From Streptomyces sp. NBC_01276 (GTDB taxonomy: Bacteria > Actinomycetota > Actinomycetes > Streptomycetales > Streptomycetaceae): 64,000 nt of DNA. The stretch spans positions 3,472,001-3,536,000 of the forward strand of contig NZ_CP108442.1 of NCBI RefSeq assembly GCF_041435355.1. Direction: 5' to 3'. The position numbers were made by a program, and so were the translations under genes. Of the stretch, positions 1 to 64,000 are shown one piece after another (the first letter of the stretch is position 1; the number at the start of each line of letters is the position of its first letter). A model generated the notes under the pieces. It saw only the letters and a list, made by a program, of their open reading frames with translations, was not told where the DNA came from and made no database searches.

Positions 1-127
1 GCTCCGGATAGCAGTGCAGCGGGTCCTTCGACCCGCCCCCTCCAGGCTAGTGGTCCGGAAACGGGTGACAAGACGTTCCCCGGTCCTTCCCGCTTCACGG
101 CTTCGGCCAGGGAACTACCCTGGTGGG
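1..127. other. left-edge intergenic sequence with hairpin and -10 box
   Basis: No gene is supported here. A short hairpin GCGGGT-CCTTCG-ACCCGC lies at 19-36 and may be the terminator of a gene outside the window. TACCCT at 116-121, six bases before the GTG at 128, reads as the -10 box of a leaderless transcript of the next gene. Confidence 0.4.
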
Positions 128-382
128 GTGACTGTTACTCCTCATCCCGACGACGCGCGGCCCGGCGACGGCCTCGTCAAGGCCGGCGGCATCGTGTTCG
201 CCGTCGGCGCCGTGGCGACCCTCGTGACGATGGCCCCGCTGTTCCTCGGCACCGATCCGTTCCCCTCGTACGCGTGGGCCGTCTGCATGCTCATGGGCGT
301 CGGGTTCGCCGTCTCCGCTGCGGGCGTGCTGCGTTCCGCCGCCGCGCAGCGCAAGGCGGCCCGGGCGTCCCAGGCCGCCTGA
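128..382 (+). CDS. small two-helix integral membrane protein, unknown function
   Basis: Encodes 84 residues from GTG at 128. This start is preferred over an upstream ATG because TACCCT (116-121) sits six bases before it, the leaderless arrangement that recurs in this window, and the extra upstream residues are arginine-rich and unlike a conserved N-terminus. Two hydrophobic segments at about residues 20-42 and 49-70 predict a small membrane protein with a short basic C-terminal tail. No catalytic motif is visible and I do not recognise a named family. It converges on the HAD phosphatase gene, with 15 bases between their stop codons. Confidence 0.7.
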   Translation: MTVTPHPDDARPGDGLVKAGGIVFAVGAVATLVTMAPLFLGTDPFPSYAWAVCMLMGVGFAVSAAGVLRSAAAQRKAARASQAA

Positions 383-397
383 CGGCGCGTACGGTGC

Positions 398-1048
398 TCA
401 GACCTCGCGGGTGGCGACGTACTCGGCGAGCCACTGCGGCAGCGCGGTGAGGTCGGGCAGCACCACGTCGGCGCCGGCGGCGCGCAGTTCGGCTTCGGGA
501 CAGGGGCCCGTGGGAACCGCCACTGAGAGCGCTCCCGCGGTGCGGGCGCCGCGGACGTCGCCGACGTGGTCGCCCACGTAGATCTGGGCTCCGTGCTCGC
601 GCAGGGCGCCCGCCTTGGCCTCGGCCCACAGCCAGCCGATGACGGCATCGGGTTCGATGCCGAGGTGTTCCAGGTGGTGGATGGCGTTCGGGGTGTTCTT
701 GGCGGTGACGACGATCGCGCGGCCGCCGAGCGCCTGGACGGCCTTGATCGCCTCGCGGGCGCCGGGCATGGCCGGGGTCGGCTCGATGGCGTGCGAGGGG
801 TACATCTGCCGGTACCGGTCGGTCATCTCCGGGATCTCCTCGGGGGTGAACCAGTACGCGAGTTCCTCCTCCAGCGGCGGGCCGAGGCGCGTGATCGCCT
901 GGTCGGCGTCGATGAACCTGCCGGTGGCGGCGGAAAGGGCCTGGTAGGCGGCCTTGATGCCGGGCCGGGAGTCGATGAGCGTCATGTCGAGGTCGAACCC
1001 GACGGTCAGCTGCGCGGGGACGGTGGGCTCTGGGGGGGTGGAAGTCAT
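398..1048 (-). CDS. HAD-superfamily hydrolase (phosphatase)
   Basis: A 216-residue haloacid dehalogenase-type hydrolase. Motif I is FDLDMTLIDS near residue 18, with the nucleophile Asp19 and acid/base Asp21 of DxDxT. A VVTAKN stretch fits motif II and the neighbouring Lys, and YVGDHVGDVRGA gives the acidic motif III. The roughly 80-residue segment after motif I is the usual alpha-helical cap of phosphoglycolate/beta-phosphoglucomutase-like members. The family hydrolyses small phosphate esters in the cytoplasm; the substrate cannot be read from the sequence. Two in-frame ATGs lie further upstream. I chose 1048 because the protein then begins MTSTPPEP, close to the first conserved strand; this choice is tentative. 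Confidence 0.85.
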   Translation of the reverse strand: MTSTPPEPTVPAQLTVGFDLDMTLIDSRPGIKAAYQALSAATGRFIDADQAITRLGPPLEEELAYWFTPEEIPEMTDRYRQMYPSHAIEPTPAMPGAREAIKAVQALGGRAIVVTAKNTPNAIHHLEHLGIEPDAVIGWLWAEAKAGALREHGAQIYVGDHVGDVRGARTAGALSVAVPTGPCPEAELRAAGADVVLPDLTALPQWLAEYVATREV

Positions 1049-1205
1049 GGTTCCCATTTTGCAGAGGCCCGGCAAAGTCCAGGGAACCTACATTGATTCG
1101 CTTCTTGCCGGGCGGTGAAATTTAGCGAAATGTCAGCTCGGCGCTTGGTGATTCCTCCAGGCAGTCTCCAACGGCGCGTAGGACCGTCTCGACGGCAGGG
1201 ACCAC

Positions 1206-1307
1206 CCGGACGGTCCGGAAGGCCCCGACGGGACTGCCCGGACGGTCCGGGAGGCGCGGAGGGCACTGCCCGGACGGTCCGGGGGGGGATGGCCCGGACC
1301 GATCCGG
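1206..1307. repeat. array of evenly spaced CCGGAC-G-GTCCGG palindromes
   Basis: Three identical 13-bp palindromes CCGGACGGTCCGG start at 1206, 1238 and 1270, exactly 32 bp apart. A fourth, degenerate copy CCGGACCGATCCGG lies at 1294-1307. The array fills the gap upstream of the HAD gene and downstream of the HAAS-like gene. Even spacing close to three helical turns would suit cooperative protein binding. A slipped-strand expansion or a decayed terminator array are alternatives. Confidence 0.7.
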
Positions 1308-1341
1308 ACGGGACGGCCGGGCGCCACTGTGCGGACAGGGC

Positions 1342-2361
1342 CTAGCGGCGGCGGGAGCGCCAGGCCAGGTAGGCGGCCGTGGTGATGCCCGCCGTACGGG
1401 CCAGGGCGGGCCACAGGTCGCGGAAGGCGGCGCCCATCTGCTCGCGCGGCAGCTGCTCGCCCCAGTTGCCGGCGGCGCGGCCCCACACCCACAGCATCCC
1501 GGCCGTGAAGACGGCCGCGGGCAGCCCGAGGACGACCCACTTGCGCTCGGCGGGGCCGAGGACGCGGGAGGCGTAGGCCAGCAGCACGCCGGCTCCGAGC
1601 AGGGGCCAGTACGCGGTGATCGTCCCGGCGACGAGCAGCAGGGCCGCCAGCAGCAGGAAGACGTGCGGGCGCCGGCGGGCCGCCGCCGGGGCGGGGGCCT
1701 CCTCCGGCCCGGCCGCCGCCTTCCGCCGCTCGTTCCGCTCCCGCAGGAACCGCACGAGCCGACGGCCCGGGGAGCCCTCCGGCGCGGGGGCCGTCCCGGG
1801 GGCCGGCGGCTCCTCTTCCGCCCCCTTCTCCGGCTCCTTCTCCGGCTTCCTGAAGAGGTCCGGGATCTCGATGCCGCCCGCGAAGCCCTCCACCTGCGGC
1901 CCCGCCCCCGACGCGCCCGGGGCGAAACTCCACCAGTCGGGCTCGACGCCGTCGGCGGGGCCGAGTTCGTCGAGTCCGGCGAGGTGGGGCGGGACGTTCT
2001 GCGGCTCCTTCGGAGGCGTCGGGGCCGGCTTGCGCCACAGTCCGCCGCCGCGCTGCACCGGGACCGCGGGGACCGACGGCGCCGAGGGGGCCGAGGGGGC
2101 CGCCGCCGGGGCGGGCGGGCGGGCGGGGCGGGTCAGTTCGCCCAGGGTGTCCAGGACCTCCTCCGGCGTGCCGATCCGCTCCAGGATCCGCCGCACGGCC
2201 GCCGGCGTCTCCGGTTCGTACTTGGCGCGCCGACGGTCGATCTCGTCCCGCAGCCCCGACACCAGCCTCATCCGGTCGCCCGACGACAGCTGCCTGCGCT
2301 GCGCCAAGTCCCCGACCCGGCTCAGATATTCGTAGACCAGATGGTCGCTCTCGATCCCCAC
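1342..2361 (-). CDS. HAAS-like signalling domain membrane protein
   Basis: A 339-residue protein starting at GTG 2361, with AGGAG seven bases upstream. Residues 5-75 form a helical bundle (DHLVYEYLSRVGDLAQRRQ and onward, ending in an IGTPEEVLDTLGE stretch) that resembles the HAAS signalling domain often attached to membrane proteins in Gram-positive bacteria. A long proline/alanine-rich linker follows at about 80-240. Near the C-terminus are three or four hydrophobic segments, beginning with VFLLLAALLLVAG and ending in a basic RSRRR tail. It probably sits in the cytoplasmic membrane with the bundle inside. Function is unknown; the domain assignment is by pattern and not certain. Confidence 0.7.
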   Translation of the reverse strand: MGIESDHLVYEYLSRVGDLAQRRQLSSGDRMRLVSGLRDEIDRRRAKYEPETPAAVRRILERIGTPEEVLDTLGELTRPARPPAPAAAPSAPSAPSVPAVPVQRGGGLWRKPAPTPPKEPQNVPPHLAGLDELGPADGVEPDWWSFAPGASGAGPQVEGFAGGIEIPDLFRKPEKEPEKGAEEEPPAPGTAPAPEGSPGRRLVRFLRERNERRKAAAGPEEAPAPAAARRRPHVFLLLAALLLVAGTITAYWPLLGAGVLLAYASRVLGPAERKWVVLGLPAAVFTAGMLWVWGRAAGNWGEQLPREQMGAAFRDLWPALARTAGITTAAYLAWRSRRR

Positions 2362-2494
2362 GCCCCGGCTCCTCACGTCCCGCCTGACAGGAAGGTAGCG
2401 CGTGCGTCCATGGAGCAGCCGACGGCACAGCGGATACCGTTGACCGGATGGGGACCGGCCGACGACCGGCCGACGTGACCAGGAGGCGACCACC

Positions 2495-4924
2495 GTGCCC
2501 GAGGCAAGCACCGGCAGTGCTACGGCGAACCCCCCGCGCTCCCTCGCCGAGGCGCTGCGCGCCCGCGACGACGTGGCGCTCGCCGCCCTGCTGCACGCAC
2601 GCCCGGACCTGCTGAACCCGGTGCCCGGCGACGTCACCCAGCTGGCCACCCGGGCCGGCACCCGCGCGTCGGTGGTGCGGGCCCTGGACCGGCTGGACCG
2701 GTTCGCGCTGCAGACGGCCGAGGCCCTCGCGGTGGCGCCCGACCCGTGCCCGTACCCGGTGCTGGAGTCGCTGCTGACCGGCGGCGAGGACGAGGCCGCC
2801 CGCGCCGCCCTCCCCCGGGCGCTGGGCACCTTGCGCGACCAGGCCCTGGTGTGGGGCGACGAGGAGCGGCTGCGTCTGGTCCGCACCGCCCGCGAGTTGC
2901 TGGCCCCGTCCGCGCAGCGGCCCTCGCCGACCGGGCTGGGGCCCACCGTCGCCGAGGCCACCGCCGGGATGTCGCCGACCCGGATCCAGGAGATCGTCGC
3001 GGCGGCGGGGCTGCCCGCCACCCATGACCCGGTGTCGGCGGTGACGGCCCTGACCGGGCTGTTCACCGACCCCGTGCGGATGTCGGCGCTGCTGGACGAG
3101 GCCCCGGCCGAGGCCCACCAGGTGCTGGAGCGGCTCGTGTGGGGGCCGCCGTACGGGGAGGTGACCCCGAATCCGACGCCGCCGGTGCGCTGGCTGCGCG
3201 ACCGGGGGCTGCTGCTGCCCGCGACGGCCCGGACGGTGGTGCTGCCCCGCGAGGTGGCGCTGCACCTGCGCGGCGGGCTCGCGCACCGGCGGACGGCGCC
3301 GCTGGCCCCGGAGGTCGGCGCGCACCGGGAACACCGTCCACAGCTTGTGGACGCGAACGCCGCCGGGCAGGCACTGGCCGCGCTGGGGACCGTCGAGGAG
3401 CTGGTGAAGTCCTGGGAGCACGCCGGGCCGCTGGTGCTGCGGGCGGGCGGGCTCGCCGTGCGCGACCTCAAGCGGGCGGCGTCCACGCTGGACACCACCG
3501 AGGCGTCGGCGGCGTTCTGGGTGGAACTGGCCTACGCGGCCGGGCTGCTGGCCGGCGACGGCGAGGCCGACGAGCGCTACGCGCCCACCCCCGCCTTCGA
3601 CGACTGGTGCGAGCTGCCGCCCGCCGAACGGTGGTCGGCGCTGGCCTCGGCCTGGCTGCCCGCCACCCGTACGGCCGGGCTGGTCGGCGAGCAGGACGCC
3701 AAGGGCCGCACCCTGTCCGCGCTCGGCCCCGACCTGGACCGCTCCGCCGCGCCCGAGGTCCGCCACCGGGTCCTGGACCTGCTGGCCGACCTGCCCGAGG
3801 GCGGCTCCCCCGACCCGGACGCGCTCCTGGACCGGCTCGCGTGGGAGCGGCCCGTGCGCGGGGCGAGCGACCTGCGGGCCAGGCTCGCGCACTGGACCCT
3901 GACCGAGGCGGAGGTCCTGGGCGTCACCGGCCGGGGCGCGCTCAGTGCCTTCGGGCGGGCCCTGCTGCGCCGCCTCGACCCGGCACCGCTGCTGTCCCCG
4001 CTGCTGCCGGAGCCGGTGGACCACGTCCTGCTCCAGGCCGACCTGACGGCGGTCGCGCCGGGGCCGCTGAGACGGCCGCTCGGCGACACCCTGGCGGTCC
4101 TGGCCGACGTCGAGTCCAAGGGCGGGGCGACGGTGTACCGCTTCACGCCCGGGTCGGTGCGCCGGGCCCTGGACGCCGGGCACACCGCCGTGGACCTGCA
4201 CGCCTTCCTCACCGAGCACAGCCGGACCCCGGTGCCCCAGCCGCTGGCGTACCTGATCGACGACGTGGCCCGGCGGCACGGGCACCTGCGGGTCGGGGCG
4301 GCCTCCTCGTACGTGCGCTGCGACGACGACGCCGTGCTGGGCGAGATCCTGGCCGACAAGCGGTCGGCCGGGATGGGGCTGCGCCGCCTCGCGCCGACCG
4401 TGCTGGCGGCCCAGGCCGAACCGGGTGCGCTGCTGGAGGGGTTGCGGGCGATGGGCTACGCCCCGGCCGCGGAGTCCCGTACCGGCGACGTACTGGTGGC
4501 GCGGGCCGACGCGCACCGGACCCCGGCGCGGTCGGCGCCGGTGCCGGTCCCGGACGGGCCGCCGGTGCCGGACGCCACGCTGCTGGGCGCGGCGGTACGG
4601 GCGATCCGCGCGGGCGACCTCGCGGCGACGGCGGTCCGCAAGGAACCGGCCCCCGCGGGCGGCGCCGACGTGCCGGCCCCGGGTGAACTCCCGCGCACGA
4701 GCTCGGCCGAGACGCTGGCGACGGTGCAGGCGGCGGCGCTGACCGGTTCGGCGGTGTGGATCGGGTACGTGAACGCGGAGGGGGCCGCGAGCCAGCGGGT
4801 CATCGCCCCGGTGCGGGTAGAGGGCGGCTTCGTCACCGGTTACGACCACACGGCGGACGAGGTGCGCACGTACGCCCTCCACCGGATCACGGGGGTCGCG
4901 GAGCTGGCGGAGGACCAGGTCTGA
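2495..4924 (+). CDS. helicase-associated protein with XPB N-terminal-type domain and C-terminal WYL-like domain
   Basis: An 809-residue protein from GTG 2495 with AGGAGG at 2481-2486. It has no Walker A, so it is not itself a helicase. Residues about 500-660 (from HVLLQADLTAVAPG to the GLRAMGYAP segment) match the Helicase_C_3 type domain that also forms the N-terminus of the XPB-like helicase 1.4 kb downstream; both proteins share the layout of a YRxTP strand, a VP(Q/H)xL..DVA..xGxL segment and a DDDAVLxEIL/LEEIL(R)SKR helix. Residues about 740-805 (VWIGYVNAEGAASQRVIAP, then a GYDHTADEVRTYALHRI region) look like a WYL ligand-sensing fold. The first 500 residues carry repeated helical segments. 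A DNA-repair or regulatory accessory role is an inference. Confidence 0.8.
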   Translation: MPEASTGSATANPPRSLAEALRARDDVALAALLHARPDLLNPVPGDVTQLATRAGTRASVVRALDRLDRFALQTAEALAVAPDPCPYPVLESLLTGGEDEAARAALPRALGTLRDQALVWGDEERLRLVRTARELLAPSAQRPSPTGLGPTVAEATAGMSPTRIQEIVAAAGLPATHDPVSAVTALTGLFTDPVRMSALLDEAPAEAHQVLERLVWGPPYGEVTPNPTPPVRWLRDRGLLLPATARTVVLPREVALHLRGGLAHRRTAPLAPEVGAHREHRPQLVDANAAGQALAALGTVEELVKSWEHAGPLVLRAGGLAVRDLKRAASTLDTTEASAAFWVELAYAAGLLAGDGEADERYAPTPAFDDWCELPPAERWSALASAWLPATRTAGLVGEQDAKGRTLSALGPDLDRSAAPEVRHRVLDLLADLPEGGSPDPDALLDRLAWERPVRGASDLRARLAHWTLTEAEVLGVTGRGALSAFGRALLRRLDPAPLLSPLLPEPVDHVLLQADLTAVAPGPLRRPLGDTLAVLADVESKGGATVYRFTPGSVRRALDAGHTAVDLHAFLTEHSRTPVPQPLAYLIDDVARRHGHLRVGAASSYVRCDDDAVLGEILADKRSAGMGLRRLAPTVLAAQAEPGALLEGLRAMGYAPAAESRTGDVLVARADAHRTPARSAPVPVPDGPPVPDATLLGAAVRAIRAGDLAATAVRKEPAPAGGADVPAPGELPRTSSAETLATVQAAALTGSAVWIGYVNAEGAASQRVIAPVRVEGGFVTGYDHTADEVRTYALHRITGVAELAEDQV

Positions 4925-4967
4925 AATCCGCTGGCCGACGGGCCTGCGGGCAGGGCAGTCTGACGGC

Positions 4968-5621
4968 ATGTCCGCACTTCCCGCCGCCCCGGGCACACGC
5001 GGCGCGCCCGGCACGCCCGGCACGCCCGCGCCGGCCGCCGAGCCCGCGCACCGGATCCGCGCGGCCCACACCGACACCACGATCACGGTCTACCAGGCCT
5101 ACTCCCCCGCCCTGGGCCTCCCGGCGGCCCGCGACGGCCGCTTCCCGCCCGCCTGGAAGCGCGAGCGGATGACGTGGATCAAACCGTCGTTCCTGTGGAT
5201 GATGTACCGCTGCGGCTGGGCCACGAAGACCGACCAGGAGACCGTGCTCGCCGTCGAGATCACCCGCGCGGGCTTCGACCGGGCCCTCGCCGGCGCCTGC
5301 CTCTCGCACTACGTCCCCGGCGTGCACGCGGACCGCGACGCCTGGAAGGAGTCGGTGCGCAGCACGTCGGCCCGGGTCCAGTGGGACCCGGAACGCGACC
5401 CGCACCTGAACCCGCTGCCGTACCGCTCGCTCCAGCTCGGACTGTCGGGCCCCCTCTCGCGGGCCTACGCCGACGAGTGGACGGTCTCCATCCGCGACGT
5501 CACCCCGCTGGCCCGGGAGATCCACGGACTGCTCCGGACCGGCGACACCGGCGCGGCCCGGGCCCTCCTGCCCGTCGAAACCCCGTACCCGGCGGGCCCG
5601 CTGCCTCACCTGGGCGCGTAG
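4968..5621 (+). CDS. DUF4291 family protein
   Basis: A 217-residue cytoplasmic protein of the DUF4291 type. Typical features are the YQAYSP segment near residue 43, the basic WKRERMTWIKPSFLWMMYR block near 63-81, and the HYVPGVHAD and VQWDPERDP segments. The first 25 residues are a low-complexity Gly/Pro/Ala tail that could mean the true start is slightly further in. The biochemical function of this family is unknown to me. It overlaps the stop of the convergent acetyltransferase gene by 16 bp, so transcription of one may affect the other. Confidence 0.8.
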   Translation: MSALPAAPGTRGAPGTPGTPAPAAEPAHRIRAAHTDTTITVYQAYSPALGLPAARDGRFPPAWKRERMTWIKPSFLWMMYRCGWATKTDQETVLAVEITRAGFDRALAGACLSHYVPGVHADRDAWKESVRSTSARVQWDPERDPHLNPLPYRSLQLGLSGPLSRAYADEWTVSIRDVTPLAREIHGLLRTGDTGAARALLPVETPYPAGPLPHLGA

Positions 5622-6073
5622 TCGACCCGCCCGGCGTCGAAGGGCCACGCCTCGGCGAGCCAGCGGGACACCGTCCGGTACACCTCGGCGTCGAGGTGCG
5701 CACGGTCCTCCCGCACCCAGGAGCTGACCCGCACCCGCTCGGGGTCCTCCTTGCCGGGATGGATGTAGAGGCACCCGATGACCTCGTCCGGCCCCTCCAG
5801 CACGCTGTACGCGAACGCCTGCCGCTCGGCGAACTCCCGTGCGTGGCGCTCCAGGTCCGCGAGGTTGGCCGCGGCCGACATGCCCTCCACCGGCGGCCAC
5901 CCCCGCCCCACGAAACCGGGCGTGGCCCGCACGTGCGCGATGCTGCCGGTCCAGGCGGCCAGATCCCTCGCGTTGTGCTCCGCCCCGAGCGGCTCCAGCC
6001 GGAACCCGCCCGCGTCCAGTCCCACCGGCACGACGAACCCGTCCGGCACGAAATCCCGCTGATCATCACTCAT
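5606..6073 (-). CDS. GNAT-family N-acetyltransferase
   Basis: A 155-residue single-domain protein. The order FRLEPLGAEHNARDLAAW, a central EVIGCLYIHP strand followed by a charged turn, then an AEVYRTVSRWLAEAWPF helix matches the GNAT fold, in which acetyl-CoA is used to acetylate an amine. The acetyl-CoA pyrophosphate loop is not textbook, so substrate and even activity are uncertain. The start at ATG 6073 is supported by TACCGT (-10) seven bases upstream, giving a leaderless transcript. It converges with the DUF4291 gene and overlaps it by 16 bp. Confidence 0.7.
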   Translation of the reverse strand: MSDDQRDFVPDGFVVPVGLDAGGFRLEPLGAEHNARDLAAWTGSIAHVRATPGFVGRGWPPVEGMSAAANLADLERHAREFAERQAFAYSVLEGPDEVIGCLYIHPGKEDPERVRVSSWVREDRAHLDAEVYRTVSRWLAEAWPFDAGRVDYAPR

Positions 6074-6129
6074 GCCCCGGACGGTACGCACCGCCTCCCC
6101 GGCCGCGCACCGCTTTTCCCCGCCCGGAG

Positions 6130-6223
6130 CCGGGCGGGCACCGGGCGGGCACCGGGCGGGCACCGGGCGGCCGCCGCAAGGGCGCCGGGCGGGCGCCGGG
6201 CGGCCGCCGCAAGGGCGCCGGGC
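6130..6223. repeat. 11-bp-periodic GC repeat array
   Basis: CCGGGCGGGCA is repeated three times in tandem from 6130. The array continues with two longer units that start CCGGGCGGCCGCCGC at 6163 and 6196, separated by CCGGGCGGGCG at 6185. Unit starts fall on an 11-bp grid up to about 6218. It lies between the divergent acetyltransferase and XPB helicase genes. Confidence 0.75.
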
Positions 6224-6325
6224 CGTCCGCGCGGCGCAGAACCCTCCCGCCCGCCCGGCGATACGGCAGACTGGAGGTTTGCCCGTCCTCGTCCGGACGG
6301 GCACCCACGCCGGAAAGGGGCGTTT

Positions 6326-7969
6326 GTGAACGGGCCTCTCATCGTCCAGAGCGACAAAACCCTCCTGCTGGAGGTCGACCACGAGCTCGCCGGTGCCGCG
6401 CGCCGGGCCATCGCGCCCTTCGCCGAGCTGGAGCGGGCGCCCGAGCACATCCACACCTACCGGATCACCCCGCTCGGGCTGTGGAACGCGCGGGCCGCCG
6501 GGCACGACGCCGAGCAGGTCGTCGACGCGCTCGTCGAGTTCTCCCGGTACCCCGTCCCGCACGCCCTGCTCGTCGACGTCGCCGAGACCATGGCCCGCTA
6601 CGGGCGCCTGACCCTCTCCAAGCACCCCGTCCACGGACTGGTCCTGACCAGCACCGACCGGCCCGTGCTGGAGGAGATCCTGCGGTCCAAGCGGATCGTC
6701 CCGCTGGTCGGGGCCCGGATCGACGCCGACACCGTGGCCGTGCACCCCTCCGAGCGCGGGCAGATCAAGCAGACCCTGCTGAAGCTGGGCTGGCCCGCCG
6801 AGGACCTCGCCGGGTACGTCGACGGCGAGGCCCACGCCATCGACCTCGTCGAGGACGGCTGGGCGCTGCGCCCGTACCAGCAGCAGGCGGTCGAGGGCTT
6901 CTGGCACGGCGGCTCCGGTGTGGTCGTACTTCCCTGCGGCGCCGGAAAGACCCTGGTCGGCGCGGGGGCCATGGCCAAGGCCAAGGCGACGACGCTGATC
7001 CTGGTGACCAACACGGTCTCCGCGCGCCAGTGGAAGCACGAGCTGATCAAGCGGACCTCGCTGACGGAGGAGGAGATCGGCGAGTACTCCGGCACCCGCA
7101 AGGAGATCCGCCCGGTCACCATCGCCACGTACCAGGTCCTCACCACCAAGCGGAAGGGCGTCTACCCCCACCTGGAGCTCTTCGACTCCCGGGACTGGGG
7201 GCTGATCCTCTACGACGAGGTGCACCTGCTGCCCGCCCCCGTCTTCAAGTTCACCGCGGACCTCCAGGCCCGCCGCCGGCTCGGTCTGACCGCGACCCTG
7301 GTACGGGAGGACGGCCGCGAGTCGGACGTGTTCTCGCTCATCGGGCCGAAGCGGTTCGACGCGCCCTGGAAGGAGATCGAGGCGCAGGGCTACATCGCGC
7401 CCGCCGACTGCGTGGAGGTCCGCGTCAACCTCACCGAGTCGGAACGGCTCGCGTACGCGACCGCCGAGACCGAGGAGAAGTACCGCTTCTGCGCGACGAC
7501 CGCGACGAAGCGCAAGGTCACCGAGGCGCTGGTGCGCAAGCACCAGGGCGAGCAGACCCTGGTCATCGGCCAGTACATCGACCAGCTCGACGAGCTGGGC
7601 GAGCACCTGGACGCGCCCGTCATCAAGGGCGAGACCTCCAACGCGCAGCGCGAGAAGCTCTTCGACGCGTTCCGCGAGGGCGAGATCAGCGTGCTGGTCG
7701 TCTCGAAGGTCGCCAACTTCTCCATCGACCTGCCCGAGGCCACCGTCGCCATCCAGGTGTCCGGCACCTTCGGCTCGCGCCAGGAGGAGGCACAGCGCCT
7801 GGGCCGGGTGCTGCGGCCGAAGGCGGACGGGCACGAGGCGCGGTTCTACTCGGTCGTCGCGCGCGACACGATCGACCAGGACTTCGCCGCGCACCGCCAG
7901 CGGTTCCTGGCCGAACAGGGCTACGCCTACCGGATCATGGACGCCGACGAGCTGCTGGCGAGTGACTGA
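6326..7969 (+). CDS. XPB/Rad25-type SF2 DNA repair helicase
   Basis: A 547-residue ATP-dependent 3'-5' DNA helicase of the bacterial XPB type. It begins with the XPB N-terminal domain (about residues 10-150), then the Q-like YQQQAV segment, Walker A PCGAGKT at 203-209, DEVH at 297-300, a TAT motif III and a C-terminal RecA domain with QRLGRVLRP (motif VI). In eukaryotes and archaea XPB opens DNA in nucleotide-excision repair; the bacterial protein is thought to act similarly. The start is GTG 6326 with GAAAGGGG upstream; the reading frame continues open for another 384 codons but that stretch covers GC repeats and the opposite-strand gene. Its N-terminal domain is shared with the protein at 2495-4924. 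Confidence 0.95.
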   Translation: MNGPLIVQSDKTLLLEVDHELAGAARRAIAPFAELERAPEHIHTYRITPLGLWNARAAGHDAEQVVDALVEFSRYPVPHALLVDVAETMARYGRLTLSKHPVHGLVLTSTDRPVLEEILRSKRIVPLVGARIDADTVAVHPSERGQIKQTLLKLGWPAEDLAGYVDGEAHAIDLVEDGWALRPYQQQAVEGFWHGGSGVVVLPCGAGKTLVGAGAMAKAKATTLILVTNTVSARQWKHELIKRTSLTEEEIGEYSGTRKEIRPVTIATYQVLTTKRKGVYPHLELFDSRDWGLILYDEVHLLPAPVFKFTADLQARRRLGLTATLVREDGRESDVFSLIGPKRFDAPWKEIEAQGYIAPADCVEVRVNLTESERLAYATAETEEKYRFCATTATKRKVTEALVRKHQGEQTLVIGQYIDQLDELGEHLDAPVIKGETSNAQREKLFDAFREGEISVLVVSKVANFSIDLPEATVAIQVSGTFGSRQEEAQRLGRVLRPKADGHEARFYSVVARDTIDQDFAAHRQRFLAEQGYAYRIMDADELLASD

Positions 7970-8774
7970 CCTCCCGCTCCAGGGGTGAACGCGGCCCGGG
8001 GAGCGCGCCCGCGGGGAGCGGCCGCGGGCGCGTACGCCCCGGCCGCCGCCGTCGGGCGGCCGCCCCGGTCAGGACGGCGAGCAACGGTACGCACCACACC
8101 CACAGGTGCGGCCGGTCCAGCAGCAGGGCCCGCCCGGCCGCCGACAGGTGGCGGGCCCAGAAGTCGGCGGAGGCCTGCGGGAGGACCAGCAGGCCGAGCA
8201 GCGCGGTCCCGGCGAAGCCGGCCAGAGCGGTCAGCCCCGCCCGGACGCGGCCGGTGAGCAGCAGGTACGGGATGAAGACCGCCGGGGTCAGGGTGATCCC
8301 GGCGGCGGTGCCCAGCGCGAAGCCCTTGCCGAGCGCGGCGCGCGGCCGGCCCAGGTCCCAGACCGCGAGGCAGGCGAGCGCCAGGTTGATCTGGCCGGGC
8401 AGCGGGCTCTGGAACAGCGGCTCCAGCCACAGACCGGCGATGGTGGCGGCGAGGACGGCGCCCGGCCGGGCCCGCAGGCCCGCGAGGCGGCAGGAGAGCA
8501 GGACCAGCAGGGCGAGCAGGCAGCCGTTCCCGAGGACGAGCACGGCCTTGAGCACCCCGGCGGGCAGCCAGGCGGCGGGCGTGAACAGGATCGCCGCGAA
8601 CGGCGGATAAGCGGCGGGCGGACGCCATTCGGCCCCGGAGAAGCCGTACAGCAGGGCGTCGGCGGTCGGGATGCGCAGGACCACGCACAGCACGCCCAGC
8701 GCGAGCAGCGAGCCCGTGACCAGCACACCGACCAGGGGCGACGGCGAGCGGACGGAATCGGAGCTGCGGGTCAC
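7935..8774 (-). CDS. GT87-like integral membrane glycosyltransferase, short and possibly decaying
   Basis: A 279-residue polytopic membrane protein resembling the mannosyltransferase-like GT87 family, which uses polyprenyl-phosphate sugars on the outer face of the membrane. Hydrophobic segments occur throughout residues 15-245; the YPPFAAILFTPAAWLP and GLWLEPLFQSPLPGQINLAL stretches are typical. Members are usually near 400 residues. After SADFWARHLSAAG the usual loop region is missing and the protein passes almost directly to a final membrane segment (LWVWCVPLLAVL), followed by a basic low-complexity tail that overlaps the 3' end of the helicase gene by 35 bp. Start GTG 8774 has TAGGGT seven bases upstream (leaderless). 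An internal deletion is inferred. Confidence 0.6.
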   Translation of the reverse strand: MTRSSDSVRSPSPLVGVLVTGSLLALGVLCVVLRIPTADALLYGFSGAEWRPPAAYPPFAAILFTPAAWLPAGVLKAVLVLGNGCLLALLVLLSCRLAGLRARPGAVLAATIAGLWLEPLFQSPLPGQINLALACLAVWDLGRPRAALGKGFALGTAAGITLTPAVFIPYLLLTGRVRAGLTALAGFAGTALLGLLVLPQASADFWARHLSAAGRALLLDRPHLWVWCVPLLAVLTGAAARRRRPGRTRPRPLPAGALPGPRSPLEREVSHSPAARRRP

Positions 8775-8838
8775 GCGCGTGACCCTAGTGGATCAGCGCA
8801 GAGGTGCCGCCGGTATCAGGCCATCGCGGGCCGACCGG

Positions 8839-9024
8839 TCAGCGGCGTATGACGCCGGCGTCCTCGGAGTACTCGCCCAGCACGACGACGCTCACGGCGG
8901 TCGTGGCGAAGACCTTCGCGGCGCGCAGCACGTCGCCGAACAGGTGACGGTGCCGGGATTCGGAGGTGGCGGTGGCGCCGCTCGGACGGCCGCCCTGAAG
9001 TGGGGTGAGGGTTGCGGTGCTCAT
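8839..9024 (-). CDS. small conserved-looking protein, 61 residues
   Basis: A 61-residue reading frame from ATG 9024 to a stop at 8839. It has a polar N-terminus rich in Ser, Thr and His, then a single moderately hydrophobic segment VFATTAVSVVVLGEYSE. A longer in-frame start at 9102 exists, but those residues are Arg/Pro-rich and poorly protein-like. I do not recognise a family. It is divergent from the HelR-like gene. It could be a small regulator or membrane-associated peptide; coding status is moderately supported by its position and third-position GC. Confidence 0.5.
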   Translation of the reverse strand: MSTATLTPLQGGRPSGATATSESRHRHLFGDVLRAAKVFATTAVSVVVLGEYSEDAGVIRR

Positions 9025-9228
9025 GTATCCATGGTGCGCCTGCGCCTCCCGCTCCACATCGCCCTGCGGGCGGAACCGCACGGGCCCCGGCGTCCTCCTC
9101 ACGGCCCATGCCGAACCCTGATGTCACCCCCGAGGTCTGACACTCCCCCGTATGACACCCGTACGGAGGTCCTGCCCCCACGGGACCTCGGACCCGGTAA
9201 TCCGTTCGCGCCGGCCCGCCCCGCTGAC

Positions 9229-9234
9229 TACAAT
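9229..9234 (+). promoter_or_regulatory. candidate promoter -10 for the HelR-like helicase
   Basis: TACAAT at 9229-9234, with a weak TTCGCG -35 at 9205-9210 and an 18-bp spacer. About 90 bases of leader would follow before the GTG at 9331. Confidence 0.4.
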
Positions 9235-9276
9235 CGCCGCTCTTGCCGCCTCCCGCCGCCGTACCGGGGAGAGCCA

Positions 9277-9299
9277 CCCGCCGGACGGCAACCGGCGGG
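9277..9299 (+). promoter_or_regulatory. leader hairpin upstream of the HelR-like gene
   Basis: CCCGCCGG (9277-9284) and CCGGCGGG (9292-9299) form an 8-bp stem with a 7-base loop, followed by CTTCTGTT. It lies in the inferred 5' leader, so it could act as an attenuator or protect the message. Confidence 0.45.
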
Positions 9300-9330
9300 C
9301 TTCTGTTGCCGCACAGCTGGAGGCAGTCCC

Positions 9331-11403
9331 GTGTCCGCGCACGCCCCTGAAACCACCCCCGACGCCGCAGCCGACCCGCTCGGCCGGGAACGCGGCCACC
9401 TGAGCGCCTCGCGCGCCGCCCTGCGCGCCATGCGCGAGGACGTGGAGGCCCTCGACATCCGCGACGTCACCGCGAACTGGGTCAACGCCGTCGTCCTCCA
9501 GGCGCAGATCGACGACCGCATCAAGGCACTCGCCGACCTCACCCACACCCCGCTCTTCTTCGGCCGCCTCGACTACCTGCACGCCCCGGGCGCGGACCTG
9601 GCCGAGGGCGCGGAGGGCGAACAGTTCTACATCGGCCGCCGCCACGTCCACGACGCCGACGGCGACCCGATGGTCATCGACTGGCGCGCGCCCGTCTCGC
9701 AGCCCTTCTACCGCGCCTCCAAGAAGGACCCGCAGGACATCGCGCTGCGCCGCCGCTTCGGCTACACAGGCGGCGAGCTCACCGCGTACGAGGACGAGCA
9801 CCTGTCCGACCCGGCCGAAGCGGCCGCCGTCAGCAAGCTCCTCCAGCAGGAGATCGAGCGCCCGCGCGTCGGCCCCATGCGCGACATCGTCGCGACGATC
9901 CAGCCCGAACAGGACGAAATCGTCCGCTCCGGCCTGTCCGGCTCGGTCTGCGTCCAGGGCGGCCCCGGCACCGGAAAGACCGCCGTCGGCCTGCACCGCG
10001 TCGCCTACCTCCTCTACGCGCACCGCGACCGCCTGGCCCGCACCGGCACCCTCGTCATCGGGCCGAACCGTTCCTTCCTCCACTACATCGAGCAGGTCCT
10101 GCCGGCCCTGGGCGAACTGGAGGTCAAGCAGGCCACCGTCGACGACCTCGTCGCCCGCGAGGGCCTGGAGGTACGCGGCGGCGACACGGCCGAAACCGCC
10201 GTGATCAAGGGTGACGCCCGGATGGCCACGGTCCTGCGCCGTGCGGTCCGCTCCCACGTCACCGAGCCGGCCGAACCCCTCATGGTGGTCCGCGGCTCGC
10301 GCCGCTGGCGCGTCCCGGCGTACGAACTCGCCGAGATCGTCGCCGAACTCCAGGAACGCGACATCCGCTACGGGGCGGCCCGCGACGCCCTCCCGCAGCG
10401 GATCGCCCACGCGGTCCTCGTCCGCATGGAACAGGCGGGCGAGGCCCCCGACGACCGGGTGCAGGACGCGGTGGCCCGCAACGCGGCGGTGAAGGCGGCC
10501 GTCAAGGCGGTCTGGCCGCTGGTGGAACCGGCGAAGCTGGTGCTGCGCCTCCTGTCGGACCCGGAGTTCCTGGCCGCACACGCCGACGGGATCCTCACCG
10601 CGGACGAACAGAAGCTCCTGCTGTGGCCGAAGCCCTTCCGCAGCGTGCGGTCGGCGAAGTGGTCGGCGGCGGACCTCGTCCTCATCGACGAGGCCTCCGA
10701 CCTGGTGGAACGCACCCACTCCCTGGGCCACGTGGTCCTCGACGAGGCCCAGGACCTGTCCCCGATGCAGTACCGGGCCGTCGGACGCCGCTGCACGACC
10801 GGCTCCGCGACCGTCCTCGGCGACCTCGCCCAGGGCACCACCCCGTGGGCCACCCGCAGCTGGGACGAGGCCCTCACCCATCTCGGCAAGCCGGAAGCGG
10901 CGGTGGAGGAGCTCACGGCGGGCTTCCGCGTACCGCGCGAGGTGATCGCGTACGCGTCGCGGCTGCTGCCGTCGATCTCGCCGGGCCTGGCCCCGGTGTC
11001 CTCGGTCCGCGAGACCCCGGGGTCCCTGGTGGTCTCCGAGACCGCGGACCTGACGGCGGCCGTGGTGACGGCCTGCCGGGACTCCCTCGCGCACGAGGGC
11101 TCCATCGGCCTGATCGCGGCGGACGCGCGGATCCCCGTACTGGCGGAAGCCCTGCTGGCGGCGGGGCTGCCGTACCTGTCTCCCGGTGAGGAGACGACGG
11201 CGCAGTCGCGGCTGACGCTGGTACCGGCCTCGCTGGCCAAGGGCCTGGAGTACGACTACGTCGTCCTCGACGAGCCCGCCGCCATCGTCTCCGGCGAACC
11301 GGACGAACGCACCGGCCTGCGGCGCCTCTACGTCTGCCTCACCCGAGCGGTCTCAGGCCTCACAGCCCTCCACACGGCCCCCCTCCCCCCGTCCCTGAGC
11401 TGA
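9331..11403 (+). CDS. helR: HelD/HelR-like SF1 helicase (RNA polymerase-associated ATPase)
   Basis: A 690-residue UvrD/Rep-like protein. It has an N-terminal helical segment (about 20-60), an early domain with VIDWRAPVSQPFY typical of HelD proteins, Walker A QGGPGTGKT at 209-217, and Walker B VLDEAQDLSPMQ. The C-terminus has KGLEYDYVVLDEP and the short RRLYVCLTRAV motif VI. Family knowledge: HelD removes or recycles stalled RNA polymerase, and the Streptomyces HelR subclass displaces rifamycins from polymerase. Start GTG 9331 has GGAGG eight bases upstream. The length and WRAPVS block favour HelR over UvrD/PcrA. Whether it confers rifamycin tolerance here is inferred. Confidence 0.85.
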   Translation: MSAHAPETTPDAAADPLGRERGHLSASRAALRAMREDVEALDIRDVTANWVNAVVLQAQIDDRIKALADLTHTPLFFGRLDYLHAPGADLAEGAEGEQFYIGRRHVHDADGDPMVIDWRAPVSQPFYRASKKDPQDIALRRRFGYTGGELTAYEDEHLSDPAEAAAVSKLLQQEIERPRVGPMRDIVATIQPEQDEIVRSGLSGSVCVQGGPGTGKTAVGLHRVAYLLYAHRDRLARTGTLVIGPNRSFLHYIEQVLPALGELEVKQATVDDLVAREGLEVRGGDTAETAVIKGDARMATVLRRAVRSHVTEPAEPLMVVRGSRRWRVPAYELAEIVAELQERDIRYGAARDALPQRIAHAVLVRMEQAGEAPDDRVQDAVARNAAVKAAVKAVWPLVEPAKLVLRLLSDPEFLAAHADGILTADEQKLLLWPKPFRSVRSAKWSAADLVLIDEASDLVERTHSLGHVVLDEAQDLSPMQYRAVGRRCTTGSATVLGDLAQGTTPWATRSWDEALTHLGKPEAAVEELTAGFRVPREVIAYASRLLPSISPGLAPVSSVRETPGSLVVSETADLTAAVVTACRDSLAHEGSIGLIAADARIPVLAEALLAAGLPYLSPGEETTAQSRLTLVPASLAKGLEYDYVVLDEPAAIVSGEPDERTGLRRLYVCLTRAVSGLTALHTAPLPPSLS

Positions 11404-11430
11404 AAGCCCCTGGGGCTCCGCCCCAGACCC

Positions 11431-11456
11431 CGCGCCTCAAACGCCGGCGGGGCTGG
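11431..11456 (+). repeat. Streptomyces intergenic repeat, copy A
   Basis: A 26-bp block beginning CGCGCCTCAAACGCCGGCGG and ending GGCTGG, preceded by the hairpin-forming GGGGCTCCGCCCC (11413-11425). It matches copy B at 39681-39706 on the other strand at 25 of 26 positions. Such blocks are common between Streptomyces genes and may act as terminators. Confidence 0.7.
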
Positions 11457-11510
11457 GGTCGGCTGCGATGCCCCGGCCGGGGGCGGGGACGGGGTGGGGT
11501 GGGGCAAGGG

Positions 11511-12197
11511 CTAGCCCAGCGCCTCCCGCCACCGCGCCACCGCCGCCGCCGAGACCGGGTGGTCCCAGCCCGACGGCCGCGCCGCGCCACCGATGTGGAA
11601 GGCGTCGACGCCCGCCTCCCGCAGCACCGGCACGTGCGCGAGGCCCAGCCCCCCGCCGACCAGGATCCGCGCCCCGTACCCCGGCTCACCCGCCCGCGCG
11701 GCCTCCGCCAGCAGCACGGGCAGCCCCTCCGAGACCCCGGCCGCCGACCCCGCCGTCAGGTAGGTGTCGAGCCCCGGCAGGTCGGCGAGCGCCTTGCGCA
11801 GCTGGTCGCGGTCCGCGGCCCGGTCGATGGCCCGGTGGAAGGTCCAGCGGCAGCCGTCCAGCTCCGCCACGACCGCCTCGACCGCCGCCAGGTCCGGGCC
11901 GCCGTCCGGGTTCAGGAACCCGAGGACGAACTCCGTCGCCCCCTCCGCCCGCATCCCCCGCGCCGCCTCCACCAGCCGGGAGACATCGCCGGCCGCGAAC
12001 CCGTCGGCCTTGCGGAGCATCACGCGCAGCGGGATGTCGACCGCCGAGCGGATCGCCGCGAAGGTCTCGCGCGACGGCGTGAGCCCGTCGGCGGCCATAT
12101 CGGTGATCACTTCGAGTCGGTCCGCCCCACCGGCCTGCGCGGCGACCGCGTCCGCCGCGTCGAGGGCGATCACCTCCAGGAGCGCACGGTTGCTCAT
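11511..12197 (-). CDS. cutC: CutC family protein (copper homeostasis)
   Basis: A 228-residue TIM-barrel protein of the CutC family: LLEVIALDAADAVAAQAGGA at the N-terminus with the conserved GADRLE, then the TPS segment, a VMLRKADGF strand, LGFLNPDGG, TFHRAIDR and the final ILVGGGLG strand. CutC has been linked to copper tolerance, but its reaction is not settled. ATG 12197 is preceded by AAAGGA. A dre-like operator (12237-12252) lies about 40 bp upstream, so control by a DasR-type regulator is possible; that would tie this gene to amino-sugar metabolism. Confidence 0.9.
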   Translation of the reverse strand: MSNRALLEVIALDAADAVAAQAGGADRLEVITDMAADGLTPSRETFAAIRSAVDIPLRVMLRKADGFAAGDVSRLVEAARGMRAEGATEFVLGFLNPDGGPDLAAVEAVVAELDGCRWTFHRAIDRAADRDQLRKALADLPGLDTYLTAGSAAGVSEGLPVLLAEAARAGEPGYGARILVGGGLGLAHVPVLREAGVDAFHIGGAARPSGWDHPVSAAAVARWREALG

Positions 12198-12236
12198 TCG
12201 ATGCCGTCCTTTGTTCCGCTTGTTCGGATATGGAAA

Positions 12237-12252
12237 ATAGGTCTAGTCCAAT
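12237..12252. promoter_or_regulatory. dre-like operator (DasR-type), cutC/HD intergenic
   Basis: ATAGGTCTAGTCCAAT. The core GGTCTAGTCC is the reverse complement of the GGACTAGACC cores at 32600 and 56028, and is one base from the DasR consensus core GGTCTAGACC. It sits between divergent cutC and the HD-domain gene. Confidence 0.65.
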
Positions 12253-12316
12253 ATCCAGGGTACGGGCCCACCACCGCACTCCACCAGCGCTATCACGCCA
12301 CCCCCACAATGTGCGC

Positions 12317-12979
12317 ATGAACGCAGCCACCCCGCACAGCGGCGCCGCCGCCGACACCACCGCCCTGCGCGCCCGCTGGCGGGCCACCGCCACCGCCGCC
12401 GGAGCCGCCCACGACCCCGACCCCTACGCCGACCGCCTCCTCGCCGCCTGGGCGGAGCCCCACCGCCGGTACCACACCACCGCACACCTGGCCCACGTAC
12501 TGGACCGCGTCGACGTACTCGCCCCGCACGCCGCCGACCCCCGCGCCGTCGAGCTCGCCGCCTGGTTCCACGACGCCGTCTACCGCCCCGACCGCTCCGA
12601 GAACGAGGAACGCAGCGCCGCCCTCGCCGAGCGCGCCCTCGCGGAACTCGGCGTGGACCCCGCCCGCACCGCCGAGGTCGCCCGCCTGGTCCGGCTCACC
12701 GTCACCCACGACCCCGCCCCCGGCGACACCGACGGCGAGGTCCTCTGCGACGCCGACCTCGCCGTCCTCGCCGGCGCCCCGGAGGCCTACGCCGCGTACG
12801 CCGCCGCCGTCCGCGAGGAGTACGCGTTCGTCCCCGACGAGGCCTTCCGCACCGGCCGCGCCGCCGTACTGCGCCAGCTGCTGGCCCTCCCCCGCCTCTT
12901 CCGCACCCCCCACGGCGCCGAGCACTGGGAGGCCCCGGCCCGCGACAACCTCACCGCGGAACTCCGGCAGCTCACCTGA
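12317..12979 (+). CDS. HD-domain metal-dependent phosphohydrolase
   Basis: A 220-residue predicted phosphohydrolase of the HD superfamily. The metal-binding set appears in order as RRYHTTAHLAHVL (about residue 54), the HD pair in WFHDAVY (about 90), a VTHDP segment, and the distal Asp in CDADLAVL. The family hydrolyses phosphate esters or nucleotides; the substrate is unknown. ATG 12317 is preceded by CACAAT with a six-base gap, consistent with leaderless transcription. An in-frame GTG two codons earlier is also possible. The gene is divergent from cutC and shares the dre-like site with it. Confidence 0.85.
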   Translation: MNAATPHSGAAADTTALRARWRATATAAGAAHDPDPYADRLLAAWAEPHRRYHTTAHLAHVLDRVDVLAPHAADPRAVELAAWFHDAVYRPDRSENEERSAALAERALAELGVDPARTAEVARLVRLTVTHDPAPGDTDGEVLCDADLAVLAGAPEAYAAYAAAVREEYAFVPDEAFRTGRAAVLRQLLALPRLFRTPHGAEHWEAPARDNLTAELRQLT

Positions 12980-13066
12980 CCCGGCCGGGCCCCCGGCGCC
13001 TCCCCCGACCTGACACACTCCGCCCGGCCGGGAATGCGCCCTCCGCCCCGACGGTTCGTGACTGAC

Positions 13067-14314
13067 ATGCCCGCAGCCCCCGTACGCCCCCGCATGCCCG
13101 TTGCCGTCTACGTCCTCGGCCTGTCCGTCTTCGCCCTCGGGACCAGCGAGTTCATGCTGTCCGGGCTGCTGCCGCCCATCGCCGAGGACATGCACGTCAC
13201 GATCCCGCAGGCGGGACTGCTGATCTCCGCGTTCGCGATCGGCATGGTCGTCGGGGCCCCGCTGCTGGCCGTCGCAACCCTCCGCCTGCCGCGCCGCACC
13301 ACCCTCGTCGCCCTCATCAGCCTCTTCGGCCTCGGGCAGGTCGCGGGCGCGCTGGCCCCCACGTACGGGCTGCTCTTCGCCTCCCGCGTGGTCTCCGCCC
13401 TCGCCTGCGCCGGGTTCTGGGCCGTCGGCGCGGCCGTCGCCATCGCCATGGTGGACCGGGACCAGCGGGCTCGCGCCATGGCCGTCATGATCGGCGGCCT
13501 CTCCATCGCCAACGTCCTCGGCGTCCCGGCCGGCGCCTTCCTCGGCGAGCGGTTCGGCTGGCGGGCCGCGTTCTGGTCGGTCGGAGCGGCCTCCGCCATC
13601 GCCCTCGCCGGCATCCTGGCCCTGATCCCGAAGATCCCGCTGCCCGCCGAGAAGCCCCGCCTCGGCCGCGAGCTGCGCATCTACCGCGACCGTCAGGTGT
13701 GGCTGTCCATCGGCATCACCGCGCTGGCCGCGGGCGGCGTCTTCTGCGCCTTCAGCTACCTGTCGCCGCTGCTCACCGACGTGGCCGGGCTGGACGCGGC
13801 GTGGGTGCCGTGGATCCTGGCCCTCTTCGGCGTCGGTGCGCTCGTGGGCACGACCATCGGCGGGCGGATCGCCGACGCGCACCTGTTCGGGGTGATGATC
13901 TGGGGCATCACCGCCTCCACGGTGTTCCTCGCGGCGCTCACGGTCCTGGCCTCCAGCGCGGCGGCCGCGATCGCCCTGTCGTTCCTGCTCGGCGTCTCGG
14001 CGTTCTTCACCGCCCCCGCCCTCAACGCCCGCATGTTCAACGTCGCGGGCGCCGCCCCCACCCTCGCCGGAGCCACCACCACCGCCGCGTTCAACCTCGG
14101 CAACACCGGCGGCCCCTGGCTCGGCGGCACCGTCATCGACGCCGGACACGGCTTCGCGAGCCCCGCCTGGGCGGGCGCCGCCATGACCCTCACCGCGATC
14201 GCCCTCACCGTGATCGCCCTGCGCCTGGACCGACGTACGCCGCCCACCGCCAGCACGGTGATCGCCTCGGGCACCGCCACCCCGGCCACCGCGCCCCAGC
14301 CGGCCGGGGCCTGA
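13067..14314 (+). CDS. MFS exporter, Cmx/CmrA chloramphenicol-efflux type
   Basis: A 415-residue 12-helix major facilitator transporter. The N-terminus VYVLGLSVFALGTSEFMLSG is the signature of the DHA1 Cmx/CmrA subgroup, which exports chloramphenicol and related drugs by proton antiport. The loop 2-3 motif is degenerate (LPRRTT), and the central cytoplasmic loop (EKPRLGRELRIYRDRQ) separates the two six-helix halves. A downstream ATG at 13067 is chosen; upstream residues MRPPPRRFVTD add only a basic tail and a GTG at 13058 is also possible. No adjacent regulator is visible. The substrate is inferred from the family and could be another hydrophobic compound. Confidence 0.85.
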   Translation: MPAAPVRPRMPVAVYVLGLSVFALGTSEFMLSGLLPPIAEDMHVTIPQAGLLISAFAIGMVVGAPLLAVATLRLPRRTTLVALISLFGLGQVAGALAPTYGLLFASRVVSALACAGFWAVGAAVAIAMVDRDQRARAMAVMIGGLSIANVLGVPAGAFLGERFGWRAAFWSVGAASAIALAGILALIPKIPLPAEKPRLGRELRIYRDRQVWLSIGITALAAGGVFCAFSYLSPLLTDVAGLDAAWVPWILALFGVGALVGTTIGGRIADAHLFGVMIWGITASTVFLAALTVLASSAAAAIALSFLLGVSAFFTAPALNARMFNVAGAAPTLAGATTTAAFNLGNTGGPWLGGTVIDAGHGFASPAWAGAAMTLTAIALTVIALRLDRRTPPTASTVIASGTATPATAPQPAGA

Positions 14315-14351
14315 CCGACCCCGGCCGTCCCGGCCCGCGGCCCGTAACGGC

Positions 14352-14370
14352 GCCGGGCCCGGGGCCCGGC
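14352..14370. terminator. palindrome between convergent MFS and DUF4031 genes
   Basis: GCCGGGCCC-G-GGGCCCGGC forms a near-perfect 19-bp palindrome between the stop codons of the two convergent genes. It is a plausible bidirectional terminator; no T-tract follows. Confidence 0.45.
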
Positions 14371-14371
14371 C

Positions 14372-14638
14372 TCAGGCCGGGCGGCCCTTCGGTCGCCGCA
14401 GCCCCGCATCCGTGAGCCGGCGCACCAGCTCCTTGCTGCCGATCTCCACCGCCCCCGCCCCGACCGCGTCCGCGTACCGGTGCGAGGGCACGTCGTAGTG
14501 GTCCCGCTCGAAGGCCCGCGGCGGGCACCCGATGCCCGCCGCGAAGGCGTGCAGCTCCTCGTACGAGACGTCGCTGACCAGGTGCGACCACATGCGGCCG
14601 TGCCCCGGCCAGACCGGCGGGTCGATGTACACCGTCAC
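14372..14638 (-). CDS. DUF4031 domain protein
   Basis: An 88-residue protein almost wholly made of the DUF4031 domain: MTVYIDPPVWPGHGRMWSHL at the N-terminus, then the SDVSYEELHAFA segment and the RDHYDVPSHRY block with its conserved His and Tyr. The function is not known. It starts seven bases downstream of the stop of the gene at 14646-15023, so the two are probably co-transcribed and may act together. Confidence 0.85.
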   Translation of the reverse strand: MTVYIDPPVWPGHGRMWSHLVSDVSYEELHAFAAGIGCPPRAFERDHYDVPSHRYADAVGAGAVEIGSKELVRRLTDAGLRRPKGRPA

Positions 14639-14645
14639 GGGCGGC

Positions 14646-15023
14646 TCACCGGCCCGGGTGGAAGACGGGTCCGAGGCCGCCCACCGCCGCCACCCGTACG
14701 CCCGCCTCGGAGCACACCCAGTGCGGATCGGGCCCCAGCTCCGGCTCCACGTCCAGCGCGTGCGGCTCCCCGTGCGCGCACACGGGGCACAGCGGCCAGC
14801 GCCCGTACTTCTCCAGCAGCGCGTCCTTCACGTCCTGCGCGACGAGTCCGGCAAGGTAGTCGACCCCCTCGGGCCACTGCTCCACCCACCACCGGCGGTG
14901 CGTGACCGAGTCCTCGACGAGGGAGACGACGTCGGCATCGGCGACCTCGCCGGCGGCGAGGTCGGCGAGAACAAGTGCACGGGCGACATGCAGCGCCTGT
15001 TCCAGGGGGGTCGCGTGGTCCAT
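14646..15023 (-). CDS. conserved hypothetical protein with a CxxC motif
   Basis: A 125-residue protein from ATG 15023, with CACAAT six bases upstream as a possible leaderless -10. The N-terminal half is helical (LEQALHVARALVLADLAAGE, then a VSLVEDSVTHRRWWVEQWPEG block), and the C-terminal half holds CPVCAHGEPHAL near residue 80, a likely single metal site or redox CxxC, followed by a second Cys in PHWVCSEAG. I do not recognise a named family. It leads a two-gene unit with the DUF4031 gene. Confidence 0.7.
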   Translation of the reverse strand: MDHATPLEQALHVARALVLADLAAGEVADADVVSLVEDSVTHRRWWVEQWPEGVDYLAGLVAQDVKDALLEKYGRWPLCPVCAHGEPHALDVEPELGPDPHWVCSEAGVRVAAVGGLGPVFHPGR

Positions 15024-15146
15024 GCGCCCATTGTGGACCCGTACCGGGCCAGTGGCTAAGGCCCTTCTCCCGGGGGTCCGAAGTCCCGGCGCGCCGGGAC
15101 CCCATGGCACCTTGACGCCCACAGCCCGCGAAAATAGCTTTCAAGG

Positions 15147-16139
15147 GTGAGCCAGAACGCGAAAGAAACCTTCACCTCCGCACCGGCACCCTCACCGGCC
15201 AACGATCCGGCCCCCGAAACGGCCCCCGCGCCCGCGCCCACCCCCGCCGCCCTGCGGGCCCGGATCCGCGGGCTCGGAGCGTCCATGACACCGTCCGCGC
15301 AGGTCGTCGCCGAAGCCGTCGCCGCCGATCCCGCCGGGTGCTCCCGGCTCACCGTCACCGCCCTCGCCGAACGCACCGGCACCAGCGAGGCCACCGTCGT
15401 CCGCACCGCCCGCCTCCTCGGCTACCCCGGCTACCGCGACCTGCGCCTGGCGCTGGCCGCGCTCGCGGGCCGGCAGGAGTCCGACGAGGCCCCCGCCGTC
15501 ACCGCCGGCATAGCCGTCGACGACCCGCTCTCCGACGTCGTCGCCAAGCTGGCCCACGAGGAGGCGCAGACCCTCGCCGACACCGCCGCCGCACTCGACC
15601 TGGCGCAGCTGTCCGCCGCCGTCGACGCCCTCACGACCGCCCGCCGCATCGACGTCTACGGCGTCGGCGCCTCCGCCCTCGTCGGCCAGGACCTCGCGCA
15701 GAAGCTGCTGCGCATCGGCCTGATCGCGCACGCCCACCCCGACCCCCACCTCGCCGTCACCAACTCCGTCCAGCTCCGCCCCGGGGACGTGGCCGTCGCC
15801 GTCACCCACTCCGGCGGCACGGGCGACGTCATCGACCCGCTGCGCCACGCCTTCGAACGGGGCGCGACCACCATCGCCGTCACCGGCAGCCCCTCCTCCC
15901 CCGTCACCCACTACGCCGACCTCGTCCTGGCCACCTCGGCCGCCCGCGAGAGCCGGCTGCGCCCGGCCGCCATGTCGAGCCGGACCAGCCAGCTCCTCGT
16001 CGTCGACTGCCTGTTCGTCGGCGTCGCGCAGCGCACCTACGAGACGGCCGCGCCCGCGCTCGCCGCGTCCTACGAGGCCCTCGCCCCCCGCCACCGCGCC
16101 ACCGCGCCCCGTACCACCCGCCAGGAGTCCCGCCCATGA
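15147..16139 (+). CDS. RpiR-family transcriptional regulator with SIS domain
   Basis: A 330-residue regulator. Residues about 30-105 form the RpiR helix-turn-helix (ending TALAERTGTSEATVVRTARL), and about 140-290 form a SIS sugar-phosphate-binding domain with IDVYGVGASALVGQDLAQ and the THSGGTGDV loop. RpiR proteins with this layout sense phosphosugars. Its gene overlaps murQ by ATGA and precedes a PTS permease, so MurNAc-6-phosphate or a related amino-sugar phosphate is the likely effector, as for E. coli MurR. GTG 15147 has TAGCTT six bases upstream (leaderless). GAAA-N5-TTTC at 15129-15141 overlaps that promoter and is a weak candidate operator. Confidence 0.9.
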   Translation: MSQNAKETFTSAPAPSPANDPAPETAPAPAPTPAALRARIRGLGASMTPSAQVVAEAVAADPAGCSRLTVTALAERTGTSEATVVRTARLLGYPGYRDLRLALAALAGRQESDEAPAVTAGIAVDDPLSDVVAKLAHEEAQTLADTAAALDLAQLSAAVDALTTARRIDVYGVGASALVGQDLAQKLLRIGLIAHAHPDPHLAVTNSVQLRPGDVAVAVTHSGGTGDVIDPLRHAFERGATTIAVTGSPSSPVTHYADLVLATSAARESRLRPAAMSSRTSQLLVVDCLFVGVAQRTYETAAPALAASYEALAPRHRATAPRTTRQESRP

Positions 16140-17059
16140 CCGCGTACGCCGCCCTCCGCGCCCAGCTCGACAGCCTGACCACCGAGGCCTTCCGCCCCGA
16201 ACTCGCCGACATCGACCGGCTCCCCACCCTGGAGATCGCCCGCGTCATGAACGCCGAGGACGCCACCGTCCCGGCCGCCGTGGCCGGCCGGCTGCCCCAG
16301 ATCGCCGCCGCCGTCGACGGGATCGCCGCGCGCATGGCCCGTGGCGGGCGCCTGGTCTACGCGGGCGCGGGCACCGCCGGCCGCCTCGGGGTCCTGGACG
16401 CCAGCGAGTGCCCGCCCACCTTCAACACCGATCCGGAGCAGGTCGTCGGCCTGATCGCGGGCGGCCCCACCGCGATGGTCAAGGCCGTCGAGGGCGCCGA
16501 GGACTCCGCGGAGCTGGCCGCCGCGGACCTCACCGCCCTCGGCCTGACCGCCGACGACAGCGTCATCGGCATCTCCGCCTCCGGCCGCACCCCGTACGCG
16601 GTCGGCGCCGTCGAGTTCGCCCGCTCCCGCGGCGCGCTCACCGTCGGGCTGTCGTGCAACGCCGGCTCCGCCCTCGCCGCGGCCGCCGAGCACGGGATCG
16701 AGGTCGTGGTCGGCCCGGAGCTGCTCACCGGGTCCACCCGGCTGAAGGCGGGCACCGCCCAGAAGCTCGTCCTGAACCTGATCTCGACCGTCACGATGAT
16801 CCGCCTCGGCAAGACGTACGGGAACCTCATGGTCGACGTGCGCGCCTCCAACGAGAAGCTGCGCGCCCGCTCCCGCCGCATCGTCGCCCTGGCCACCGGC
16901 GCGCCCGACGCGGAGATCGAGGCCGCCCTCACCGCCACGGACGGCGAGGTCAAGAACGCCATCCTGGTGATCCTCGGCGGAGTCGACGGCCCCACCGCCG
17001 CCACCCTGCTCACCGCCTCCGGCGGCCACCTGCGCGCCGCACTCGCCGCGACCCGCTGA
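16136..17059 (+). CDS. murQ: N-acetylmuramic acid 6-phosphate etherase
   Basis: A 307-residue SIS-domain enzyme that cleaves the lactyl ether of MurNAc-6-P to give GlcNAc-6-P and D-lactate, feeding cell-wall sugar recycling. Diagnostic motifs are RLVYAGAGTAGRLGVLDASE (about 75-95) with the catalytic Glu, CPPTF, IGISASGRTPYAVGA and STRLKAGTAQKLVLNLIST. Length is typical. Its start overlaps the rpiR stop (ATGA), and the PTS gene follows after 57 bp, forming one operon. The GlcNAc-6-P produced would be handled by NagA, encoded 17 kb away in this window. Confidence 0.95.
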   Translation: MTAYAALRAQLDSLTTEAFRPELADIDRLPTLEIARVMNAEDATVPAAVAGRLPQIAAAVDGIAARMARGGRLVYAGAGTAGRLGVLDASECPPTFNTDPEQVVGLIAGGPTAMVKAVEGAEDSAELAAADLTALGLTADDSVIGISASGRTPYAVGAVEFARSRGALTVGLSCNAGSALAAAAEHGIEVVVGPELLTGSTRLKAGTAQKLVLNLISTVTMIRLGKTYGNLMVDVRASNEKLRARSRRIVALATGAPDAEIEAALTATDGEVKNAILVILGGVDGPTAATLLTASGGHLRAALAATR

Positions 17060-17116
17060 ACCCCACCCGTACCGCTGGACCCTGCCCGCTCCCCCGACGC
17101 AAGGCGAACCACCACC

Positions 17117-18616
17117 ATGTCCACTGACAAGAACCGCGCCACAGCCGCCGCGATCCTTCCTCTGGTCGGCGGCCCGGACAACATCACCTCCATCGCACAC
17201 TGCATGACCCGCCTGCGCATCGCGCTGCGCGACCGTTCGCTCGTCCGGCACGAGGAACTCAAGGCCCTCCCGGCGGTCATGGGCGTGGTCGAGGACGACA
17301 CGTACCAGATCGTGCTGGGGCCGGGAACCGTCGCCCGCGTCACCCCCGAGCTCGAGGCCCTGGTCGCCGAGGCCCGCACCGAGGCCGCCCCGGGAGCCGC
17401 CGCGGCCCCGCACCCCTCCGTCACCTCGGCCGAACTCGCCGACCGGGGAACGGCGCTGAAGGACGCCCAGAAGGCCCGCAACGCCACCCCGTTCAAACTG
17501 TTCCTGCGCCGCGTCGCGAACATCTTCGTCCCGCTGATCCCCGCCCTCATCGGCTGCGGGATCATCGCGGGCCTGAACGGCATGCTCACCAACCTCGGCT
17601 GGTTCCCGGCGCTCGTCCCCGCCCTCGCCGCGATCGCCTCCGGCTTCATGTCCCTGATCGCGGTGTTCGTCGGCCACAACACCGCCAAGGAGTTCGGCGG
17701 CACCCCGGTCCTCGGCGGCGCGGTCGCCGCGATCATCGTCTTCCCCGGGGTCGCGAAGATCGACGCCTTCGGCCAGCACCTCTCCCCCGGCCAGGGCGGC
17801 GTCCTCGGCGCGCTCGCGGCGGCGCTGCTCGCCGTCCAGGTGGAGAAGTGGTGCCGCAAGCGGGTGCCCGAGGCCCTGGACGTGCTGGTCACACCCACCC
17901 TCACGGTGCTGGTCTCCGGCCTGGTCACCCTCTTCGGCCTGATGTTCCTCGCCGGCTCGGTCTCCAACGCCATCGGCACCTTCGCCACCTGGCTGCTGGC
18001 CACCGGCGGCGCCTTCGCCGGGCTGGTGCTGGGCGGGCTCTTCCTCCCCCTGGTGATGCTGGGCCTGCACCAGGCCCTGATCCCCATCCACACGACCCTC
18101 ATCGAGCAGACCGGCTACACGGTGCTCCTGCCCATCCTGGCCATGGCGGGCGCGGGCCAGGTCGGCGCGGCCATCGCCGTCTACTGCCGGCTCCCGCGCA
18201 ACCGCTCGCTGCGCACCACCATCAAGTCCGCGCTCCCGGCCGGTTTCCTGGGCGTCGGCGAGCCGCTGATCTACGGGATCTCCCTGCCGCTGGGCCGCCC
18301 CTTCATCACCGCCTGCGTGGGCGGCGCGGCGGGCGGGGCCTTCGTGGGCCTCTTCAACCAGCTCGGCATCGGCTTCGGCTCCACCGCGATCGGCCCCTCG
18401 GGGTGGGCCCTCTTCCCGCTGCTGGACGGCACGGCGGGCATGGGCGCGACCGTCGCCGTCTACGCGGGCGGCCTCGCCGTCGGCTATCTGGTCGGCTTCG
18501 CCGCGACCTACTTCTTCGGCTTCACCCGGCAGATGCTGGCCGAGCTCGACACCGACCCGGACCAGGCGGCGGACACACCGGCCGCCGGTCCGCAGAAGCA
18601 GCCGGTGCCGGCGTAG
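17117..18616 (+). CDS. PTS transporter subunit EIIBC, MurNAc/amino-sugar type
   Basis: A 499-residue phosphotransferase permease. The EIIB domain (about 5-85) carries the phosphorylated cysteine in IAHCMTRLRIAL (Cys29). The EIIC domain (about 115-475) has about ten membrane segments and the substrate-site stretch FLGVGEPLIYGISLP. No EIIA domain is fused, so a separate EIIA(Glc)-like protein, absent from this window, must supply phosphate. The EIIB and EIIC order matches E. coli MurP. Its place after rpiR and murQ points to MurNAc uptake, although GlcNAc or sucrose-type sugars cannot be excluded. ATG 17117 has AAGGCG upstream. Confidence 0.9.
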   Translation: MSTDKNRATAAAILPLVGGPDNITSIAHCMTRLRIALRDRSLVRHEELKALPAVMGVVEDDTYQIVLGPGTVARVTPELEALVAEARTEAAPGAAAAPHPSVTSAELADRGTALKDAQKARNATPFKLFLRRVANIFVPLIPALIGCGIIAGLNGMLTNLGWFPALVPALAAIASGFMSLIAVFVGHNTAKEFGGTPVLGGAVAAIIVFPGVAKIDAFGQHLSPGQGGVLGALAAALLAVQVEKWCRKRVPEALDVLVTPTLTVLVSGLVTLFGLMFLAGSVSNAIGTFATWLLATGGAFAGLVLGGLFLPLVMLGLHQALIPIHTTLIEQTGYTVLLPILAMAGAGQVGAAIAVYCRLPRNRSLRTTIKSALPAGFLGVGEPLIYGISLPLGRPFITACVGGAAGGAFVGLFNQLGIGFGSTAIGPSGWALFPLLDGTAGMGATVAVYAGGLAVGYLVGFAATYFFGFTRQMLAELDTDPDQAADTPAAGPQKQPVPA

Positions 18617-18624
18617 AAGGGGCG

Positions 18625-18658
18625 CCGGGGCGGCGGCGTTCATGCGCCGCCGCCCCGG
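18625..18658. terminator. strong hairpin after the PTS gene
   Basis: CCGGGGCGGCGGCG (18625-18638) pairs perfectly with CGCCGCCGCCCCGG (18645-18658) around a six-base loop, just after the EIIBC stop. It also encodes the last codons of the truncated subtilisin frame, showing that this frame runs into a terminator. Confidence 0.8.
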
Positions 18659-19125
18659 ACGTTCAGGACCGCGGGCTGCCGGGCGTTGTTCGCCACCCAG
18701 TCGAAGCCCGCGATGATCCCCGACCAGGCTCCGCGGTTGTCACAGCCCAGGACGCGGACGCTCACCAGGTTCACCTTGCGCGCGACCCCGAAGGTCGTGC
18801 CGCCCACTGTGCCGGCGACGTGCGTGCCGTGGCCGGCGCAGTCCGCGCCGTTGCGGCCGTCGCCGACCGCGTCGAAGCCGCGCACCGCACGGCCCCCGAA
18901 GTCGGGGTGCCCGAAGTCGATGCCGCTGTCGACGACGTACGCCGTCACGCCCTGGCCGCTGGTGTTGGCACTGAAGTCGTTGCCGAGCGGCAGGCGGCGC
19001 TGGTCGATCCGGTCCAGGCCCCAGGAGTGCGCGGGATCGGCGGGGTGGGCCGCGCCCGGCACCGGCGGGAGTTCCCGGGGGGCGGCCCCCGGTTCATCGG
19101 GTCGCCCCCCGGAGCCGGCTTGAGC
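18640..19125 (-). pseudogene. subtilisin (S8) protease remnant
   Basis: The frame keeps the mature N-terminus of a proteinase K-like subtilase: WGLDRIDQRRLPLG, the catalytic Asp in YVVDSGIDFGHPDFGG, the catalytic His in CAGHGTHVAGTVGG, and SGIIAGFDWVANNA. After AVLNV, where a family member continues into the SLGGG stretch and later the Ser segment, the sequence changes abruptly to RGGGA and stops inside the PTS terminator. The signal peptide and I9 propeptide are also missing; upstream residues are Arg/Gly low complexity. Without Ser it cannot be an active protease. The right-hand boundary is approximate. Confidence 0.8.
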
Positions 19126-19369
19126 CGCCCGCCTCCGCGTGGCCGAAGGCCCGCGCCGCGCGTCACGGGCCCGCCGCACCGACTGCCGCAACGATCATCC
19201 GCCGCCGTCGCCCCCCGTCCGCGCCCGCGCGCACGGCCCTGAAGAATCCACCCGTACGGGCGACCCGGAGCACCCTGTGCCGAGGTCACGGCCCGCTCCG
19301 GCGCGGTGGTCCCCGCGCGCACCGGGTCCCGGCACCGGACGCCCCTACGGGTCCGCGTTCCCCGCCTCT

Positions 19370-20110
19370 TCAGCCCCGGTACACCTGCAGCTGCGAGACC
19401 TCGTAGGACATCCGCGTCAGCTCCGGGCCGGGCGCCGGGTGGTACCGCCCGGCGGACACCGACAGGTTCACGATGAGGTACGCGCGCCAGCTGCGCCCCA
19501 CGCCCCGGCGGTCGGAGAAGACGCGCGTGCCGTTGACCCACCAGACGACCGAGGTCCTGCCGAACTCGACCTTCAGGTCGACCCAGGCTCCGGGCCGGAC
19601 GGCGGGGTCGCGGTAGTAGCGGTGTGCCTCGCGGACGTGGTTGGAGAGTTCGAGCAGGTCGGGGTTGTCCGGGTGGTACTCGAAGACGTCGATCTCCTGG
19701 CCGCCGTCGCGCCAGGTCCAGATCGCGGGCCAGGCCCCCGTCTCGGCGGGCAGCCGCACGCGTGCCTCCAGCACGTCGCCGGTGCGGACCATGAACCCCT
19801 CGTCGCTGCCCTCGGTGGTGAGCAGTCCGGTGTCCCAGTTCCCGTCGGGGCGCAGGGTCGCGAGGAAGGTCCCGCCGCGGCTGTAGGCGGGGTCGGCGAC
19901 GAGGTGGTCGAGCTTGTTGTCGCCCGGGTTGACCGGGCCGCCGTTTGGATAGGCCCAGGAGCGGCCGGCCACCCACTGGGTGGTCGAGGTGAAGTCGGCG
20001 GTGAAGGCGGGGGCACGGCGCGGGGCGAGCCCGGGCAGCCCTCCGCCTCCACCTCCGGGAGCGAGGCGGCGCGTCAGGCGCCGCAGCCATCCGAACGTTT
20101 CCGGTTCCAT
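19370..20110 (-). CDS. GH16-like beta-glucanase family protein
   Basis: A 246-residue concanavalin-like protein. GGQEIDVFEYHP contains the ExDxxE catalytic signature of glycoside hydrolase family 16 (laminarinases, lichenases), preceded by ARVRLPAETGAWPAIWTW and followed by WVDLKVEFGRTSVVWWVNG, which fit the family's strands. GH16 enzymes are normally secreted, yet the N-terminus (WLRRLTRRLAPGGGGGG) has no convincing signal peptide; a TTG start nine codons earlier does not add one. Either export is non-classical, the 5' end has been altered, or the protein is not an active extracellular enzyme. It stands alone, upstream of trpF on the same strand order. Confidence 0.75.
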   Translation of the reverse strand: MEPETFGWLRRLTRRLAPGGGGGGLPGLAPRRAPAFTADFTSTTQWVAGRSWAYPNGGPVNPGDNKLDHLVADPAYSRGGTFLATLRPDGNWDTGLLTTEGSDEGFMVRTGDVLEARVRLPAETGAWPAIWTWRDGGQEIDVFEYHPDNPDLLELSNHVREAHRYYRDPAVRPGAWVDLKVEFGRTSVVWWVNGTRVFSDRRGVGRSWRAYLIVNLSVSAGRYHPAPGPELTRMSYEVSQLQVYRG

Positions 20111-20152
20111 ACAGGCGTTGTGCCCGCTCAGAGGCAACTCACACTGGCATTC

Positions 20153-20767
20153 TCACGCAGAGTAATCATACGATCGCACTGCGCTGATGAATTCGCGGAC
20201 CAACTCCGGGGACTTCACCCCGCGCTCCGCCTCGACCCCGCTGGAGACGTCCACGCCCCAGGCCCCGGTCGCCGCCACGGCATCGCGCACGTTGCCCGGG
20301 TTCAGCCCGCCGGCCAGCAGCCAACGGCCCTCGGGGGCCGCGAACTCCGCCGAGCCCCAGTTCCAGGGCTTGCCGGACCCCGGGTCGGGCGCGTCGATCA
20401 GCAGCAGGTCCTCCCCGTACTCGCCGCAGCGCTCCACCCGCGCGGCCGTGGCCCGCAGCAGGGTCCGGCCGGGCGCGCGCAGCGCCTCGTAGTGCGCCGG
20501 CGGCTCGTCCCCGTGCAGTTGCACGCCGCGTACGCCGCTCTCCTCGGTGAACCGGCGCACCTCCTCGACGGACTGCCCCCGGAACACCCCGACGGTGAGC
20601 ACCCCGGCGGGCACCCGCGCGGCCAGCTCGCGCGCCGCGCCCGCCCCGATGGTCCGGGGGCTGCCGGGCGCGAACACGAACCCGACGGCATCGGCCCCGG
20701 CCTCCACGGCCACGTCGACGTCGCGGGCCGTCTTGAGCCCGCAGATCTTCACGAAGAGATCGCTCAT
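20153..20767 (-). CDS. trpF: phosphoribosylanthranilate isomerase
   Basis: A 204-residue TIM-barrel enzyme converting N-(5-phosphoribosyl)anthranilate to CdRP in tryptophan synthesis. It has the catalytic Cys in FVKICGLK (Cys9), the phosphate-binding GADAVGFVFAPGSPR, the VQLHGDE strand, the catalytic Asp region LLIDAPDPG, LLAGGLNPGNV and the closing GVDVSSGVE. The length is typical. ATG 20767 follows a GGGGG ribosome-binding stretch. It stands apart from other trp genes, so it may be the sole trpF of a dispersed pathway or a second copy linked to a secondary-metabolite tryptophan supply; the window cannot decide. Confidence 0.95.
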   Translation of the reverse strand: MSDLFVKICGLKTARDVDVAVEAGADAVGFVFAPGSPRTIGAGAARELAARVPAGVLTVGVFRGQSVEEVRRFTEESGVRGVQLHGDEPPAHYEALRAPGRTLLRATAARVERCGEYGEDLLLIDAPDPGSGKPWNWGSAEFAAPEGRWLLAGGLNPGNVRDAVAATGAWGVDVSSGVEAERGVKSPELVREFISAVRSYDYSA

Positions 20768-20891
20768 ACCCCCAGTCAACCAAAGCCCCCCGATCGGCGG
20801 CGCCCCGTCTCGACACCCGGGCGCGACCCGGCCACGCCCCACTAGGGGGTGTCTGACGCCCAGTGCACGGCCTCGCACGCGGAGGAGAACG

Positions 20892-21367
20892 GTGACGACC
20901 ATGACCGAACGGGCCACGCCGATACAGCGGGCGGCACCGCAGACGTTCGAGACGCTCCTGCGCACGGTCGAGGAGATGGACACGCCGGACGGCTTCAAGG
21001 CCGAGCTCATCCGCGGGAAGATCATCGTGTCGCCGTGGTCCAGGCTGCGTTACCTACGGGGCATGCGTTCGTTGCGGGAACAGCTCCAGATCCACGCACC
21101 CGACCGGCACGTCGCGGAGACCGCGCCCTTCCTCTTCCGCTTCTCGGCAGCGGAGCGCGCCTACGCACCCGGCCTCTTCGTGGCGGACGAATCGGCCTTC
21201 GAACCTGGTCGTCACCATGTAGGACTCCGAGATCACCTGCTTCCGGGATCCTTCCCCGCCGGATACCGCTCCCGTAGGACGGTGACCTTCGGCGAGGCCC
21301 TGCCCGTACCCCGGCCGTTCGGCTTCGCGATCGACACGAGCGGCTTCCAGGCCACCGGGAAACGCCC
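20892..21367 (+). pseudogene. Uma2-family endonuclease remnant with internal deletion
   Basis: Starts at GTG 20892 behind GGAGGAG. The N-terminal half reads as a Streptomyces Uma2/DUF820 nuclease (EMDTPDGFKAELIRGKIIVS, then FRFSAAERAYAPGLFVADES). After EPGRHHV the sequence jumps to the C-terminal part AGYRSRRTVTFGEALPVPRP and FGFAIDTSGF. The catalytic D-ExK core of about 60 residues is gone. The short junction also reads SEITCFRDPSP in another frame, so a frameshift accompanies the deletion. The open frame runs on into groEL but no longer resembles the family. Uma2 genes are abundant in Streptomyces and often decay. Confidence 0.75.
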
Positions 21368-21401
21368 GAGGGCGGCACCCCCCGCAGGGAGTGCCGCCCT
21401 C
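21368..21401 (-). terminator. groEL terminator
   Basis: GAGGGCGGCAC (21368-21378) pairs with GTGCCGCCCTC (21391-21401) around a 12-base loop, 32 bp past the groEL stop. It is a strong intrinsic hairpin for the minus-strand gene. Confidence 0.8.
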
Positions 21402-21432
21402 GTTCGAGAACAGCCGATCAGCCGGGGGCCGA

Positions 21433-23181
<1,749 letters not shown>

Positions 23182-23185
23182 TTAG

Positions 23186-23211
23186 TAGCACTCTCACCGG
23201 GAGAGTGCTAA
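23186..23211 (-). promoter_or_regulatory. CIRCE element, copy 1 (HrcA operator)
   Basis: TAGCACTC, nine bases, GAGTGCTAA: a near-perfect match to the HrcA operator TTAGCACTC-N9-GAGTGCTAA with only the first base changed. It lies about 130 bp upstream of groEL. Confidence 0.92.
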
Positions 23212-23220
23212 CGCCAATGA

Positions 23221-23247
23221 TTAGCACTCGACCCCCGCGAGTGCAAG
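23221..23247 (-). promoter_or_regulatory. CIRCE element, copy 2 (degenerate right arm)
   Basis: TTAGCACTC, nine bases, GAGTGCAAG. The left arm is perfect and the right arm has two changes. It begins 35 bp from copy 1, so two HrcA dimers could bind side by side. Confidence 0.75.
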
Positions 23248-23292
23248 CGGCTTCGGGCAATGCCGGGCGGCTTCCGGCCTGGTTCGCGGGGC

Positions 23293-23344
23293 GACGCACG
23301 AGGGGCCCGCATCCCGTGTCCGGGATGTGGGCCCCTCGTGCGTC
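23293..23344. terminator. long bidirectional hairpin after the cold-shock gene
   Basis: GACGCACGAGGGGCCCGCAT pairs with its complement at 23325-23344 to make one of the longest stems in the window, with a short loop near 23318. It separates the cold-shock gene from the groEL promoter. Confidence 0.85.
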
Positions 23345-23374
23345 TGTTGCGTCGGTGGTCGATCGCGCTCGGTC

Positions 23375-23584
23375 TCAGCCGGCAGCAGCGAGCTTGACCA
23401 TGTCCGCCTGCGGACCCTTCTGGCCCTGCGAGATCTCGAACTCGACCCGCTGACCCTCTTCAAGGGTGCGGTACCCGTCCATCTGGATGGCGCTGTAGTG
23501 GACGAACACATCCGCACCACCGTCGACCGCGATGAAGCCGTAGCCCTTCTCCGCGTTGAACCACTTGACGGTGCCCTGAGCCAT
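23375..23584 (-). CDS. CspA-type cold-shock protein
   Basis: A 69-residue single-stranded nucleic-acid-binding OB-fold protein. RNP1 is KGYGFIAV and RNP2 is VFVHYSAI, and the opening [13 protein letters not shown] is diagnostic. These proteins melt RNA structure and act as chaperones of transcripts, in cold or during growth. A promoter-like pair upstream (23674-23709) leaves a leader of about 80-90 bases, typical of csp genes. The gene ends at the strong hairpin 23293-23344. Confidence 0.95.
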
Positions 23585-23911
23585 GCCTAACTCCCCTATT
23601 ACTGGCCCTTGCGCGGTACCGCACTTCGCGGTCCCGGGTCAGAACTTGCGCCGGAACGCCTCGACCGGGGCTGAATGTATCCGCACCGCTGCTGTCTGCA
23701 ACAGGTCAATCCGACGAGAATTCTGGACACGCGGAAACATAGAAATAGAGTGAAAATTTGGCATATGGCCGGGCAACTCGGGCCAGACAATCTTCGCCAA
23801 AGCCCCAAAGGGCGCACGCATGTTGACTCAATGTCAACCCTCACGGGGCCGGCTCATATGCGGCGGGCAAGAGCACCGGAGGGGACTTCCCCAACTCTAC
23901 CGCGCCCAATC
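23585..23911. other. cold-shock leader and promoter region, relatively AT-rich
   Basis: No gene is supported in this stretch. On the minus strand it holds a candidate promoter, -10 TACATT (23674-23679) with -35 TTGCAG (23696-23701, 16-bp spacer) or TTGACC (23704-23709, 24-bp spacer), and the csp leader with a small GC hairpin around 23612-23632. The 23690-23780 part is unusually AT-rich for this genome. Confidence 0.55.
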
Positions 23912-23961
23912 AAGCAGAATTGCCCCCTCCGCTTATTAGCGGAGGGGGCAATTCTGCTTTT
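23912..23961. terminator. strong bidirectional terminator
   Basis: AAGCAGAATTGCCCCCTCCG and onward to 23933 pairs with 23938-23959 around a TATT loop, giving a 22-bp perfect stem with TTTT on the plus side. It terminates the minus-strand ThrC-like/MoaD operon. Confidence 0.92.
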
Positions 23962-23968
23962 CGGGGTC

Positions 23969-24244
23969 TCAGCCGCCCGCGACGGCCGGAATGATCGAGA
24001 CGCCGGCGCCGTCCGGCGTCGCCGCCTGCAGTCCGCCCTCGAAGCGCACGTCGTCGTCGTTGACGTAGACGTTCACGAAGCGGCGCAGCTTGCCCTGGTC
24101 GTCCAGGACGCGCGCGGCGATGCCCGGGTGGTTCTTCTCCAGGGACTCGATGACCTCGGCCAGGGTCGAGCCCTCGGCCGGGACCTCGGCGACGCCGCCG
24201 GTGTAGGTGCGCAGGATGGTGGGGATGCGGACGTTGACGCTCAT
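23969..24244 (-). CDS. MoaD/ThiS-family sulfur-carrier protein
   Basis: A 91-residue ubiquitin-like protein ending in AVAGG, the diglycine that is adenylated and converted to a thiocarboxylate in sulfur carriers (ThiS, MoaD, CysO). The fold order VRIPTILRTYTGG, LAEVIESLEKNHPG, RFVNVYVNDDDVR and VSIIPAVAGG is typical, and closest in style to mycobacterial CysO. It starts 34 bp after the ThrC-like gene, in the same riboswitch-controlled operon, so it probably delivers sulfur to the partner enzyme. The needed ThiF/MoeZ activator and any Mec-like protease are not in this window. Confidence 0.92.
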   Translation of the reverse strand: MSVNVRIPTILRTYTGGVAEVPAEGSTLAEVIESLEKNHPGIAARVLDDQGKLRRFVNVYVNDDDVRFEGGLQAATPDGAGVSIIPAVAGG

Positions 24245-24278
24245 GGCGCTACCGCCTTTCCGGGAGTCGTGGGAAGGG

Positions 24279-25568
24279 TCAGGCCAGGCCGGCGGCGCGG
24301 AACGCGTCCAGGCTCGGGCGGATGGTGGCGGTCTGACCGCTGTCCGCGGCCACCGCCTCCAGGGTCTTGAGGCCGTCACCGGTGTTCAGGATCACGGTGG
24401 TCAGCGCCGGGTCGAGCTGCCCGTTCTCGATGAGCTTCTTCGTCACGCCGACGGTCACGCCGCCCGCGGTCTCGGCGAAGATGCCCTCGGTCTGCGCCAG
24501 GATCTTGATCGCCTCGACGACCTGGGTGTCGTCGACGTCCTCGACGTAGCCACCGGTGCGGCGGGCGATGTCCAGGACGTACGGGCCGTCCGCCGGGTTG
24601 CCGATGGCCAGCGACTTGGCGATGGTGTCCGGCTTCTGCGGGCGGACCACGTCGTGGCCGGCCTTGAAGGCGGTGGAGACCGGGGAGCAGCCCTCGGCCT
24701 GGGCGCCGAAGATCTTGTACGGCTTGTCCTCGACCAGGCCGAGCTTGATCAGCTCCTGCAGGCCCTTGTCGATCTTCGTCAGCTGGGAGCCGGACGCGAT
24801 CGGGATGACGATCTGGTCGGGCAGCCGCCAGCCGAGCTGCTCGCAGATCTCGTACGCCAGGGTCTTGGAGCCCTCGCCGTAGTACGGGCGGAGGTTGACG
24901 TTGACGAAGCCCCAGCCCTCGCCCAGCGGGTCGCCGATGAGCTCGGAGCAGAAGCGGTTGACGTCGTCGTAGTTGCCCTCGATGCCGACGAGGTCGCCAC
25001 CGTAGACACCGGCCATGACGACCTTGCCCTGCTCCAGGTCGTGCGGGATGAACACGCAGGAGCGGAAGCCGGCGCGGGCGGCCGCGGCACCGACGGCGCC
25101 GGCCAGGTTGCCGGTGGAGGAGCAGGACAGGGTGGTGAAGCCGAAGGCGCGGGCCGCCTCGACGGCGATGGCCACGACGCGGTCCTTGAAGGAGTGCGTC
25201 GGGTTGCCGGAGTCGTCCTTGACGTACAGCTTGCCGGTGACGCCCAGCTCCTTGGCCAGGTTCCGGGCGTCCACGAGCTTGGTGAAGCCGGGGTTCAGGC
25301 TGGGCTTGGAGGCCACGTCGGCGGGGACGGGCAGCAGCGGGGCGTAGCGCCAGATGTTGTTCGGGCCGGCCTCGATCGCGGCGCGCAGCGCCTCGGGGTC
25401 GCCGAGCGGCAGGTCGTAGGCGACTTCCAGCGGGCCGAAGCACTCGACGCACGCGAAGATCGGGCCGAGCTCGAAGCGGGTGCCGCACTCGCGACAGGAG
25501 AGGCCGGTGGCGGGTCCGAGATCGACGGAACCGAGGTCGGTAGAGGTGGCGACAGTCTGTGCAGCCAT
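24279..25568 (-). CDS. thrC: threonine synthase-family PLP enzyme; possible O-phosphohomoserine-dependent homocysteine synthase
   Basis: A 429-residue fold-type II PLP enzyme. The PLP lysine is in NPTHSFKDR, the phosphate loop in SSTGNLAGAVGA, and two CxxC pairs (CRECG near residue 25, CVECF near 41) form an N-terminal zinc knuckle seen in a subset of threonine synthases. Homology alone gives threonine synthase. Two features point elsewhere: a SAM riboswitch abuts its ribosome-binding site, and a diglycine sulfur carrier follows in the operon. I recall recent work describing a Streptomyces ThrC paralogue (MetM) that makes homocysteine from O-phosphohomoserine with such a carrier; I cannot verify it here. 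The start at ATG 25568 is used because longer frames begin inside the riboswitch. Confidence 0.9.
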   Translation of the reverse strand: MAAQTVATSTDLGSVDLGPATGLSCRECGTRFELGPIFACVECFGPLEVAYDLPLGDPEALRAAIEAGPNNIWRYAPLLPVPADVASKPSLNPGFTKLVDARNLAKELGVTGKLYVKDDSGNPTHSFKDRVVAIAVEAARAFGFTTLSCSSTGNLAGAVGAAAARAGFRSCVFIPHDLEQGKVVMAGVYGGDLVGIEGNYDDVNRFCSELIGDPLGEGWGFVNVNLRPYYGEGSKTLAYEICEQLGWRLPDQIVIPIASGSQLTKIDKGLQELIKLGLVEDKPYKIFGAQAEGCSPVSTAFKAGHDVVRPQKPDTIAKSLAIGNPADGPYVLDIARRTGGYVEDVDDTQVVEAIKILAQTEGIFAETAGGVTVGVTKKLIENGQLDPALTTVILNTGDGLKTLEAVAADSGQTATIRPSLDAFRAAGLA

Positions 25569-25587
25569 GACGGCGAGGCCCTTTCTC

Positions 25588-25743
25588 CTCATCTTCCCCA
25601 TGGCGCACTTCGCCATGAGACGGAATTGGCACCTTCCCTAGCCGGGGACCTCGCGGGGGTGCGTGTGAAAACGCATCGCGAGAACCGACTGGAGGGTTGC
25701 CGGGGCTTCAACGGGCCGTGTCCCTCTGCCCCTCTGGATGAGC
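25588..25743 (-). promoter_or_regulatory. SAM-I (S-box) riboswitch
   Basis: On the minus strand the element opens with CTCATCC-AGAGGGGCAGAGGGA, continues GGCCCGTTGAAGCCCCGGCA-ACC, then AAGGTGCCAATTCC, and closes with GATGAG. These are the conserved SAM-I blocks in the correct order. P1 is CTCATC (25743-25738) paired with GATGAG (25593-25588). GGAGAAAGG, the likely Shine-Dalgarno, directly follows the 3' side of P1, 20 bases before the ATG at 25568, suggesting control at translation initiation. Confidence 0.92.
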
Positions 25744-25930
25744 GGTATGGCACCGGCACACGCGCTCTGAGGCGCGCCGGTGCGTTTGTGCGCGGGGACC
25801 CCGGCATGCCGTGGTCCGTCGCGTTGTTCAAGACTGTAACCGAAGGGCAGGGCGGTTGAGACAGCCGTCCGAACCGCGAGATGGATCGCATATCGGCCGA
25901 TATCGCCGAGGGCCACCGAGGAACCAGGGA

Positions 25931-26890
25931 GTGCTGAGGGTGCTGGATGAGGTGGAGCGCTGGCTGGCAGACCGCTCCTGGTCCGCCGCCGACCGACCGC
26001 TCGACCAGCTGCTCGACCGGAAACGGGCGGCCGGGACGACGGTCAGCGTGGTGCTGCCCGCGCTCGACGAGGAGGCGACGGTCGGGGAGATCGTGGAGGT
26101 GATCCGGCGCGATCTGATCGACGGCCTGCCCACTCCCCTGGTCGACGAGCTGGTGGTGGTCGACTCCGGATCCACCGACCGTACGGCGGAGGTCGCGGCC
26201 AAGGCCGGTGCCCGGGTCGTGCACCGGGACGCGATCCTGCCGCGGATCCCCGCGCTGCCCGGCAAGGGCGAGGTGCTGTGGCGTTCGCTGCTCGCCACCA
26301 CCGGTGACGTGGTCTGCTTCGTCGACGCCGACCTGCGGGACTTCTCGTCGTCTTTCGTCTCCGGGATCGTCGGCCCGCTGCTGACCGATCCGCAGGTGCA
26401 GTTCGTCAAGGCCATGTACGACCGCCCGCTCGCGGACGCCCCCGGCCAGGGCGGCCGGGTGACCGAGCTGGTCGCGCGCCCCCTGCTCAACCTGCACTGG
26501 CCGCAGCTGGCCGGCTTCGTTCAGCCGCTCGGCGGCGAGTACGCCGTACGGCGCTCCCTGCTGGAGCGCCTCCCCTTCCCCGTCGGCTACGGCGTCGAGC
26601 TGGGCCTGCTGGTGGACGCGCTGCACACGGTCGGGCTGGACGCGCTGGCCCAGGTCGACGTCGGGGTCCGGCTGCACCGGCACCAGGACGGGCGGGCGCT
26701 GGGCCGGATGGCCGCCGCGATCTACCGGACGGCGCAGGTCCGGCTCTCGCGCGCGCACCTCGTGCGGCCGGAGCTGACCCAGTTCGAGCGGGGGCCGGAC
26801 GGGTTCGTTCCGCGCACCTTCCCGGTGGACACCGAGGAGCGGCCGCCGATGGCGGAGATCAAGGAGTACGCGGGCCGCCGCGTCGCTTGA
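25931..26890 (+). CDS. gpgS: glucosyl-3-phosphoglycerate synthase
   Basis: A 319-residue GT-A glycosyltransferase of family GT81 that transfers glucose to 3-phosphoglycerate, giving the precursor of glucosylglycerate and, in mycobacteria, methylglucose lipopolysaccharide. Key segments are VSVVLPALDEEATVGEIV, VVVDSGSTDRT, the loop around ALPGKGEVLWRSL, the metal site VDADLRDF, VQPLGGEYAVRRSLL and the C-terminal HRHQDG. Length is typical. GTG 25931 is chosen, with GAGGA and CAGGGA just upstream. It is divergent from the riboswitch-controlled operon and followed by otsA, so it belongs to a compatible-solute cluster. Confidence 0.92.
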   Translation: MLRVLDEVERWLADRSWSAADRPLDQLLDRKRAAGTTVSVVLPALDEEATVGEIVEVIRRDLIDGLPTPLVDELVVVDSGSTDRTAEVAAKAGARVVHRDAILPRIPALPGKGEVLWRSLLATTGDVVCFVDADLRDFSSSFVSGIVGPLLTDPQVQFVKAMYDRPLADAPGQGGRVTELVARPLLNLHWPQLAGFVQPLGGEYAVRRSLLERLPFPVGYGVELGLLVDALHTVGLDALAQVDVGVRLHRHQDGRALGRMAAAIYRTAQVRLSRAHLVRPELTQFERGPDGFVPRTFPVDTEERPPMAEIKEYAGRRVA

Positions 26891-26952
26891 CGGCCGCCGG
26901 AGCGGTGCCGCACACGAGTTTGAGCAGGGGCGGGCCGGGCTAGGTTCGCCCC

Positions 26953-28416
26953 ATGGCTTCTCAGGTACTCGTCGCCGCGAACCGCGGCCCGCTCTCCTAC
27001 GTCCTCTCCGACGACGGCACGCTCAGCGCCCGGCGCGGCGGGGGCGGGCTCGTCTCCGGCCTGTCGGCGGCCCTCGCGAAGCAGCCGGAGGCCCTCTGGA
27101 TCTGCGCGGCCCTCTCCGGCGCCGACCGGGAGGCGGTGCGCCGGGGCACCTCCGAGCCGGGGGTGCGGATGCTGGACATCGACCCGGCCGTGTACGACGG
27201 CGCGTACAACGGCATCGCCAATTCGGTGCTCTGGTTCACCCACCACCACCTCTACGACGTCCCGCGCGAGCCGGTCTTCGACGCGGCGTTCCGCCGGCAC
27301 TGGGAGGCGTACGTCGCCTACAACCGGGCCTTCGCCCGGGCGCTGGCCGAGGAGGCCGCCGAGGGCGCGCGCGTCCTGGTGCAGGACTACCACCTGGCCC
27401 TGGTCCCGGGGCAGCTGCGCGAGCTGCGCCCCGACCTGCGGATCGCGCACTTCACGCACACCCCGTGGGCGTCTCGCGAGTTCATGGACATGCTCCCGGA
27501 CGACATCCGCTCCCAGCTGGTGTGGGGCATGCTCGGCGCGGACCAGCTGGGCTTCCACGCCTGGCGCTGGTCGGTGAACTTCATCACGGGGGCCAACGCG
27601 GACGACGCGACCGGCATCGCGGAGTCGTCCCTGCCCAGCGGGGTCCCGGAGCGCGGGGTCTGGCACCGCAGGGCGGTCGCCGACGGGCGCTACGGCCCGA
27701 AGCGGTTCACCGAAGTCCGGCAGTACCCCCTCGGCGTGGACGCGGACGACCTGCGCGCGCTCGCGCACCGGCCGGTCGTGGACGAGAGGCTGGCCGCGCT
27801 GCGGGCGGAGGTCGCGGGCCGCATGACGATCGTCCGCGTGGACCGCACCGAGCTGTCGAAGAACATCCTGCGCGGGCTGCTGGCCTACCGGGAGCTGCTC
27901 GTCACGCACCCCGAGTGGCGGGAGCGGGTGGTGCACCTGGCCTCCGCGTACCCGTCCCGGCAGGACCTGGCGGTGTACCGGGCGTACACGGACTCGGTGC
28001 GGGAGCTGGCGGCGGAGATCAACGAGGAGTTCGGGACGGCGGACTGGCAGCCGGTGCTGGTGTCGGTCGAGGACGACTTCGCGCGCTCGCTGGCGGCGTA
28101 CAGGATGGCGGACGTGGCGCTGGTCAACCCGGTGCGGGACGGCATGAACCTGGTCGCGAAGGAAATCCCGGTGGTCTCGGAGGACGGCTGCGCGCTGGTG
28201 CTGTCGACCGGGGCGGGGGCGCACGAGGAGCTGAAGGGCGACGCGATCACGGTGAACCCGTACGACGTCACCGCGACGGCCGAGGCCCTGCACGAGGCGC
28301 TGTCCATGCCCCGGGCGGAGCGGGCGGAGCGGACGAAGCGGCTGGCCGCGGCGGCCACGGCGCTGCCCCCGGCGGCCTGGTTCGAGGCTCAGCTGGCGGC
28401 GCTGGCCGGGGCCTGA
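26953..28416 (+). CDS. otsA: trehalose-6-phosphate synthase
   Basis: A 487-residue GT20 enzyme joining glucose from a nucleotide sugar to glucose-6-phosphate. It has RRGGGGLVSGLSAAL at the N-terminus, VLVQDYHLALVPGQLRE, the PWASREFMDMLPD acceptor site region, VDRTELSKNILRG, and DGMNLVAKE with the following donor-binding loop. The length is typical. ATG 26953 is preceded by TAGGTT six bases upstream, giving a leaderless transcript. The otsB phosphatase lies 1.5 kb away on the other strand, so the two-step trehalose pathway is complete. Its 3' end overlaps the convergent rhomboid-like gene by 28 bp. Confidence 0.95.
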   Translation: MASQVLVAANRGPLSYVLSDDGTLSARRGGGGLVSGLSAALAKQPEALWICAALSGADREAVRRGTSEPGVRMLDIDPAVYDGAYNGIANSVLWFTHHHLYDVPREPVFDAAFRRHWEAYVAYNRAFARALAEEAAEGARVLVQDYHLALVPGQLRELRPDLRIAHFTHTPWASREFMDMLPDDIRSQLVWGMLGADQLGFHAWRWSVNFITGANADDATGIAESSLPSGVPERGVWHRRAVADGRYGPKRFTEVRQYPLGVDADDLRALAHRPVVDERLAALRAEVAGRMTIVRVDRTELSKNILRGLLAYRELLVTHPEWRERVVHLASAYPSRQDLAVYRAYTDSVRELAAEINEEFGTADWQPVLVSVEDDFARSLAAYRMADVALVNPVRDGMNLVAKEIPVVSEDGCALVLSTGAGAHEELKGDAITVNPYDVTATAEALHEALSMPRAERAERTKRLAAAATALPPAAWFEAQLAALAGA

Positions 28417-29111
28417 GCGGGGGCGGGCGCGGTCGCGGGCCGCGGGCCCGGGAGGCACAGGGCGAGGGCTCCGAGGAGGAATCCGTAGCAGGAGACCAGG
28501 CCGTGGCCGTTGGCCTGGGCGAACCACAGGACGAGGCCGAGGACGGGCACCCCGGCGGCGAGCAGCAGCTCCTTGGCGCGGCCGGCGCCCGCAGCGTCCG
28601 CACGGCGGGCGCGCAGGGCGCGGAGCAGGAGGGCGGCGGCGAGGGTGGCACCGAGGAAGTAGGTGGCGCCGGAGCTCCCGGCGAAGTTGCGGGGGTCGGT
28701 GCTGTGGTGGCCGCCCACGCCGAGCAGGGCGTCGAGGTGCTCCGGCAGGAGGATCCCGGCGAGGAACAGGGCCAGGGTGCGGGGCGCTCCCCAGAACCAG
28801 TCGGCCAGCGCGGCGACGGCGGCGAGGGTGGCGATGTTCCAGGCGCCGCCGAGGAGGCCGCCGTTCTGCATGAACACGGCGGTGACCACCCGCCACCACC
28901 CGCTCTTCGCGGGGTCGTCGTCGACGGCGTCCATGGCCCCGGACCAGCACAGCTGGGTGAGGACCCCGGCGAGGGCGAGTGCGGTCAGGGCCACCGCCGC
29001 CCAGGGGGTACGGCGCCCGCGCAGGGTGTCCCGGCCCAGGAGGTCGAGGCCCCCGTTGAACATCATCACCATCAATGCCGCCGTGGTCGCGTTGAACACG
29101 ATCGCGCCCAT
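28389..29111 (-). CDS. rhomboid-like integral membrane protein
   Basis: A 240-residue protein with about six hydrophobic segments. The layout fits the rhomboid intramembrane serine proteases: WWRVVTAVFMQNGG before the second helix, GAWNIATLAAVAALADW, then FAGSSGATYFLGATL, which supplies a GxSG-like nucleophile, and NGHGLVSCYGFLLGAL in the last helix, which supplies the His. Rhomboids cleave helices inside the membrane; targets are unknown. The motif is slightly off the usual GASG, so activity is uncertain. A GTG three codons upstream is an alternative start. It shares an intergenic palindrome with the divergent TetR gene and may be its target. Confidence 0.7.
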   Translation of the reverse strand: MGAIVFNATTAALMVMMFNGGLDLLGRDTLRGRRTPWAAVALTALALAGVLTQLCWSGAMDAVDDDPAKSGWWRVVTAVFMQNGGLLGGAWNIATLAAVAALADWFWGAPRTLALFLAGILLPEHLDALLGVGGHHSTDPRNFAGSSGATYFLGATLAAALLLRALRARRADAAGAGRAKELLLAAGVPVLGLVLWFAQANGHGLVSCYGFLLGALALCLPGPRPATAPAPAQAPASAAS

Positions 29112-29166
29112 CGCCGCCACCCCCCTCCGGTCGTCGTGGGATGACAGTAGCGCTCCGGACGGGCAC

Positions 29167-29185
29167 TTTCAAACAGTGTTAGAAA
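29167..29185. promoter_or_regulatory. 19-bp palindromic operator of the TetR-family regulator
   Basis: TTTCAAACAGTGTTAGAAA is an imperfect palindrome with only one mismatched pair outside the centre. It overlaps the expected -35 of the leaderless TetR promoter (-10 TAGGCT at 29193-29198) and lies between the divergent genes. Confidence 0.75.
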
Positions 29186-29204
29186 ATGGGCGTAGGCTGT
29201 CCCC

Positions 29205-29828
29205 GTGAAGCTGACGAAGGAACGCATCATCGACGCGGGCATGGCGGAGTTCGCCGAGTCCGGCTACCACGGCCTGTCCATGCGGCGCGTGGCCCAGCGG
29301 CTCGACGCGAAAGCGGGCAGCCTCTACTACCACGTGCCCAGCAAGGGCGTCCTGGTCCGGCTGATGGCGGACCGGGTGGCGCGGCAGGCCTACGATGCCG
29401 GCACCGCCGCACTGGCCGCGCTGGATCCCGGCGCGGGCTGGCAGGAACGGGTGGAGGCCCAGGCCCTCACCTTGCGCGACGGCATCCGGCGCCACGCCGG
29501 GGGCGCGGTGATGTTCGCCGACAGCCCGAAGGTGCTCAGCACCGGGGCGCTGTCGGTGATGGAGCGGCTGCTGGAGACCCTGCGCGCGGCCGGCGTGCCG
29601 GAGGCGGACTGCGCCGTCGGGGCCGACGCGCTGCTCAGCCACCTCACGGGCTTCGTGCTCCAGGAGCAGAGCGAGTCCCCGGAGGCGCCCGTCGGGCCCG
29701 AGGACGTCGCCGCGCTGCTGGAACGCTTCCCGCTGACGGTGGCCGCCGCCTCGGCCCACGGGGAGGACGAGAAGTTCCTGCTCAGCGTGCGCCTGATCTG
29801 CGCCGGCCTCGCGACGCTGATCCCCTGA
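29205..29828 (+). CDS. TetR-family transcriptional regulator
   Basis: A 207-residue repressor. The N-terminal helix-turn-helix is textbook: RIIDAGMAEFAESGYHGLSM, then RRVAQRLDAKAGSLYYHVPSK, the YYHV form being close to the original TetR class. The C-terminal half (about 70-200) is an all-helical ligand domain of the TetR_C type; the ligand is unknown. GTG 29205 has TAGGCT six bases upstream (leaderless). The 19-bp palindrome at 29167-29185 overlaps its promoter, so autoregulation and control of the divergent rhomboid-like gene are likely. No exporter is adjacent. Confidence 0.9.
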   Translation: MKLTKERIIDAGMAEFAESGYHGLSMRRVAQRLDAKAGSLYYHVPSKGVLVRLMADRVARQAYDAGTAALAALDPGAGWQERVEAQALTLRDGIRRHAGGAVMFADSPKVLSTGALSVMERLLETLRAAGVPEADCAVGADALLSHLTGFVLQEQSESPEAPVGPEDVAALLERFPLTVAAASAHGEDEKFLLSVRLICAGLATLIP

Positions 29829-29909
29829 TCCGCCGGTCCCTTGGTCCCCTGATCCCCCCGATCCCCTGGTCCCGTACTGCCCGCACGGGCGGCTCCCGGG
29901 CCCGGCGGG

Positions 29910-30767
29910 TCAGGGGGTGGGGAGGGCCCCGGCGAGGGTCGCGAGGAAGGCCGTCACGGCGGCCGGGCCCGGGAGGACGAGGTCGGCGCGTGCGGCGAGT
30001 TCCGGGACCTCCGCGGAGCCGCTGCACACCAGCAGCCCCGGCAGCCCGTCGGCCCGGCGCTTCTCGACCGCCGAGAACGCCGCGAGGTCCCCGAGGTCGT
30101 CCCCCGCGTAGAGCACGGCCCCGGCCTGCCGCTCCTCCAGGAACTCCGTCAGGGCGACGCCCTTGTCCATGCCCGGCGGACGCAGCTCCAGCACGGCCCG
30201 GCCGGGCTCGACCATCAGCCCGTGGCGGGCGGCGAGCTCCGCGAGGGGCTCCCGCAGGGCGGCGAACGCCGCCTCCGGGTCCTCGGCCCGCCGGGTGTGC
30301 ACGGCCAGCGCGCGGCCCTTCTCCTCGATCCAGGTCCCGCGCCACGCGCCGATGGCGTCGAGGAAGCCCGGCAGCTCGGCCCGTACGGCGGCCACTCCGG
30401 GGTGTTCGGCGGGGGCGTGCACGATGCCGGTGACGGCGTCCCAGCGCTCGGCCCCGTAGTGGCCCAGGACGACGAGGTGTTCCAGACCGGGTACTCCGGC
30501 GAAGCCGCCGTAGCGGACGGCGACCCCGGCCGGGCGGCCGGTGACCACGGCGACGGCCTCGACCCGCGGGGCGAGCGCGGCGAGCGCCGGTACGGCGTCC
30601 GGGTGCGCGCGGGCCTGGTCCGGGTCGGGGACGATCTCGGCGAGGGTGCCGTCGAAGTCGAGGGCGACGACGGCGTTGCGCGGTGTGCGGAGGAGGGCTT
30701 CGAGTCCCTCGCGTCCGGCTGCGGTGGCGGGCACGGGCATCGGCAGGTCGTGCGGATGGCTCCCCAT
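29910..30767 (-). CDS. otsB: trehalose-6-phosphate phosphatase
   Basis: A 285-residue HAD-type phosphatase removing phosphate from trehalose-6-phosphate, the step after OtsA. Motif I is ALDFDGTLAEI near residue 36, VVTGRP is motif II, and LYAGDDLGDLAAF is the acidic motif IV; LELRPPGMDKGVAL is characteristic of OtsB. ATG 30767 has TAGGGT seven bases upstream, a leaderless start. It is followed downstream by an intergenic stretch and the TetR gene on the opposite strand. Confidence 0.95.
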   Translation of the reverse strand: MGSHPHDLPMPVPATAAGREGLEALLRTPRNAVVALDFDGTLAEIVPDPDQARAHPDAVPALAALAPRVEAVAVVTGRPAGVAVRYGGFAGVPGLEHLVVLGHYGAERWDAVTGIVHAPAEHPGVAAVRAELPGFLDAIGAWRGTWIEEKGRALAVHTRRAEDPEAAFAALREPLAELAARHGLMVEPGRAVLELRPPGMDKGVALTEFLEERQAGAVLYAGDDLGDLAAFSAVEKRRADGLPGLLVCSGSAEVPELAARADLVLPGPAAVTAFLATLAGALPTP

Positions 30768-30822
30768 GCAGACGACCCTACCGGCGACGCCCGGACGCGC
30801 CCACCCCTTCGCGGACAGTCGC

Positions 30823-31059
30823 CTACCGCCGGGCCCGCTGGGCCTCGCGGATCCGCCGGAGCCGGTTGACGGTGCCCGGTGCGTGTTCGAGCGCCCGTGG
30901 ATCGTCCATCAAGGCGTTGAGCAGCTGGTAGTAGCGGACGGGGGTCAGTCCGAGCCCCTCCCGTATCGCCCGCTCCTTGGCGCCGGGCCCGGGCCAGGTG
31001 CGGCCTTCGTACGCGAGCACGGCGGCCTCCGTGGCCGTCAGCCGCCCGTCGTCCGTCAT
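30823..31059 (-). CDS. DUF3263 family small protein
   Basis: A 78-residue protein of the actinobacterial DUF3263 family: LTATEAAVLAYEGRTWPGPG, then AKERAIREGLGLTPVRYYQL and RALEHAPGTVNRLRRIR. It resembles a small helix-turn-helix DNA-binding domain with a basic tail, but the function is not established. ATG 31059 has TAATCT six bases upstream (leaderless). It lies between the sugar-binding lipoprotein gene and otsB, 55 bp before the latter, so the two may share transcription. Confidence 0.85.
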   Translation of the reverse strand: MTDDGRLTATEAAVLAYEGRTWPGPGAKERAIREGLGLTPVRYYQLLNALMDDPRALEHAPGTVNRLRRIREAQRARR

Positions 31060-31073
31060 ACGGCCAGATTAAC

Positions 31074-31132
31074 GCCGCCCGCCGACAGCGCCCCCGCGCG
31101 GCCCCGCGCGGGGGCACCGGTGGCGGGCGGCG
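31074..31132. terminator. nested GC hairpin after the sugar-binding gene
   Basis: Inner stem GCCCCCGCGCGG/CCGCGCGGGGGC (31090-31101 and 31104-31115), enclosed by an outer stem CGCCGCCCGCC/GGCGGGCGGCG (31074-31084 and 31122-31132). It follows the stop of the binding-protein gene. Confidence 0.8.
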
Positions 31133-31137
31133 CCGGC

Positions 31138-32439
31138 TCAGTGGTCGCCGTCCGCCTTGCGCGCGCTCGTCGCGATGTCCTCCAGGACCTTCTCGGGCTG
31201 TCCGCCCGGCTGGACGACCTGTCCGATCTTCTGCTTGATGTCCTCGCTGACCCCGGCCCAGGACTTCTTGCCGACCGGGTAGAGGCGGGACGTCGGCAGG
31301 GCGGTCAGGAAGGTCTTCAGCTGGGCCGCCGAGCCGCCCGTGCTCGCGTCCATGGCCCGGTAGCCGCTGGTGGTGACGGGCAGCAGGTCGTACATGGACG
31401 TGAAGGCGGTCACGTTCTTCGCCGAGTACAGGTGGTCCAGGAACTTCCCCGCCTCCTTCTTGTGGCCGTTCCTGAAGGCCATCACCCAGTCCGCGACGCC
31501 CATCGCGGAGTGGTCGGCGCCGTCGGTGGTCGGCATCGGCACCATGCCGAACTTCACGCCCTTGCCCGCGGCCTGCTTGAGCAGGGTGGGGTGGCCGTTG
31601 AGCATGCCCACCTCGCCGCGGGTGAAGGCGTCGAAGGCGGCCTGGCGGTCCAGCTTGCCCGGCTCGACCGGGCCGGTCAGGCCCTGCCCGACCATCTTGT
31701 CGCGCAGGAACTCGAAGGACTTCACGTTCTCCGGGGAGTCGATCGCGTACGCCTCCTCGTTGTCGGTGTAGCCGCCGCCGCCCGCGAGCATCCACATCAT
31801 CGACTCGGCCTGCGCCTCCTCGCGGCCCAGCGGCAGCGCGAAGGGGGTGGGCACGCCCGCGCCCTTGAGCTTCTTGGCGGCCGCCTCCAGGTCCGCCCAG
31901 CTCTTGGGCTGCCAGGGGGTCGAGCCGTCCTTGGGTATCACTCCGGCGTCGCCGAGCAGCTTGGTGTTGTAGAAGAGCAGCCGGGTGCTGGCCACGAAGG
32001 GCATTCCGTACTGGACCCGCTTGACCTTGCCCGCGTCGGCGAGCGGTGCGAGGAAGTCGGCCTCGGTGTTGACGGAGAGCAGCTCGTCGGCGGTGTAGAG
32101 CTTGCCCGCCTCGGCGTAGTCGGCGTAGGCGCCGATCTGCGCGATGTCGGGGGCCTTGCCCGCCTTGACCATCGCGGCGACCTTGGCGTCGACCTCCGAC
32201 CAGGAGTAGACGCTGACCTCGACGTGCACGCCGGGGTTGTCCTTCTCGAAGGAGGAGGCGAGGCCCTTCCAGTAGGTCGCGGAGGAGTTCTGCGGATTGT
32301 CGCCGTAATCGGCCGCCACGACCCGCAGGGTCACCTCGTTGTCCCCGCTGAGACCCGACACGGTTCCACAGCCCGTCAGCGTCGCCGTCAGGCACAGTGC
32401 GGCCCCGGTAGCGGCCAGGCTCAGGTAACGGCCCTTCAC
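31138..32439 (-). CDS. sugar ABC transporter substrate-binding lipoprotein
   Basis: A 433-residue solute-binding protein of the carbohydrate uptake (CUT1) family. Residues 1-23 are a lipoprotein signal with lipobox LTGC, so it is anchored outside the membrane. The mature part starts with VTLRVVAADYGDNPQNS, and contains YGMPFVASTRLLFYNTKLL and the GEVGMLNGHPTLL region usual for sugar binders. No permease genes are adjacent, so it must pair with unlinked ones; MsiK, encoded in this window, is the likely shared ATPase. A dre-like site (32479-32494) lies just upstream, and the gene is divergent from nagK, which points to an amino sugar or chito-oligosaccharide ligand. Confidence 0.9.
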   Translation of the reverse strand: MKGRYLSLAATGAALCLTATLTGCGTVSGLSGDNEVTLRVVAADYGDNPQNSSATYWKGLASSFEKDNPGVHVEVSVYSWSEVDAKVAAMVKAGKAPDIAQIGAYADYAEAGKLYTADELLSVNTEADFLAPLADAGKVKRVQYGMPFVASTRLLFYNTKLLGDAGVIPKDGSTPWQPKSWADLEAAAKKLKGAGVPTPFALPLGREEAQAESMMWMLAGGGGYTDNEEAYAIDSPENVKSFEFLRDKMVGQGLTGPVEPGKLDRQAAFDAFTRGEVGMLNGHPTLLKQAAGKGVKFGMVPMPTTDGADHSAMGVADWVMAFRNGHKKEAGKFLDHLYSAKNVTAFTSMYDLLPVTTSGYRAMDASTGGSAAQLKTFLTALPTSRLYPVGKKSWAGVSEDIKQKIGQVVQPGGQPEKVLEDIATSARKADGDH

Positions 32440-32478
32440 GGTTCTCGATCCACCCCTTTTTGTACGTACGATTCGACG

Positions 32479-32494
32479 TAAGGTCTACACCACT
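32479..32494. promoter_or_regulatory. dre-like operator near the sugar-binding gene
   Basis: TAAGGTCTACACCACT compared with the DasR consensus ACTGGTCTAGACCACT: the core GGTCTA-ACC and right flank match. It lies 40 bp upstream of the binding-protein start. Confidence 0.65.
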
Positions 32495-32596
32495 TTGACG
32501 GCTCCTCCACATCCGGAACGGCGTGGCGCCCGGACTGTGTCCGGACCGTATCCGGACCAAGGTCCCGAATTTGTATGGCGGCTCAACAATCCCCTC

Positions 32597-32612
32597 AATG
32601 GACTAGACCTTT
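32597..32612. promoter_or_regulatory. dre-like operator upstream of nagK-nagA
   Basis: AATGGACTAGACCTTT, with the core GGACTAGACC one base from the DasR consensus core. It lies about 30 bp upstream of the nagK GTG. DasR control of nagKA is established in S. coelicolor. Confidence 0.8.
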
Positions 32613-32640
32613 CCCTCCCGAGCACGCGAGACTGTCTCCT

Positions 32641-33582
32641 GTGAAACCCGTGAAACACGTCATCGCCCTCGATGTGGGCGGCACCGGGATGAAGGCCGCC
32701 CTCATCGCCCGGGACGGCAACCTGCTGCACGAGGCGCGCCGCGCCACCGGCCGCGAGCGGGGCCCCGAAGCCGTCGTCGAGACGATCCTGTACTTCGCCG
32801 ACGAGCTGCTGCGCCTGGGCCTCGAACGCTTCGGCACGACCGCCTCCGCCGCCGGAGTGGCCGTCCCCGGCATCGTCGACGCCGAACGGGGCATCGCCGT
32901 CTACGCGGCCAACCTCGGCTGGCGCGACGTCCCGCTGCGCGCGCTCCTCGGAGCCCACCTGGGCGGCGTCCCCGTCGCCCTCGGGCACGACGTCCGCACC
33001 GGCGGGCTCGCCGAGGGCCGCATCGGCGCGGGCCGGGGTACCGAACGCTTCCTGTTCGTCCCGCTCGGCACCGGCATCGCCGGTGCCATCGGCATCGCCG
33101 GCCGCATCGAGGCCGGCGCGCACGGCTACGCGGGCGAGATCGGTCACATCGTGGTCCGTCCCGGAGGTCCCGCCTGCGGCTGCGGCCAGCACGGCTGCCT
33201 GGAGACCCTGGCGTCCGCCTCCGCCGTCTCCCGCGCCTGGGCCGCCGCCTCCGGCGACCCGGCGGCCGACGCGGCCGACTGCGCCAAGGCCGTCGAATCC
33301 GGCGACGCGCGCGCCCGCGAGGTCTGGCTCACCGCGATCGGCGCCCTCGCCGACGGACTGGTCACCGCGATCACCCTGCTGGACCCGAGCACGCTGATCA
33401 TCGGTGGCGGGCTGGCCGAGGCGGGGGAAACCTTGTTCACACCACTTCGGGCGGCCGTCGAGGAGCGCGTGACGTTCCAGCGGCTGCCCGAGATCGTTCC
33501 GGCTGCCCTCGGGGACACCGCCGGATGCCTGGGCGCAGGGCTGCTCGCCTGGGACCTACTCGCCACGGAGGTACCTGCCTGA
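32641..33582 (+). CDS. nagK: ROK-family N-acetylglucosamine kinase
   Basis: A 313-residue sugar kinase. The N-terminus IALDVGGTGMKAALI is the ATP-phosphate loop. The ROK signature and zinc site appear in GEIGHIVVRPGG followed by CGCGQHGCLE, and the catalytic Asp in ALGHDVRTGG. Adjacency to nagA (1-bp overlap) and the upstream dre-like site identify GlcNAc as the likely substrate, although glucokinase activity is common in ROK enzymes. GTG 32641 follows directly on the operator-containing region. Product GlcNAc-6-P is passed to NagA; GlcNAc-6-P and GlcN-6-P are known effectors that release DasR. Confidence 0.9.
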   Translation: MKPVKHVIALDVGGTGMKAALIARDGNLLHEARRATGRERGPEAVVETILYFADELLRLGLERFGTTASAAGVAVPGIVDAERGIAVYAANLGWRDVPLRALLGAHLGGVPVALGHDVRTGGLAEGRIGAGRGTERFLFVPLGTGIAGAIGIAGRIEAGAHGYAGEIGHIVVRPGGPACGCGQHGCLETLASASAVSRAWAAASGDPAADAADCAKAVESGDARAREVWLTAIGALADGLVTAITLLDPSTLIIGGGLAEAGETLFTPLRAAVEERVTFQRLPEIVPAALGDTAGCLGAGLLAWDLLATEVPA

Positions 33583-34733
33583 TGTCCGGAAGCGCACACA
33601 GCACCGTTCTCTCCGGCGCCAGGGTGGTGCTGCCCACCGGGACCGTCGCGGGAGGCCGGGTCATCGTCGAGCGCGACCGCATCGCGGGCAGCGCCCCCGA
33701 GGGCGCCGGGATCGTCGACGTGTCCGGGCACTGGATCGTCCCCGGCTTCGTGGACATGCACAACCACGGCGGCGGCGGGGCCTCCTTCACCTCCGGCACC
33801 CCCGAGGAGGTCCTGCGGGGCGTACGCACCCACCGCGAGCACGGCACCACCACCCTCGTCGCCTCCACCGTCACCGGCGACCTCGACGAACTGGCCCGGC
33901 GCGCCGCCCTGCTCGCTGAGCTCACCCAGCAGGGCGAGATCGCCGGCGTCCACTTCGAGGGCCCCTTCATCAACCCCTGCCGCAAGGGCGCGCACAAGGC
34001 GGACCTGCTCCGCGACCCCGACCCGGCCGAGGTCCGCAAGCTGGTCGACGCCGCGCACGGCACCGCCCGGATGTTCACCCTCGCCACCGAACTGCCGGGC
34101 GGACTGGACTCCGTACGGCTGCTGGCCGAGCACGGGGTCATCGCCGCGATCGGCCACACGGACTCCACGTACGACCAGACCCGCCAGGCCATCGACGCCG
34201 GCGCGACCGTCGCCACCCACCTCTACAACGCGATGCCCGGCCTGGAGCACCGCGCCCCCGGGCCGATCGCCGCCCTGCTGGAGGACGAACGGGTCACCGT
34301 CGAGCTGATCAACGACGGCACCCACCTGCACCCGGCGATGCTGGAGCTGGCCTTCCGCCACGCCGGCGCCCACCGCGTGGCGCTGATCACCGACGCCATG
34401 GACGCGGCCGGCTTCGGCGACGGCACCTACCACCTCGGCCCGCTGGAGGTCGAGGTCAAGGACGGCGTCGCCCGCCTCGTGGAGGGCGGCTCCATCGCGG
34501 GCTCCACCCTGACCCTGGACACCGCCTTCAAGCGGTCGGTGACGGTCGACCGGCTGCCCGTCGAATCCGTGGTCCAGGCGATCTCGGCCAACCCGGCGAA
34601 GCTCCTCGGCCTCTACGGCGAGGTCGGCTCGCTGGAACCGGGCAAGTACGCCGACCTGGTCGTCCTCGACGCCGCGTTCGACCTCAAGGGCGTCATGCGG
34701 CGCGGCGAATGGATCGTCAACCCGCTGTCCTGA
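33582..34733 (+). CDS. nagA: N-acetylglucosamine-6-phosphate deacetylase
   Basis: A 383-residue amidohydrolase producing glucosamine-6-phosphate and acetate. Metal and substrate residues are visible in PGFVDMHNHGGGG, HFEGPFINP, the AAIGHTDSTYDQ His, THLYNAMP and the catalytic Asp in LITDAMDAAG. ATG 33582 overlaps the nagK stop by one base (TGATG) and has GGAGGT upstream, so nagK and nagA are translationally coupled. It draws both on imported GlcNAc and on the GlcNAc-6-P from MurQ. A hairpin terminator follows (34759-34790). Confidence 0.96.
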   Translation: MSGSAHSTVLSGARVVLPTGTVAGGRVIVERDRIAGSAPEGAGIVDVSGHWIVPGFVDMHNHGGGGASFTSGTPEEVLRGVRTHREHGTTTLVASTVTGDLDELARRAALLAELTQQGEIAGVHFEGPFINPCRKGAHKADLLRDPDPAEVRKLVDAAHGTARMFTLATELPGGLDSVRLLAEHGVIAAIGHTDSTYDQTRQAIDAGATVATHLYNAMPGLEHRAPGPIAALLEDERVTVELINDGTHLHPAMLELAFRHAGAHRVALITDAMDAAGFGDGTYHLGPLEVEVKDGVARLVEGGSIAGSTLTLDTAFKRSVTVDRLPVESVVQAISANPAKLLGLYGEVGSLEPGKYADLVVLDAAFDLKGVMRRGEWIVNPLS

Positions 34734-34758
34734 GCGGCCTTCCGGCGGTACGGAGCAC

Positions 34759-34790
34759 GGCGGCGGGCCCTCGGGACTGGGCCCGCCGCC
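34759..34790 (+). terminator. nagA terminator
   Basis: GGCGGCGGGCCC (34759-34770) pairs with GGGCCCGCCGCC (34779-34790) around an eight-base loop, 25 bp past the nagA stop. Confidence 0.8.
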
Positions 34791-34835
34791 CGGTATTTGG
34801 CATGATCCCGGCATTCACCGAGACCGGGGCTGGCC

Positions 34836-35756
34836 ATGATCCTCACCGTGACGCTCAACACCGCACTCGACGTCACCCACCGGGTGCCGCGACTGCTCCC
34901 GCACGCCTCCCACCGGGTCACCGGTGTCGCCGAACGCCCGGGCGGCAAGGGCCTGAACGTGGCCCGGGTGCTCGGCGCGCTCGGCCACCCGGTGACGGCG
35001 ACGGGCTTCGCGGGCGGACCGGCCGGCACGCTCGTACGCGAACTGCTCGCCGGCTGCCCCGGGGTCACCGACGCCCTCGTCCCCTGCTCGGGCACCACCC
35101 GGCGCACCCTGGCCGTCGTCGACGAAACCACCGGCGACACCACGCAGTTCAACGAACCCGGCCCGCAGATCACCGCCGGGGAATGGTCCGCCTTCCTGGA
35201 CCGCTACACCGAACTCGCCGCCCGAGCACGCGCGGTGGCCCTGTGCGGCAGCCTCCCCCCGGGCGTCCCGGTCGGCGCCTACGCGACCCTCGTACGGACG
35301 GCCCGCACCGCCGGCGTCCCGGTCCTCCTGGACACCAGCGGCGAGGCCCTGCGCCGCGGGGTCGCCGCCCGGCCGGAGATCATCAAGCCGAACTCCGCCG
35401 AACTGGCGGAGCTGACCGGCTCCCGCGAGCCGCTCCCCGCCACCCGCGACGCCCGCCGCCGGGGCGCCCACGCAGTGGTCACCTCCCTGGGCCCCGGAGG
35501 GCTCCTCGCCGCCACCCCCGACGGCACCTGGCAGGCGGCCCCGCCCCGCCCGCTGTCCGGCAACCCCACCGGCGCGGGCGACTCCGCGGTGGCGGGCCTG
35601 CTCTCCGCCCTCACGGAGGGCCTGGACTGGCCGGCCCGGCTCACCCGCGCGGTGGCCCTCTCGGCGGCCACCGTCCACGCCCCGGTGGCGGGAGAGTTCG
35701 ACCCCCGCACCTACGAGGAGGTACGGGGGTCGGTGAAGGTCACGCCGCTCCAGTAG
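34836..35756 (+). CDS. PfkB-family hexose-1-phosphate kinase (1-phosphofructokinase/tagatose-6-P kinase type)
   Basis: A 306-residue ribokinase-fold enzyme. ILTVTLNTALDVTHRV and GGKGLNVARVLGALG are the N-terminal PfkB signature for the LacC/FruK group, with CGSLPPGVP, IIKPNSAEL and NPTGAGDSAVAGLL (the catalytic Asp and anion hole) further on. It phosphorylates a sugar phosphate such as fructose-1-P or tagatose-6-P. It sits after nagKA but beyond a terminator, so it probably has its own promoter. No PTS fructose genes adjoin it; a role in amino-sugar or tagatose use is inferred only. Confidence 0.85.
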   Translation: MILTVTLNTALDVTHRVPRLLPHASHRVTGVAERPGGKGLNVARVLGALGHPVTATGFAGGPAGTLVRELLAGCPGVTDALVPCSGTTRRTLAVVDETTGDTTQFNEPGPQITAGEWSAFLDRYTELAARARAVALCGSLPPGVPVGAYATLVRTARTAGVPVLLDTSGEALRRGVAARPEIIKPNSAELAELTGSREPLPATRDARRRGAHAVVTSLGPGGLLAATPDGTWQAAPPRPLSGNPTGAGDSAVAGLLSALTEGLDWPARLTRAVALSAATVHAPVAGEFDPRTYEEVRGSVKVTPLQ

Positions 35757-35766
35757 CGCGTCGCGA

Positions 35767-35793
35767 GGGGGCGGGCGCGAGGGGTGCGCCCCC
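35767..35793. terminator. hairpin between convergent pfkB-type and CBM genes
   Basis: GGGGGCG (35767-35773) pairs with CGCCCCC (35787-35793). It lies midway between the two convergent stop codons. Confidence 0.55.
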
Positions 35794-35809
35794 GCGCCGT
35801 CGCCGCGCA

Positions 35810-36847
35810 TCAGCCCTTGGTGTGCCCCTGGCCCAGCCTCAGCTGGTCGAAGATCACGTCGCACTGGTTGCCGGCCTCGCACGAGATCTTCATCGCGTTC
35901 GAGCCCTTCTTCAGGGTTATGAACGCGAACGTGCGGGTCCACCCCTTGTCCCACGCCCCGGCCTCGGCCTTCGCGAAGTTCGCCAGGTTCAGGGACTGGT
36001 TCGGGCTCTGCCCGTTGACCGTGAGGGTCGTCTTCGCGTCCTTGCCGGGCACCGCGTAGTTCACGAACAGCGTGTAGTCACCGGCTTCGGGGACCTCGAC
36101 CGTCCAGGTCAGCGCGGCACCCGGCGTGTTGAAGTTGCCGACGTACTGGCCGCCCGAACTCTTCGACCCCTGCACCGCGCTCTGCAGCACCGCACCACCG
36201 GTGAGCGCCATCCCCGCGCCGGCGGCCTCGCCCTTCGGCAGCGGGCTCTGGGAGGGCTCCGGTGAACCGCTGGGTTCGGTGCCGCCGGTGTTCTGCTGGG
36301 GCGCCGACGGCTTCGGGGACTGGGACGACGCCTGGTTGCCGCCCTTCTTGTCGTCGCCCTTCTTGCCGAAGACCAGCGCCGCGCTGATGCCGATCGCCAC
36401 CGCGGCGACCACCGCCACCGCGGCGATCAGCAGGCCCTTGCGGCTGGAGCCGCCGCCCCCGCCGTGGCCGCCACGGCCGCCGGGGAGGGGGGACTGCTGG
36501 GTGTGCTGCTGCTGCGCCGGAACGCCGTAGCCGCCCGCCTGGAGCGCCTCGGGAGCCTGGTACTGGGCCTGGTAGGCCGGGGCCTGCTGCTGCGGCGGGA
36601 CCGCGCCGCGCTGGCCGCCGTACGTCCGCTCACCGACCGTGCGCACCTGGTTGTACGAGGTACGGGGGACGCCGGGCTGCGCGCCGGACGGGCCACCGAC
36701 CGCGGGGCCGGGGTAGCCGTATCCGCCGCCCTGACCGGGCGGGGTGGCTCCGGCGGCCTGGCCGTCCGCGTAGAGGTAGCCGAACGGGTCGTCGTCCTCG
36801 GGCTGGTTCGCCCCACCGTGCGGGCCGTTGTGCGCGGGCGTCGTCAT
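35810..36847 (-). CDS. membrane-anchored protein with extracellular CBM35-like domain
   Basis: A 345-residue protein in three parts. Residues 1-130 are low complexity, rich in Gly, Pro, Gln and Tyr, and probably cytoplasmic. A single membrane segment follows at about 137-160 (LLIAAVAVVAAVAIGIS) behind SSRKG. The remainder is external: a Ser/Pro linker, then at about 205-345 a beta-sandwich like carbohydrate-binding module family 35 or 6 (AALTWTVEVPEAGDYTLFVN, a TLTVNGQS strand, ITLKKGSNAMKI, and VIFDQLRL). It may bind cell-wall or environmental glycans. It neighbours cdgB, transcribed in the same direction. Confidence 0.8.
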   Translation of the reverse strand: MTTPAHNGPHGGANQPEDDDPFGYLYADGQAAGATPPGQGGGYGYPGPAVGGPSGAQPGVPRTSYNQVRTVGERTYGGQRGAVPPQQQAPAYQAQYQAPEALQAGGYGVPAQQQHTQQSPLPGGRGGHGGGGGSSRKGLLIAAVAVVAAVAIGISAALVFGKKGDDKKGGNQASSQSPKPSAPQQNTGGTEPSGSPEPSQSPLPKGEAAGAGMALTGGAVLQSAVQGSKSSGGQYVGNFNTPGAALTWTVEVPEAGDYTLFVNYAVPGKDAKTTLTVNGQSPNQSLNLANFAKAEAGAWDKGWTRTFAFITLKKGSNAMKISCEAGNQCDVIFDQLRLGQGHTKG

Positions 36848-36915
36848 CGCAGGTCACTCCTTTCGACCCACGGGAGCCTACCCCGAACACGTGCGCCCAC
36901 GAGCGGCCGATCAGG

Positions 36916-38685
36916 TTACCCGGCCCGCCGGTGTGCCTTGGAACGGGACCTTTTCTCGATGTACATCCGCTGGTCGGCGGAGCGCAGCACCTCGTCCGCC
37001 GACATCCCGCAGCTGGCCCAGCCGATCCCGAAACTCGCCCCCACGCGAACCGCCCGGCCGTCCACCCGGATCGGCGGAATGATCGCGTTGCGCAGCCGTA
37101 CGGCGAGGTCGGCGGCGTCGGCGGCGCCCAGTCCGTCGGCGAGGACGACGAACTCGTCACCACCGAGCCGCGCGACGGTGTCACCGTCCCTGACGCACGT
37201 CGTCAGCCGCCGGGCGACCTCGATCAGGACCGCGTCGCCCGTGTGGTGACCGAACCGGTCGTTGATCGACTTGAAGCCGTCGAGGTCGCAGAAGAGGACG
37301 GCGAGCCCCTTCGTCCCGTCGTCGACGTCCGTGGCGGGCGCCACGATGTGGACGTGGTGGTCGTACGGGCCGTCCGCGTGGGACGTGAAGGCGCCGGAGA
37401 AGTCGAACGGGTCCGTCCCCGGCGCCGCCCCGGAGCCCGGAACGGCGCCCGCCCCGGCCGCCCCCGCACCGACGCCGGGGGCCGGGAAGCCGTAGTCGGA
37501 GCCGTCGTGCCCGTCGGGGCGAAACCCGTGCTCCCCCGCACCACCCGCCTCGGGGCGCGTCTCGAAGGCCGCGTCGAGCGCCTCCACGGCGGTGGCCCGC
37601 ACCGACTGGGGCCGCCGGCACAGCCGGGCCCCGAGCCGGGAGCGCAGCTCGGCGCTGTTGGGCAGGCCGGTGAGGGAGTCGTGGCTGGCGCGGTGCGCGA
37701 GCTGGAGCTCGTGCCGCTTGCGCTCCTCGATGTCCTCGACGTGCGTGAGCAGGAAACGGGGACCGTCGGCGGCGTCCGCGACGACGGAGTTGCGCAGCGA
37801 GACCCACACGTAGGTGCCGTCGCGCCGCCCGAGGCGCAGCTCGGCGCGGCCGCCCTCGGCGGAGGTGCGCAGCAGGGTGCCGATGTCCTCGGGGTGCACG
37901 AGGTCGGAGAAGGAGTAGCGGCGCAGGACGGAGGCGGGCCGGCCGAGCAGGCGGCACAGGGCGTCGTTGGTGCGCAGCAGCCGGCCGTGCTGGTCGCCCC
38001 CCATCTCGGCGATGGCCATGCCGCTGGGCGCGTACTCGAAGGCCTGGCGGAACGACTCTTCGCTGGCGCGCAGCGCCTGCTGCTCGCGTTCCAGCCGGAC
38101 CAGGGCCCGCTGCATGTTCGCCCGCAGCCGTGCGTTGCTGATCGCAATCGCCGCTTGGAAGGCGTACATCTGGAGCGCTTCGCGCCCCCACGCGCCGGGG
38201 CGGCGCCCGTTGCGCGGTCTGTCCACCGAGATGACACCCAGAAGTTCCCCTCCGGTCGCATACATCGGGGCGTACAGCCGGTCCTCGGGATGCCACTCGT
38301 CCTCGAAGCGCGGATCGGGGCCGTCGGTGTGCCACTGGGGGACGTCGTCCTCGATCAGGACCCAGCCCTCGGTGTGCGGGATGAAGCGCAGCCCGTCCCA
38401 GTCCTCGCCCATCGCCAGACGGCGCTCCCAGGAGGGGCGGGAGCCGACGCGACCGGTGATCAGGGCCTCGGCGGCCGGGTCGCCGGCGAACGCGGCGACG
38501 ACGAGATCCCCGTCAGGGCGTACGAGATTGACACAGGCGAGCTCGTAGCCGAGGCCGCGCACGATGCCGTCCACGACGGTCTGCAGAGTGTCCGCCAGGC
38601 TACGGGCCGTGTTGAGTTCGGCCACCACCTGGTGCAGCTGCCGCAGGGTCGCAAGACGGACGTACGGCTCCGACTCGGTCTCCAT
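36916..38685 (-). CDS. cdgB: diguanylate cyclase CdgB (GAF-PAS-GGDEF)
   Basis: A 589-residue cyclic-di-GMP synthase. A GAF domain (about 20-180) is followed by PAS/PAC (about 200-320) and a GGDEF domain whose active site is RLGGDEFVVLADG. RDGD, five residues before it, is an intact inhibitory I-site, so product feedback is expected. The domain order and neighbours match Streptomyces CdgB, which controls the vegetative-to-aerial switch through c-di-GMP and BldD. About 110 residues of Gly/Ala/Pro- and His-rich sequence interrupt the catalytic domain between LRSRLGARL and LAVLFCDLDGFK. ATG 38685 is preferred over a start 27 codons earlier because GGAGA precedes it. Confidence 0.93.
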   Translation of the reverse strand: METESEPYVRLATLRQLHQVVAELNTARSLADTLQTVVDGIVRGLGYELACVNLVRPDGDLVVAAFAGDPAAEALITGRVGSRPSWERRLAMGEDWDGLRFIPHTEGWVLIEDDVPQWHTDGPDPRFEDEWHPEDRLYAPMYATGGELLGVISVDRPRNGRRPGAWGREALQMYAFQAAIAISNARLRANMQRALVRLEREQQALRASEESFRQAFEYAPSGMAIAEMGGDQHGRLLRTNDALCRLLGRPASVLRRYSFSDLVHPEDIGTLLRTSAEGGRAELRLGRRDGTYVWVSLRNSVVADAADGPRFLLTHVEDIEERKRHELQLAHRASHDSLTGLPNSAELRSRLGARLCRRPQSVRATAVEALDAAFETRPEAGGAGEHGFRPDGHDGSDYGFPAPGVGAGAAGAGAVPGSGAAPGTDPFDFSGAFTSHADGPYDHHVHIVAPATDVDDGTKGLAVLFCDLDGFKSINDRFGHHTGDAVLIEVARRLTTCVRDGDTVARLGGDEFVVLADGLGAADAADLAVRLRNAIIPPIRVDGRAVRVGASFGIGWASCGMSADEVLRSADQRMYIEKRSRSKAHRRAG

Positions 38686-38811
38686 TGCTCGCTCTCCCCG
38701 AGACCTCGACAGCAACTCCAGGTTTGTCATCGGCGTTTCGTTGCGGTGTCCCGTCCACTGAATCACAGTGAGCTGTGCGGCAGGTACACAGGGTCAACAA
38801 ATCTTGCCCTC

Positions 38812-38827
38812 TGTGACTCAAGTCACA
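38812..38827. promoter_or_regulatory. Crp-type palindrome
   Basis: TGTGACTCAAGTCACA has perfect 7-bp arms around CA. It fits GTG-N6-GNCAC, the motif reported for Streptomyces Crp. It lies about 127 bp upstream of cdgB. Confidence 0.6.
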
Positions 38828-38865
38828 TGAGATGAATAACCGTGCACTCTGGGCACGTTGGGGAG

Positions 38866-38879
38866 TGGGAGCGCTCCCG
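38866..38879. promoter_or_regulatory. CebR-box-like palindrome
   Basis: TGGGAGCGCTCCCG matches the cellobiose repressor operator TGGGAGCGCTCCCA at 13 of 14 positions. An intrinsic terminator is the alternative, because CTCCTTTT follows, but no plus-strand gene ends here. Confidence 0.55.
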
Positions 38880-38988
38880 CTCCTTTTCGTGAGCAAACGA
38901 TACGCCCAGGCCTAGGCCGGGGGGCGGGGACGCGGCTCGGACCACCGCCCGATGTGCGCCGCACGGCGGCGGGACTAGCGTTCGGGTC

Positions 38989-39594
38989 GTGCCGAAGACG
39001 ACCCTTGTGACCGCCCCGACCGCCCCGACCCCTCCGACCCGGGTCGGACCCGAACCGTCCGCCACCCCTCATCCTGAGGGGGTGAGCAACGACGAGTTCC
39101 GGGCGGCCATGTCCCGGCTGGCGGCGGGCGTGTGCCTGATCACCGCACACGAGCCCCCCTCGACCGCCGACGGGCCGCGCGGCGAGGACGTCGGCATGAC
39201 CGCCACCGCGTTCATGTCGGTCTCCCTGGACCCGCCGCTGGTGCTGGTGAGCCTGCGCGAGGGGTCCCGGATGGACGACCTGCTGACGGAGCAGCCGCTG
39301 TGGGCGGTGTCCGTCCTCGCGGACGGGCAGCTCCAGGTGGCGGGGCGCTTCGCCATGAAGAACCGGATCAGCGACCGGCTGCTGTTCGAGGGCCTGCCCG
39401 CGGTACGGGGGGCGCTCAGCGGGGCGCCGCTGCTGTCGGGGGCGCTGGCCACGCTGGAGTGCCGCACGGAGTCCCGCGTCGAGGCGGGCGACCACACCCT
39501 GGTCATCGGGCGCGTCCTCAGCGCCGCCCTGCCGAACCCGGACGCACCGCCGCTGACGTACTTCCGGGGGCGCTACCGGCACTTGGCGCCGTAG
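38989..39594 (+). CDS. flavin reductase domain protein
   Basis: A 201-residue protein of the flavin reductase/FMN-binding split-barrel family, which uses NAD(P)H to reduce free flavin for partner monooxygenases. After a Pro/Thr-rich 30-residue lead, the domain runs from FRAAMSRLAAGVCLITA through GMTATAFMSVSLDPPLVLVS, AVSVLADGQLQVAGRFA and HTLVIGRVL. No oxygenase is adjacent. GTG 38989 has TAGCGT seven bases upstream (leaderless). A second in-frame GTG at the VSNDEF segment would trim the low-complexity lead. Confidence 0.85.
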   Translation: MPKTTLVTAPTAPTPPTRVGPEPSATPHPEGVSNDEFRAAMSRLAAGVCLITAHEPPSTADGPRGEDVGMTATAFMSVSLDPPLVLVSLREGSRMDDLLTEQPLWAVSVLADGQLQVAGRFAMKNRISDRLLFEGLPAVRGALSGAPLLSGALATLECRTESRVEAGDHTLVIGRVLSAALPNPDAPPLTYFRGRYRHLAP

Positions 39595-39680
39595 CCCCTG
39601 CCCTGGCCGGGCGGTTTTCGGGCGGGCCGGGGTCGGGGCGGGGCGGGGCGGGGTGCCCTTCAGCCCCGGCCGGCCAGAAT

Positions 39681-39706
39681 CCAGCCCCGCCGGCGATTGA
39701 GGCGCG
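39681..39706 (-). repeat. Streptomyces intergenic repeat, copy B
   Basis: CCAGCCCCGCCGGCGATTGA plus GGCGCG. On the minus strand it differs from copy A (11431-11456) by one base. It sits between the convergent flavin reductase and arfB genes. Confidence 0.7.
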
Positions 39707-39727
39707 GGAGTACGGGGCGGGGCCCGG

Positions 39728-40153
39728 TTACCAGTCCCGGCCCGTGCGGCCGCGCTTCGTCTCGCCGCGGGCCTTCTTCTCCCGCAGACGCCGCTCGTTG
39801 ATCCCCCGGGGGATCTTCGTGGCGCGGCGCGCCTTCGGCGGTGGGGCCGTGGCCTCCGCCAGGAGCGAGGCCAGCCGGACCAGGGCCATCTCCCGGTTGC
39901 GGAACTGCGATCGGTGCTCGGAGGCCCGTACCGTCACCACCCCGTCCACCAGCCGGGACGCGAGCCGCTCCAGCGCCCGTTCCTTCCACACGTCCGGCAG
40001 CGCCTTGGTCGCCGCCACGTCGAAGAGCAGCTCCACCCGCGAGTCCGAGGTGTTGACGTGCTGGCCGCCCGGCCCGGAGGAACGCGAGAAGCGCCAGGCG
40101 AGCTCCGCCTCGGGGAGCACGACCGAACCGCGGATGACATAGGGACCAGGCAT
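39728..40153 (-). CDS. arfB: alternative ribosome-rescue factor ArfB (peptidyl-tRNA hydrolase)
   Basis: A 141-residue release-factor-like protein. The catalytic GGQ lies in SSGPGGQHVN near residue 25, and the C-terminal tail (KIPRGINERRLREKKARG and onward) is the basic extension that enters the empty mRNA channel of stalled ribosomes. It hydrolyses peptidyl-tRNA on non-stop complexes. Length is typical. ATG 40153 is chosen, the longer form adding only a low-complexity dozen residues. Confidence 0.93.
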   Translation of the reverse strand: MPGPYVIRGSVVLPEAELAWRFSRSSGPGGQHVNTSDSRVELLFDVAATKALPDVWKERALERLASRLVDGVVTVRASEHRSQFRNREMALVRLASLLAEATAPPPKARRATKIPRGINERRLREKKARGETKRGRTGRDW

Positions 40154-40315
40154 GCCCCTATGATCGGCCCCCGCCGCGGCCTCCGTCACCCCGATTTCGG
40201 GGCGCCCCGGGCGGTTCGGAACCTACCGGACCCCTCCCTGCGTTATGAAGGACAGCAGTAACGTGACCACGACCACTGAGCGCGGTCATGTGACGAGGAA
40301 GGGACACCAGTCAAA

Positions 40316-40891
40316 ATGGCAGTAAGCCTGTCCAAGGGCGGCAACGTTTCGCTCACGAAGGAGGCCCCCGGCCTCAGCGCCGTCACGGTCGGCCTCGGCT
40401 GGGACGTCCGTACGACGACCGGTGTCGACTTCGACCTGGACGCCTCGGCCATCGCGGTCAACGCGACCGGCAAGGTCGTCTCCGACGGTCACTTCGTGTT
40501 CTTCAACAACAAGTCCACCCCGGACCAGACCATCGTGCACACCGGTGACAACCGCACCGGTGAGGGCTCGGGCGACGACGAGGCCATCAACGTCAACCTC
40601 GCCGGCCTGCCCGCCGACGTGGACAAGATCGTCTTCCCGGTCTCGATCTACGACGCCGAGTCCCGCAGCCAGAACTTCGGCCAGGTCCGCAACGCCTACA
40701 TCCGCGTCGTGAACCAGGCCGGCGGCGCCGAGATCGCCCGCTACGACCTCTCCGAGGACGCCGCCACCGAGACCGCCATGGTCTTCGGCGAGCTCTACCG
40801 CAACGGTGCCGAGTGGAAGTTCCGCGCGGTCGGCCAGGGCTACGCCTCCGGCCTCACCGGCATCGCCCAGGACTTCGGCGTCAACGTCTGA
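40316..40891 (+). CDS. TerD-family calcium-binding stress protein
   Basis: A 191-residue protein of the TerD/TerE type: [20 protein letters not shown], the [19 protein letters not shown] segment with acidic calcium ligands, and [19 protein letters not shown]-terminal strands include [19 protein letters not shown]. Members bind calcium and are linked to tellurite and oxidative stress and, in Streptomyces, to development. GAGGAAGG lies upstream of ATG 40316. The coding sequence shows strongly preferred codons, which suggests high expression. A hairpin follows (40910-40943). Confidence 0.93.
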
Positions 40892-40909
40892 TCCGCGTCC
40901 GGCCCGGTG

Positions 40910-40943
40910 AAACCCCCTTCCCCGAGCCCGGGGCAGGGGGTTT
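40910..40943 (+). terminator. terD-type gene terminator
   Basis: AAACCCCCT (40910-40918) pairs with AGGGGGTTT (40935-40943), with CCCCG/CGGGG able to pair inside. It ends in a short T-run and lies just before the -10 of the next gene. Confidence 0.85.
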
Positions 40944-40959
40944 CGCTACCGTTCGACGG

Positions 40960-41475
40960 GTGATCCTGCAACCGCTCGTGCCCGTGGACGGCGCCCTGCC
41001 CGGCCCGGTCCTCACCGAGATCGCCGCGCTCTACGCGACGAACCGCGCGTTCTTCGAACTGAGCGGCGACTTCCCCGACCCGGCCCGCATCACCGTCGAG
41101 CAGGTCGCCACCGCACTCGCCGACGAACTCGCCACCGACAGCGCCGAGGTGTTCCTGGCCCGCTCCGCGGGCCGGCTCGTCGGCCTCGTCGTCACCCTCG
41201 CCCACCACCCCGACCCGGCCTCCGGGGACCCGGACCCGTGGATCGGCCTGCTCCTCATCGACTCCACCGCGCACCGCGAGGGCCACGGCCGCACGGTGGC
41301 CGGCCTGGTCGAGGACCGCTTCCGCACCGCCGGGCGCGCGGGCGTACGGCTCGCCGTACTGGAGGACAACGCGGCCGGCCTCGCCTTCTGGCAGGCCCAG
41401 GGCTACACCGTCCTGCGCCGCGCCAAGGACCGTGAACGGGGTCGCCCGTGCCGGGTGATGCGCAAGGAACTCTGA
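40960..41475 (+). CDS. GNAT-family N-acetyltransferase
   Basis: A 171-residue acetyltransferase. The core reads VFLARSAGRLVGLVVTLAHH, WIGLLLIDSTAHREGHGRTV (the acetyl-CoA loop RxxGxG-like as REGHGR), then VRLAVLEDNAAGLAFWQAQG, a typical GNAT ending. The substrate is unknown. GTG 40960 has TACCGT seven bases upstream, so it is leaderless and starts just after the TerD terminator. It converges on the M1 peptidase gene, five bases away. Confidence 0.88.
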   Translation: MILQPLVPVDGALPGPVLTEIAALYATNRAFFELSGDFPDPARITVEQVATALADELATDSAEVFLARSAGRLVGLVVTLAHHPDPASGDPDPWIGLLLIDSTAHREGHGRTVAGLVEDRFRTAGRAGVRLAVLEDNAAGLAFWQAQGYTVLRRAKDRERGRPCRVMRKEL

Positions 41476-41480
41476 GGGCC

Positions 41481-42923
41481 TCAGGGCGCGGTGGGACGGT
41501 CCTCGCCGTGGAGCCAGACGTCCCACACGGCCTTCAGGTCGTGGCCCGTGCGCCGCTGCGCGTACGCCGTGAAGTCGGCCGTGCTCGCGTTCCCGTGCCG
41601 GTGGTCGGCGGCCCAGCCGCGCAGCAGGTCGAAGAACGCCGGGTCACCGACCTGCTGGCGGATCCGGTGGAGCACCATCGCACCCCGGTAGTACACCGGA
41701 TCGTCGGAGATGTGCTCCGGTCCGGGCGGGGAGGCCGGCGGGAAGGCCGCCCAGTCGCCGTCCGCGTGCGGATCGACCGAGGTGTCGCCGGCCAGGAAGG
41801 CGTCGAAGCGCCGCTGCGCGCTCACCCCGCCGTGTTCCTCCGACCACAGCCACTCCGCGTACGTCGCGAAGCCCTCGTTGAGCCACATGTCCTTCCAGGA
41901 CTTCGGTGACACCGAGTTCCCGAACCACTGGTGCGCCAGCTCGTGCAGGACCGTTTCCTCGTCGGGAGCGCCCGAGTAGACCGGCTTCGTCTGCGTCTCC
42001 AGCGCGTACGTGAGGGTCTGCGCCGGCATCACGATCGAGCCGACGCTGCCGAAGGGGTAGGGACCGAACTTCGCGGTCCCCCAGTCCACGATCTGCGGCA
42101 GCCGGGCCAGCGCGGCCTCGCTGCCCGCCGCCTCGCCGGGCGCGACCGCGTCGTAGACCGGGACGCCCGAGGGGGTCCGGCCCGTCGTCACCTTGAACCG
42201 TCCGATGGCGACGGTCGCGAGGTAGCTCGCCATCGGCTCGGGGCTGTGCCACGCGAACTCGGTCTGCCCGTCCGCCACTTCCCTGCGGGAGCGCAGCTCG
42301 CCGTTGGACACGGCCTCGTAGCCGTGCGGGACGGTGACGGTGATGTCGTACGTGGCCTTGTCACCGGGGTGGTGGTTGCCGGGGAACCAGCCCATCGACC
42401 CCACGGGCTCGCCGACCGCCACGGCGCCGTCCCCGCCCGCGATCCAGCCCTCCTTGGAGCCGTCCGGGTCGACGACGGGCTTGGGGCGGCCGCCGTAGTC
42501 GATCTCCGTACGGAAGACCTCGCCCTTCTTCAGGTCCTTGGCCGGGCGCACCGTCAGCTCGTTGCCGGTCCGGTTGTAACGGGCGCCGGTGCCCTGGACG
42601 TCCACGCTCTCGACCTTGAGGCCGCTCAGGTCCAGGTTGAAGGAGCTGAGGCCCTGTTCGGCACGGGCGGTGATGACGGCGGTGGCGTGCAGCAGACCGT
42701 CGGCGGGGTCGTAGGCGAGGTCGAGGGCGTAGTGCTCGACCTGGTAGCCGCCGTTGCCGGCGCGGGGGAAGTACGGGTCGCGCAGCCCGGACGCGCCGGG
42801 CCGCCCCTGCACGGTGGCGCCCGTACATCCCGTGGCCAGGGCGGCGAGGGAGAGGAGGGCGGCGAGTGCGGGGGCGGCGAGGCGGGTGAGGCCGGTGCGG
42901 CCGGGGAGCGCGGGGTGTTCCAC
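41481..42923 (-). CDS. M1-family zinc metallopeptidase, lipoprotein
   Basis: A 480-residue secreted aminopeptidase-like enzyme. The N-terminus is a lipoprotein signal ending ALATGC, so it is anchored on the cell surface. The N-terminal beta domain (about 50-250) is followed by the catalytic domain with HELAHQWFGN and, 18 residues on, the third zinc ligand in WLNEGFATY (the HExxH-x18-E set). The long C-terminal helical domain of full-size M1 enzymes is missing, as in the short actinobacterial group. The exopeptidase signature GxMEN is not clear (GSIVMPAQTL), so peptide specificity may differ. GTG 42923 has TAGGAT seven bases upstream (leaderless). Confidence 0.92.
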   Translation of the reverse strand: MEHPALPGRTGLTRLAAPALAALLSLAALATGCTGATVQGRPGASGLRDPYFPRAGNGGYQVEHYALDLAYDPADGLLHATAVITARAEQGLSSFNLDLSGLKVESVDVQGTGARYNRTGNELTVRPAKDLKKGEVFRTEIDYGGRPKPVVDPDGSKEGWIAGGDGAVAVGEPVGSMGWFPGNHHPGDKATYDITVTVPHGYEAVSNGELRSRREVADGQTEFAWHSPEPMASYLATVAIGRFKVTTGRTPSGVPVYDAVAPGEAAGSEAALARLPQIVDWGTAKFGPYPFGSVGSIVMPAQTLTYALETQTKPVYSGAPDEETVLHELAHQWFGNSVSPKSWKDMWLNEGFATYAEWLWSEEHGGVSAQRRFDAFLAGDTSVDPHADGDWAAFPPASPPGPEHISDDPVYYRGAMVLHRIRQQVGDPAFFDLLRGWAADHRHGNASTADFTAYAQRRTGHDLKAVWDVWLHGEDRPTAP

Positions 42924-43003
42924 GGGTTCGATCCTAAGCGGGTGCCCCGGACGGGGGGCGGGGCCGCGGTCGGGTGCCGACGGAGCCACCCGGCCGCTGA
43001 TCC

Positions 43004-43546
43004 CTACTTCTCGCCGAGGGCGTCGGCGCCGGCCTTGGCGAACTTCTCGTCCAGGTCGCCGCTCGGGGCGCCGGCCACGCCGATGCCGGCGACCGGGGCG
43101 CCCTTGGCCTGCACCGGGGTGCCACCGGCGAGGAAGAGGGTGCCCGGGATGTCCTTCAGGTTCGGGGTCTGCGCGAGGCGGCCCGCGAGCACCGAGGTCG
43201 GGGCGTTCCAGGACACGGCGGTGAAGGCCTTGCGCTCCGCCGACTCGTACGACTGCGGGCCCGCGCCGTCGCCGCGCAGGGTGACGAGGGTGTTGCCGTT
43301 GCGGTCCACCACCGCGACCGTCACCTTCTGGTTCTCCTTCTCCGCCGCGTGGAGCGCGGCCTGGGCGGCGCGGGTGGCGGCGTCGACGGTGAGGTGGGTG
43401 GAGGTGGTGAAGTTCCGGTCGTCGTCCTTCTTGGCCGCGGCCTGGACGGGGGCGGGGGTGGCGCTCGCGCTGACGGCGCCGAAGGTCCCGGCGCCGAGGG
43501 CGACGGCGAGGGCGGTACCGGTGAGGACGCGGGTGCGGGTGTTCAT
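43004..43546 (-). CDS. hbpS: heme-binding protein HbpS (GlcG/HbpS family)
   Basis: A 180-residue secreted protein. A Sec signal peptide (VLTGTALAVALGAGTFGAVS, cleavage near ASA-TP) precedes a GlcG/HbpS domain (LTVDAATRAAQAALHAAEKE, VTVAVVDRNGNTLVTLRGDG, and AGGTPVQAKGAPVAGIGVAG). In S. reticuli HbpS binds heme and iron outside the cell and tunes the sensor SenS under redox stress. Here it lies divergently next to a sensor kinase and regulator with the right layout, which supports this identity over a general GlcG protein. ATG 43546 has AGGAGCAG upstream. Confidence 0.88.
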   Translation of the reverse strand: MNTRTRVLTGTALAVALGAGTFGAVSASATPAPVQAAAKKDDDRNFTTSTHLTVDAATRAAQAALHAAEKENQKVTVAVVDRNGNTLVTLRGDGAGPQSYESAERKAFTAVSWNAPTSVLAGRLAQTPNLKDIPGTLFLAGGTPVQAKGAPVAGIGVAGAPSGDLDEKFAKAGADALGEK

Positions 43547-44023
43547 GGCTGCTGCTCCTGGTGGTCATCGGCTCGACTGGCTGCTCCAAGCCTCCGCCGG
43601 AACCACCCCCGCTCCCGTCCCCGTACCGGCTCGCGGCGACGAGCGCACCGGTTGACGCGGGGGTCATCCGATCGGTCGATGCGGTGGCCCCGGCCGGGCG
43701 GTTCTCCTGGGGGCGGGGCTCGGCCCGGCCGGTCCCTTGCCCTGGCAGGGCGCGGCGGGACCGGGCACCGCCGGGTGTCTTCCGGCCCCGCCGGCAGATC
43801 CGGCCCGCCGGTGATCGGGGCGCGGGGAGCCGGGGGCCGGCCCCCGTCGAGCGGACCCGCACCCGCACGGCTACGTCGCCACCCGTCCGGCCCCGGCCGG
43901 CAGGTCCCGCCCCGCCGGCGATCGGGGCACGGGATCCGGGGGCGACCCGCCCTCGCCCGGCCGACGGCCCGGCCGGGGCGACGTCACAATGGATACCGCC
44001 CTTCCAGCACCAGGAGCCCCACC
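43547..44023. other. hbpS/senS intergenic region with tandem repeats
   Basis: A 477-bp stretch with no supported gene. Two related blocks of about 70 bp, starting TCCGGCCCCGCCGGCAG at 43781 and TCCGGCCCCGGCCGGCAG at 43886, lie 105 bp apart. Each contains a GATCGGGGC-xCGGG segment reminiscent of the intergenic repeat at 39681. The senS ribosome-binding site AGGAG is at 44012-44016. Confidence 0.6.
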
Positions 44024-45229
44024 GTGCGCAACCCCCCGCGGCCGCACCCCACCGCCTCCGACGACACCCGCGGCCTGGCCACCGTCATGCACGTGGCGTT
44101 CTTCCTGCTCCTCGGCGCCTCGGTGGCCCGCTTCCTGCTCCGGCACCCCGGCGAACCCCGTACCCCCTGGGTCATCGCCCTCAGCATCGCGCTGGCCCTG
44201 CTCTACGTCCTCGGGCCCGCCGTCGGCGCCACCCGTACGCTGCCCGCCACCGCGCCCCCGACCCCCCTGCGCCGCCGGCTGTGGCTCGGGCTGGTGGTGG
44301 CCACCTGGGTCGTGCTCGTCGTACTCGCGCCGAGCTTCGCCTGGTGCGCCGTCCCCCTCTTCTTCACCGCCCTGCGCACCCTGCCCCCGCGCGCCGCCGT
44401 GGTCCTCGTGGCCCTGCTCACCGTCTTCGTCGTCGCGGCCCAGCTGAGGCTCTCCACCGCCTTCGACCCGAACCTCCTGGTCGCCCCGCCCGCCGTCGCC
44501 GCCCTCGCCACGGCCGTCTTCGTCCACATGGAACGCCAGGCGCAGGAGCAGCGCGCGCTGATCGACGACCTGATCCGGACCCGCCGGGAGCTCGCCGCCA
44601 CCGAGCGCCGCGAAGGCACCCTGGCCGAGCGGCAGCGCCTGTCGATGGAGATCCACGACACCCTGGCCCAGCACCTGTCCAGCCAGCAGATGCTGCTCCA
44701 GGCGGCGGACCGCACCTGGGAGAGCGACCCGGGCACCGCCCGCGCGCACGTCCGTACCGCCACCGACATCACCGCGCGCGGCCTGGCCGAGGCGCGCAGG
44801 CTCGTCCACGACCTGGCTCCGCCCGAGCTGGACAACGGCACCGGCCTGGCCGAGGCCCTGCGCGCGCTGGACGCGGGTCCGGGCATCGAGGTCCGCTTCC
44901 ACCTGGAGGGCGCCCCGGTGCCGCTCCCGGACCGCGCCGAATCGGCCCTCCTGCGCATCGCCCAGGGGGCCCTGGCCAACGTCCGCGAGCACTCGGGCGC
45001 CCGTACGGCCGCCCTGACCCTGAGCTTCCTCGGCGACCAGGTCGTCCTGGACATCGCGGACGACGGCGCCGGCTTCGCCGAAGCCCGTCCGGCCTCCTCC
45101 GGCCGCGGGCACGGCCTCCCGGCGATGCGCGCCCGGGTGCGCCAGCTGGGCGGAAGCCTGACGATCGAATCCACCCCGGGCGAGGGCACCGTCCTCTCGG
45201 CCGTGATCCCCCTGGAGCCCGCCCGATGA
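44024..45229 (+). CDS. senS: sensor histidine kinase SenS-like
   Basis: A 401-residue NarL-class kinase. Five hydrophobic segments occupy about residues 20-165, followed by a coiled-coil linker and the HisKA_3 phosphoacceptor in RLSMEIHDTLAQHLSSQ (His about 210). The HATPase has NVREHSGA (N box), DIADDGAGF (G1) and GHGLPAMRAR (G2). Five membrane helices and the neighbour hbpS fit SenS, whose signalling is modulated by extracellular HbpS. GTG 44024 has AGGAG seven bases upstream. The gene overlaps senR by ATGA. Confidence 0.9.
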   Translation: MRNPPRPHPTASDDTRGLATVMHVAFFLLLGASVARFLLRHPGEPRTPWVIALSIALALLYVLGPAVGATRTLPATAPPTPLRRRLWLGLVVATWVVLVVLAPSFAWCAVPLFFTALRTLPPRAAVVLVALLTVFVVAAQLRLSTAFDPNLLVAPPAVAALATAVFVHMERQAQEQRALIDDLIRTRRELAATERREGTLAERQRLSMEIHDTLAQHLSSQQMLLQAADRTWESDPGTARAHVRTATDITARGLAEARRLVHDLAPPELDNGTGLAEALRALDAGPGIEVRFHLEGAPVPLPDRAESALLRIAQGALANVREHSGARTAALTLSFLGDQVVLDIADDGAGFAEARPASSGRGHGLPAMRARVRQLGGSLTIESTPGEGTVLSAVIPLEPAR

Positions 45230-45849
45230 CGACGATCCTCCTCTGCGACGACCACGTGGTGGTCCGGGCCGGCCTGCTCGCCCTGCTGGGCAGCGAGCCG
45301 GACATCGAGGTGCTGGGTGAGGCCGGCAGCGGTGAGGAGGCGGTCGCGCTGGCCGCCAAGCTCCGCCCGGACGTGGTCCTGATGGACCTCCAGCTGGGCG
45401 AGGGCATCGACGGCGTCGAGGCCACCCGCCGCATCACCGCCCTGCCGCAACCGCCGCACGTGCTGGTCCTGACCACGTACGACACGGACGCGGACATCAC
45501 GCGGGCCATCGGCGCGGGCGCGACGGGCTACCTCCTCAAGGCGGAACGCCCCGAGGAGCTGTTCGCCGCCATCCACTCGGCGGCGGCGGGCCGCACCACC
45601 CTGTCCGCGCCCGTCGCGAGCCGGGTCATGGCCCACATGCGGGGCACCCGCCCGACGCTCACGGACCGCGAACTGGACATCCTGGGCCAGCTGGCCCGCG
45701 GCCTCGGCAACCGGGACATCGCCCGCGCCCTGTTCATCAGCGAGGCGACGGTCAAAACCCACCTGGGCCGCATCTACGACAAGCTCGGCGTCGACACCCG
45801 CGCGGGCGCGGTCTCGGTGGCCAAGGAGCAGCGCCTCCTCCCCTCCTGA
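45226..45849 (+). CDS. senR: response regulator SenR-like (NarL/FixJ family)
   Basis: A 207-residue two-component regulator. The receiver domain has the acidic pair in LLCDDHVVVRAG, phospho-Asp in DVVLMDLQLG (about 54), the conserved Thr in VLVLTTYDTD and Lys in GYLLKAERPEE. The LuxR-type helix-turn-helix is TDRELDILGQLARGLGNRDI, then ARALFISEATVKTHLGRIY. It is translationally coupled to senS (ATGA overlap). In S. reticuli SenR controls hbpS and the catalase-peroxidase locus; no such catalase gene lies in this window. Confidence 0.93.
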   Translation: MTTILLCDDHVVVRAGLLALLGSEPDIEVLGEAGSGEEAVALAAKLRPDVVLMDLQLGEGIDGVEATRRITALPQPPHVLVLTTYDTDADITRAIGAGATGYLLKAERPEELFAAIHSAAAGRTTLSAPVASRVMAHMRGTRPTLTDRELDILGQLARGLGNRDIARALFISEATVKTHLGRIYDKLGVDTRAGAVSVAKEQRLLPS

Positions 45850-45860
45850 CGGGCTCCCCG

Positions 45861-47816
45861 TCAGCGACCGTGACCGTGACCGTGGCCGTCGGGGTGGCCG
45901 CCGCCGGGTTGGCCGTCGTCGTGGTGGCCGTCGTCGTGGTGGCCGTCGGGGCCGACGATCGTCCACGGCCGCATCAGGTCGTCGTCCTCGTGTTCGAGGA
46001 TGTGGCAGTGGTGGACGTACGTGGCCGGCAGCTCGGCGCCACTGCCCGGAATCCCCGCGATCGTCTCCGTCGGCGGGGTGAACTCCCGGATGACGATCCG
46101 GGTCACCGTCTCCGGATACGACTTGACCGTGTCCTTGTCGGACCGCGCCTCGTCCGGATCCGGCGGGATGGGCGGGCCGGTCAGATGGTTCGCCAGCACC
46201 GGCCGGTCCTCCGGCTTGCGGCCGCCGTCAATCCACTTCTCGTAGTCGTCCTGGTAGGCCGCCGCATCGATCGGCTGCCTGTTCAGCACCTGGAAGTTGA
46301 CGAGGTGGACGTGCATCGGGTGGGCGTCGTGATTGGGATTGATGTACTCCCAGATCTCGGTCGAGCCCGCCTCGATGAAGTCCTGGGACGGCTCCATGAA
46401 GGGCACCGCGTTGAACGTCATGGTGCTGAAGAGTTTGTGCTGGTAGAGGACCCATTCCCGCCTACGGGTGTGGGGTTTAACCTCGATCCTTTCGACCTCC
46501 GGCAGCGCGAGTTCCCTGGGCGGCGTCGTCCTGTCCGCACCTCCGGACGGCGGTTTGACGACATGGAATTCCATGACGTCCGTGATGTCCGGGCCGTCGC
46601 CGCCGGGGAAGTGCACCGGGGCGTTGTAGTTCATCAGTTTGACCTTCGTGCCCACCGGCATCCGGCTGAAGTCGACGATCAGGTCGTACCTCTCGGCGGG
46701 CGAGATCAGGAAGTTCAGCATCTGCAGCGGAGCGCGGAAACCGCCGTCGGTGCCGATCAGCCAGAACGGCAGCGTCGGCTGCGGCAGCACGTCCCTGGGC
46801 ACGCTGAACATGAGCCGCCAGAAACGCTCGTTCGAGGCGTTGAGCACGCGCAGCCGGTAGCGCCGCTGCTCGACGGCCAGGAAGGGGTACGCCTTCCCGT
46901 TGACGACCGGGGTGTCCTCGCCCTGCTGCGCGGTCATGGTGTAGGCGAGCGAGCCGTCCGCCTTGAAGGTCCGGTCCTGGAGGACGATGGGGACCTCGTA
47001 TTCGCCCCGCGGCAGCCCGAGCCGGTCGTCGGCGGGGTCGCGGACGACATAGAGGCCGGCCAGACCCGCGTAGACGTTGACGCTGGTCATCCCCATGCCG
47101 TGATCGTGGTACCAGAGCAGGCACGAACGGTCGTGGTTGGTGTAGGCGCAGATCGCCTCGTTGGGCTTGACGCGGCTCGGGTCCAGGGTGGTGTAGGACT
47201 CGGCGTGGAAACCGTCCGGGCTGTACGACTGCAGCGGCATCCCGTCGGACTGCGGTGCCGTGAAACCGCCGTGCTGGTGCACGACGTTCCACACGTTGAG
47301 GTTCCGGGGGAAGGGCGCTCGGCTCTCGTAGGGGGGCGGAGCGATCGGGGCGAGCTGGGGGTCCCCGTTGTGGATCTTGTCGATCACGTCCTGGAACAGG
47401 TGCGTGGTCGGCAGGTGGTTGCGGTACTTGACGACCGTCGGGCGGTCCCTCGTCACGTCGAGGGTCGGCCCGAGGTAGCCCATGCCGATCGGCTTGCGGG
47501 GGTCGTGCGGGTTCGTGGCCCAGTAGCCCCACACGGTCGCCGGCCCGAGATCCCGGTGGAAGCGCCAGGAGCCCTGCCGCATCGTGATCTCGTAGTAGTC
47601 GGCGCCCGGATAGGCGGACGGATCCGGGACGGCCGTCAGCGGCCTGGGCAGCGGGTCGACGAACTTCGCCAGCGGAGGGGTGTGCGGCACCGCGGTGTCC
47701 GCGGCCGCCGCCCCGTGACCGTCCGACGCGTACGCCTGCGCTCCCAGAACACTCCGCGGAAGCGCGACCGCGCTGCCCAGGGCACCGGCCATGAGGAATT
47801 TCCTTCGCCCGAACAT
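45861..47816 (-). CDS. multicopper oxidase, CotA/phenoxazinone-synthase-like, His-rich tail
   Basis: A 651-residue secreted copper oxidase. The N-terminus has a twin-arginine motif (GRRKFLMAG) and hydrophobic core, so Tat export of the folded enzyme is likely. Copper sites occur in order: NVVHQHGG, WYHDHGMG, then HPMHVHLVNF and the final HHCHILEHEDDDLM with the T1 Met. Three cupredoxin domains of this length resemble spore-coat CotA and Streptomyces phenoxazinone synthase. The last 28 residues are Gly/Asp/His-rich with eight or more His, probably metal-binding. It oxidises phenols or aminophenols by inference. It converges on senR, 11 bp apart. Confidence 0.9.
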   Translation of the reverse strand: MFGRRKFLMAGALGSAVALPRSVLGAQAYASDGHGAAAADTAVPHTPPLAKFVDPLPRPLTAVPDPSAYPGADYYEITMRQGSWRFHRDLGPATVWGYWATNPHDPRKPIGMGYLGPTLDVTRDRPTVVKYRNHLPTTHLFQDVIDKIHNGDPQLAPIAPPPYESRAPFPRNLNVWNVVHQHGGFTAPQSDGMPLQSYSPDGFHAESYTTLDPSRVKPNEAICAYTNHDRSCLLWYHDHGMGMTSVNVYAGLAGLYVVRDPADDRLGLPRGEYEVPIVLQDRTFKADGSLAYTMTAQQGEDTPVVNGKAYPFLAVEQRRYRLRVLNASNERFWRLMFSVPRDVLPQPTLPFWLIGTDGGFRAPLQMLNFLISPAERYDLIVDFSRMPVGTKVKLMNYNAPVHFPGGDGPDITDVMEFHVVKPPSGGADRTTPPRELALPEVERIEVKPHTRRREWVLYQHKLFSTMTFNAVPFMEPSQDFIEAGSTEIWEYINPNHDAHPMHVHLVNFQVLNRQPIDAAAYQDDYEKWIDGGRKPEDRPVLANHLTGPPIPPDPDEARSDKDTVKSYPETVTRIVIREFTPPTETIAGIPGSGAELPATYVHHCHILEHEDDDLMRPWTIVGPDGHHDDGHHDDGQPGGGHPDGHGHGHGR

Positions 47817-48281
47817 TTCTCCCGCTTTCCCTCGCCACGCGCAAGCCCCCAGGGATACAGGGACGGTTCGGCGCGCCGCCACAAAATTCCGCCTTGGTCC
47901 GGGAAAGCCACTCATTCGAGCCGGTCCGGGCGATAATTCTACGGGCTCCGAATTCGGGTCGAACGATTACCGCACATCCGAATACACATAAACCCATCAC
48001 GCCCGGTGCGGCCCTTTATGAATACCGGCGGGCCCGGCGGCCCGGCACCCCGGCGGCTCCGCGCGGCGGGAGCGTCCCCGGCGGGGCCGCCAGGCCCTGT
48101 CCCCGGCGGGGCCGCCAGGCCCTGGGTCACCGGCGACCGCCCGCACGCGGAATTGACGGGATCCGGACACCCGGGCCCGGTCTTCGGACAACCCGGCCCG
48201 GTTTTCTGTCGCAGGCCTGCCGGACCGGCTCCCCCCGATGGCACGCTCACTCGCGCCACCCCCACCCGCGAAGGAGTTCCC
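47817..48281. other. intergenic region between oxidase and M4 protease genes
   Basis: A 465-bp region with no supported gene. The left part (47880-47995) is relatively AT-rich and should hold the oxidase promoter. The middle holds a perfect 25-bp tandem repeat (48075-48124). AAGGAG at 48271-48276 is the protease ribosome-binding site. Confidence 0.5.
48075..48124. repeat. perfect 25-bp tandem duplication
   Basis: TCCCCGGCGGGGCCGCCAGG followed by CCCTG is present twice with no spacer (48075-48099 and 48100-48124). Each unit contains the self-complementary CCCCGGCGGGG. It is probably a replication-slippage product. Confidence 0.85.
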
Positions 48282-49412
48282 GTGCCCCACCCCACGCCCT
48301 CCCGCCGCGCCCGCCTCGCAGCCGCCGCCCTCCTCGGCGCCGCCCTCGCCCTCACCGCCGGCACGGCGACGGCGAACACCACGCCCACGGCACCCACCGC
48401 CACCGGTACGGGCACCGGCACCGCCACCGGCACCGGCACCGGCACCGGCACCGGCACCGGCCAGTACTCCGGCACCGTCCCCCTCGGCACCACCCCCGCC
48501 GGCGCCACCTACCAGCTCCGCGACCCCTCCCGCGGCGACCAGCGCACCCTCGACGCCCTCAACCAGACCTCCGGCCCCGGCGTCCTGTTCACCGACTCCG
48601 ACAACGTCTGGGGCACCGGCCTGCCCTCCAACCGCCAGACCGCCGCCGTCGACGTCCACTACGCCACCGCCGTGACCTGGGACTTCTACCGCGCCGCCTT
48701 CAACAGAAGCGGCGTACGCGGCGACGGGGCCGCCACCACCTCCCGAGTCCACTACGGGACCAACTACGGCGGCGCCTTCTGGGACGCGAGCTGCGCCTGC
48801 GTCTCGTACGGCGACGGCACCACCCCCGGCCGCCCGCCGACCTCGCTCGACATCGTCGGCCACGAGCTCGCCCACGGCCTGATCGGCTCCACCGCCAACT
48901 TCACCGCCGCCGGAGAGCCCGGCGCCCTCGGCGAGGGCACCGCCGACATCCTCGCCACCGCCGGCGAGTTCTTCGCCGAGAACAAGGCCGACGTCGGCGA
49001 CTACCTCCTCGGCGAGCGCGTCTACGACGGCCCGCCCCGCCGCATGGACCGCCCCAGCGCCGACGGCGTCTCCCGTGACTACTGGTCCGCGGACATCGGC
49101 AGCCTCGACCCGCACGCCGCCTCCGGCCCCGCCCGCCACTTCTACTACCTCCTCGCCGAGGGCAGCGGCCCCAAGGAGATCAACGGGGTCGCCTACGACT
49201 CCCCCACCCACGACGGCTCCAAGCTCCTCGGCATCGGCCGCGACCGGGCCACCCGGATCTGGTACCGGGCCCTGACCCTGCACATGCGGTCCTCCACCAA
49301 CTACGCCGCCGCCCGCACCGCCACCATCCAGTCGGCCATCGAGCTCTACGGCGCCGCCGCCCCCGAGGTCGCCCGCGTCGCCGCCGCCTGGAAGGCCGTC
49401 AACGTCGGCTGA
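48282..49412 (+). CDS. M4-family (thermolysin-like) metalloprotease without propeptide
   Basis: A 376-residue secreted protease-like protein. Residues 1-32 are a Sec signal ending near ATA-N. A Thr-Gly dipeptide repeat (about 38-60) then leads straight into the mature M4 fold: VDVHYATAVTWDFYRAAFN, the zinc site VGHELAHGLIGSTA (HExxH) and the distal Glu in GALGEGTADIL. The usual consensus there is NExxSD, so Asn and Ser are replaced. The C-terminal catalytic-His region ARHFYYLLAEG is present. M4 enzymes normally carry a 170-residue FTP/PepSY propeptide needed for folding; it is absent. GTG 48282 follows AAGGAG. Confidence 0.85.
   Translation: MPHPTPSRRARLAAAALLGAALALTAGTATANTTPTAPTATGTGTGTATGTGTGTGTGTGQYSGTVPLGTTPAGATYQLRDPSRGDQRTLDALNQTSGPGVLFTDSDNVWGTGLPSNRQTAAVDVHYATAVTWDFYRAAFNRSGVRGDGAATTSRVHYGTNYGGAFWDASCACVSYGDGTTPGRPPTSLDIVGHELAHGLIGSTANFTAAGEPGALGEGTADILATAGEFFAENKADVGDYLLGERVYDGPPRRMDRPSADGVSRDYWSADIGSLDPHAASGPARHFYYLLAEGSGPKEINGVAYDSPTHDGSKLLGIGRDRATRIWYRALTLHMRSSTNYAAARTATIQSAIELYGAAAPEVARVAAAWKAVNVG
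48397..48462 (+). repeat. Thr-Gly-coding hexanucleotide repeat in the M4 protease gene
   Basis: Repeats of ACCGGC (with a few variants) encode an alternating Thr-Gly run just after the signal peptide. Such repeats change length easily by slippage while keeping frame. Confidence 0.8.
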
Positions 49413-49460
49413 CCCGGCCCACGGCGCCGGGAGGGGCCCACCCGTGACACCATCGGGGAC

Positions 49461-49964
49461 GTGCTCGACATCGGCTACTCCCTCTCCCGGCGCTTCCCGG
49501 ACCCCCCGCAGACCGACTACCGCTCGGCGGACGTCCGGACCCTGCGACACGACCTGTTCTGCGGCGACGTCTACCTCGCGGACACCGTCAAGGACACGGA
49601 GGTGTCCACAGCCTGGGGATGGGTGCCGGTCCTCGACTTCGCCTGGGCCCTGTGCGACATCGTCGAGAAGCTCGACGAGGACCCCCGCGGCAGCCGCTCC
49701 GCCAACCGCCAGTACGCCGAACTCGACTTCACCGAATCCGCGGACCGGATGCTCTTCGAGCGCCGCTTCGGCTGGGTCGACATCGAGGCCGACTGGATGG
49801 ACCCGGAGGAGCCCCCGCTGACCTTCAGCCACCGCCTGCTGCGCCGCGAGGCCCGCGACTTCCTCCACGACCTGATCGCGGACCTCATCGACATGCACGA
49901 CGGCCTGGCCGACAACCCGGTCATCTGGACGCTCCAGTCCCGCTTCCCCCGCGTCCCGGCGTAA
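49461..49964 (+). CDS. conserved hypothetical cytoplasmic protein, 167 residues
   Basis: Starts at GTG 49461 and ends 120 bp before the pentapeptide gene. It has no signal peptide or membrane segment. The sequence is well structured, with YRSADVRTLRHDLFCGDVYL, a WVPVLDFAWALCDIVEKLDE helix, LDFTESADRMLFERRFGWVD and a C-terminal RREARDFLHDLIADLIDMHD helix. This aromatic- and acid-rich pattern looks like a conserved actinobacterial family, but I do not recognise it. GGGG upstream is a weak ribosome-binding site. Confidence 0.7.
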   Translation: MLDIGYSLSRRFPDPPQTDYRSADVRTLRHDLFCGDVYLADTVKDTEVSTAWGWVPVLDFAWALCDIVEKLDEDPRGSRSANRQYAELDFTESADRMLFERRFGWVDIEADWMDPEEPPLTFSHRLLRREARDFLHDLIADLIDMHDGLADNPVIWTLQSRFPRVPA

Positions 49965-50084
49965 CCCCGACCGAGCAGGCCGACGGGGACCCCCGGGACG
50001 CCCGGCGCCCCCGGACCCCGGCACCCCCGACGCCCGGGACCCCGGCACCCCCGGCGCCCGGGAGGCGGCGCAGTCACGCCCCGT

Positions 50085-50774
50085 CTACCCCTCCACCCGG
50101 AGCCCCAGCTGCGCCGCCAGGGCCGGGGCCAGGTCGAACAGCTGCGCCGGGCTGATCACCGCCCCGGACAGGGCCTCCACCCCGCGCGCGATCCCCAGCT
50201 CCGACGCCGCCCGCAGGTCCACGTCCGCCATCCGCGCCCCCGTGAAGTCCGCTCCCCGCACCACGCAGCCCCGGAACTCCACCCGCTCCAGCACCGCACC
50301 CCCGAAGTCCGGCTCCACCAGCACGCACCCGTCGAAGACCACGTCCTTCAACCGCGCCGTCCGCAGGTTGAGGTAGTCGATCTTCCCGCCCCGTACGAGC
50401 ACCCGCTCCAGCACCGCCCCGTGCAACTGCGCCCCGCCGAGCCGCGCCTCCACCAGCTCCACGTCCCGCAGCGACGCCCCCGCCAGATCCGTCCCGACTC
50501 CCCGGACCCCCTCCAGCACCGAGTCCAGGATCCGCGCCTTCGCCAGCCCCGCCCCGTCCAGCGCGCACCGGCGCAGCGCGCAGTCCATGAACCGCGCCCC
50601 GACGCCCTCCTGCCCCGCCAGATCGAGGTCCGCGAACTCCAGTCCGTCGTAGTCCCCGTCCGGCTCCAGTCCACCGCCCTCCCACGCCACCAGCTCCGGC
50701 AGCCGGACCTCCGCCCGCCTCGCCGCCCTGACCGCTCCGGCCGCCTGCCCGCGCACCCGCTCGTTCCGCACCAT
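50085..50774 (-). CDS. pentapeptide-repeat protein
   Basis: A 229-residue protein. From about residue 45 to 190, A(D/N)LxG-like units recur every five residues (FADLDLAGQE, FMDCALRRCALDGAGLAKAR, LAGASLRDVELVEARLGGAQ, FRGCVVRGADFTGARMADVD), forming a right-handed quadrilateral beta-helix. Some members mimic DNA and protect gyrase (Qnr, MfpA), but most have unknown roles. The last 35 residues (VISPAQLFDLAPALAAQLGL) are a short helix as in MfpA-like proteins. ATG 50774 is chosen over a GTG six codons earlier. It is divergent from the SoxR-box oxidoreductase gene. Confidence 0.88.
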   Translation of the reverse strand: MVRNERVRGQAAGAVRAARRAEVRLPELVAWEGGGLEPDGDYDGLEFADLDLAGQEGVGARFMDCALRRCALDGAGLAKARILDSVLEGVRGVGTDLAGASLRDVELVEARLGGAQLHGAVLERVLVRGGKIDYLNLRTARLKDVVFDGCVLVEPDFGGAVLERVEFRGCVVRGADFTGARMADVDLRAASELGIARGVEALSGAVISPAQLFDLAPALAAQLGLRVEG

Positions 50775-50817
50775 CCCCCCATCGTGACCCACGGGACCGA
50801 CAACGGGACGCCCTTGA

Positions 50818-50835
50818 CCTCAACCACGCTTCAGG
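50818..50835 (+). promoter_or_regulatory. SoxR box with MerR-type promoter
   Basis: CCTCAACCACGCTTCAGG matches the SoxR operator CCTCAAGTTNNCTTGAGG in both outer arms, with one change in the right arm. It lies between -35 TTGACC (50814-50819) and -10 CAGGCT (50839-50844), an over-long 19-bp spacer as in MerR-family promoters. The ATG at 50851 follows after six bases. Confidence 0.8.
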
Positions 50836-50850
50836 TCACAGGCTGGCCGC

Positions 50851-51852
50851 ATGGACACCATGCGCGCCATCCGACTCCACGCCTTCGGCCCCGCCGAGAA
50901 CCTCTCCTACGAGACCGTCCCCCGCCCCGTCCCCGGCCCCGGCCAGGTCCGCATCGCCGTCGCCTCCGCCGGCGTCCACCTCCTCGACGTCAACCTCCGC
51001 AAGGGCATCGAGGGGCCCCCGGCACCCCTGCCCGCACTCCCCACCACCCCCGGTCGCGAAGTCGCCGGCACCGTCGACGCCCTCGGCCCCGGCACCGATC
51101 CCGCCTGGCTCGGCCGGACCGTCGTCGCCCACCTCGGCTTCGCCCCGGGCGGCTACGCCGAGTACGCCGTCACCGACGCCGGCCGCCTCCACCCCGTCCC
51201 CGAGGGCCTCGACACCGCCCAGGCCGTCACCATGATCGGCACCGGCCGCACCACCCTCGGCATCCTCCAGTTCGCCGACCTCGGCCCCGGCTCAGTCGCC
51301 CTGATCACCGCCGCGGCCGGCGGCATCGGCACCCTGCTCGTCCAGTACGCCAAGAACGCCGGCGCCACCGTCGTCGCCCTCGCCGGAGGCCCCGCCAAGA
51401 CCGCCCTGGCCACCGCCAACGGCGCCGACCTCGCCGTCGACTACACCACCGACGACTGGGCCGACACCGTCCGCGCCCACCACCCCGACGGCGCCACCGT
51501 CCTCTTCGACTCCGTCGGCGGCGCCACCGCCCGGACCGCCCTCGGCCTCCTCGCCCCCGGCGCCCGCCACCTCGTCCACGGCCGCTCCTCCGGCCCCCTC
51601 ACCCTCACCGGAGCCGAACAGGACGACCTCACCGCCCGCGGCATCACCACCCGGGGCGTCCTCGGCCCCGCCATGCTCGAAGCCGTCGGAGCCCCCGACC
51701 CGATGCGCGTCCTGGAAACCCGAGCCCTCGAAGAAGCCGCCACCGGCCGGCTGCGCCCCGCCGTCCAGCGCTACCCCCTGGCCGAAGCCGCAGCTGCCCA
51801 CCACGCCCTCGAAACCCGCGCCACCACCGGCAAGGTCGTCCTGGAGCCCTGA
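50851..51852 (+). CDS. quinone oxidoreductase, probable SoxR target
   Basis: A 333-residue zinc-free medium-chain dehydrogenase/reductase of the NADPH:quinone reductase group. It has MRAIRLHAFGPAENLSYETV at the start, LPTTPGREVAGTVDALG, the nucleotide-binding ITAAAGGIGTLLVQYAKNAG and the C-terminal PLAEAAAAHHALETR. The operator just upstream fits SoxR, the redox-cycling-drug sensor; S. coelicolor SoxR is known to control an oxidoreductase gene in the equivalent region (SCO4266, from memory). It may reduce or detoxify quinone-like antibiotics such as actinorhodin. Transcription is probably leaderless from ATG 50851. Confidence 0.92.
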   Translation: MDTMRAIRLHAFGPAENLSYETVPRPVPGPGQVRIAVASAGVHLLDVNLRKGIEGPPAPLPALPTTPGREVAGTVDALGPGTDPAWLGRTVVAHLGFAPGGYAEYAVTDAGRLHPVPEGLDTAQAVTMIGTGRTTLGILQFADLGPGSVALITAAAGGIGTLLVQYAKNAGATVVALAGGPAKTALATANGADLAVDYTTDDWADTVRAHHPDGATVLFDSVGGATARTALGLLAPGARHLVHGRSSGPLTLTGAEQDDLTARGITTRGVLGPAMLEAVGAPDPMRVLETRALEEAATGRLRPAVQRYPLAEAAAAHHALETRATTGKVVLEP

Positions 51853-51923
51853 CCCGCCTGCACACCGTCCCCCGCCGGATCCCGCCCGATCCCGCCCGGC
51901 CCGCCGGGATCCGCGGGGAGCGC

Positions 51924-52403
51924 TCACCCCTCCCCGCCCAGCTCCGCCAGCTCCCCGCCCGTCAGCCGGTACACCGACCACTCCTCCTGCGGCCGCGCGC
52001 CCAGGGCCTCGTAGAAGGCGATCGACGGCGCGTTCCACTTCAGCACCGACCACTCCAGCCGCCCGTACCCCCGCTCCCCGCAGATCCGCGCCAACTCCCG
52101 CAACAGCGCCTTCCCGTACCCGCCCCCGCGCGCACCCGGCCGTACGTACAGGTCCTCCAGGTAGATCCCGTGCGCCCCGAGCCACGTCGAGAAACTCAGG
52201 AACCACACCGCGAAGCCGACGACCTCGCCCTCGGCCGTCTCCGCGACGTGCGCGAACGCCGCCGGGCGCTCCCCGAACAGCGCCTCCTCCAGCTGCGCCT
52301 CCGTCGCCCGCGCCTCGTGCGGCACCCGCTCGTACGCGGCGAGTTCGCCGATCATGGCGCGGATGACGGGCACGTCGGCGACTTCGGCCTCTCGAATCAA
52401 CAT
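51924..52403 (-). CDS. GNAT-family acetyltransferase (diamine acetyltransferase-like)
   Basis: A 159-residue acetyltransferase resembling the spermidine/diamine acetyltransferase branch: MLIREAEVADVPVIRAMIGE, GFAVWFLSFSTWLGAHGIYL, EDLYVRPGARGGGYGKALL (acetyl-CoA loop RxxGxG) and WSVLKWNAPSIAFYEALGA. Polyamines are plausible substrates. A DAO-family oxidase of the putrescine type lies 2 kb away, which may be coincidental. ATG 52403 has TAGGCT six bases upstream (leaderless). Confidence 0.9.
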   Translation of the reverse strand: MLIREAEVADVPVIRAMIGELAAYERVPHEARATEAQLEEALFGERPAAFAHVAETAEGEVVGFAVWFLSFSTWLGAHGIYLEDLYVRPGARGGGYGKALLRELARICGERGYGRLEWSVLKWNAPSIAFYEALGARPQEEWSVYRLTGGELAELGGEG

Positions 52404-52543
52404 GCCCGCAGCCTAGGCACGCCCCGTCGGCGCCCCCCACGACCCGCACCCCCACGACTCGCACCCCCACCGGCCGCCGCCCATCCCGATCGCCACACAC
52501 GACCCGCTCACCCTGCGCGACCCACTCACCCCACTCACCCCAC

Positions 52544-53479
52544 TCACCCCGCGCACCCGATGCGCCCCGCACGCCCCAACAGCACCTCCGCCACCGCCAC
52601 TTCCCGCTCCGGCAGCGCCACCTCCCCGTCCTCCACCTCCCACAGGCCGTTCTGCAGCACCCGCCCGAGCGTCCACGCCCGAGCCCGCTCCCGGTCCAGC
52701 CCCACCACCTCCGTCAACAGGTCGAACCGCCACCCGACCTCCTCCACCCGGAACCCGTTCACCAACGCCGGCAGCAACTCGAACCCCGGGTCCCCCGCCA
52801 GCGGCTTCGGATCGATCGCCAGCCACGGCTCCCGCTCCGCCGCCAGCACGTTGTCGAAGTGCAGGTCCCAGTGCAGCAACCGGTCCCCCGGCTCCGCCGC
52901 CACCTCCGCCAACGCCGCCGCGCAGTCCCGCAGCAGCCGCCGCTCCCCCGCGTCGGCCAGCCGCCCGGCCGCCTCCGGCACCCCCGCCAGCAGCCCCTCC
53001 GCGACCTCGCCCAGCCCCCGCAGCCCCTGCGGCGCCCGCACCGACGTCAGCCGCGCCAGCAACTGCGCCACCACCGTCACCGCCGCCCGCGGCTCCCGCT
53101 CCACCAGCCCCGACAGGTGCCGCCCCGCGTCCAGCCGCTCCAGCAGCAACGTCCCCGTCGGCCCGTCCCACTCCAGCAGCCGTACGCAGCCCCGCCCGTC
53201 CCACGCGCGCAGCGCGACCGGCTCCCCCGCGCTCTCCTCGTCCGGGACCAGCAGCTTCAACGCCGCCTCCGTACCGTCCGCCCGCACCACCGGCAGCACC
53301 AGGGCCGTCATCCCGTGCATCGCGGGCCCCGCCACCCGCAAGCCCCACCGCTCCAGGAACTCCGCCACCCGCCCCGGCAGCCCCTCGACGAACTCCCGTC
53401 CCGCCGCGCCGCCGTACCGCAGCTGCACCTCGACCAGCCCCGCCGGAATCTCGACCCCGGCCCCGTCCCTACGCGGCAA
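52544..53479 (-). CDS. aminoglycoside/hydroxyurea-type phosphotransferase, APH(6) family
   Basis: A 311-residue kinase of the APH(6)/hydroxyurea phosphotransferase family, related to streptomycin 6-kinase. N-terminal features include FLERWGLRVAGPAMHGMTAL and AALKLLVPDEESAGE with the ATP lysine. The Brenner motif HWDLHFDNVL supplies the catalytic Asp, and LAIDPKPLAGDPGFELLP the metal site. Streptomyces carry several such genes outside antibiotic clusters; the actual substrate is unknown. The start is uncertain: TTG 53479 overlaps the end of the DsbA-like gene by 11 bp, implying translational coupling. Confidence 0.85.
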   Translation of the reverse strand: MPRRDGAGVEIPAGLVEVQLRYGGAAGREFVEGLPGRVAEFLERWGLRVAGPAMHGMTALVLPVVRADGTEAALKLLVPDEESAGEPVALRAWDGRGCVRLLEWDGPTGTLLLERLDAGRHLSGLVEREPRAAVTVVAQLLARLTSVRAPQGLRGLGEVAEGLLAGVPEAAGRLADAGERRLLRDCAAALAEVAAEPGDRLLHWDLHFDNVLAAEREPWLAIDPKPLAGDPGFELLPALVNGFRVEEVGWRFDLLTEVVGLDRERARAWTLGRVLQNGLWEVEDGEVALPEREVAVAEVLLGRAGRIGCAG

Positions 53480-54203
53480 CGCCCGCCTCCTGGAGGGTCC
53501 GCGCGAACCCGGCCGCGTCGAACATCGACCCGTCCTTCGCCCCCACCGGCTTCCCGTCCACCAGCACCGCCGGCGTCCCCCGCATCCCCGTCGTCTCGAA
53601 GGCCTCCTCCGCCCCGGCGACCCACCCCGTGTGGGTCCCCTCGGCCACGGCCCGGTCGAAGGCCTCCCCGCGCAGCCCCGGCACCCGGTCGGCGATCCGC
53701 AGCAGCAGCTCGTCGGTGAACCTCCCCTGCGGCTGGCTCGCGAAGACCGCCGCGTGGTACTCGGCGAACTTCCCCGCGTCCACCGACGCCCGCAACGCGT
53801 TCACCGCCTTCACGGAACCGCTCGCCCCGCCCTGGTCGAGGAAGGAGGCCAGCAGGTACTCGATCCTCACCTTGCCCTCGTCCGCCAGCTTCAGCAGCGT
53901 CTCCCCGCCCTCCGACTCGAACTTCGCGCAGGCCCCGCACCGCGGGTCCACCAGCACCTGAACGGTGCGCGGCGCCCCGGGCCGCCCCACGACGACCTTC
54001 GCCCCGTCCACGGCGGCGGGCAGCCCCGCGAGCCGGTCCGCCATCGGGCTGGTCCGCACGGCCGACAGGTCCGACGCCGCCGTGTCCGAGGCCGCGCCGC
54101 CCCCCGCTCCGCAGCCCGCCACCGCGCCGCCCAGCAGCGCCGCCGCCGCGACCGCCGCCAGGACCCGTCCCGCGCGCCCTGTCCTCCGTACACCCAGCTT
54201 CAC
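53469..54203 (-). CDS. DsbA/thioredoxin-like lipoprotein
   Basis: A 244-residue extracytoplasmic thiol oxidoreductase. The N-terminus is a lipoprotein signal with AVAGC, cut near residue 32. The DsbA-type domain begins QVLVDPRCGACAKFES with the CGAC active site near residue 85, has a helical insertion (LASFLDQGGASGSVKAVNAL) and closes with the cis-Pro loop in RGTPAVLVDG. It should form or rearrange disulfides in exported proteins. GTG 54203 is preferred, with GGAGAGG upstream; longer starts exist. It leads an operon with the APH(6) gene, an odd pairing that may not be functional. Confidence 0.88.
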   Translation of the reverse strand: MKLGVRRTGRAGRVLAAVAAAALLGGAVAGCGAGGGAASDTAASDLSAVRTSPMADRLAGLPAAVDGAKVVVGRPGAPRTVQVLVDPRCGACAKFESEGGETLLKLADEGKVRIEYLLASFLDQGGASGSVKAVNALRASVDAGKFAEYHAAVFASQPQGRFTDELLLRIADRVPGLRGEAFDRAVAEGTHTGWVAGAEEAFETTGMRGTPAVLVDGKPVGAKDGSMFDAAGFARTLQEAGVAA

Positions 54204-54377
54204 CCGACGACACCCTCTCCATAAAGAACTCATAAACCGTAAAACCGACAAACCCCCCTCGACACCCTACGCAACGCCCCGCACCCCCCACATCGGCCAT
54301 CCGGCCTGCCAACGCCCTCCGAAACACGACACCCCGCCCCTGGACACCCCTCGAACAGCCCGTGTACCAACTCCCCC

Positions 54378-55757
54378 ATGACGATCAACGGCGGTATCTC
54401 CTTCTGGTACGCGACCGACACCACCGCCCCCCAGCCACCCCGCGCCCCCCTCACCGCCGACGCCACGGCAGACGTCGTCATCGTCGGCGGCGGCTACACC
54501 GGCCTGTGGACGGCCTACTACCTCAAGCGCGCCGCCCCCGACCTCCGCATCACCCTCCTGGAGCAGAAGTTCTGCGGCTACGGGGCCTCCGGGCGCAACG
54601 GCGGCTGGCTCTACAACGGCATCGCCGGACGCGACCGCTACGCCGCCCTCCACGGCCACCGGGCCGCCCTCCGCCTCCAGCACGCCATGAACGACACCGT
54701 CACCGAGGTCATCGACACCGCCGCCAAGGAGGGCATCGACGCCGACGTCCACCGCGGCGGAGTCCTCGAAGTCGCCCGCACCCCCGCCCAGCTCACCCGC
54801 CTCAAGGCCTTCCACGCCGCCGAACTCGGCTTCGGCGAGAGCGACCGGGTCCTCTACGACGCCACCGACACCCGCGCCCACATCGACATCGCCGACGCCG
54901 TCGGCTCCAGCTGGACCCCGCACGGAGCCCGCATCCACCCGCTGAAGCTGGTCCGCGGCCTGGCCGCCGCCTGCGAACGCCTCGGCGTGGTCATCCACGA
55001 GTCCACCCCCGTCACGGAACTCGCCCCCCGCCGGGCCGTCACCCCGTACGGCACCGTCCGCGCCCCGTACGTCCTGCGCTGCACCGAGGGGTTCACCGCC
55101 GCCCTCAAGGGCCAGAAGCGCACCTGGCTCCCCATGAACTCCTCGATGATCGTCACGGCGCCCCTCCCGCGGTCCGCCTGGGACTCCCTGGGCTGGTCGG
55201 ACCGGGCCGTCCTCGGAGACATGGCCCACGCCTACATGTACGCCCAGCGCACCGCCGACGACCGCATCGCGATCGGCGGCCGCGGCATCCCGTACCGCTT
55301 CGGCTCGCGCACCGACAACGACGGCCGCACCCAGCCGGCCACCATCGCCTCCCTGTCCTCCCTCCTCTTCTCCTTCTTCCCGCAGCTCACCGGTACGGAG
55401 ATCACCCACGCCTGGTCGGGCGTCCTCGGCGTCCCCCGCGACTGGTGCGCCACCGTCACCCTGGACGCCACCACGGGCCTGGGCTGGGCGGGCGGCTACG
55501 TCGGCTCCGGCGTGGCCACCGCCAACCTCGCCGCCCGCACCCTGCGCGACCTGGTCCTCGGCGAGACCACCGACCTGACCGCCCTCCCCTGGGTCCACCA
55601 CCGCGTCCGCCGCTGGGAGCCCGAACCCTTCCGCTGGCTCGGCGTCCACGCCCTCTACGCCGCCTACCGCGAGGCGGACCGCCACGAATCGACCACCCAC
55701 CGCCCCACGACAACCCCCCTGGCCCGCCTGGCGGACCGCATCTCGGGGCGCGGCTGA
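54378..55757 (+). CDS. FAD-dependent oxidoreductase, DAO family (gamma-glutamylputrescine oxidase-like)
   Basis: A 459-residue flavoenzyme. The dinucleotide-binding motif VVIVGGGYTGLWTAYYL is at about 35-51, LLEQKFCGYGASGRNGGWLY follows, and the C-terminal FAD-binding stretch GLGWAGGYVGSGVATANL completes the fold. The GASGRNGG block is typical of PuuB-like amine oxidases, which oxidise secondary amines or glutamylated polyamines and release peroxide. The start ATG 54378 has TACCAA seven bases upstream, a weak leaderless -10. A terminator follows at 55767-55797. Confidence 0.9.
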   Translation: MTINGGISFWYATDTTAPQPPRAPLTADATADVVIVGGGYTGLWTAYYLKRAAPDLRITLLEQKFCGYGASGRNGGWLYNGIAGRDRYAALHGHRAALRLQHAMNDTVTEVIDTAAKEGIDADVHRGGVLEVARTPAQLTRLKAFHAAELGFGESDRVLYDATDTRAHIDIADAVGSSWTPHGARIHPLKLVRGLAAACERLGVVIHESTPVTELAPRRAVTPYGTVRAPYVLRCTEGFTAALKGQKRTWLPMNSSMIVTAPLPRSAWDSLGWSDRAVLGDMAHAYMYAQRTADDRIAIGGRGIPYRFGSRTDNDGRTQPATIASLSSLLFSFFPQLTGTEITHAWSGVLGVPRDWCATVTLDATTGLGWAGGYVGSGVATANLAARTLRDLVLGETTDLTALPWVHHRVRRWEPEPFRWLGVHALYAAYREADRHESTTHRPTTTPLARLADRISGRG

Positions 55758-55766
55758 GGCACGCGA

Positions 55767-55797
55767 AAGGCCCCGGACCAAAGCGGTCCGGGGCCTT
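55767..55797 (+). terminator. terminator between the oxidase gene and tRNA-Thr
   Basis: AAGGCCCCGGACC (55767-55779) pairs with GGTCCGGGGCCTT (55785-55797) around a five-base loop. It can serve the oxidase gene and the convergent tRNA gene. Confidence 0.88.
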
Positions 55798-55806
55798 CGG
55801 AAGCAG

Positions 55807-55880
55807 AGCCCCCTGTCGGATTCGAACCGACGACCTACGCTTTACAAGAGCGTTGCTCTGGCCAGCTGAGCTAAGGAGGC
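55807..55880 (-). tRNA. tRNA-Thr (anticodon TGT)
   Basis: On the minus strand the cloverleaf runs from GCCTCCTTAGCTCAGCTGG to the TTCGAATCC T-loop and 3' AGGGGGCT. The acceptor stem pairs 7 of 7 with G-T allowed. The anticodon loop CTTGTAA gives TGT, decoding ACA. CCA is not encoded. Confidence 0.97.
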
Positions 55881-56024
55881 AGGGCCGCCATCACTCTACA
55901 CAGCGCCCTCTCCCCCAGGCCATCGTGTTGATCCCGCCGATACCCGCCACCCCGCCCGCGATCCGGCCCGTCAGATTGCTGACAGGAGGCGTCCGGGCGG
56001 GTAGCGTCGGGCGGAGTCCAGTCA

Positions 56025-56040
56025 GCTGGACTAGACCTTC
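56025..56040. promoter_or_regulatory. dre-like operator upstream of msiK
   Basis: GCTGGACTAGACCTTC, with the same GGACTAGACC core as upstream of nagK. It lies about 50 bp before the msiK ATG. Confidence 0.75.
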
Positions 56041-56088
56041 CACTCGGATCGTCCGGCACGTTCCTGCCGGTAGAAGGGATTCACCACC

Positions 56089-57183
<1,095 letters not shown>

Positions 57184-57213
57184 CGCGCGCGCACTCACGC
57201 ACGCACGCGCAGG

Positions 57214-57241
57214 AGGGGCGTCCCGCCAAGGGGCGCCCCTT
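57214..57241 (+). terminator. msiK terminator
   Basis: AGGGGCG (57214-57220) pairs with CGCCCCT (57234-57240); the right part AAGGGGCGCCCCTT (57228-57241) is itself palindromic. It lies 30 bp past the msiK stop. Confidence 0.7.
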
Positions 57242-57441
57242 CGGCGTCAGTTGTGGACCGCGGTGCGGGCCGGCGGCGCGGAGCCCGGCACCGGCAGCCG
57301 CACGGACGGGGGCACGAACCGCGGCAGACCGGGCCATTCGGCCGCACCCGTCAACCCTTGATTCGAAAAGCCGCGTCGAACCATCCCCCGACCGGGTGAC
57401 TAAATGTCGCCAAATCCTCACCGAGCGCTACTCTCGCCCTC

Positions 57442-57855
57442 GTGACCCACACTGCCCGCCGAATCGGCCGTTCCCTCGCCCTGGTCCTGCCCGTCGTCCT
57501 GGTCCTGTCCGGGACCCTCGCGGTCACGATGGTCCCCTGGGCGGACAACTCCCCTTCCCAGATCCTGACCGCCTCCGCCGAGGACGTCTCCGTCCCCGCG
57601 AAGCCGCGCGCCGCGCAGGACGTGCTGCGCGACCGGCTGCTCGGTGAAATCCGGCAGGGCGAGGAGCCGGGTGACGTCCTGACCCACCTCCAGCAGGAGG
57701 TGGACAGGCGTCCTTCGCTCGCCGACCACTGCGTGGGCATCGCGCGGGCCCTGGGCCGGGCCGCCGTGGACGCGTACGGGCCCACGAAGGCCCAGTCGTT
57801 CGCGCGCCCGGTGTGCGACACCTCGTACGCCTCGGGTGTCGCCTCGATGGGCTGA
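57442..57855 (+). CDS. small exported or membrane-anchored protein, unknown function
   Basis: A 137-residue protein. The N-terminus RRIGRSLALVLPVVLVLSGT is a basic-hydrophobic signal or anchor, so the rest is outside the membrane. The exported part has VSVPAKPRAAQDVLRDRLLG, a helical HLQQEVDRRPSLADH stretch and two Cys (DHCVG, PVCDT) that could form a disulfide. I do not recognise a family. GTG 57442 has TACTCT seven bases upstream (leaderless). It stands between msiK and a nucleotidyltransferase gene. Confidence 0.7.
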   Translation: MTHTARRIGRSLALVLPVVLVLSGTLAVTMVPWADNSPSQILTASAEDVSVPAKPRAAQDVLRDRLLGEIRQGEEPGDVLTHLQQEVDRRPSLADHCVGIARALGRAAVDAYGPTKAQSFARPVCDTSYASGVASMG

Positions 57856-57908
57856 CGCCCGCCGCGCCTGCCTCCGCCGGGGCAGGGGCCGTCCCTACGC
57901 TGGCGGCC

Positions 57909-58688
57909 ATGAGCGATGTTCCCCCCGCACCTCCCGTTTCATCCCAACCCATCGACCGCGCGGCCGCGTTCCCGGCCTCGCCCACCCAGGCGGTCATCCT
58001 GGCGGGCGGCCAGGGATCGCGGCTGCGGCCGTATACGGACGACCGTCCGAAGCCGATGGTCGAGATCCCCGGGACGGGACTGCCGATCATCGGGCACCAG
58101 CTGGCCTGGCTGGCGGCGGAGGGGGTCACCGACGTCGTCGTCTCGTGCGGGCACCTCGCGGACGTGCTCCAGGAGTGGCTGGCCCGCGCCCCGTTGCCGC
58201 TGCGCGTGACGACGGTGGTCGAGGAGGAGCCGCTGGGGCGCGGTGGCGGCCTCAAGTACGCGGCCCGGCACCTGCCGTGCGGTGACCGGCCGTGGTACGC
58301 GACCAACGGGGACGTGTGGACGCGGTTCCCGCTGCGCGAGATGGCGGCCTTCCACGAGGAGCGGGGGGCGACGGCGACGCTGGCGCTGGCCCGGCCGCGG
58401 ATCCCGTGGGGGGTGGTGGAGACGAACGAGTTCGGGCAGGTGCTGGACTTCATCGAGGCGCCGCCGTCGCCGTACCTGGTCAATGCCGGCGTGTACGTCT
58501 TCGCCCCCGAATTCACGGCGCTGCTGCCCGATTTGGGGGACCATGAGCGGACGACGTTCCCGCATCTGGCGCGCGAGCGGCGGCTGGCGGGCTTTCCGCT
58601 GCCGCAGGGGGCCTACTGGCGGGCGATCGACACGGCGAAGGACCTGACCGAGGCGGCACGGGAGTTGGCGGCGCAGAACGCCGCCTGA
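57909..58688 (+). CDS. NDP-sugar pyrophosphorylase (nucleotidyltransferase)
   Basis: A 259-residue sugar-1-phosphate nucleotidyltransferase. The activation motif is ILAGGQGSRLRPYTDDRPKPM at about 30-50, followed by the usual VVSCGHLADVLQEWL, GDVWTRFPLREM with the metal Asp, and the C-terminal FHxP-like PQGAYWRAIDTAKDL. The length fits mannose-1-P guanylyltransferase-like short enzymes rather than RmlA. The nucleotide sugar produced is unknown. ATG 57909 has TACGCT seven bases upstream (leaderless). Glycan synthesis genes are not adjacent. Confidence 0.88.
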   Translation: MSDVPPAPPVSSQPIDRAAAFPASPTQAVILAGGQGSRLRPYTDDRPKPMVEIPGTGLPIIGHQLAWLAAEGVTDVVVSCGHLADVLQEWLARAPLPLRVTTVVEEEPLGRGGGLKYAARHLPCGDRPWYATNGDVWTRFPLREMAAFHEERGATATLALARPRIPWGVVETNEFGQVLDFIEAPPSPYLVNAGVYVFAPEFTALLPDLGDHERTTFPHLARERRLAGFPLPQGAYWRAIDTAKDLTEAARELAAQNAA

Positions 58689-58762
58689 GCCTCCTGAGCG
58701 CCGTGACCCGCCCGCACCGTCCGCGCGCCCTCGCAGCCCGGCCCCCGCGTCCTGCCCCGACC

Positions 58763-58804
58763 GCGCGTCCCCGTATGCGCGTCCCCGTATGCGCGTCCCC
58801 GTAC
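58763..58804. repeat. three tandem 14-bp repeats
   Basis: GCGCGTCCCCGTAT at 58763-58776 and 58777-58790, with a third copy ending GTAC at 58791-58804. It lies between convergent genes, in a 228-bp stretch that otherwise holds only the terminator at 58872-58903. Confidence 0.8.
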
Positions 58805-58871
58805 GTGGCCCTCGCACCCGGCCCTCGTACGCGGCTCCCGTACGGCGCTCCGCTGCCCGGCCCCCGACGCG

Positions 58872-58903
58872 GAAGGGCCCGGCGCGCTCGCGCCGGGCCC
58901 TTC
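58872..58903. terminator. hairpin after the DoxX-type gene
   Basis: GAAGGGCCCGGCG (58872-58884) pairs with CGCCGGGCCCTTC (58891-58903) around a six-base loop. It lies 14 bp beyond the stop of the minus-strand gene. Confidence 0.88.
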
Positions 58904-58916
58904 GGGGCGGGTGGGG

Positions 58917-60476
58917 TCAGCCGAGGAGGCCGCCGACGAGGCCGGGCTTCTTGGCCGGGGTGTCCCCGCCGCCGCCCCGGCTCCCGGAGGAGGAGACCGG
59001 CGGCTGCTGCGGGCTGGACTGCTTCGGGGTGCTGCTGCGCGGGGTCTGGCCGCTGCCGCCGCTCCTGGTGGCGCTGGGGGCCCCGGAGCCGGTGCCGGTG
59101 CCGGCGGTCTCCCGGGTGGTGGAGCCGGTTCCGGTGCGGCCCGGCTTGGCGGAGGGTGTGGGGGCGGACGCGGAGGGGGTGGCGGCCTGCTTCGAGGGCT
59201 GCTGCTGCCTGACCGCGGGCCCGGACGGCTGGGCGGGGGCCTGGGGCAGCGGGCTGCCGGGGAGGTAGTTGCTGGGGGCCTGGCCGGGGCCGGGGACGGT
59301 GACGACGGTGCTGGAACGGACGGCGCCGCCGAGGACGGAGCCGATGAGGAGGGTGAGCCCGCAGACGACGGTGGCCATCACCGCGCCGCGGCGCAGGACG
59401 CGCCGGCGCAGCCGCCAGAGTTCGGCGCGGGGGCCGAGGGTGCGCCAGGCCTCTCCGGAGAGCCGGCCGTCGAGGGAGTAGACGGGCGCGCCGGCGATGA
59501 TCAGCGGGCTCCAGGCGGCCAGGTAGATGATGTCGGGGGCGTCGTAGGCGGGGACGGTCTTCCAGCTGACCGTCATCAGCAGGGCGGCGGAGAGCAGGGC
59601 CCCGATGCAGGCGGCGAACCGCTGCCAGAGGCCGAAGACGGTCAGGACGCCGACGATGACCTGGAAGAAGGCGACGCTGAGGCCGGCTCCCACGGGGTGG
59701 GCCAGCGCGAAGTCGCGCAGCGGTTCGGCCAGGGCCCAGGGGTGCAGGGTGTGGAGCCAGCTGACCATGGAGCCGCGTTCGCCGCCGTCGAAGTAGACGG
59801 GGTCGCACAGCTTGCCCATGCCGGCGTAGATGGAGATGAAGCCGAGGAAGACGCGCAGCGGGAGCAGCACGACGCCGAGGTTCATCCGGCGGCCGGGGTA
59901 GTAGGAGGCCTGGGCGCGGGGGTCGGCGGGACCGCGCCGGGAGTCGGTGTCGGGGTACTGCGGGGGGTACTGCGGGGGGTACTGCGGGGGGTGGTGCGGG
60001 TCGTGCGGCCGGTGGGGCAGGTCCCGTACGGCGGACAGCGGGCGGGTCTCGTCCCCGTAGGTCCGCTGGCCGATGACGGTGGGGGTGGCGAGGGTGTCGT
60101 CGGCGAGGTCGTGGGCGAGGTCGACCCGGGGGATGGTCTGGGTGGCGCCGCCGTCGTATTCGTCGTGTCCGCGGCCGGCCTCCCGCACGGCCTGGAGGAG
60201 CCCGCCCGTGGCCGCGGCGTCGCCGGGGGCGGACTTGCCGCTCCAGACGACCGGGGCGCGGCGGCGGGTGGCTCCGGCGGCGGCGACCACGGCGGCGCCG
60301 AGTACGGGCGCGCGGCCGGGGGCATTCGCGGGCTTGGAACGCGCGCTCGGGCTCGGTGCGAGCCGCACGCGGAAGCTGGCGTGGTTGACGATGACCTGTG
60401 CGGGGTCGCACGGCACCTTGACCATGCTCAGCGCGGGCTGGTCGTCGAACCCTGACGTTCTGGTGTCCACACTCAT
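58917..60476 (-). CDS. DoxX-family integral membrane protein with long disordered tails
   Basis: A 519-residue protein. The first 195 residues are mostly charged or low complexity, with a tandem PPQY repeat near 170. Residues about 200-340 contain four membrane helices of the DoxX type (VVLLPLRVFLGFISIYAGMG, AFFQVIVGVLTVFGLWQRFA and following, then IIYLAAWSPLIIAG). A further membrane segment lies near 370-390 (GAVMATVVCGLTLLIGSVLG), and the last 120 residues are Ser/Pro/Gly/Thr-rich and probably external. DoxX proteins are membrane components linked to thiol or quinone redox; the role here is unknown. Confidence 0.85.
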   Translation of the reverse strand: MSVDTRTSGFDDQPALSMVKVPCDPAQVIVNHASFRVRLAPSPSARSKPANAPGRAPVLGAAVVAAAGATRRRAPVVWSGKSAPGDAAATGGLLQAVREAGRGHDEYDGGATQTIPRVDLAHDLADDTLATPTVIGQRTYGDETRPLSAVRDLPHRPHDPHHPPQYPPQYPPQYPDTDSRRGPADPRAQASYYPGRRMNLGVVLLPLRVFLGFISIYAGMGKLCDPVYFDGGERGSMVSWLHTLHPWALAEPLRDFALAHPVGAGLSVAFFQVIVGVLTVFGLWQRFAACIGALLSAALLMTVSWKTVPAYDAPDIIYLAAWSPLIIAGAPVYSLDGRLSGEAWRTLGPRAELWRLRRRVLRRGAVMATVVCGLTLLIGSVLGGAVRSSTVVTVPGPGQAPSNYLPGSPLPQAPAQPSGPAVRQQQPSKQAATPSASAPTPSAKPGRTGTGSTTRETAGTGTGSGAPSATRSGGSGQTPRSSTPKQSSPQQPPVSSSGSRGGGGDTPAKKPGLVGGLLG

Positions 60477-60547
60477 CTAACCGAGTGATCAGTGTTTAGG
60501 ACACTGCCTTGACGGCAGGGATCTGTCCGAGGCCCGTCAAGATCAAG

Positions 60548-60574
60548 TCACCCCGCCCGGAACGGGCGGGGTGA
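60548..60574. terminator. terminator after rlmB
   Basis: TCACCCCGCCCG (60548-60559) pairs with CGGGCGGGGTGA (60563-60574) around GAA. A second hairpin, CTCACGGG/CCCCGTGAG, follows at 60580-60600. Confidence 0.85.
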
Positions 60575-60677
60575 CACGCTCACGGGTGACTCCCCGTGAG
60601 GCAAGTGGATCAAGCGGCGGGGCGGGCGGGCCCTGCCCCGGGGCCGCGGGAAGTGCCCGGCCCCGGTCCTGGCGCCG

Positions 60678-61649
60678 TCAGACGCGGCTGGCCTCGGCGC
60701 GGCGGCGGGCGGCCTCGTAGAGGACGACGCCCGCGGCGACACCGGCGTTGAGCGACTCGGCGCCGCCCGGCATCGGGATGCGGACGAGGTAGTCGCAGTT
60801 CTCGCCGACGAGACGGCCGAGGCCCTTGCCCTCGGAGCCGACGACGATGACGACGGGACCGGAGAGCGCTTCGAGGTCGGCGACGGAGTGCTCGCCCTCG
60901 GCGGCCAGGCCGACGATGGCCAGACCGGCCTTCTTGTAGTCCTGGAGGGCCCGGGTCAGGTTGGTGACGCGGGAGACCGGGGTGCGGGCGGCGGTGCCGG
61001 CGGAGGTCTTCCAAGCTCCGGCGGTCATGCCGGCGGCGCGGCGCTCGGGGATGACCACGCCGTGGCCGCCGAAGGCGGAGACGGAGCGGACGATCGCGCC
61101 GAGGTTGCGGGGGTCGGTGACGCCGTCGAGGGCCACGATCAGCGGGTCGTCGCCGTTGTCGTAGGCGTCGGCGGTGAGGTCCTCGGGGTGCGCGTACTCG
61201 TACGGCGGGACCTGGAGGACCAGGCCCTGGTGGTTGAGCCCGTTGGTCATGCGGTCGAGCTCGGGGCGCGGGGCTTCCATCAGGTTGATGTTGCCGCGCT
61301 CGCCGGCGAGCTGGATGGCCTCGCGGACGCGCTCGTCGTTGTCGATGAACTGCTGGACGTAGAGGGTCGTGGCGGGGACGCCGTCGCGCAGCGCCTCGAA
61401 GACCGGGTTGCGGCCGACGACCATCTCGCTGGTGCCCTTGGGGCCACCGCGGCGCGGGGCCGGGCGGCGCTTGGCGGCCTGGCGGGCCATGGCGCCCGCG
61501 ATGCGGTTGGCCTTGTGCTTCTTGCGGTCCTCGGCCTTGGGCGTGGGGCCCTTGCCTTCCAGGCCCTTGCGCCGCTGGCCACCGCTGCCGACCGTGGCGC
61601 CCTTCTTGTTGGACGTGCGGCGGTTCCTGCGCTGGCTGTTCCCGGCCAT
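60678..61649 (-). CDS. rlmB: 23S rRNA 2'-O-methyltransferase, RlmB/TrmH family
   Basis: A 323-residue SPOUT methyltransferase. A basic N-terminal extension (1-72) is followed by the substrate-binding domain from [12 protein letters not shown], and the knotted catalytic domain with [33 protein letters not shown] and [15 protein letters not shown]. RlmB methylates G2251 of 23S rRNA using SAM. Family assignment is firm; the exact base is inferred, and tsr-type thiostrepton-resistance methyltransferases share the fold but not this length or location. GTAGAGG precedes ATG 61649. It lies next to cysS, a common actinobacterial pairing. Confidence 0.93.
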
Positions 61650-61696
61650 GACCTCTACCTGTTTTCGTTGATGCTGCGATATGTACGTATGAAGAG

Positions 61697-61724
61697 TGTG
61701 CCGCCCGGAAGGCCGGGCGGCACA
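61697..61724 (-). terminator. cysS terminator
   Basis: TGTGCCGCCCGG (61697-61708) pairs with CCGGGCGGCACA (61713-61724) around AAGG, 39 bp past the cysS stop and just upstream of rlmB. Some readthrough into rlmB is possible. Confidence 0.88.
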
Positions 61725-61762
61725 GTCGGACTGCTCCGGAGGGCCCTGTCGGTGCTGCGCGC

Positions 61763-63166
61763 CTAGCGCGGGCCGAGGGTCCAGCGGGGTCCGGTGGGGC
61801 TGTCCTCGATGACCAGGCCGGACTGCTGGAGCTGGTCGCGGATGGCGTCGGCGGTGGCCCAGTCCTTGCGGGAGCGGGCGGACTCGCGCTGCTCCAGGAC
61901 GAGGCGCACGAGGGTGTCGACGGCGCCGTGCAGGTCCTCGCCCCGGTCGGCCGCCTCACCGGCCCAGTGCGGGTCGAGCGGGTCCAGGCCGAGGACGCCC
62001 AGCATGGCGCGCACCTCCGAGAGGCGGGCGATGGCCGCGTCCTTGTCGTCGGCGGCGAGGGCGCTGTTGCCCTGGCGGACCGTGGTGTGGACGATGGCGA
62101 GCGCCTGCGGGACGCCCAGGTCGTCGTCCATGGCCTCGGCGAAGCCCGGCGGGACCTCGGCGGCGGCCTCGACGGGCCCGCCCGCCTTCTCGATGACGCG
62201 CTGGTAGAAGCCCTCGATGCGGGCGAAGGCGGATTCCGCCTCGCGCAGGGCCTCCTCGCTGTACTCGATCATCGAGCGGTAGTGCGGGGTGCCGAGGTAG
62301 TAGCGGAGCACGATCGGGCGCCACTGCTTGACCATCTCGGAGACGAGGACCGAGTTGCCGAGGGACTTGGACATCTTCTCGCCGGACATGGTGACCCAGG
62401 CGTTGTGCACCCAGTACCGGGCGAACTCGTCGCCGAAGGCCTGGGCCTGGGCGATCTCGTTCTCGTGGTGCGGGAAGATCAGGTCCAGGCCGCCGCCGTG
62501 GATGTCGAAGGCCTCGCCGAGGTACTTGTGCGCCATGGCGGAGCATTCGAGGTGCCAGCCGGGACGGCCGCGGCCCCAGGGGGTCTCCCAGGAGGGCTCG
62601 CCGGGCTTGGCGGACTTCCACATGGCGAAGTCGCGCGGGTCGCGCTTGCCGGTCTCGCCGGTGGACTCCGGCTGGCGGATGTTGTCGAGCTCCTGGCGGG
62701 AGAGCGAGAGGTAGCCGGGGAAGGACTTCACGTCGAAGTAGACGTTGCCCTCGGACTCGTACGCGTGGCCGCGCTCGATGAGCCCGCGCATCATCTCGAT
62801 CATCTCGGGGACGTGACCGGTGGCGCGGGGCTCGTAGGTCGGCCGCAGGCAGCCCAGGGCGTCGTAACCGTTGTTGAAGGCCAGCTCGTTGTCGTAGCCG
62901 ATGGACCACCACGGGCGGCCCTGCTCGGCGGACTTCGCGATGATCTTGTCGTCGATGTCGGTGACGTTGCGGATGAAGGTGACGTCGTAGCCGCGGTACG
63001 CGAACCAGCGGCGCATCACGTCGAAGTTCAGGTAGGACCTGATGTGCCCGATGTGCGGGGCGGCCTGCACGGTCGCGCCACAGAGGTAGATCGAGACGCA
63101 GCCCGGAACGAGCGGGGTGAAGTCGCGGATCTGCCGGGCGCTGGTGTCGTACAGGCGAAGAGTCAC
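61763..63166 (-). CDS. cysS: cysteinyl-tRNA synthetase
   Basis: A 467-residue class I aminoacyl-tRNA synthetase. It has the zinc/entry Cys in [20 protein letters not shown], which includes the HIGH motif at about 40-43, and KMSKSLGN for the second ATP loop. Zn ligands include the Cys and His in [14 protein letters not shown] and the following HHENE. The full helical C-terminal domain is present. The C-terminal anticodon domain distinguishes it from the shorter mycothiol ligase MshC. GTG 63166 has TACCCT seven bases upstream (leaderless). Confidence 0.97.
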
Positions 63167-63393
63167 GGCATCCAGGGTAGTGGGCCTCTAGCAGTGCCCC
63201 GCGACCCTTTCGGCACCCGGGGGCGGGTTTGTTGCCGAAGAGGCGCGGACGCGGGCCCCGCGGGGTCCCGTACGGGCGGTTTACCCGCCTTGCCCGGCGC
63301 CTTCCGGCGACGTGCGGCGCCCCGGGCCGCCCCGGGCCGCCGCGCGGCCTCGACCGGGCCACGAGGCCCCGGCCCGGCGGGCCGGGGGTGCCC

Positions 63394-63431
63394 GGGACGG
63401 TCGGACGCGGTAGGGACGGTCAGACGCGGTA
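63394..63431. repeat. 19-bp tandem duplication at the 3' end of ispF
   Basis: GGGACGGTCGGACGCGGTA (63394-63412) is followed directly by GGGACGGTCAGACGCGGTA (63413-63431). The second copy contains the ispF stop and last codons; the first is downstream, non-coding. Confidence 0.85.
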
Positions 63432-63944
63432 GACGAGTGCCGTGGCGATGGCGGCGAGCCCCTCGGCACGGCCCGTGAGGCCGAGGCCGTCGGTGGTGGT
63501 GCCGGAGACGGCGACGGGGGCGCCCGCCGCCGCCGCGAGCGCCTTCTGCGCTTCTTCGCGCCGCTTTCCGATCTTCGGGCGTACGCCGATCACCTGGACC
63601 GCGATGTTGCCGATCTCGAACCCCTCGGCGCGCACGATCCGGGCGGCTTCCGCCAGCAGGGTCACGCCCGCGGCACCGGACCACTCGGGCCGGTCGGTGC
63701 CGAAGTGGGCGCCGAGGTCGCCGACCCCGGCGGCCGAGAAGAGGGCGTCACAGGCGGCGTGGGCCGCTACGTCCCCGTCGGAGTGACCGGCGAGACCGTC
63801 CTCGCCCTCCCACAGCAGCCCGGCGCACCACAGCTCGCGCCCGGCCTCGAAGGCGTGGACGTCGGTCCCGATCCCGACGAGCGGGATCAGCGGGGCGGAG
63901 CCGGCAGCGGCCCGCGCGGCCCGCTCTTCGGAATCAGTACGCAT
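63420..63944 (-). CDS. ispF: 2-C-methyl-D-erythritol 2,4-cyclodiphosphate synthase
   Basis: A 174-residue MEP-pathway enzyme forming the cyclodiphosphate in isoprenoid synthesis. Metal ligands appear in [11 protein letters not shown] (Asp and His, about 25-28), [20 protein letters not shown] supplies the third His, and ATD-like [16 protein letters not shown] closes the CDP-binding site. It is a trimer in the family. ATG 63944 overlaps the 3' end of ispD by 11 bp, so the two are translationally coupled. A 19-bp tandem duplication marks its 3' end. Confidence 0.96.
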
Positions 63945-64000
63945 CGTTGGCCCTCCTGCGGGCGAGTACGGCCTCGGCGAGGACCAGGTCGAGCGGACGG
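63934..64000 (-). CDS. ispD: IspD C-terminal end (partial, runs off the window)
   Basis: The last 22 codons of a minus-strand gene read [16 protein letters not shown] then ANDAY and a TGA at 63934-63936. [11 protein letters not shown] is the usual C-terminus of 2-C-methyl-D-erythritol 4-phosphate cytidylyltransferase, the enzyme two steps before IspF. The stop overlaps the ispF start by 11 bp. The rest of the gene lies to the right of the window. Confidence 0.85.

What the first reader, a model, noticed from the sequence alone, without database searches (positions are those of the whole stretch)
23969..25743. SAM-riboswitch-controlled ThrC-like enzyme paired with a diglycine sulfur carrier: likely sulfur assimilation, not threonine synthesis
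Three elements form one minus-strand unit: a SAM-I riboswitch, a threonine-synthase-like PLP enzyme with an N-terminal CxxC/CxxC knuckle, and a MoaD/ThiS protein ending GG. A SAM off-switch makes little sense on an ordinary threonine synthase, but fits an enzyme making homocysteine from O-phosphohomoserine using a carrier thiocarboxylate. I recall a recent report of such a ThrC paralogue (MetM) in Streptomyces, which I cannot verify. Standard annotation would call this gene thrC and miss the pathway.
Basis: partly seen in the sequence, partly recalled or inferred. Interest (0 to 1): 0.85.

Follow-up and report, generated by a model that had tools for sequence, protein, structure and literature searches.

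The report
SAM-controlled homocysteine synthase and sulfur carrier
A Streptomyces gene pair that databases call threonine synthase plus a small sulfur-carrier protein is very likely the recently described MetM/MetO route to homocysteine and methionine, and relatives with the same altered active site turn up in many other groups of microbes under the same probably wrong name.

Summary
One minus-strand unit holds a SAM-I riboswitch (25744-25586), a ThrC-like PLP enzyme (25568-24279) and a diglycine carrier (24244-23969), closed by a 22-bp inverted repeat. It corresponds to metM-metO of Streptomyces albulus (Hasebe et al. 2024, seen only through a citing paper), so the system is already known.

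The genome has a separate hom-thrC-thrB operon; no MetX or MetA was detected. In 61 Streptomyces genomes the enzyme is in 61; one SAM-I aptamer each was found in 60, always 2-81 nt upstream.

Added here: an active-site signature in 150 of 150 MetM-type proteins and 0 of 22 threonine synthases; 80 loci in 12 phyla, 76 with an adjacent carrier; recurring NIL, MoeB and JAMM neighbours; one relative under a T-box read as Met; presence in Aquificota, where a 2018 paper flagged a missing homocysteine route.

Against an exclusive methionine role: recombinant Microcystis 'ThrC', 51.6% identical to MetM, reportedly makes threonine.

The parts
25586..25744 (-). SAM-I (S-box) riboswitch aptamer
   Evidence: Rfam RF00162, 75.5 bits, model 1-108 complete; only one in the genome
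25580..25593 (-). 3' strand of P1 (25593-25588, GAUGAG) abutting a likely Shine-Dalgarno stretch AGAAAGG (25586-25580)
   Evidence: read; GAAGATGAGGAGAAAGG is printed in 22 of 25 loci (22 of the 23 Streptomyces loci, 21 genomes; the other, L019, is printed out of range); P1 pairing CUCAUC/GAUGAG is in the predicted fold. Role as ribosome binding site is inferred
24279..25568 (-). metM-type gene: ThrC-like fold-II PLP enzyme, 429 aa (includes stop)
   Evidence: PALP, TIGR00260; groups with 69 other MetM-type proteins apart from 22 ThrC, SH-aLRT 99
25440..25496 (-). N-terminal CxxC...CxxC knuckle (C25, C28, C40, C43)
   Evidence: cysteines conserved in 150 of 150 MetM-type proteins; region absent from the 22 ThrC rows
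25185..25187 (-). Lys128, aligned with Lys61 of T. thermophilus threonine synthase (PLP lysine, recalled)
   Evidence: alignment
23969..24244 (-). metO-type gene: ThiS/MoaD-fold sulfur carrier, 91 aa, ends in Gly-Gly (includes stop)
   Evidence: Pfam ThiS, PDB relatives
23912..23959 (.). perfect inverted repeat, 22-nt arms, 4-nt loop; likely terminator of the unit
   Evidence: terminator role inferred

Best explanation
This is a metM-metO operon. MetO is charged at its C-terminal glycine as a thiocarboxylate, probably by the cell's MoeZ/MoeB-type activating enzyme. MetM, a PLP enzyme descended from threonine synthase, takes O-phosphohomoserine from the threonine branch, eliminates phosphate and lets sulfur from MetO attack C-gamma, giving homocysteine, which is methylated to methionine. 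When S-adenosylmethionine is plentiful it binds the aptamer, stabilises P1 beside the ribosome binding site and lowers expression. Shown here: anatomy, riboswitch identity, conserved order, a separate threonine operon, MetX/MetA not detected, a rebuilt active site. From the literature (seen through a citing paper): that MetM is a homocysteine synthase with a riboswitch and a neighbouring metO in S. albulus. Inferred: thiocarboxylate charging, gamma-replacement, translational control.
For: Separate hom-thrC-thrB operon. Sole SAM-I in the genome; one per genome in 60 of 61 Streptomyces, always same contig and strand, 2-81 nt upstream of MetM in 60 of 60 (G001 lacks it but its MetM is cut by a contig end). 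No MetX above 25 bits and no MetA in this genome; over 61 genomes near-complete MetX (E<1e-80) in 16, partial in 3, MetA in 1. In 296 Actinomycetota, 105 of 108 MetM-positive genomes carry two or more thrC-family genes (MetM counted) against 14 of 188 MetM-negative ones. SAM-I upstream in 41 of 60 Actinomycetota loci searched and a T-box upstream in one more, specifier read as AUG. Carrier adjacent in 57 of 70 Actinomycetota loci and 76 of 80 named loci. Threonine synthase residues T88, N157, R160 (T. thermophilus numbers) are L, R, Y in 150 of 150 MetM-type proteins and unchanged in 22 of 22 ThrC. Literature passages.
Against: The primary paper could not be read. PMC12172450 reports that recombinant Microcystis 'ThrC' (51.6% identical to S. 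albulus MetM) makes threonine from O-phosphohomoserine with Michaelis-Menten kinetics, deaminates threonine, gave only an unidentified peak with sulfide, and methionine did not rise although ThrC was highly expressed. One genome, G332 (99% complete), has the MetM-type gene as its only thrC-family match. 18 of 150 loci lacked an adjacent carrier. This genome also encodes a cystathionine gamma-synthase-like protein (675 bits, cut-off 513). The leader as a whole does not fold better than shuffles (z -1.30, 17 of 200 as good).
Confidence: 0.93

Rival explanations
1. It is a second threonine synthase (or a synthase/deaminase) placed under SAM control to divert homoserine when methionine is low; the carrier is unrelated cargo.
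For: Standard models call it thrC above cut-off. A MetM relative from Microcystis reportedly has threonine synthase and deaminase activity in vitro.
Against: A SAM-off switch on threonine synthesis has no clear logic. Residues kept in 22 of 22 threonine synthases are replaced in 150 of 150 MetM-type proteins. A carrier is next door in 132 of 150 loci. One relative has a T-box read as Met-specific.
Confidence: 0.04
2. The enzyme makes homocysteine but takes free sulfide or another carrier (such as CysO); MetO serves a different sulfur pathway and is only co-regulated.
For: 18 of 150 MetM-type loci lacked an adjacent carrier, including two of three Aquificota; this genome has a second carrier in a JAMM-cysO-cysM-like operon.
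Against: The carrier is adjacent in 132 of 150 loci over many phyla; in Nitrospirota the pair sits beside MoeB and JAMM genes, the rest of a carrier system.
Confidence: 0.1
3. The main methionine route in this genome is transsulfuration, with the cystathionine gamma-synthase-like protein using O-phosphohomoserine as in plants; the MetM unit is auxiliary.
For: Cystathionine gamma-synthase-like L008 and gamma-lyase-like L010 score over their NCBIfam cut-offs.
Against: No SAM-I elsewhere in the genome; no acyl-homoserine maker detected; these enzymes may serve reverse transsulfuration.
Confidence: 0.07

Closest known systems
MetM/MetO homocysteine synthesis of Streptomyces albulus (Hasebe et al. 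2024, Appl Environ Microbiol 90:e01247-24; not held, known from passages of PMC12172450)
   Same: ThrC-like enzyme, neighbouring sulfur-carrier gene, upstream SAM riboswitch, Streptomyces; in each of 61 Streptomyces genomes one protein matched at E<=1e-100
   Different: Nothing found in this locus; the S. albulus sequence itself was not compared
[quoted passage not shown] cited in PMC5764234 and PMC6225789, passages)
   Same: Carrier thiocarboxylate as sulfur donor for homocysteine
   Different: Recalled: uses O-acetylhomoserine and a MetY-type enzyme, not a ThrC-type enzyme and O-phosphohomoserine
CysO-CysM-Mec cysteine synthesis (M. tuberculosis; mentioned in PMC6225789)
   Same: Close carrier relative (59% identity to the genome's own CysO-type protein); fold-II PLP partner
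   Different: Makes cysteine; a separate JAMM-carrier-cysteine synthase operon is present in this genome
Canonical threonine synthase ThrC
   Same: PLP fold, PLP lysine, substrate O-phosphohomoserine (for MetM from the literature)
   Different: Lacks the knuckle; keeps T88, N157, R160 that MetM-type proteins replace

Membership tests
MetM/MetO | ThrC-like protein distinct from the genome's own threonine-operon ThrC | tested here: met
   hom-thrC-thrB elsewhere; tree split SH-aLRT 99, though rows were chosen by similarity to MetM
MetM/MetO | sulfur-carrier gene next door, ending in Gly-Gly | tested here: met
   window 24244-23969
MetM/MetO | upstream SAM riboswitch (in Streptomyces) | tested here: met
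   60 of 60 assessable Streptomyces genomes
MetM/MetO | sequence identity to the characterised S. albulus proteins | not tested
   sequence not to hand; names are hidden in the Streptomyces genome draw
MetM/MetO | homocysteine from O-phosphohomoserine with carrier thiocarboxylate | not testable with these tools
   needs purified proteins
Canonical threonine synthase (ThrC) | residues T88, S155, N157, R160, N188 (T. thermophilus numbers) kept in all 22 ThrC rows | tested here: not met
   window has L155, N225, R227, Y230, S259; their role in phosphate binding is recalled
Canonical threonine synthase (ThrC) | NCBIfam TIGR00260 over its cut-off | tested here: met
   267 of 167 bits; the model does not separate the two groups
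SAM-I riboswitch | RF00162 over gathering score, full model | tested here: met

The most novel reading that the evidence does not exclude
MetM is a widespread, misnamed homocysteine synthase family in at least 12 phyla, recognisable by STGN-L and R..Y in place of STGN-T and N..R. Outside Actinomycetota it often travels with a NIL-domain protein (sometimes fused to the carrier), MoeB and a JAMM protease, making a complete carrier system, with NIL a candidate methionine sensor or sulfur-transfer subunit. It supplies the homocysteine route reported missing in Aquifex and Acidimicrobium relatives, and the Microcystis 'threonine synthase/deaminase' is really MetM, so threonine toxicity there is methionine starvation.
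Probability: 0.55. Interest if true: 0.65.

Novelty: already known. Interest (0 to 1): 0.4.

Why it matters
It confirms that a gene annotated as threonine synthase in Streptomyces is very likely a methionine gene, which matters for metabolic models, auxotrophy predictions and antibiotic producers that need SAM. The signature gives annotators a simple rule to separate MetM from ThrC. The same rule offers a testable answer to a gap stated in 2018 (PMC5764234, passage): how Aquifex and Acidimicrobium relatives make homocysteine; and it suggests a re-reading of threonine toxicity in bloom-forming cyanobacteria.

Tried and rejected
Rejected: that this is the only ThrC of the genome. Rejected: that the riboswitch is a chance match (75.5 bits, and its position repeats in 60 of 60 genomes). 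Rejected as decisive: overall leader fold energy (z -1.30) and the NCBIfam thrC call (it scores both groups). The 500-bit cut-off of the MetX model was useless, since 0 of 14 control genomes pass it; E-values were used instead.

Led nowhere: the primary MetM paper is not held; a search for papers on T. thermophilus threonine synthase residues gave none with T88, so the roles of T88, S155, R160 and N188 in binding the substrate phosphate are recalled. No structure was predicted. L133 has a T-box, but downstream of MetM, so it is not counted. The link between carrier tails after GG and a JAMM gene (12 of 15 against 22 of 56, Fisher p 0.008; 5 of 76 carriers left out as undetermined) is confounded by descent, since 13 of 17 JAMM loci are Nitrospirota.

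Limits: 54 of 80 named loci and 60 of 62 loci L041-L102 were searched for RNA families. Many named loci are MAGs and may be misbinned. MetA was not searched in the 24 genomes. The CysM-like count may include other PALP enzymes.

Full report
What is there. On the minus strand the window carries a SAM-I aptamer at 25744-25586 (RF00162, 75.5 bits), then 17 nt, then a 429-aa PLP enzyme at 25568-24279, then 34 nt, then a 91-aa ThiS-fold carrier ending Gly-Gly at 24244-23969, then a perfect 22-nt inverted repeat at 23912-23959. The aptamer is the only SAM-I in the genome. The conserved stretch GAAGATGAGGAGAAAGG joins the P1 3' strand to a likely ribosome binding site; it is printed in 22 of the 23 Streptomyces loci (21 genomes; L019 is printed out of range). 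This fits control of translation, which is inferred; the whole leader does not fold better than shuffled sequence.

The genome has a separate hom-thrC-thrB operon. Its ThrC matches a solved threonine synthase at 496 bits (2d1f); the window protein's best is 178 bits (2zsj). A third, 370-aa ThrC-like protein scores below all cut-offs shown. A second carrier, 59% identical, lies in a JAMM-carrier-cysteine synthase operon. MetX gives at most 25 bits and MetA nothing. Cystathionine gamma-synthase-like and gamma-lyase-like proteins are present, so transsulfuration is not excluded.

Streptomyces. In a draw of 61 genomes, MetM matched at E<=1e-100 in 61. SAM-I was found exactly once in 60; the other genome's MetM is cut by a contig end. 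In 60 of 60 the aptamer lies on the same contig and strand, 2-81 nt upstream, median 17.5. Near-complete MetX (E<1e-80) occurs in 16 of 61, partial in 3, MetA in 1.

Actinomycetota. In 296 genomes, 108 have a MetM-type match at E<=1e-70. Of these, 105 have two or more TIGR00260 matches, MetM counted; of the 188 others, 14 do, 165 have one and 9 none. The three exceptions are G117 and G207 (partial MetM matches) and G332, 99% complete, whose sole match is MetM-type with SAM-I and carrier (L044). Of 70 loci read, 57 have an adjacent carrier. Of 60 searched, 41 have SAM-I on the same strand, from 23 nt inside to 263 nt before the matched start; one of these is Streptomyces. One further locus, L083, has a T-box upstream; aligned to the Rfam consensus its specifier reads AUG by a recalled rule. 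L083 also has a sulfite reductase-type gene after the carrier.

Active site. Among 70 Actinomycetota MetM-type proteins and 80 from other loci, against 22 threonine synthases (20 from these genomes plus aligned parts of 1uim and 2d1f), the PLP lysine and S84, N87 (T. thermophilus numbers) are kept by all. T88 is Leu, N157 Arg, R160 Tyr and Q164 Ser in 150 of 150; S155 is Asn in 146; N188 is Ser in 140 and Gly in 10. ThrC keep T88, S155, N157, R160, Q164 and N188 in 22 of 22. I recall T88, S155, R160 and N188 as ligands of the substrate phosphate; one search found no held paper to confirm it. The tree separates 70 MetM from 22 ThrC with SH-aLRT 99; since rows were picked by likeness to MetM this is partly by construction.

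Other phyla. A scan of named genomes, capped at the best 80 of 585 relatives, gave loci in 12 phyla by record title: Nitrospirota 24, Chloroflexota 17, Actinomycetota 12, Cyanobacteriota 11 and eight others, one archaeal. A carrier is adjacent in 75 of 80 under a strict rule and 76 under a wider one. On the same strand within the stretch held, 50 of 80 have a NIL-domain gene, 28 a MoeB/ThiF gene, 17 a JAMM gene and 6 a TusA gene (examples confirmed by Pfam); one carrier-NIL fusion (L165) is confirmed by Pfam and L177 looks the same. SAM-I was upstream in 8 of 54 searched and in none of 11 cyanobacteria. In 24 of these genomes, 24 have two or more thrC-family matches and 17 have no MetX match at E<=1e-20, the three Aquificota among them.

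Literature. Passages of PMC12172450 state that Hasebe et al. 2024 identified MetM in Streptomyces, that S. albulus metM has a SAM riboswitch, and that Microcystis ThrC is 51.6% identical to it. The same paper reports threonine synthase and deaminase activity for that protein, no clear homocysteine with sulfide, and no methionine rise; this stands against an exclusive MetM role. It also reports that threonine feeding induces that gene and its carrier neighbour, lowers methionine and SAM, and that methionine reverses the induction, which would equally fit a MetM starved of O-phosphohomoserine. PMC5764234 (passages) states that Aquifex aeolicus, Pyrolobus fumarii and Acidimicrobium ferrooxidans lack all homocysteine routes known in 2018; MetM-type genes were found here in a MAG titled Aquifex aeolicus, in other Aquificaceae and in Acidimicrobiales, though in two of three Aquificota without an adjacent carrier. 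Pyrolobus was not seen.

Verdict. The unit is very likely metM-metO, already described. What may be new (searches in a library of openly licensed papers showed no report, and the primary paper could not be read) is the residue signature, the breadth with NIL/MoeB/JAMM partners, the T-box case and the Aquificota link.

Noticed in passing
L007 (own genome C1:4855366-4858635): The genome's second carrier, in a JAMM-carrier-cysteine synthase operon, ends in GGSK rather than GG, so it may need trimming by the JAMM protein.
   Followed up: partly
L044 (G332): A 99% complete genome whose only TIGR00260 match is the MetM-type gene, with SAM-I and carrier; how it makes threonine is unexplained.
   Followed up: no
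L127, L130, L126: Order carrier - cysteine synthase-like - MoeB - MetM - MetO - NIL - MoeB - JAMM: two carrier systems side by side (MetO in L127 not listed among ORFs but found by the carrier search).
   Followed up: partly
L165 5291-5803: Carrier fused to a NIL domain in one ORF (Pfam ThiS and NIL).
   Followed up: partly
L128, L144: Two of three Aquificota MetM-type loci have no adjacent carrier.
   Followed up: no
L083 carrier: The carrier ORF ends AWG with a run of phenylalanines, possibly a sequence error.
   Followed up: no
L133 5705-6131: T-box leader downstream of MetM, and a second thrC-family gene upstream on the same contig.
   Followed up: no
own genome L004: A third ThrC-like protein of 370 aa with an N-terminal CxxC motif, of unknown role.
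   Followed up: no
window 56028-56085: msiK RNA motif, 53 bits.
   Followed up: no
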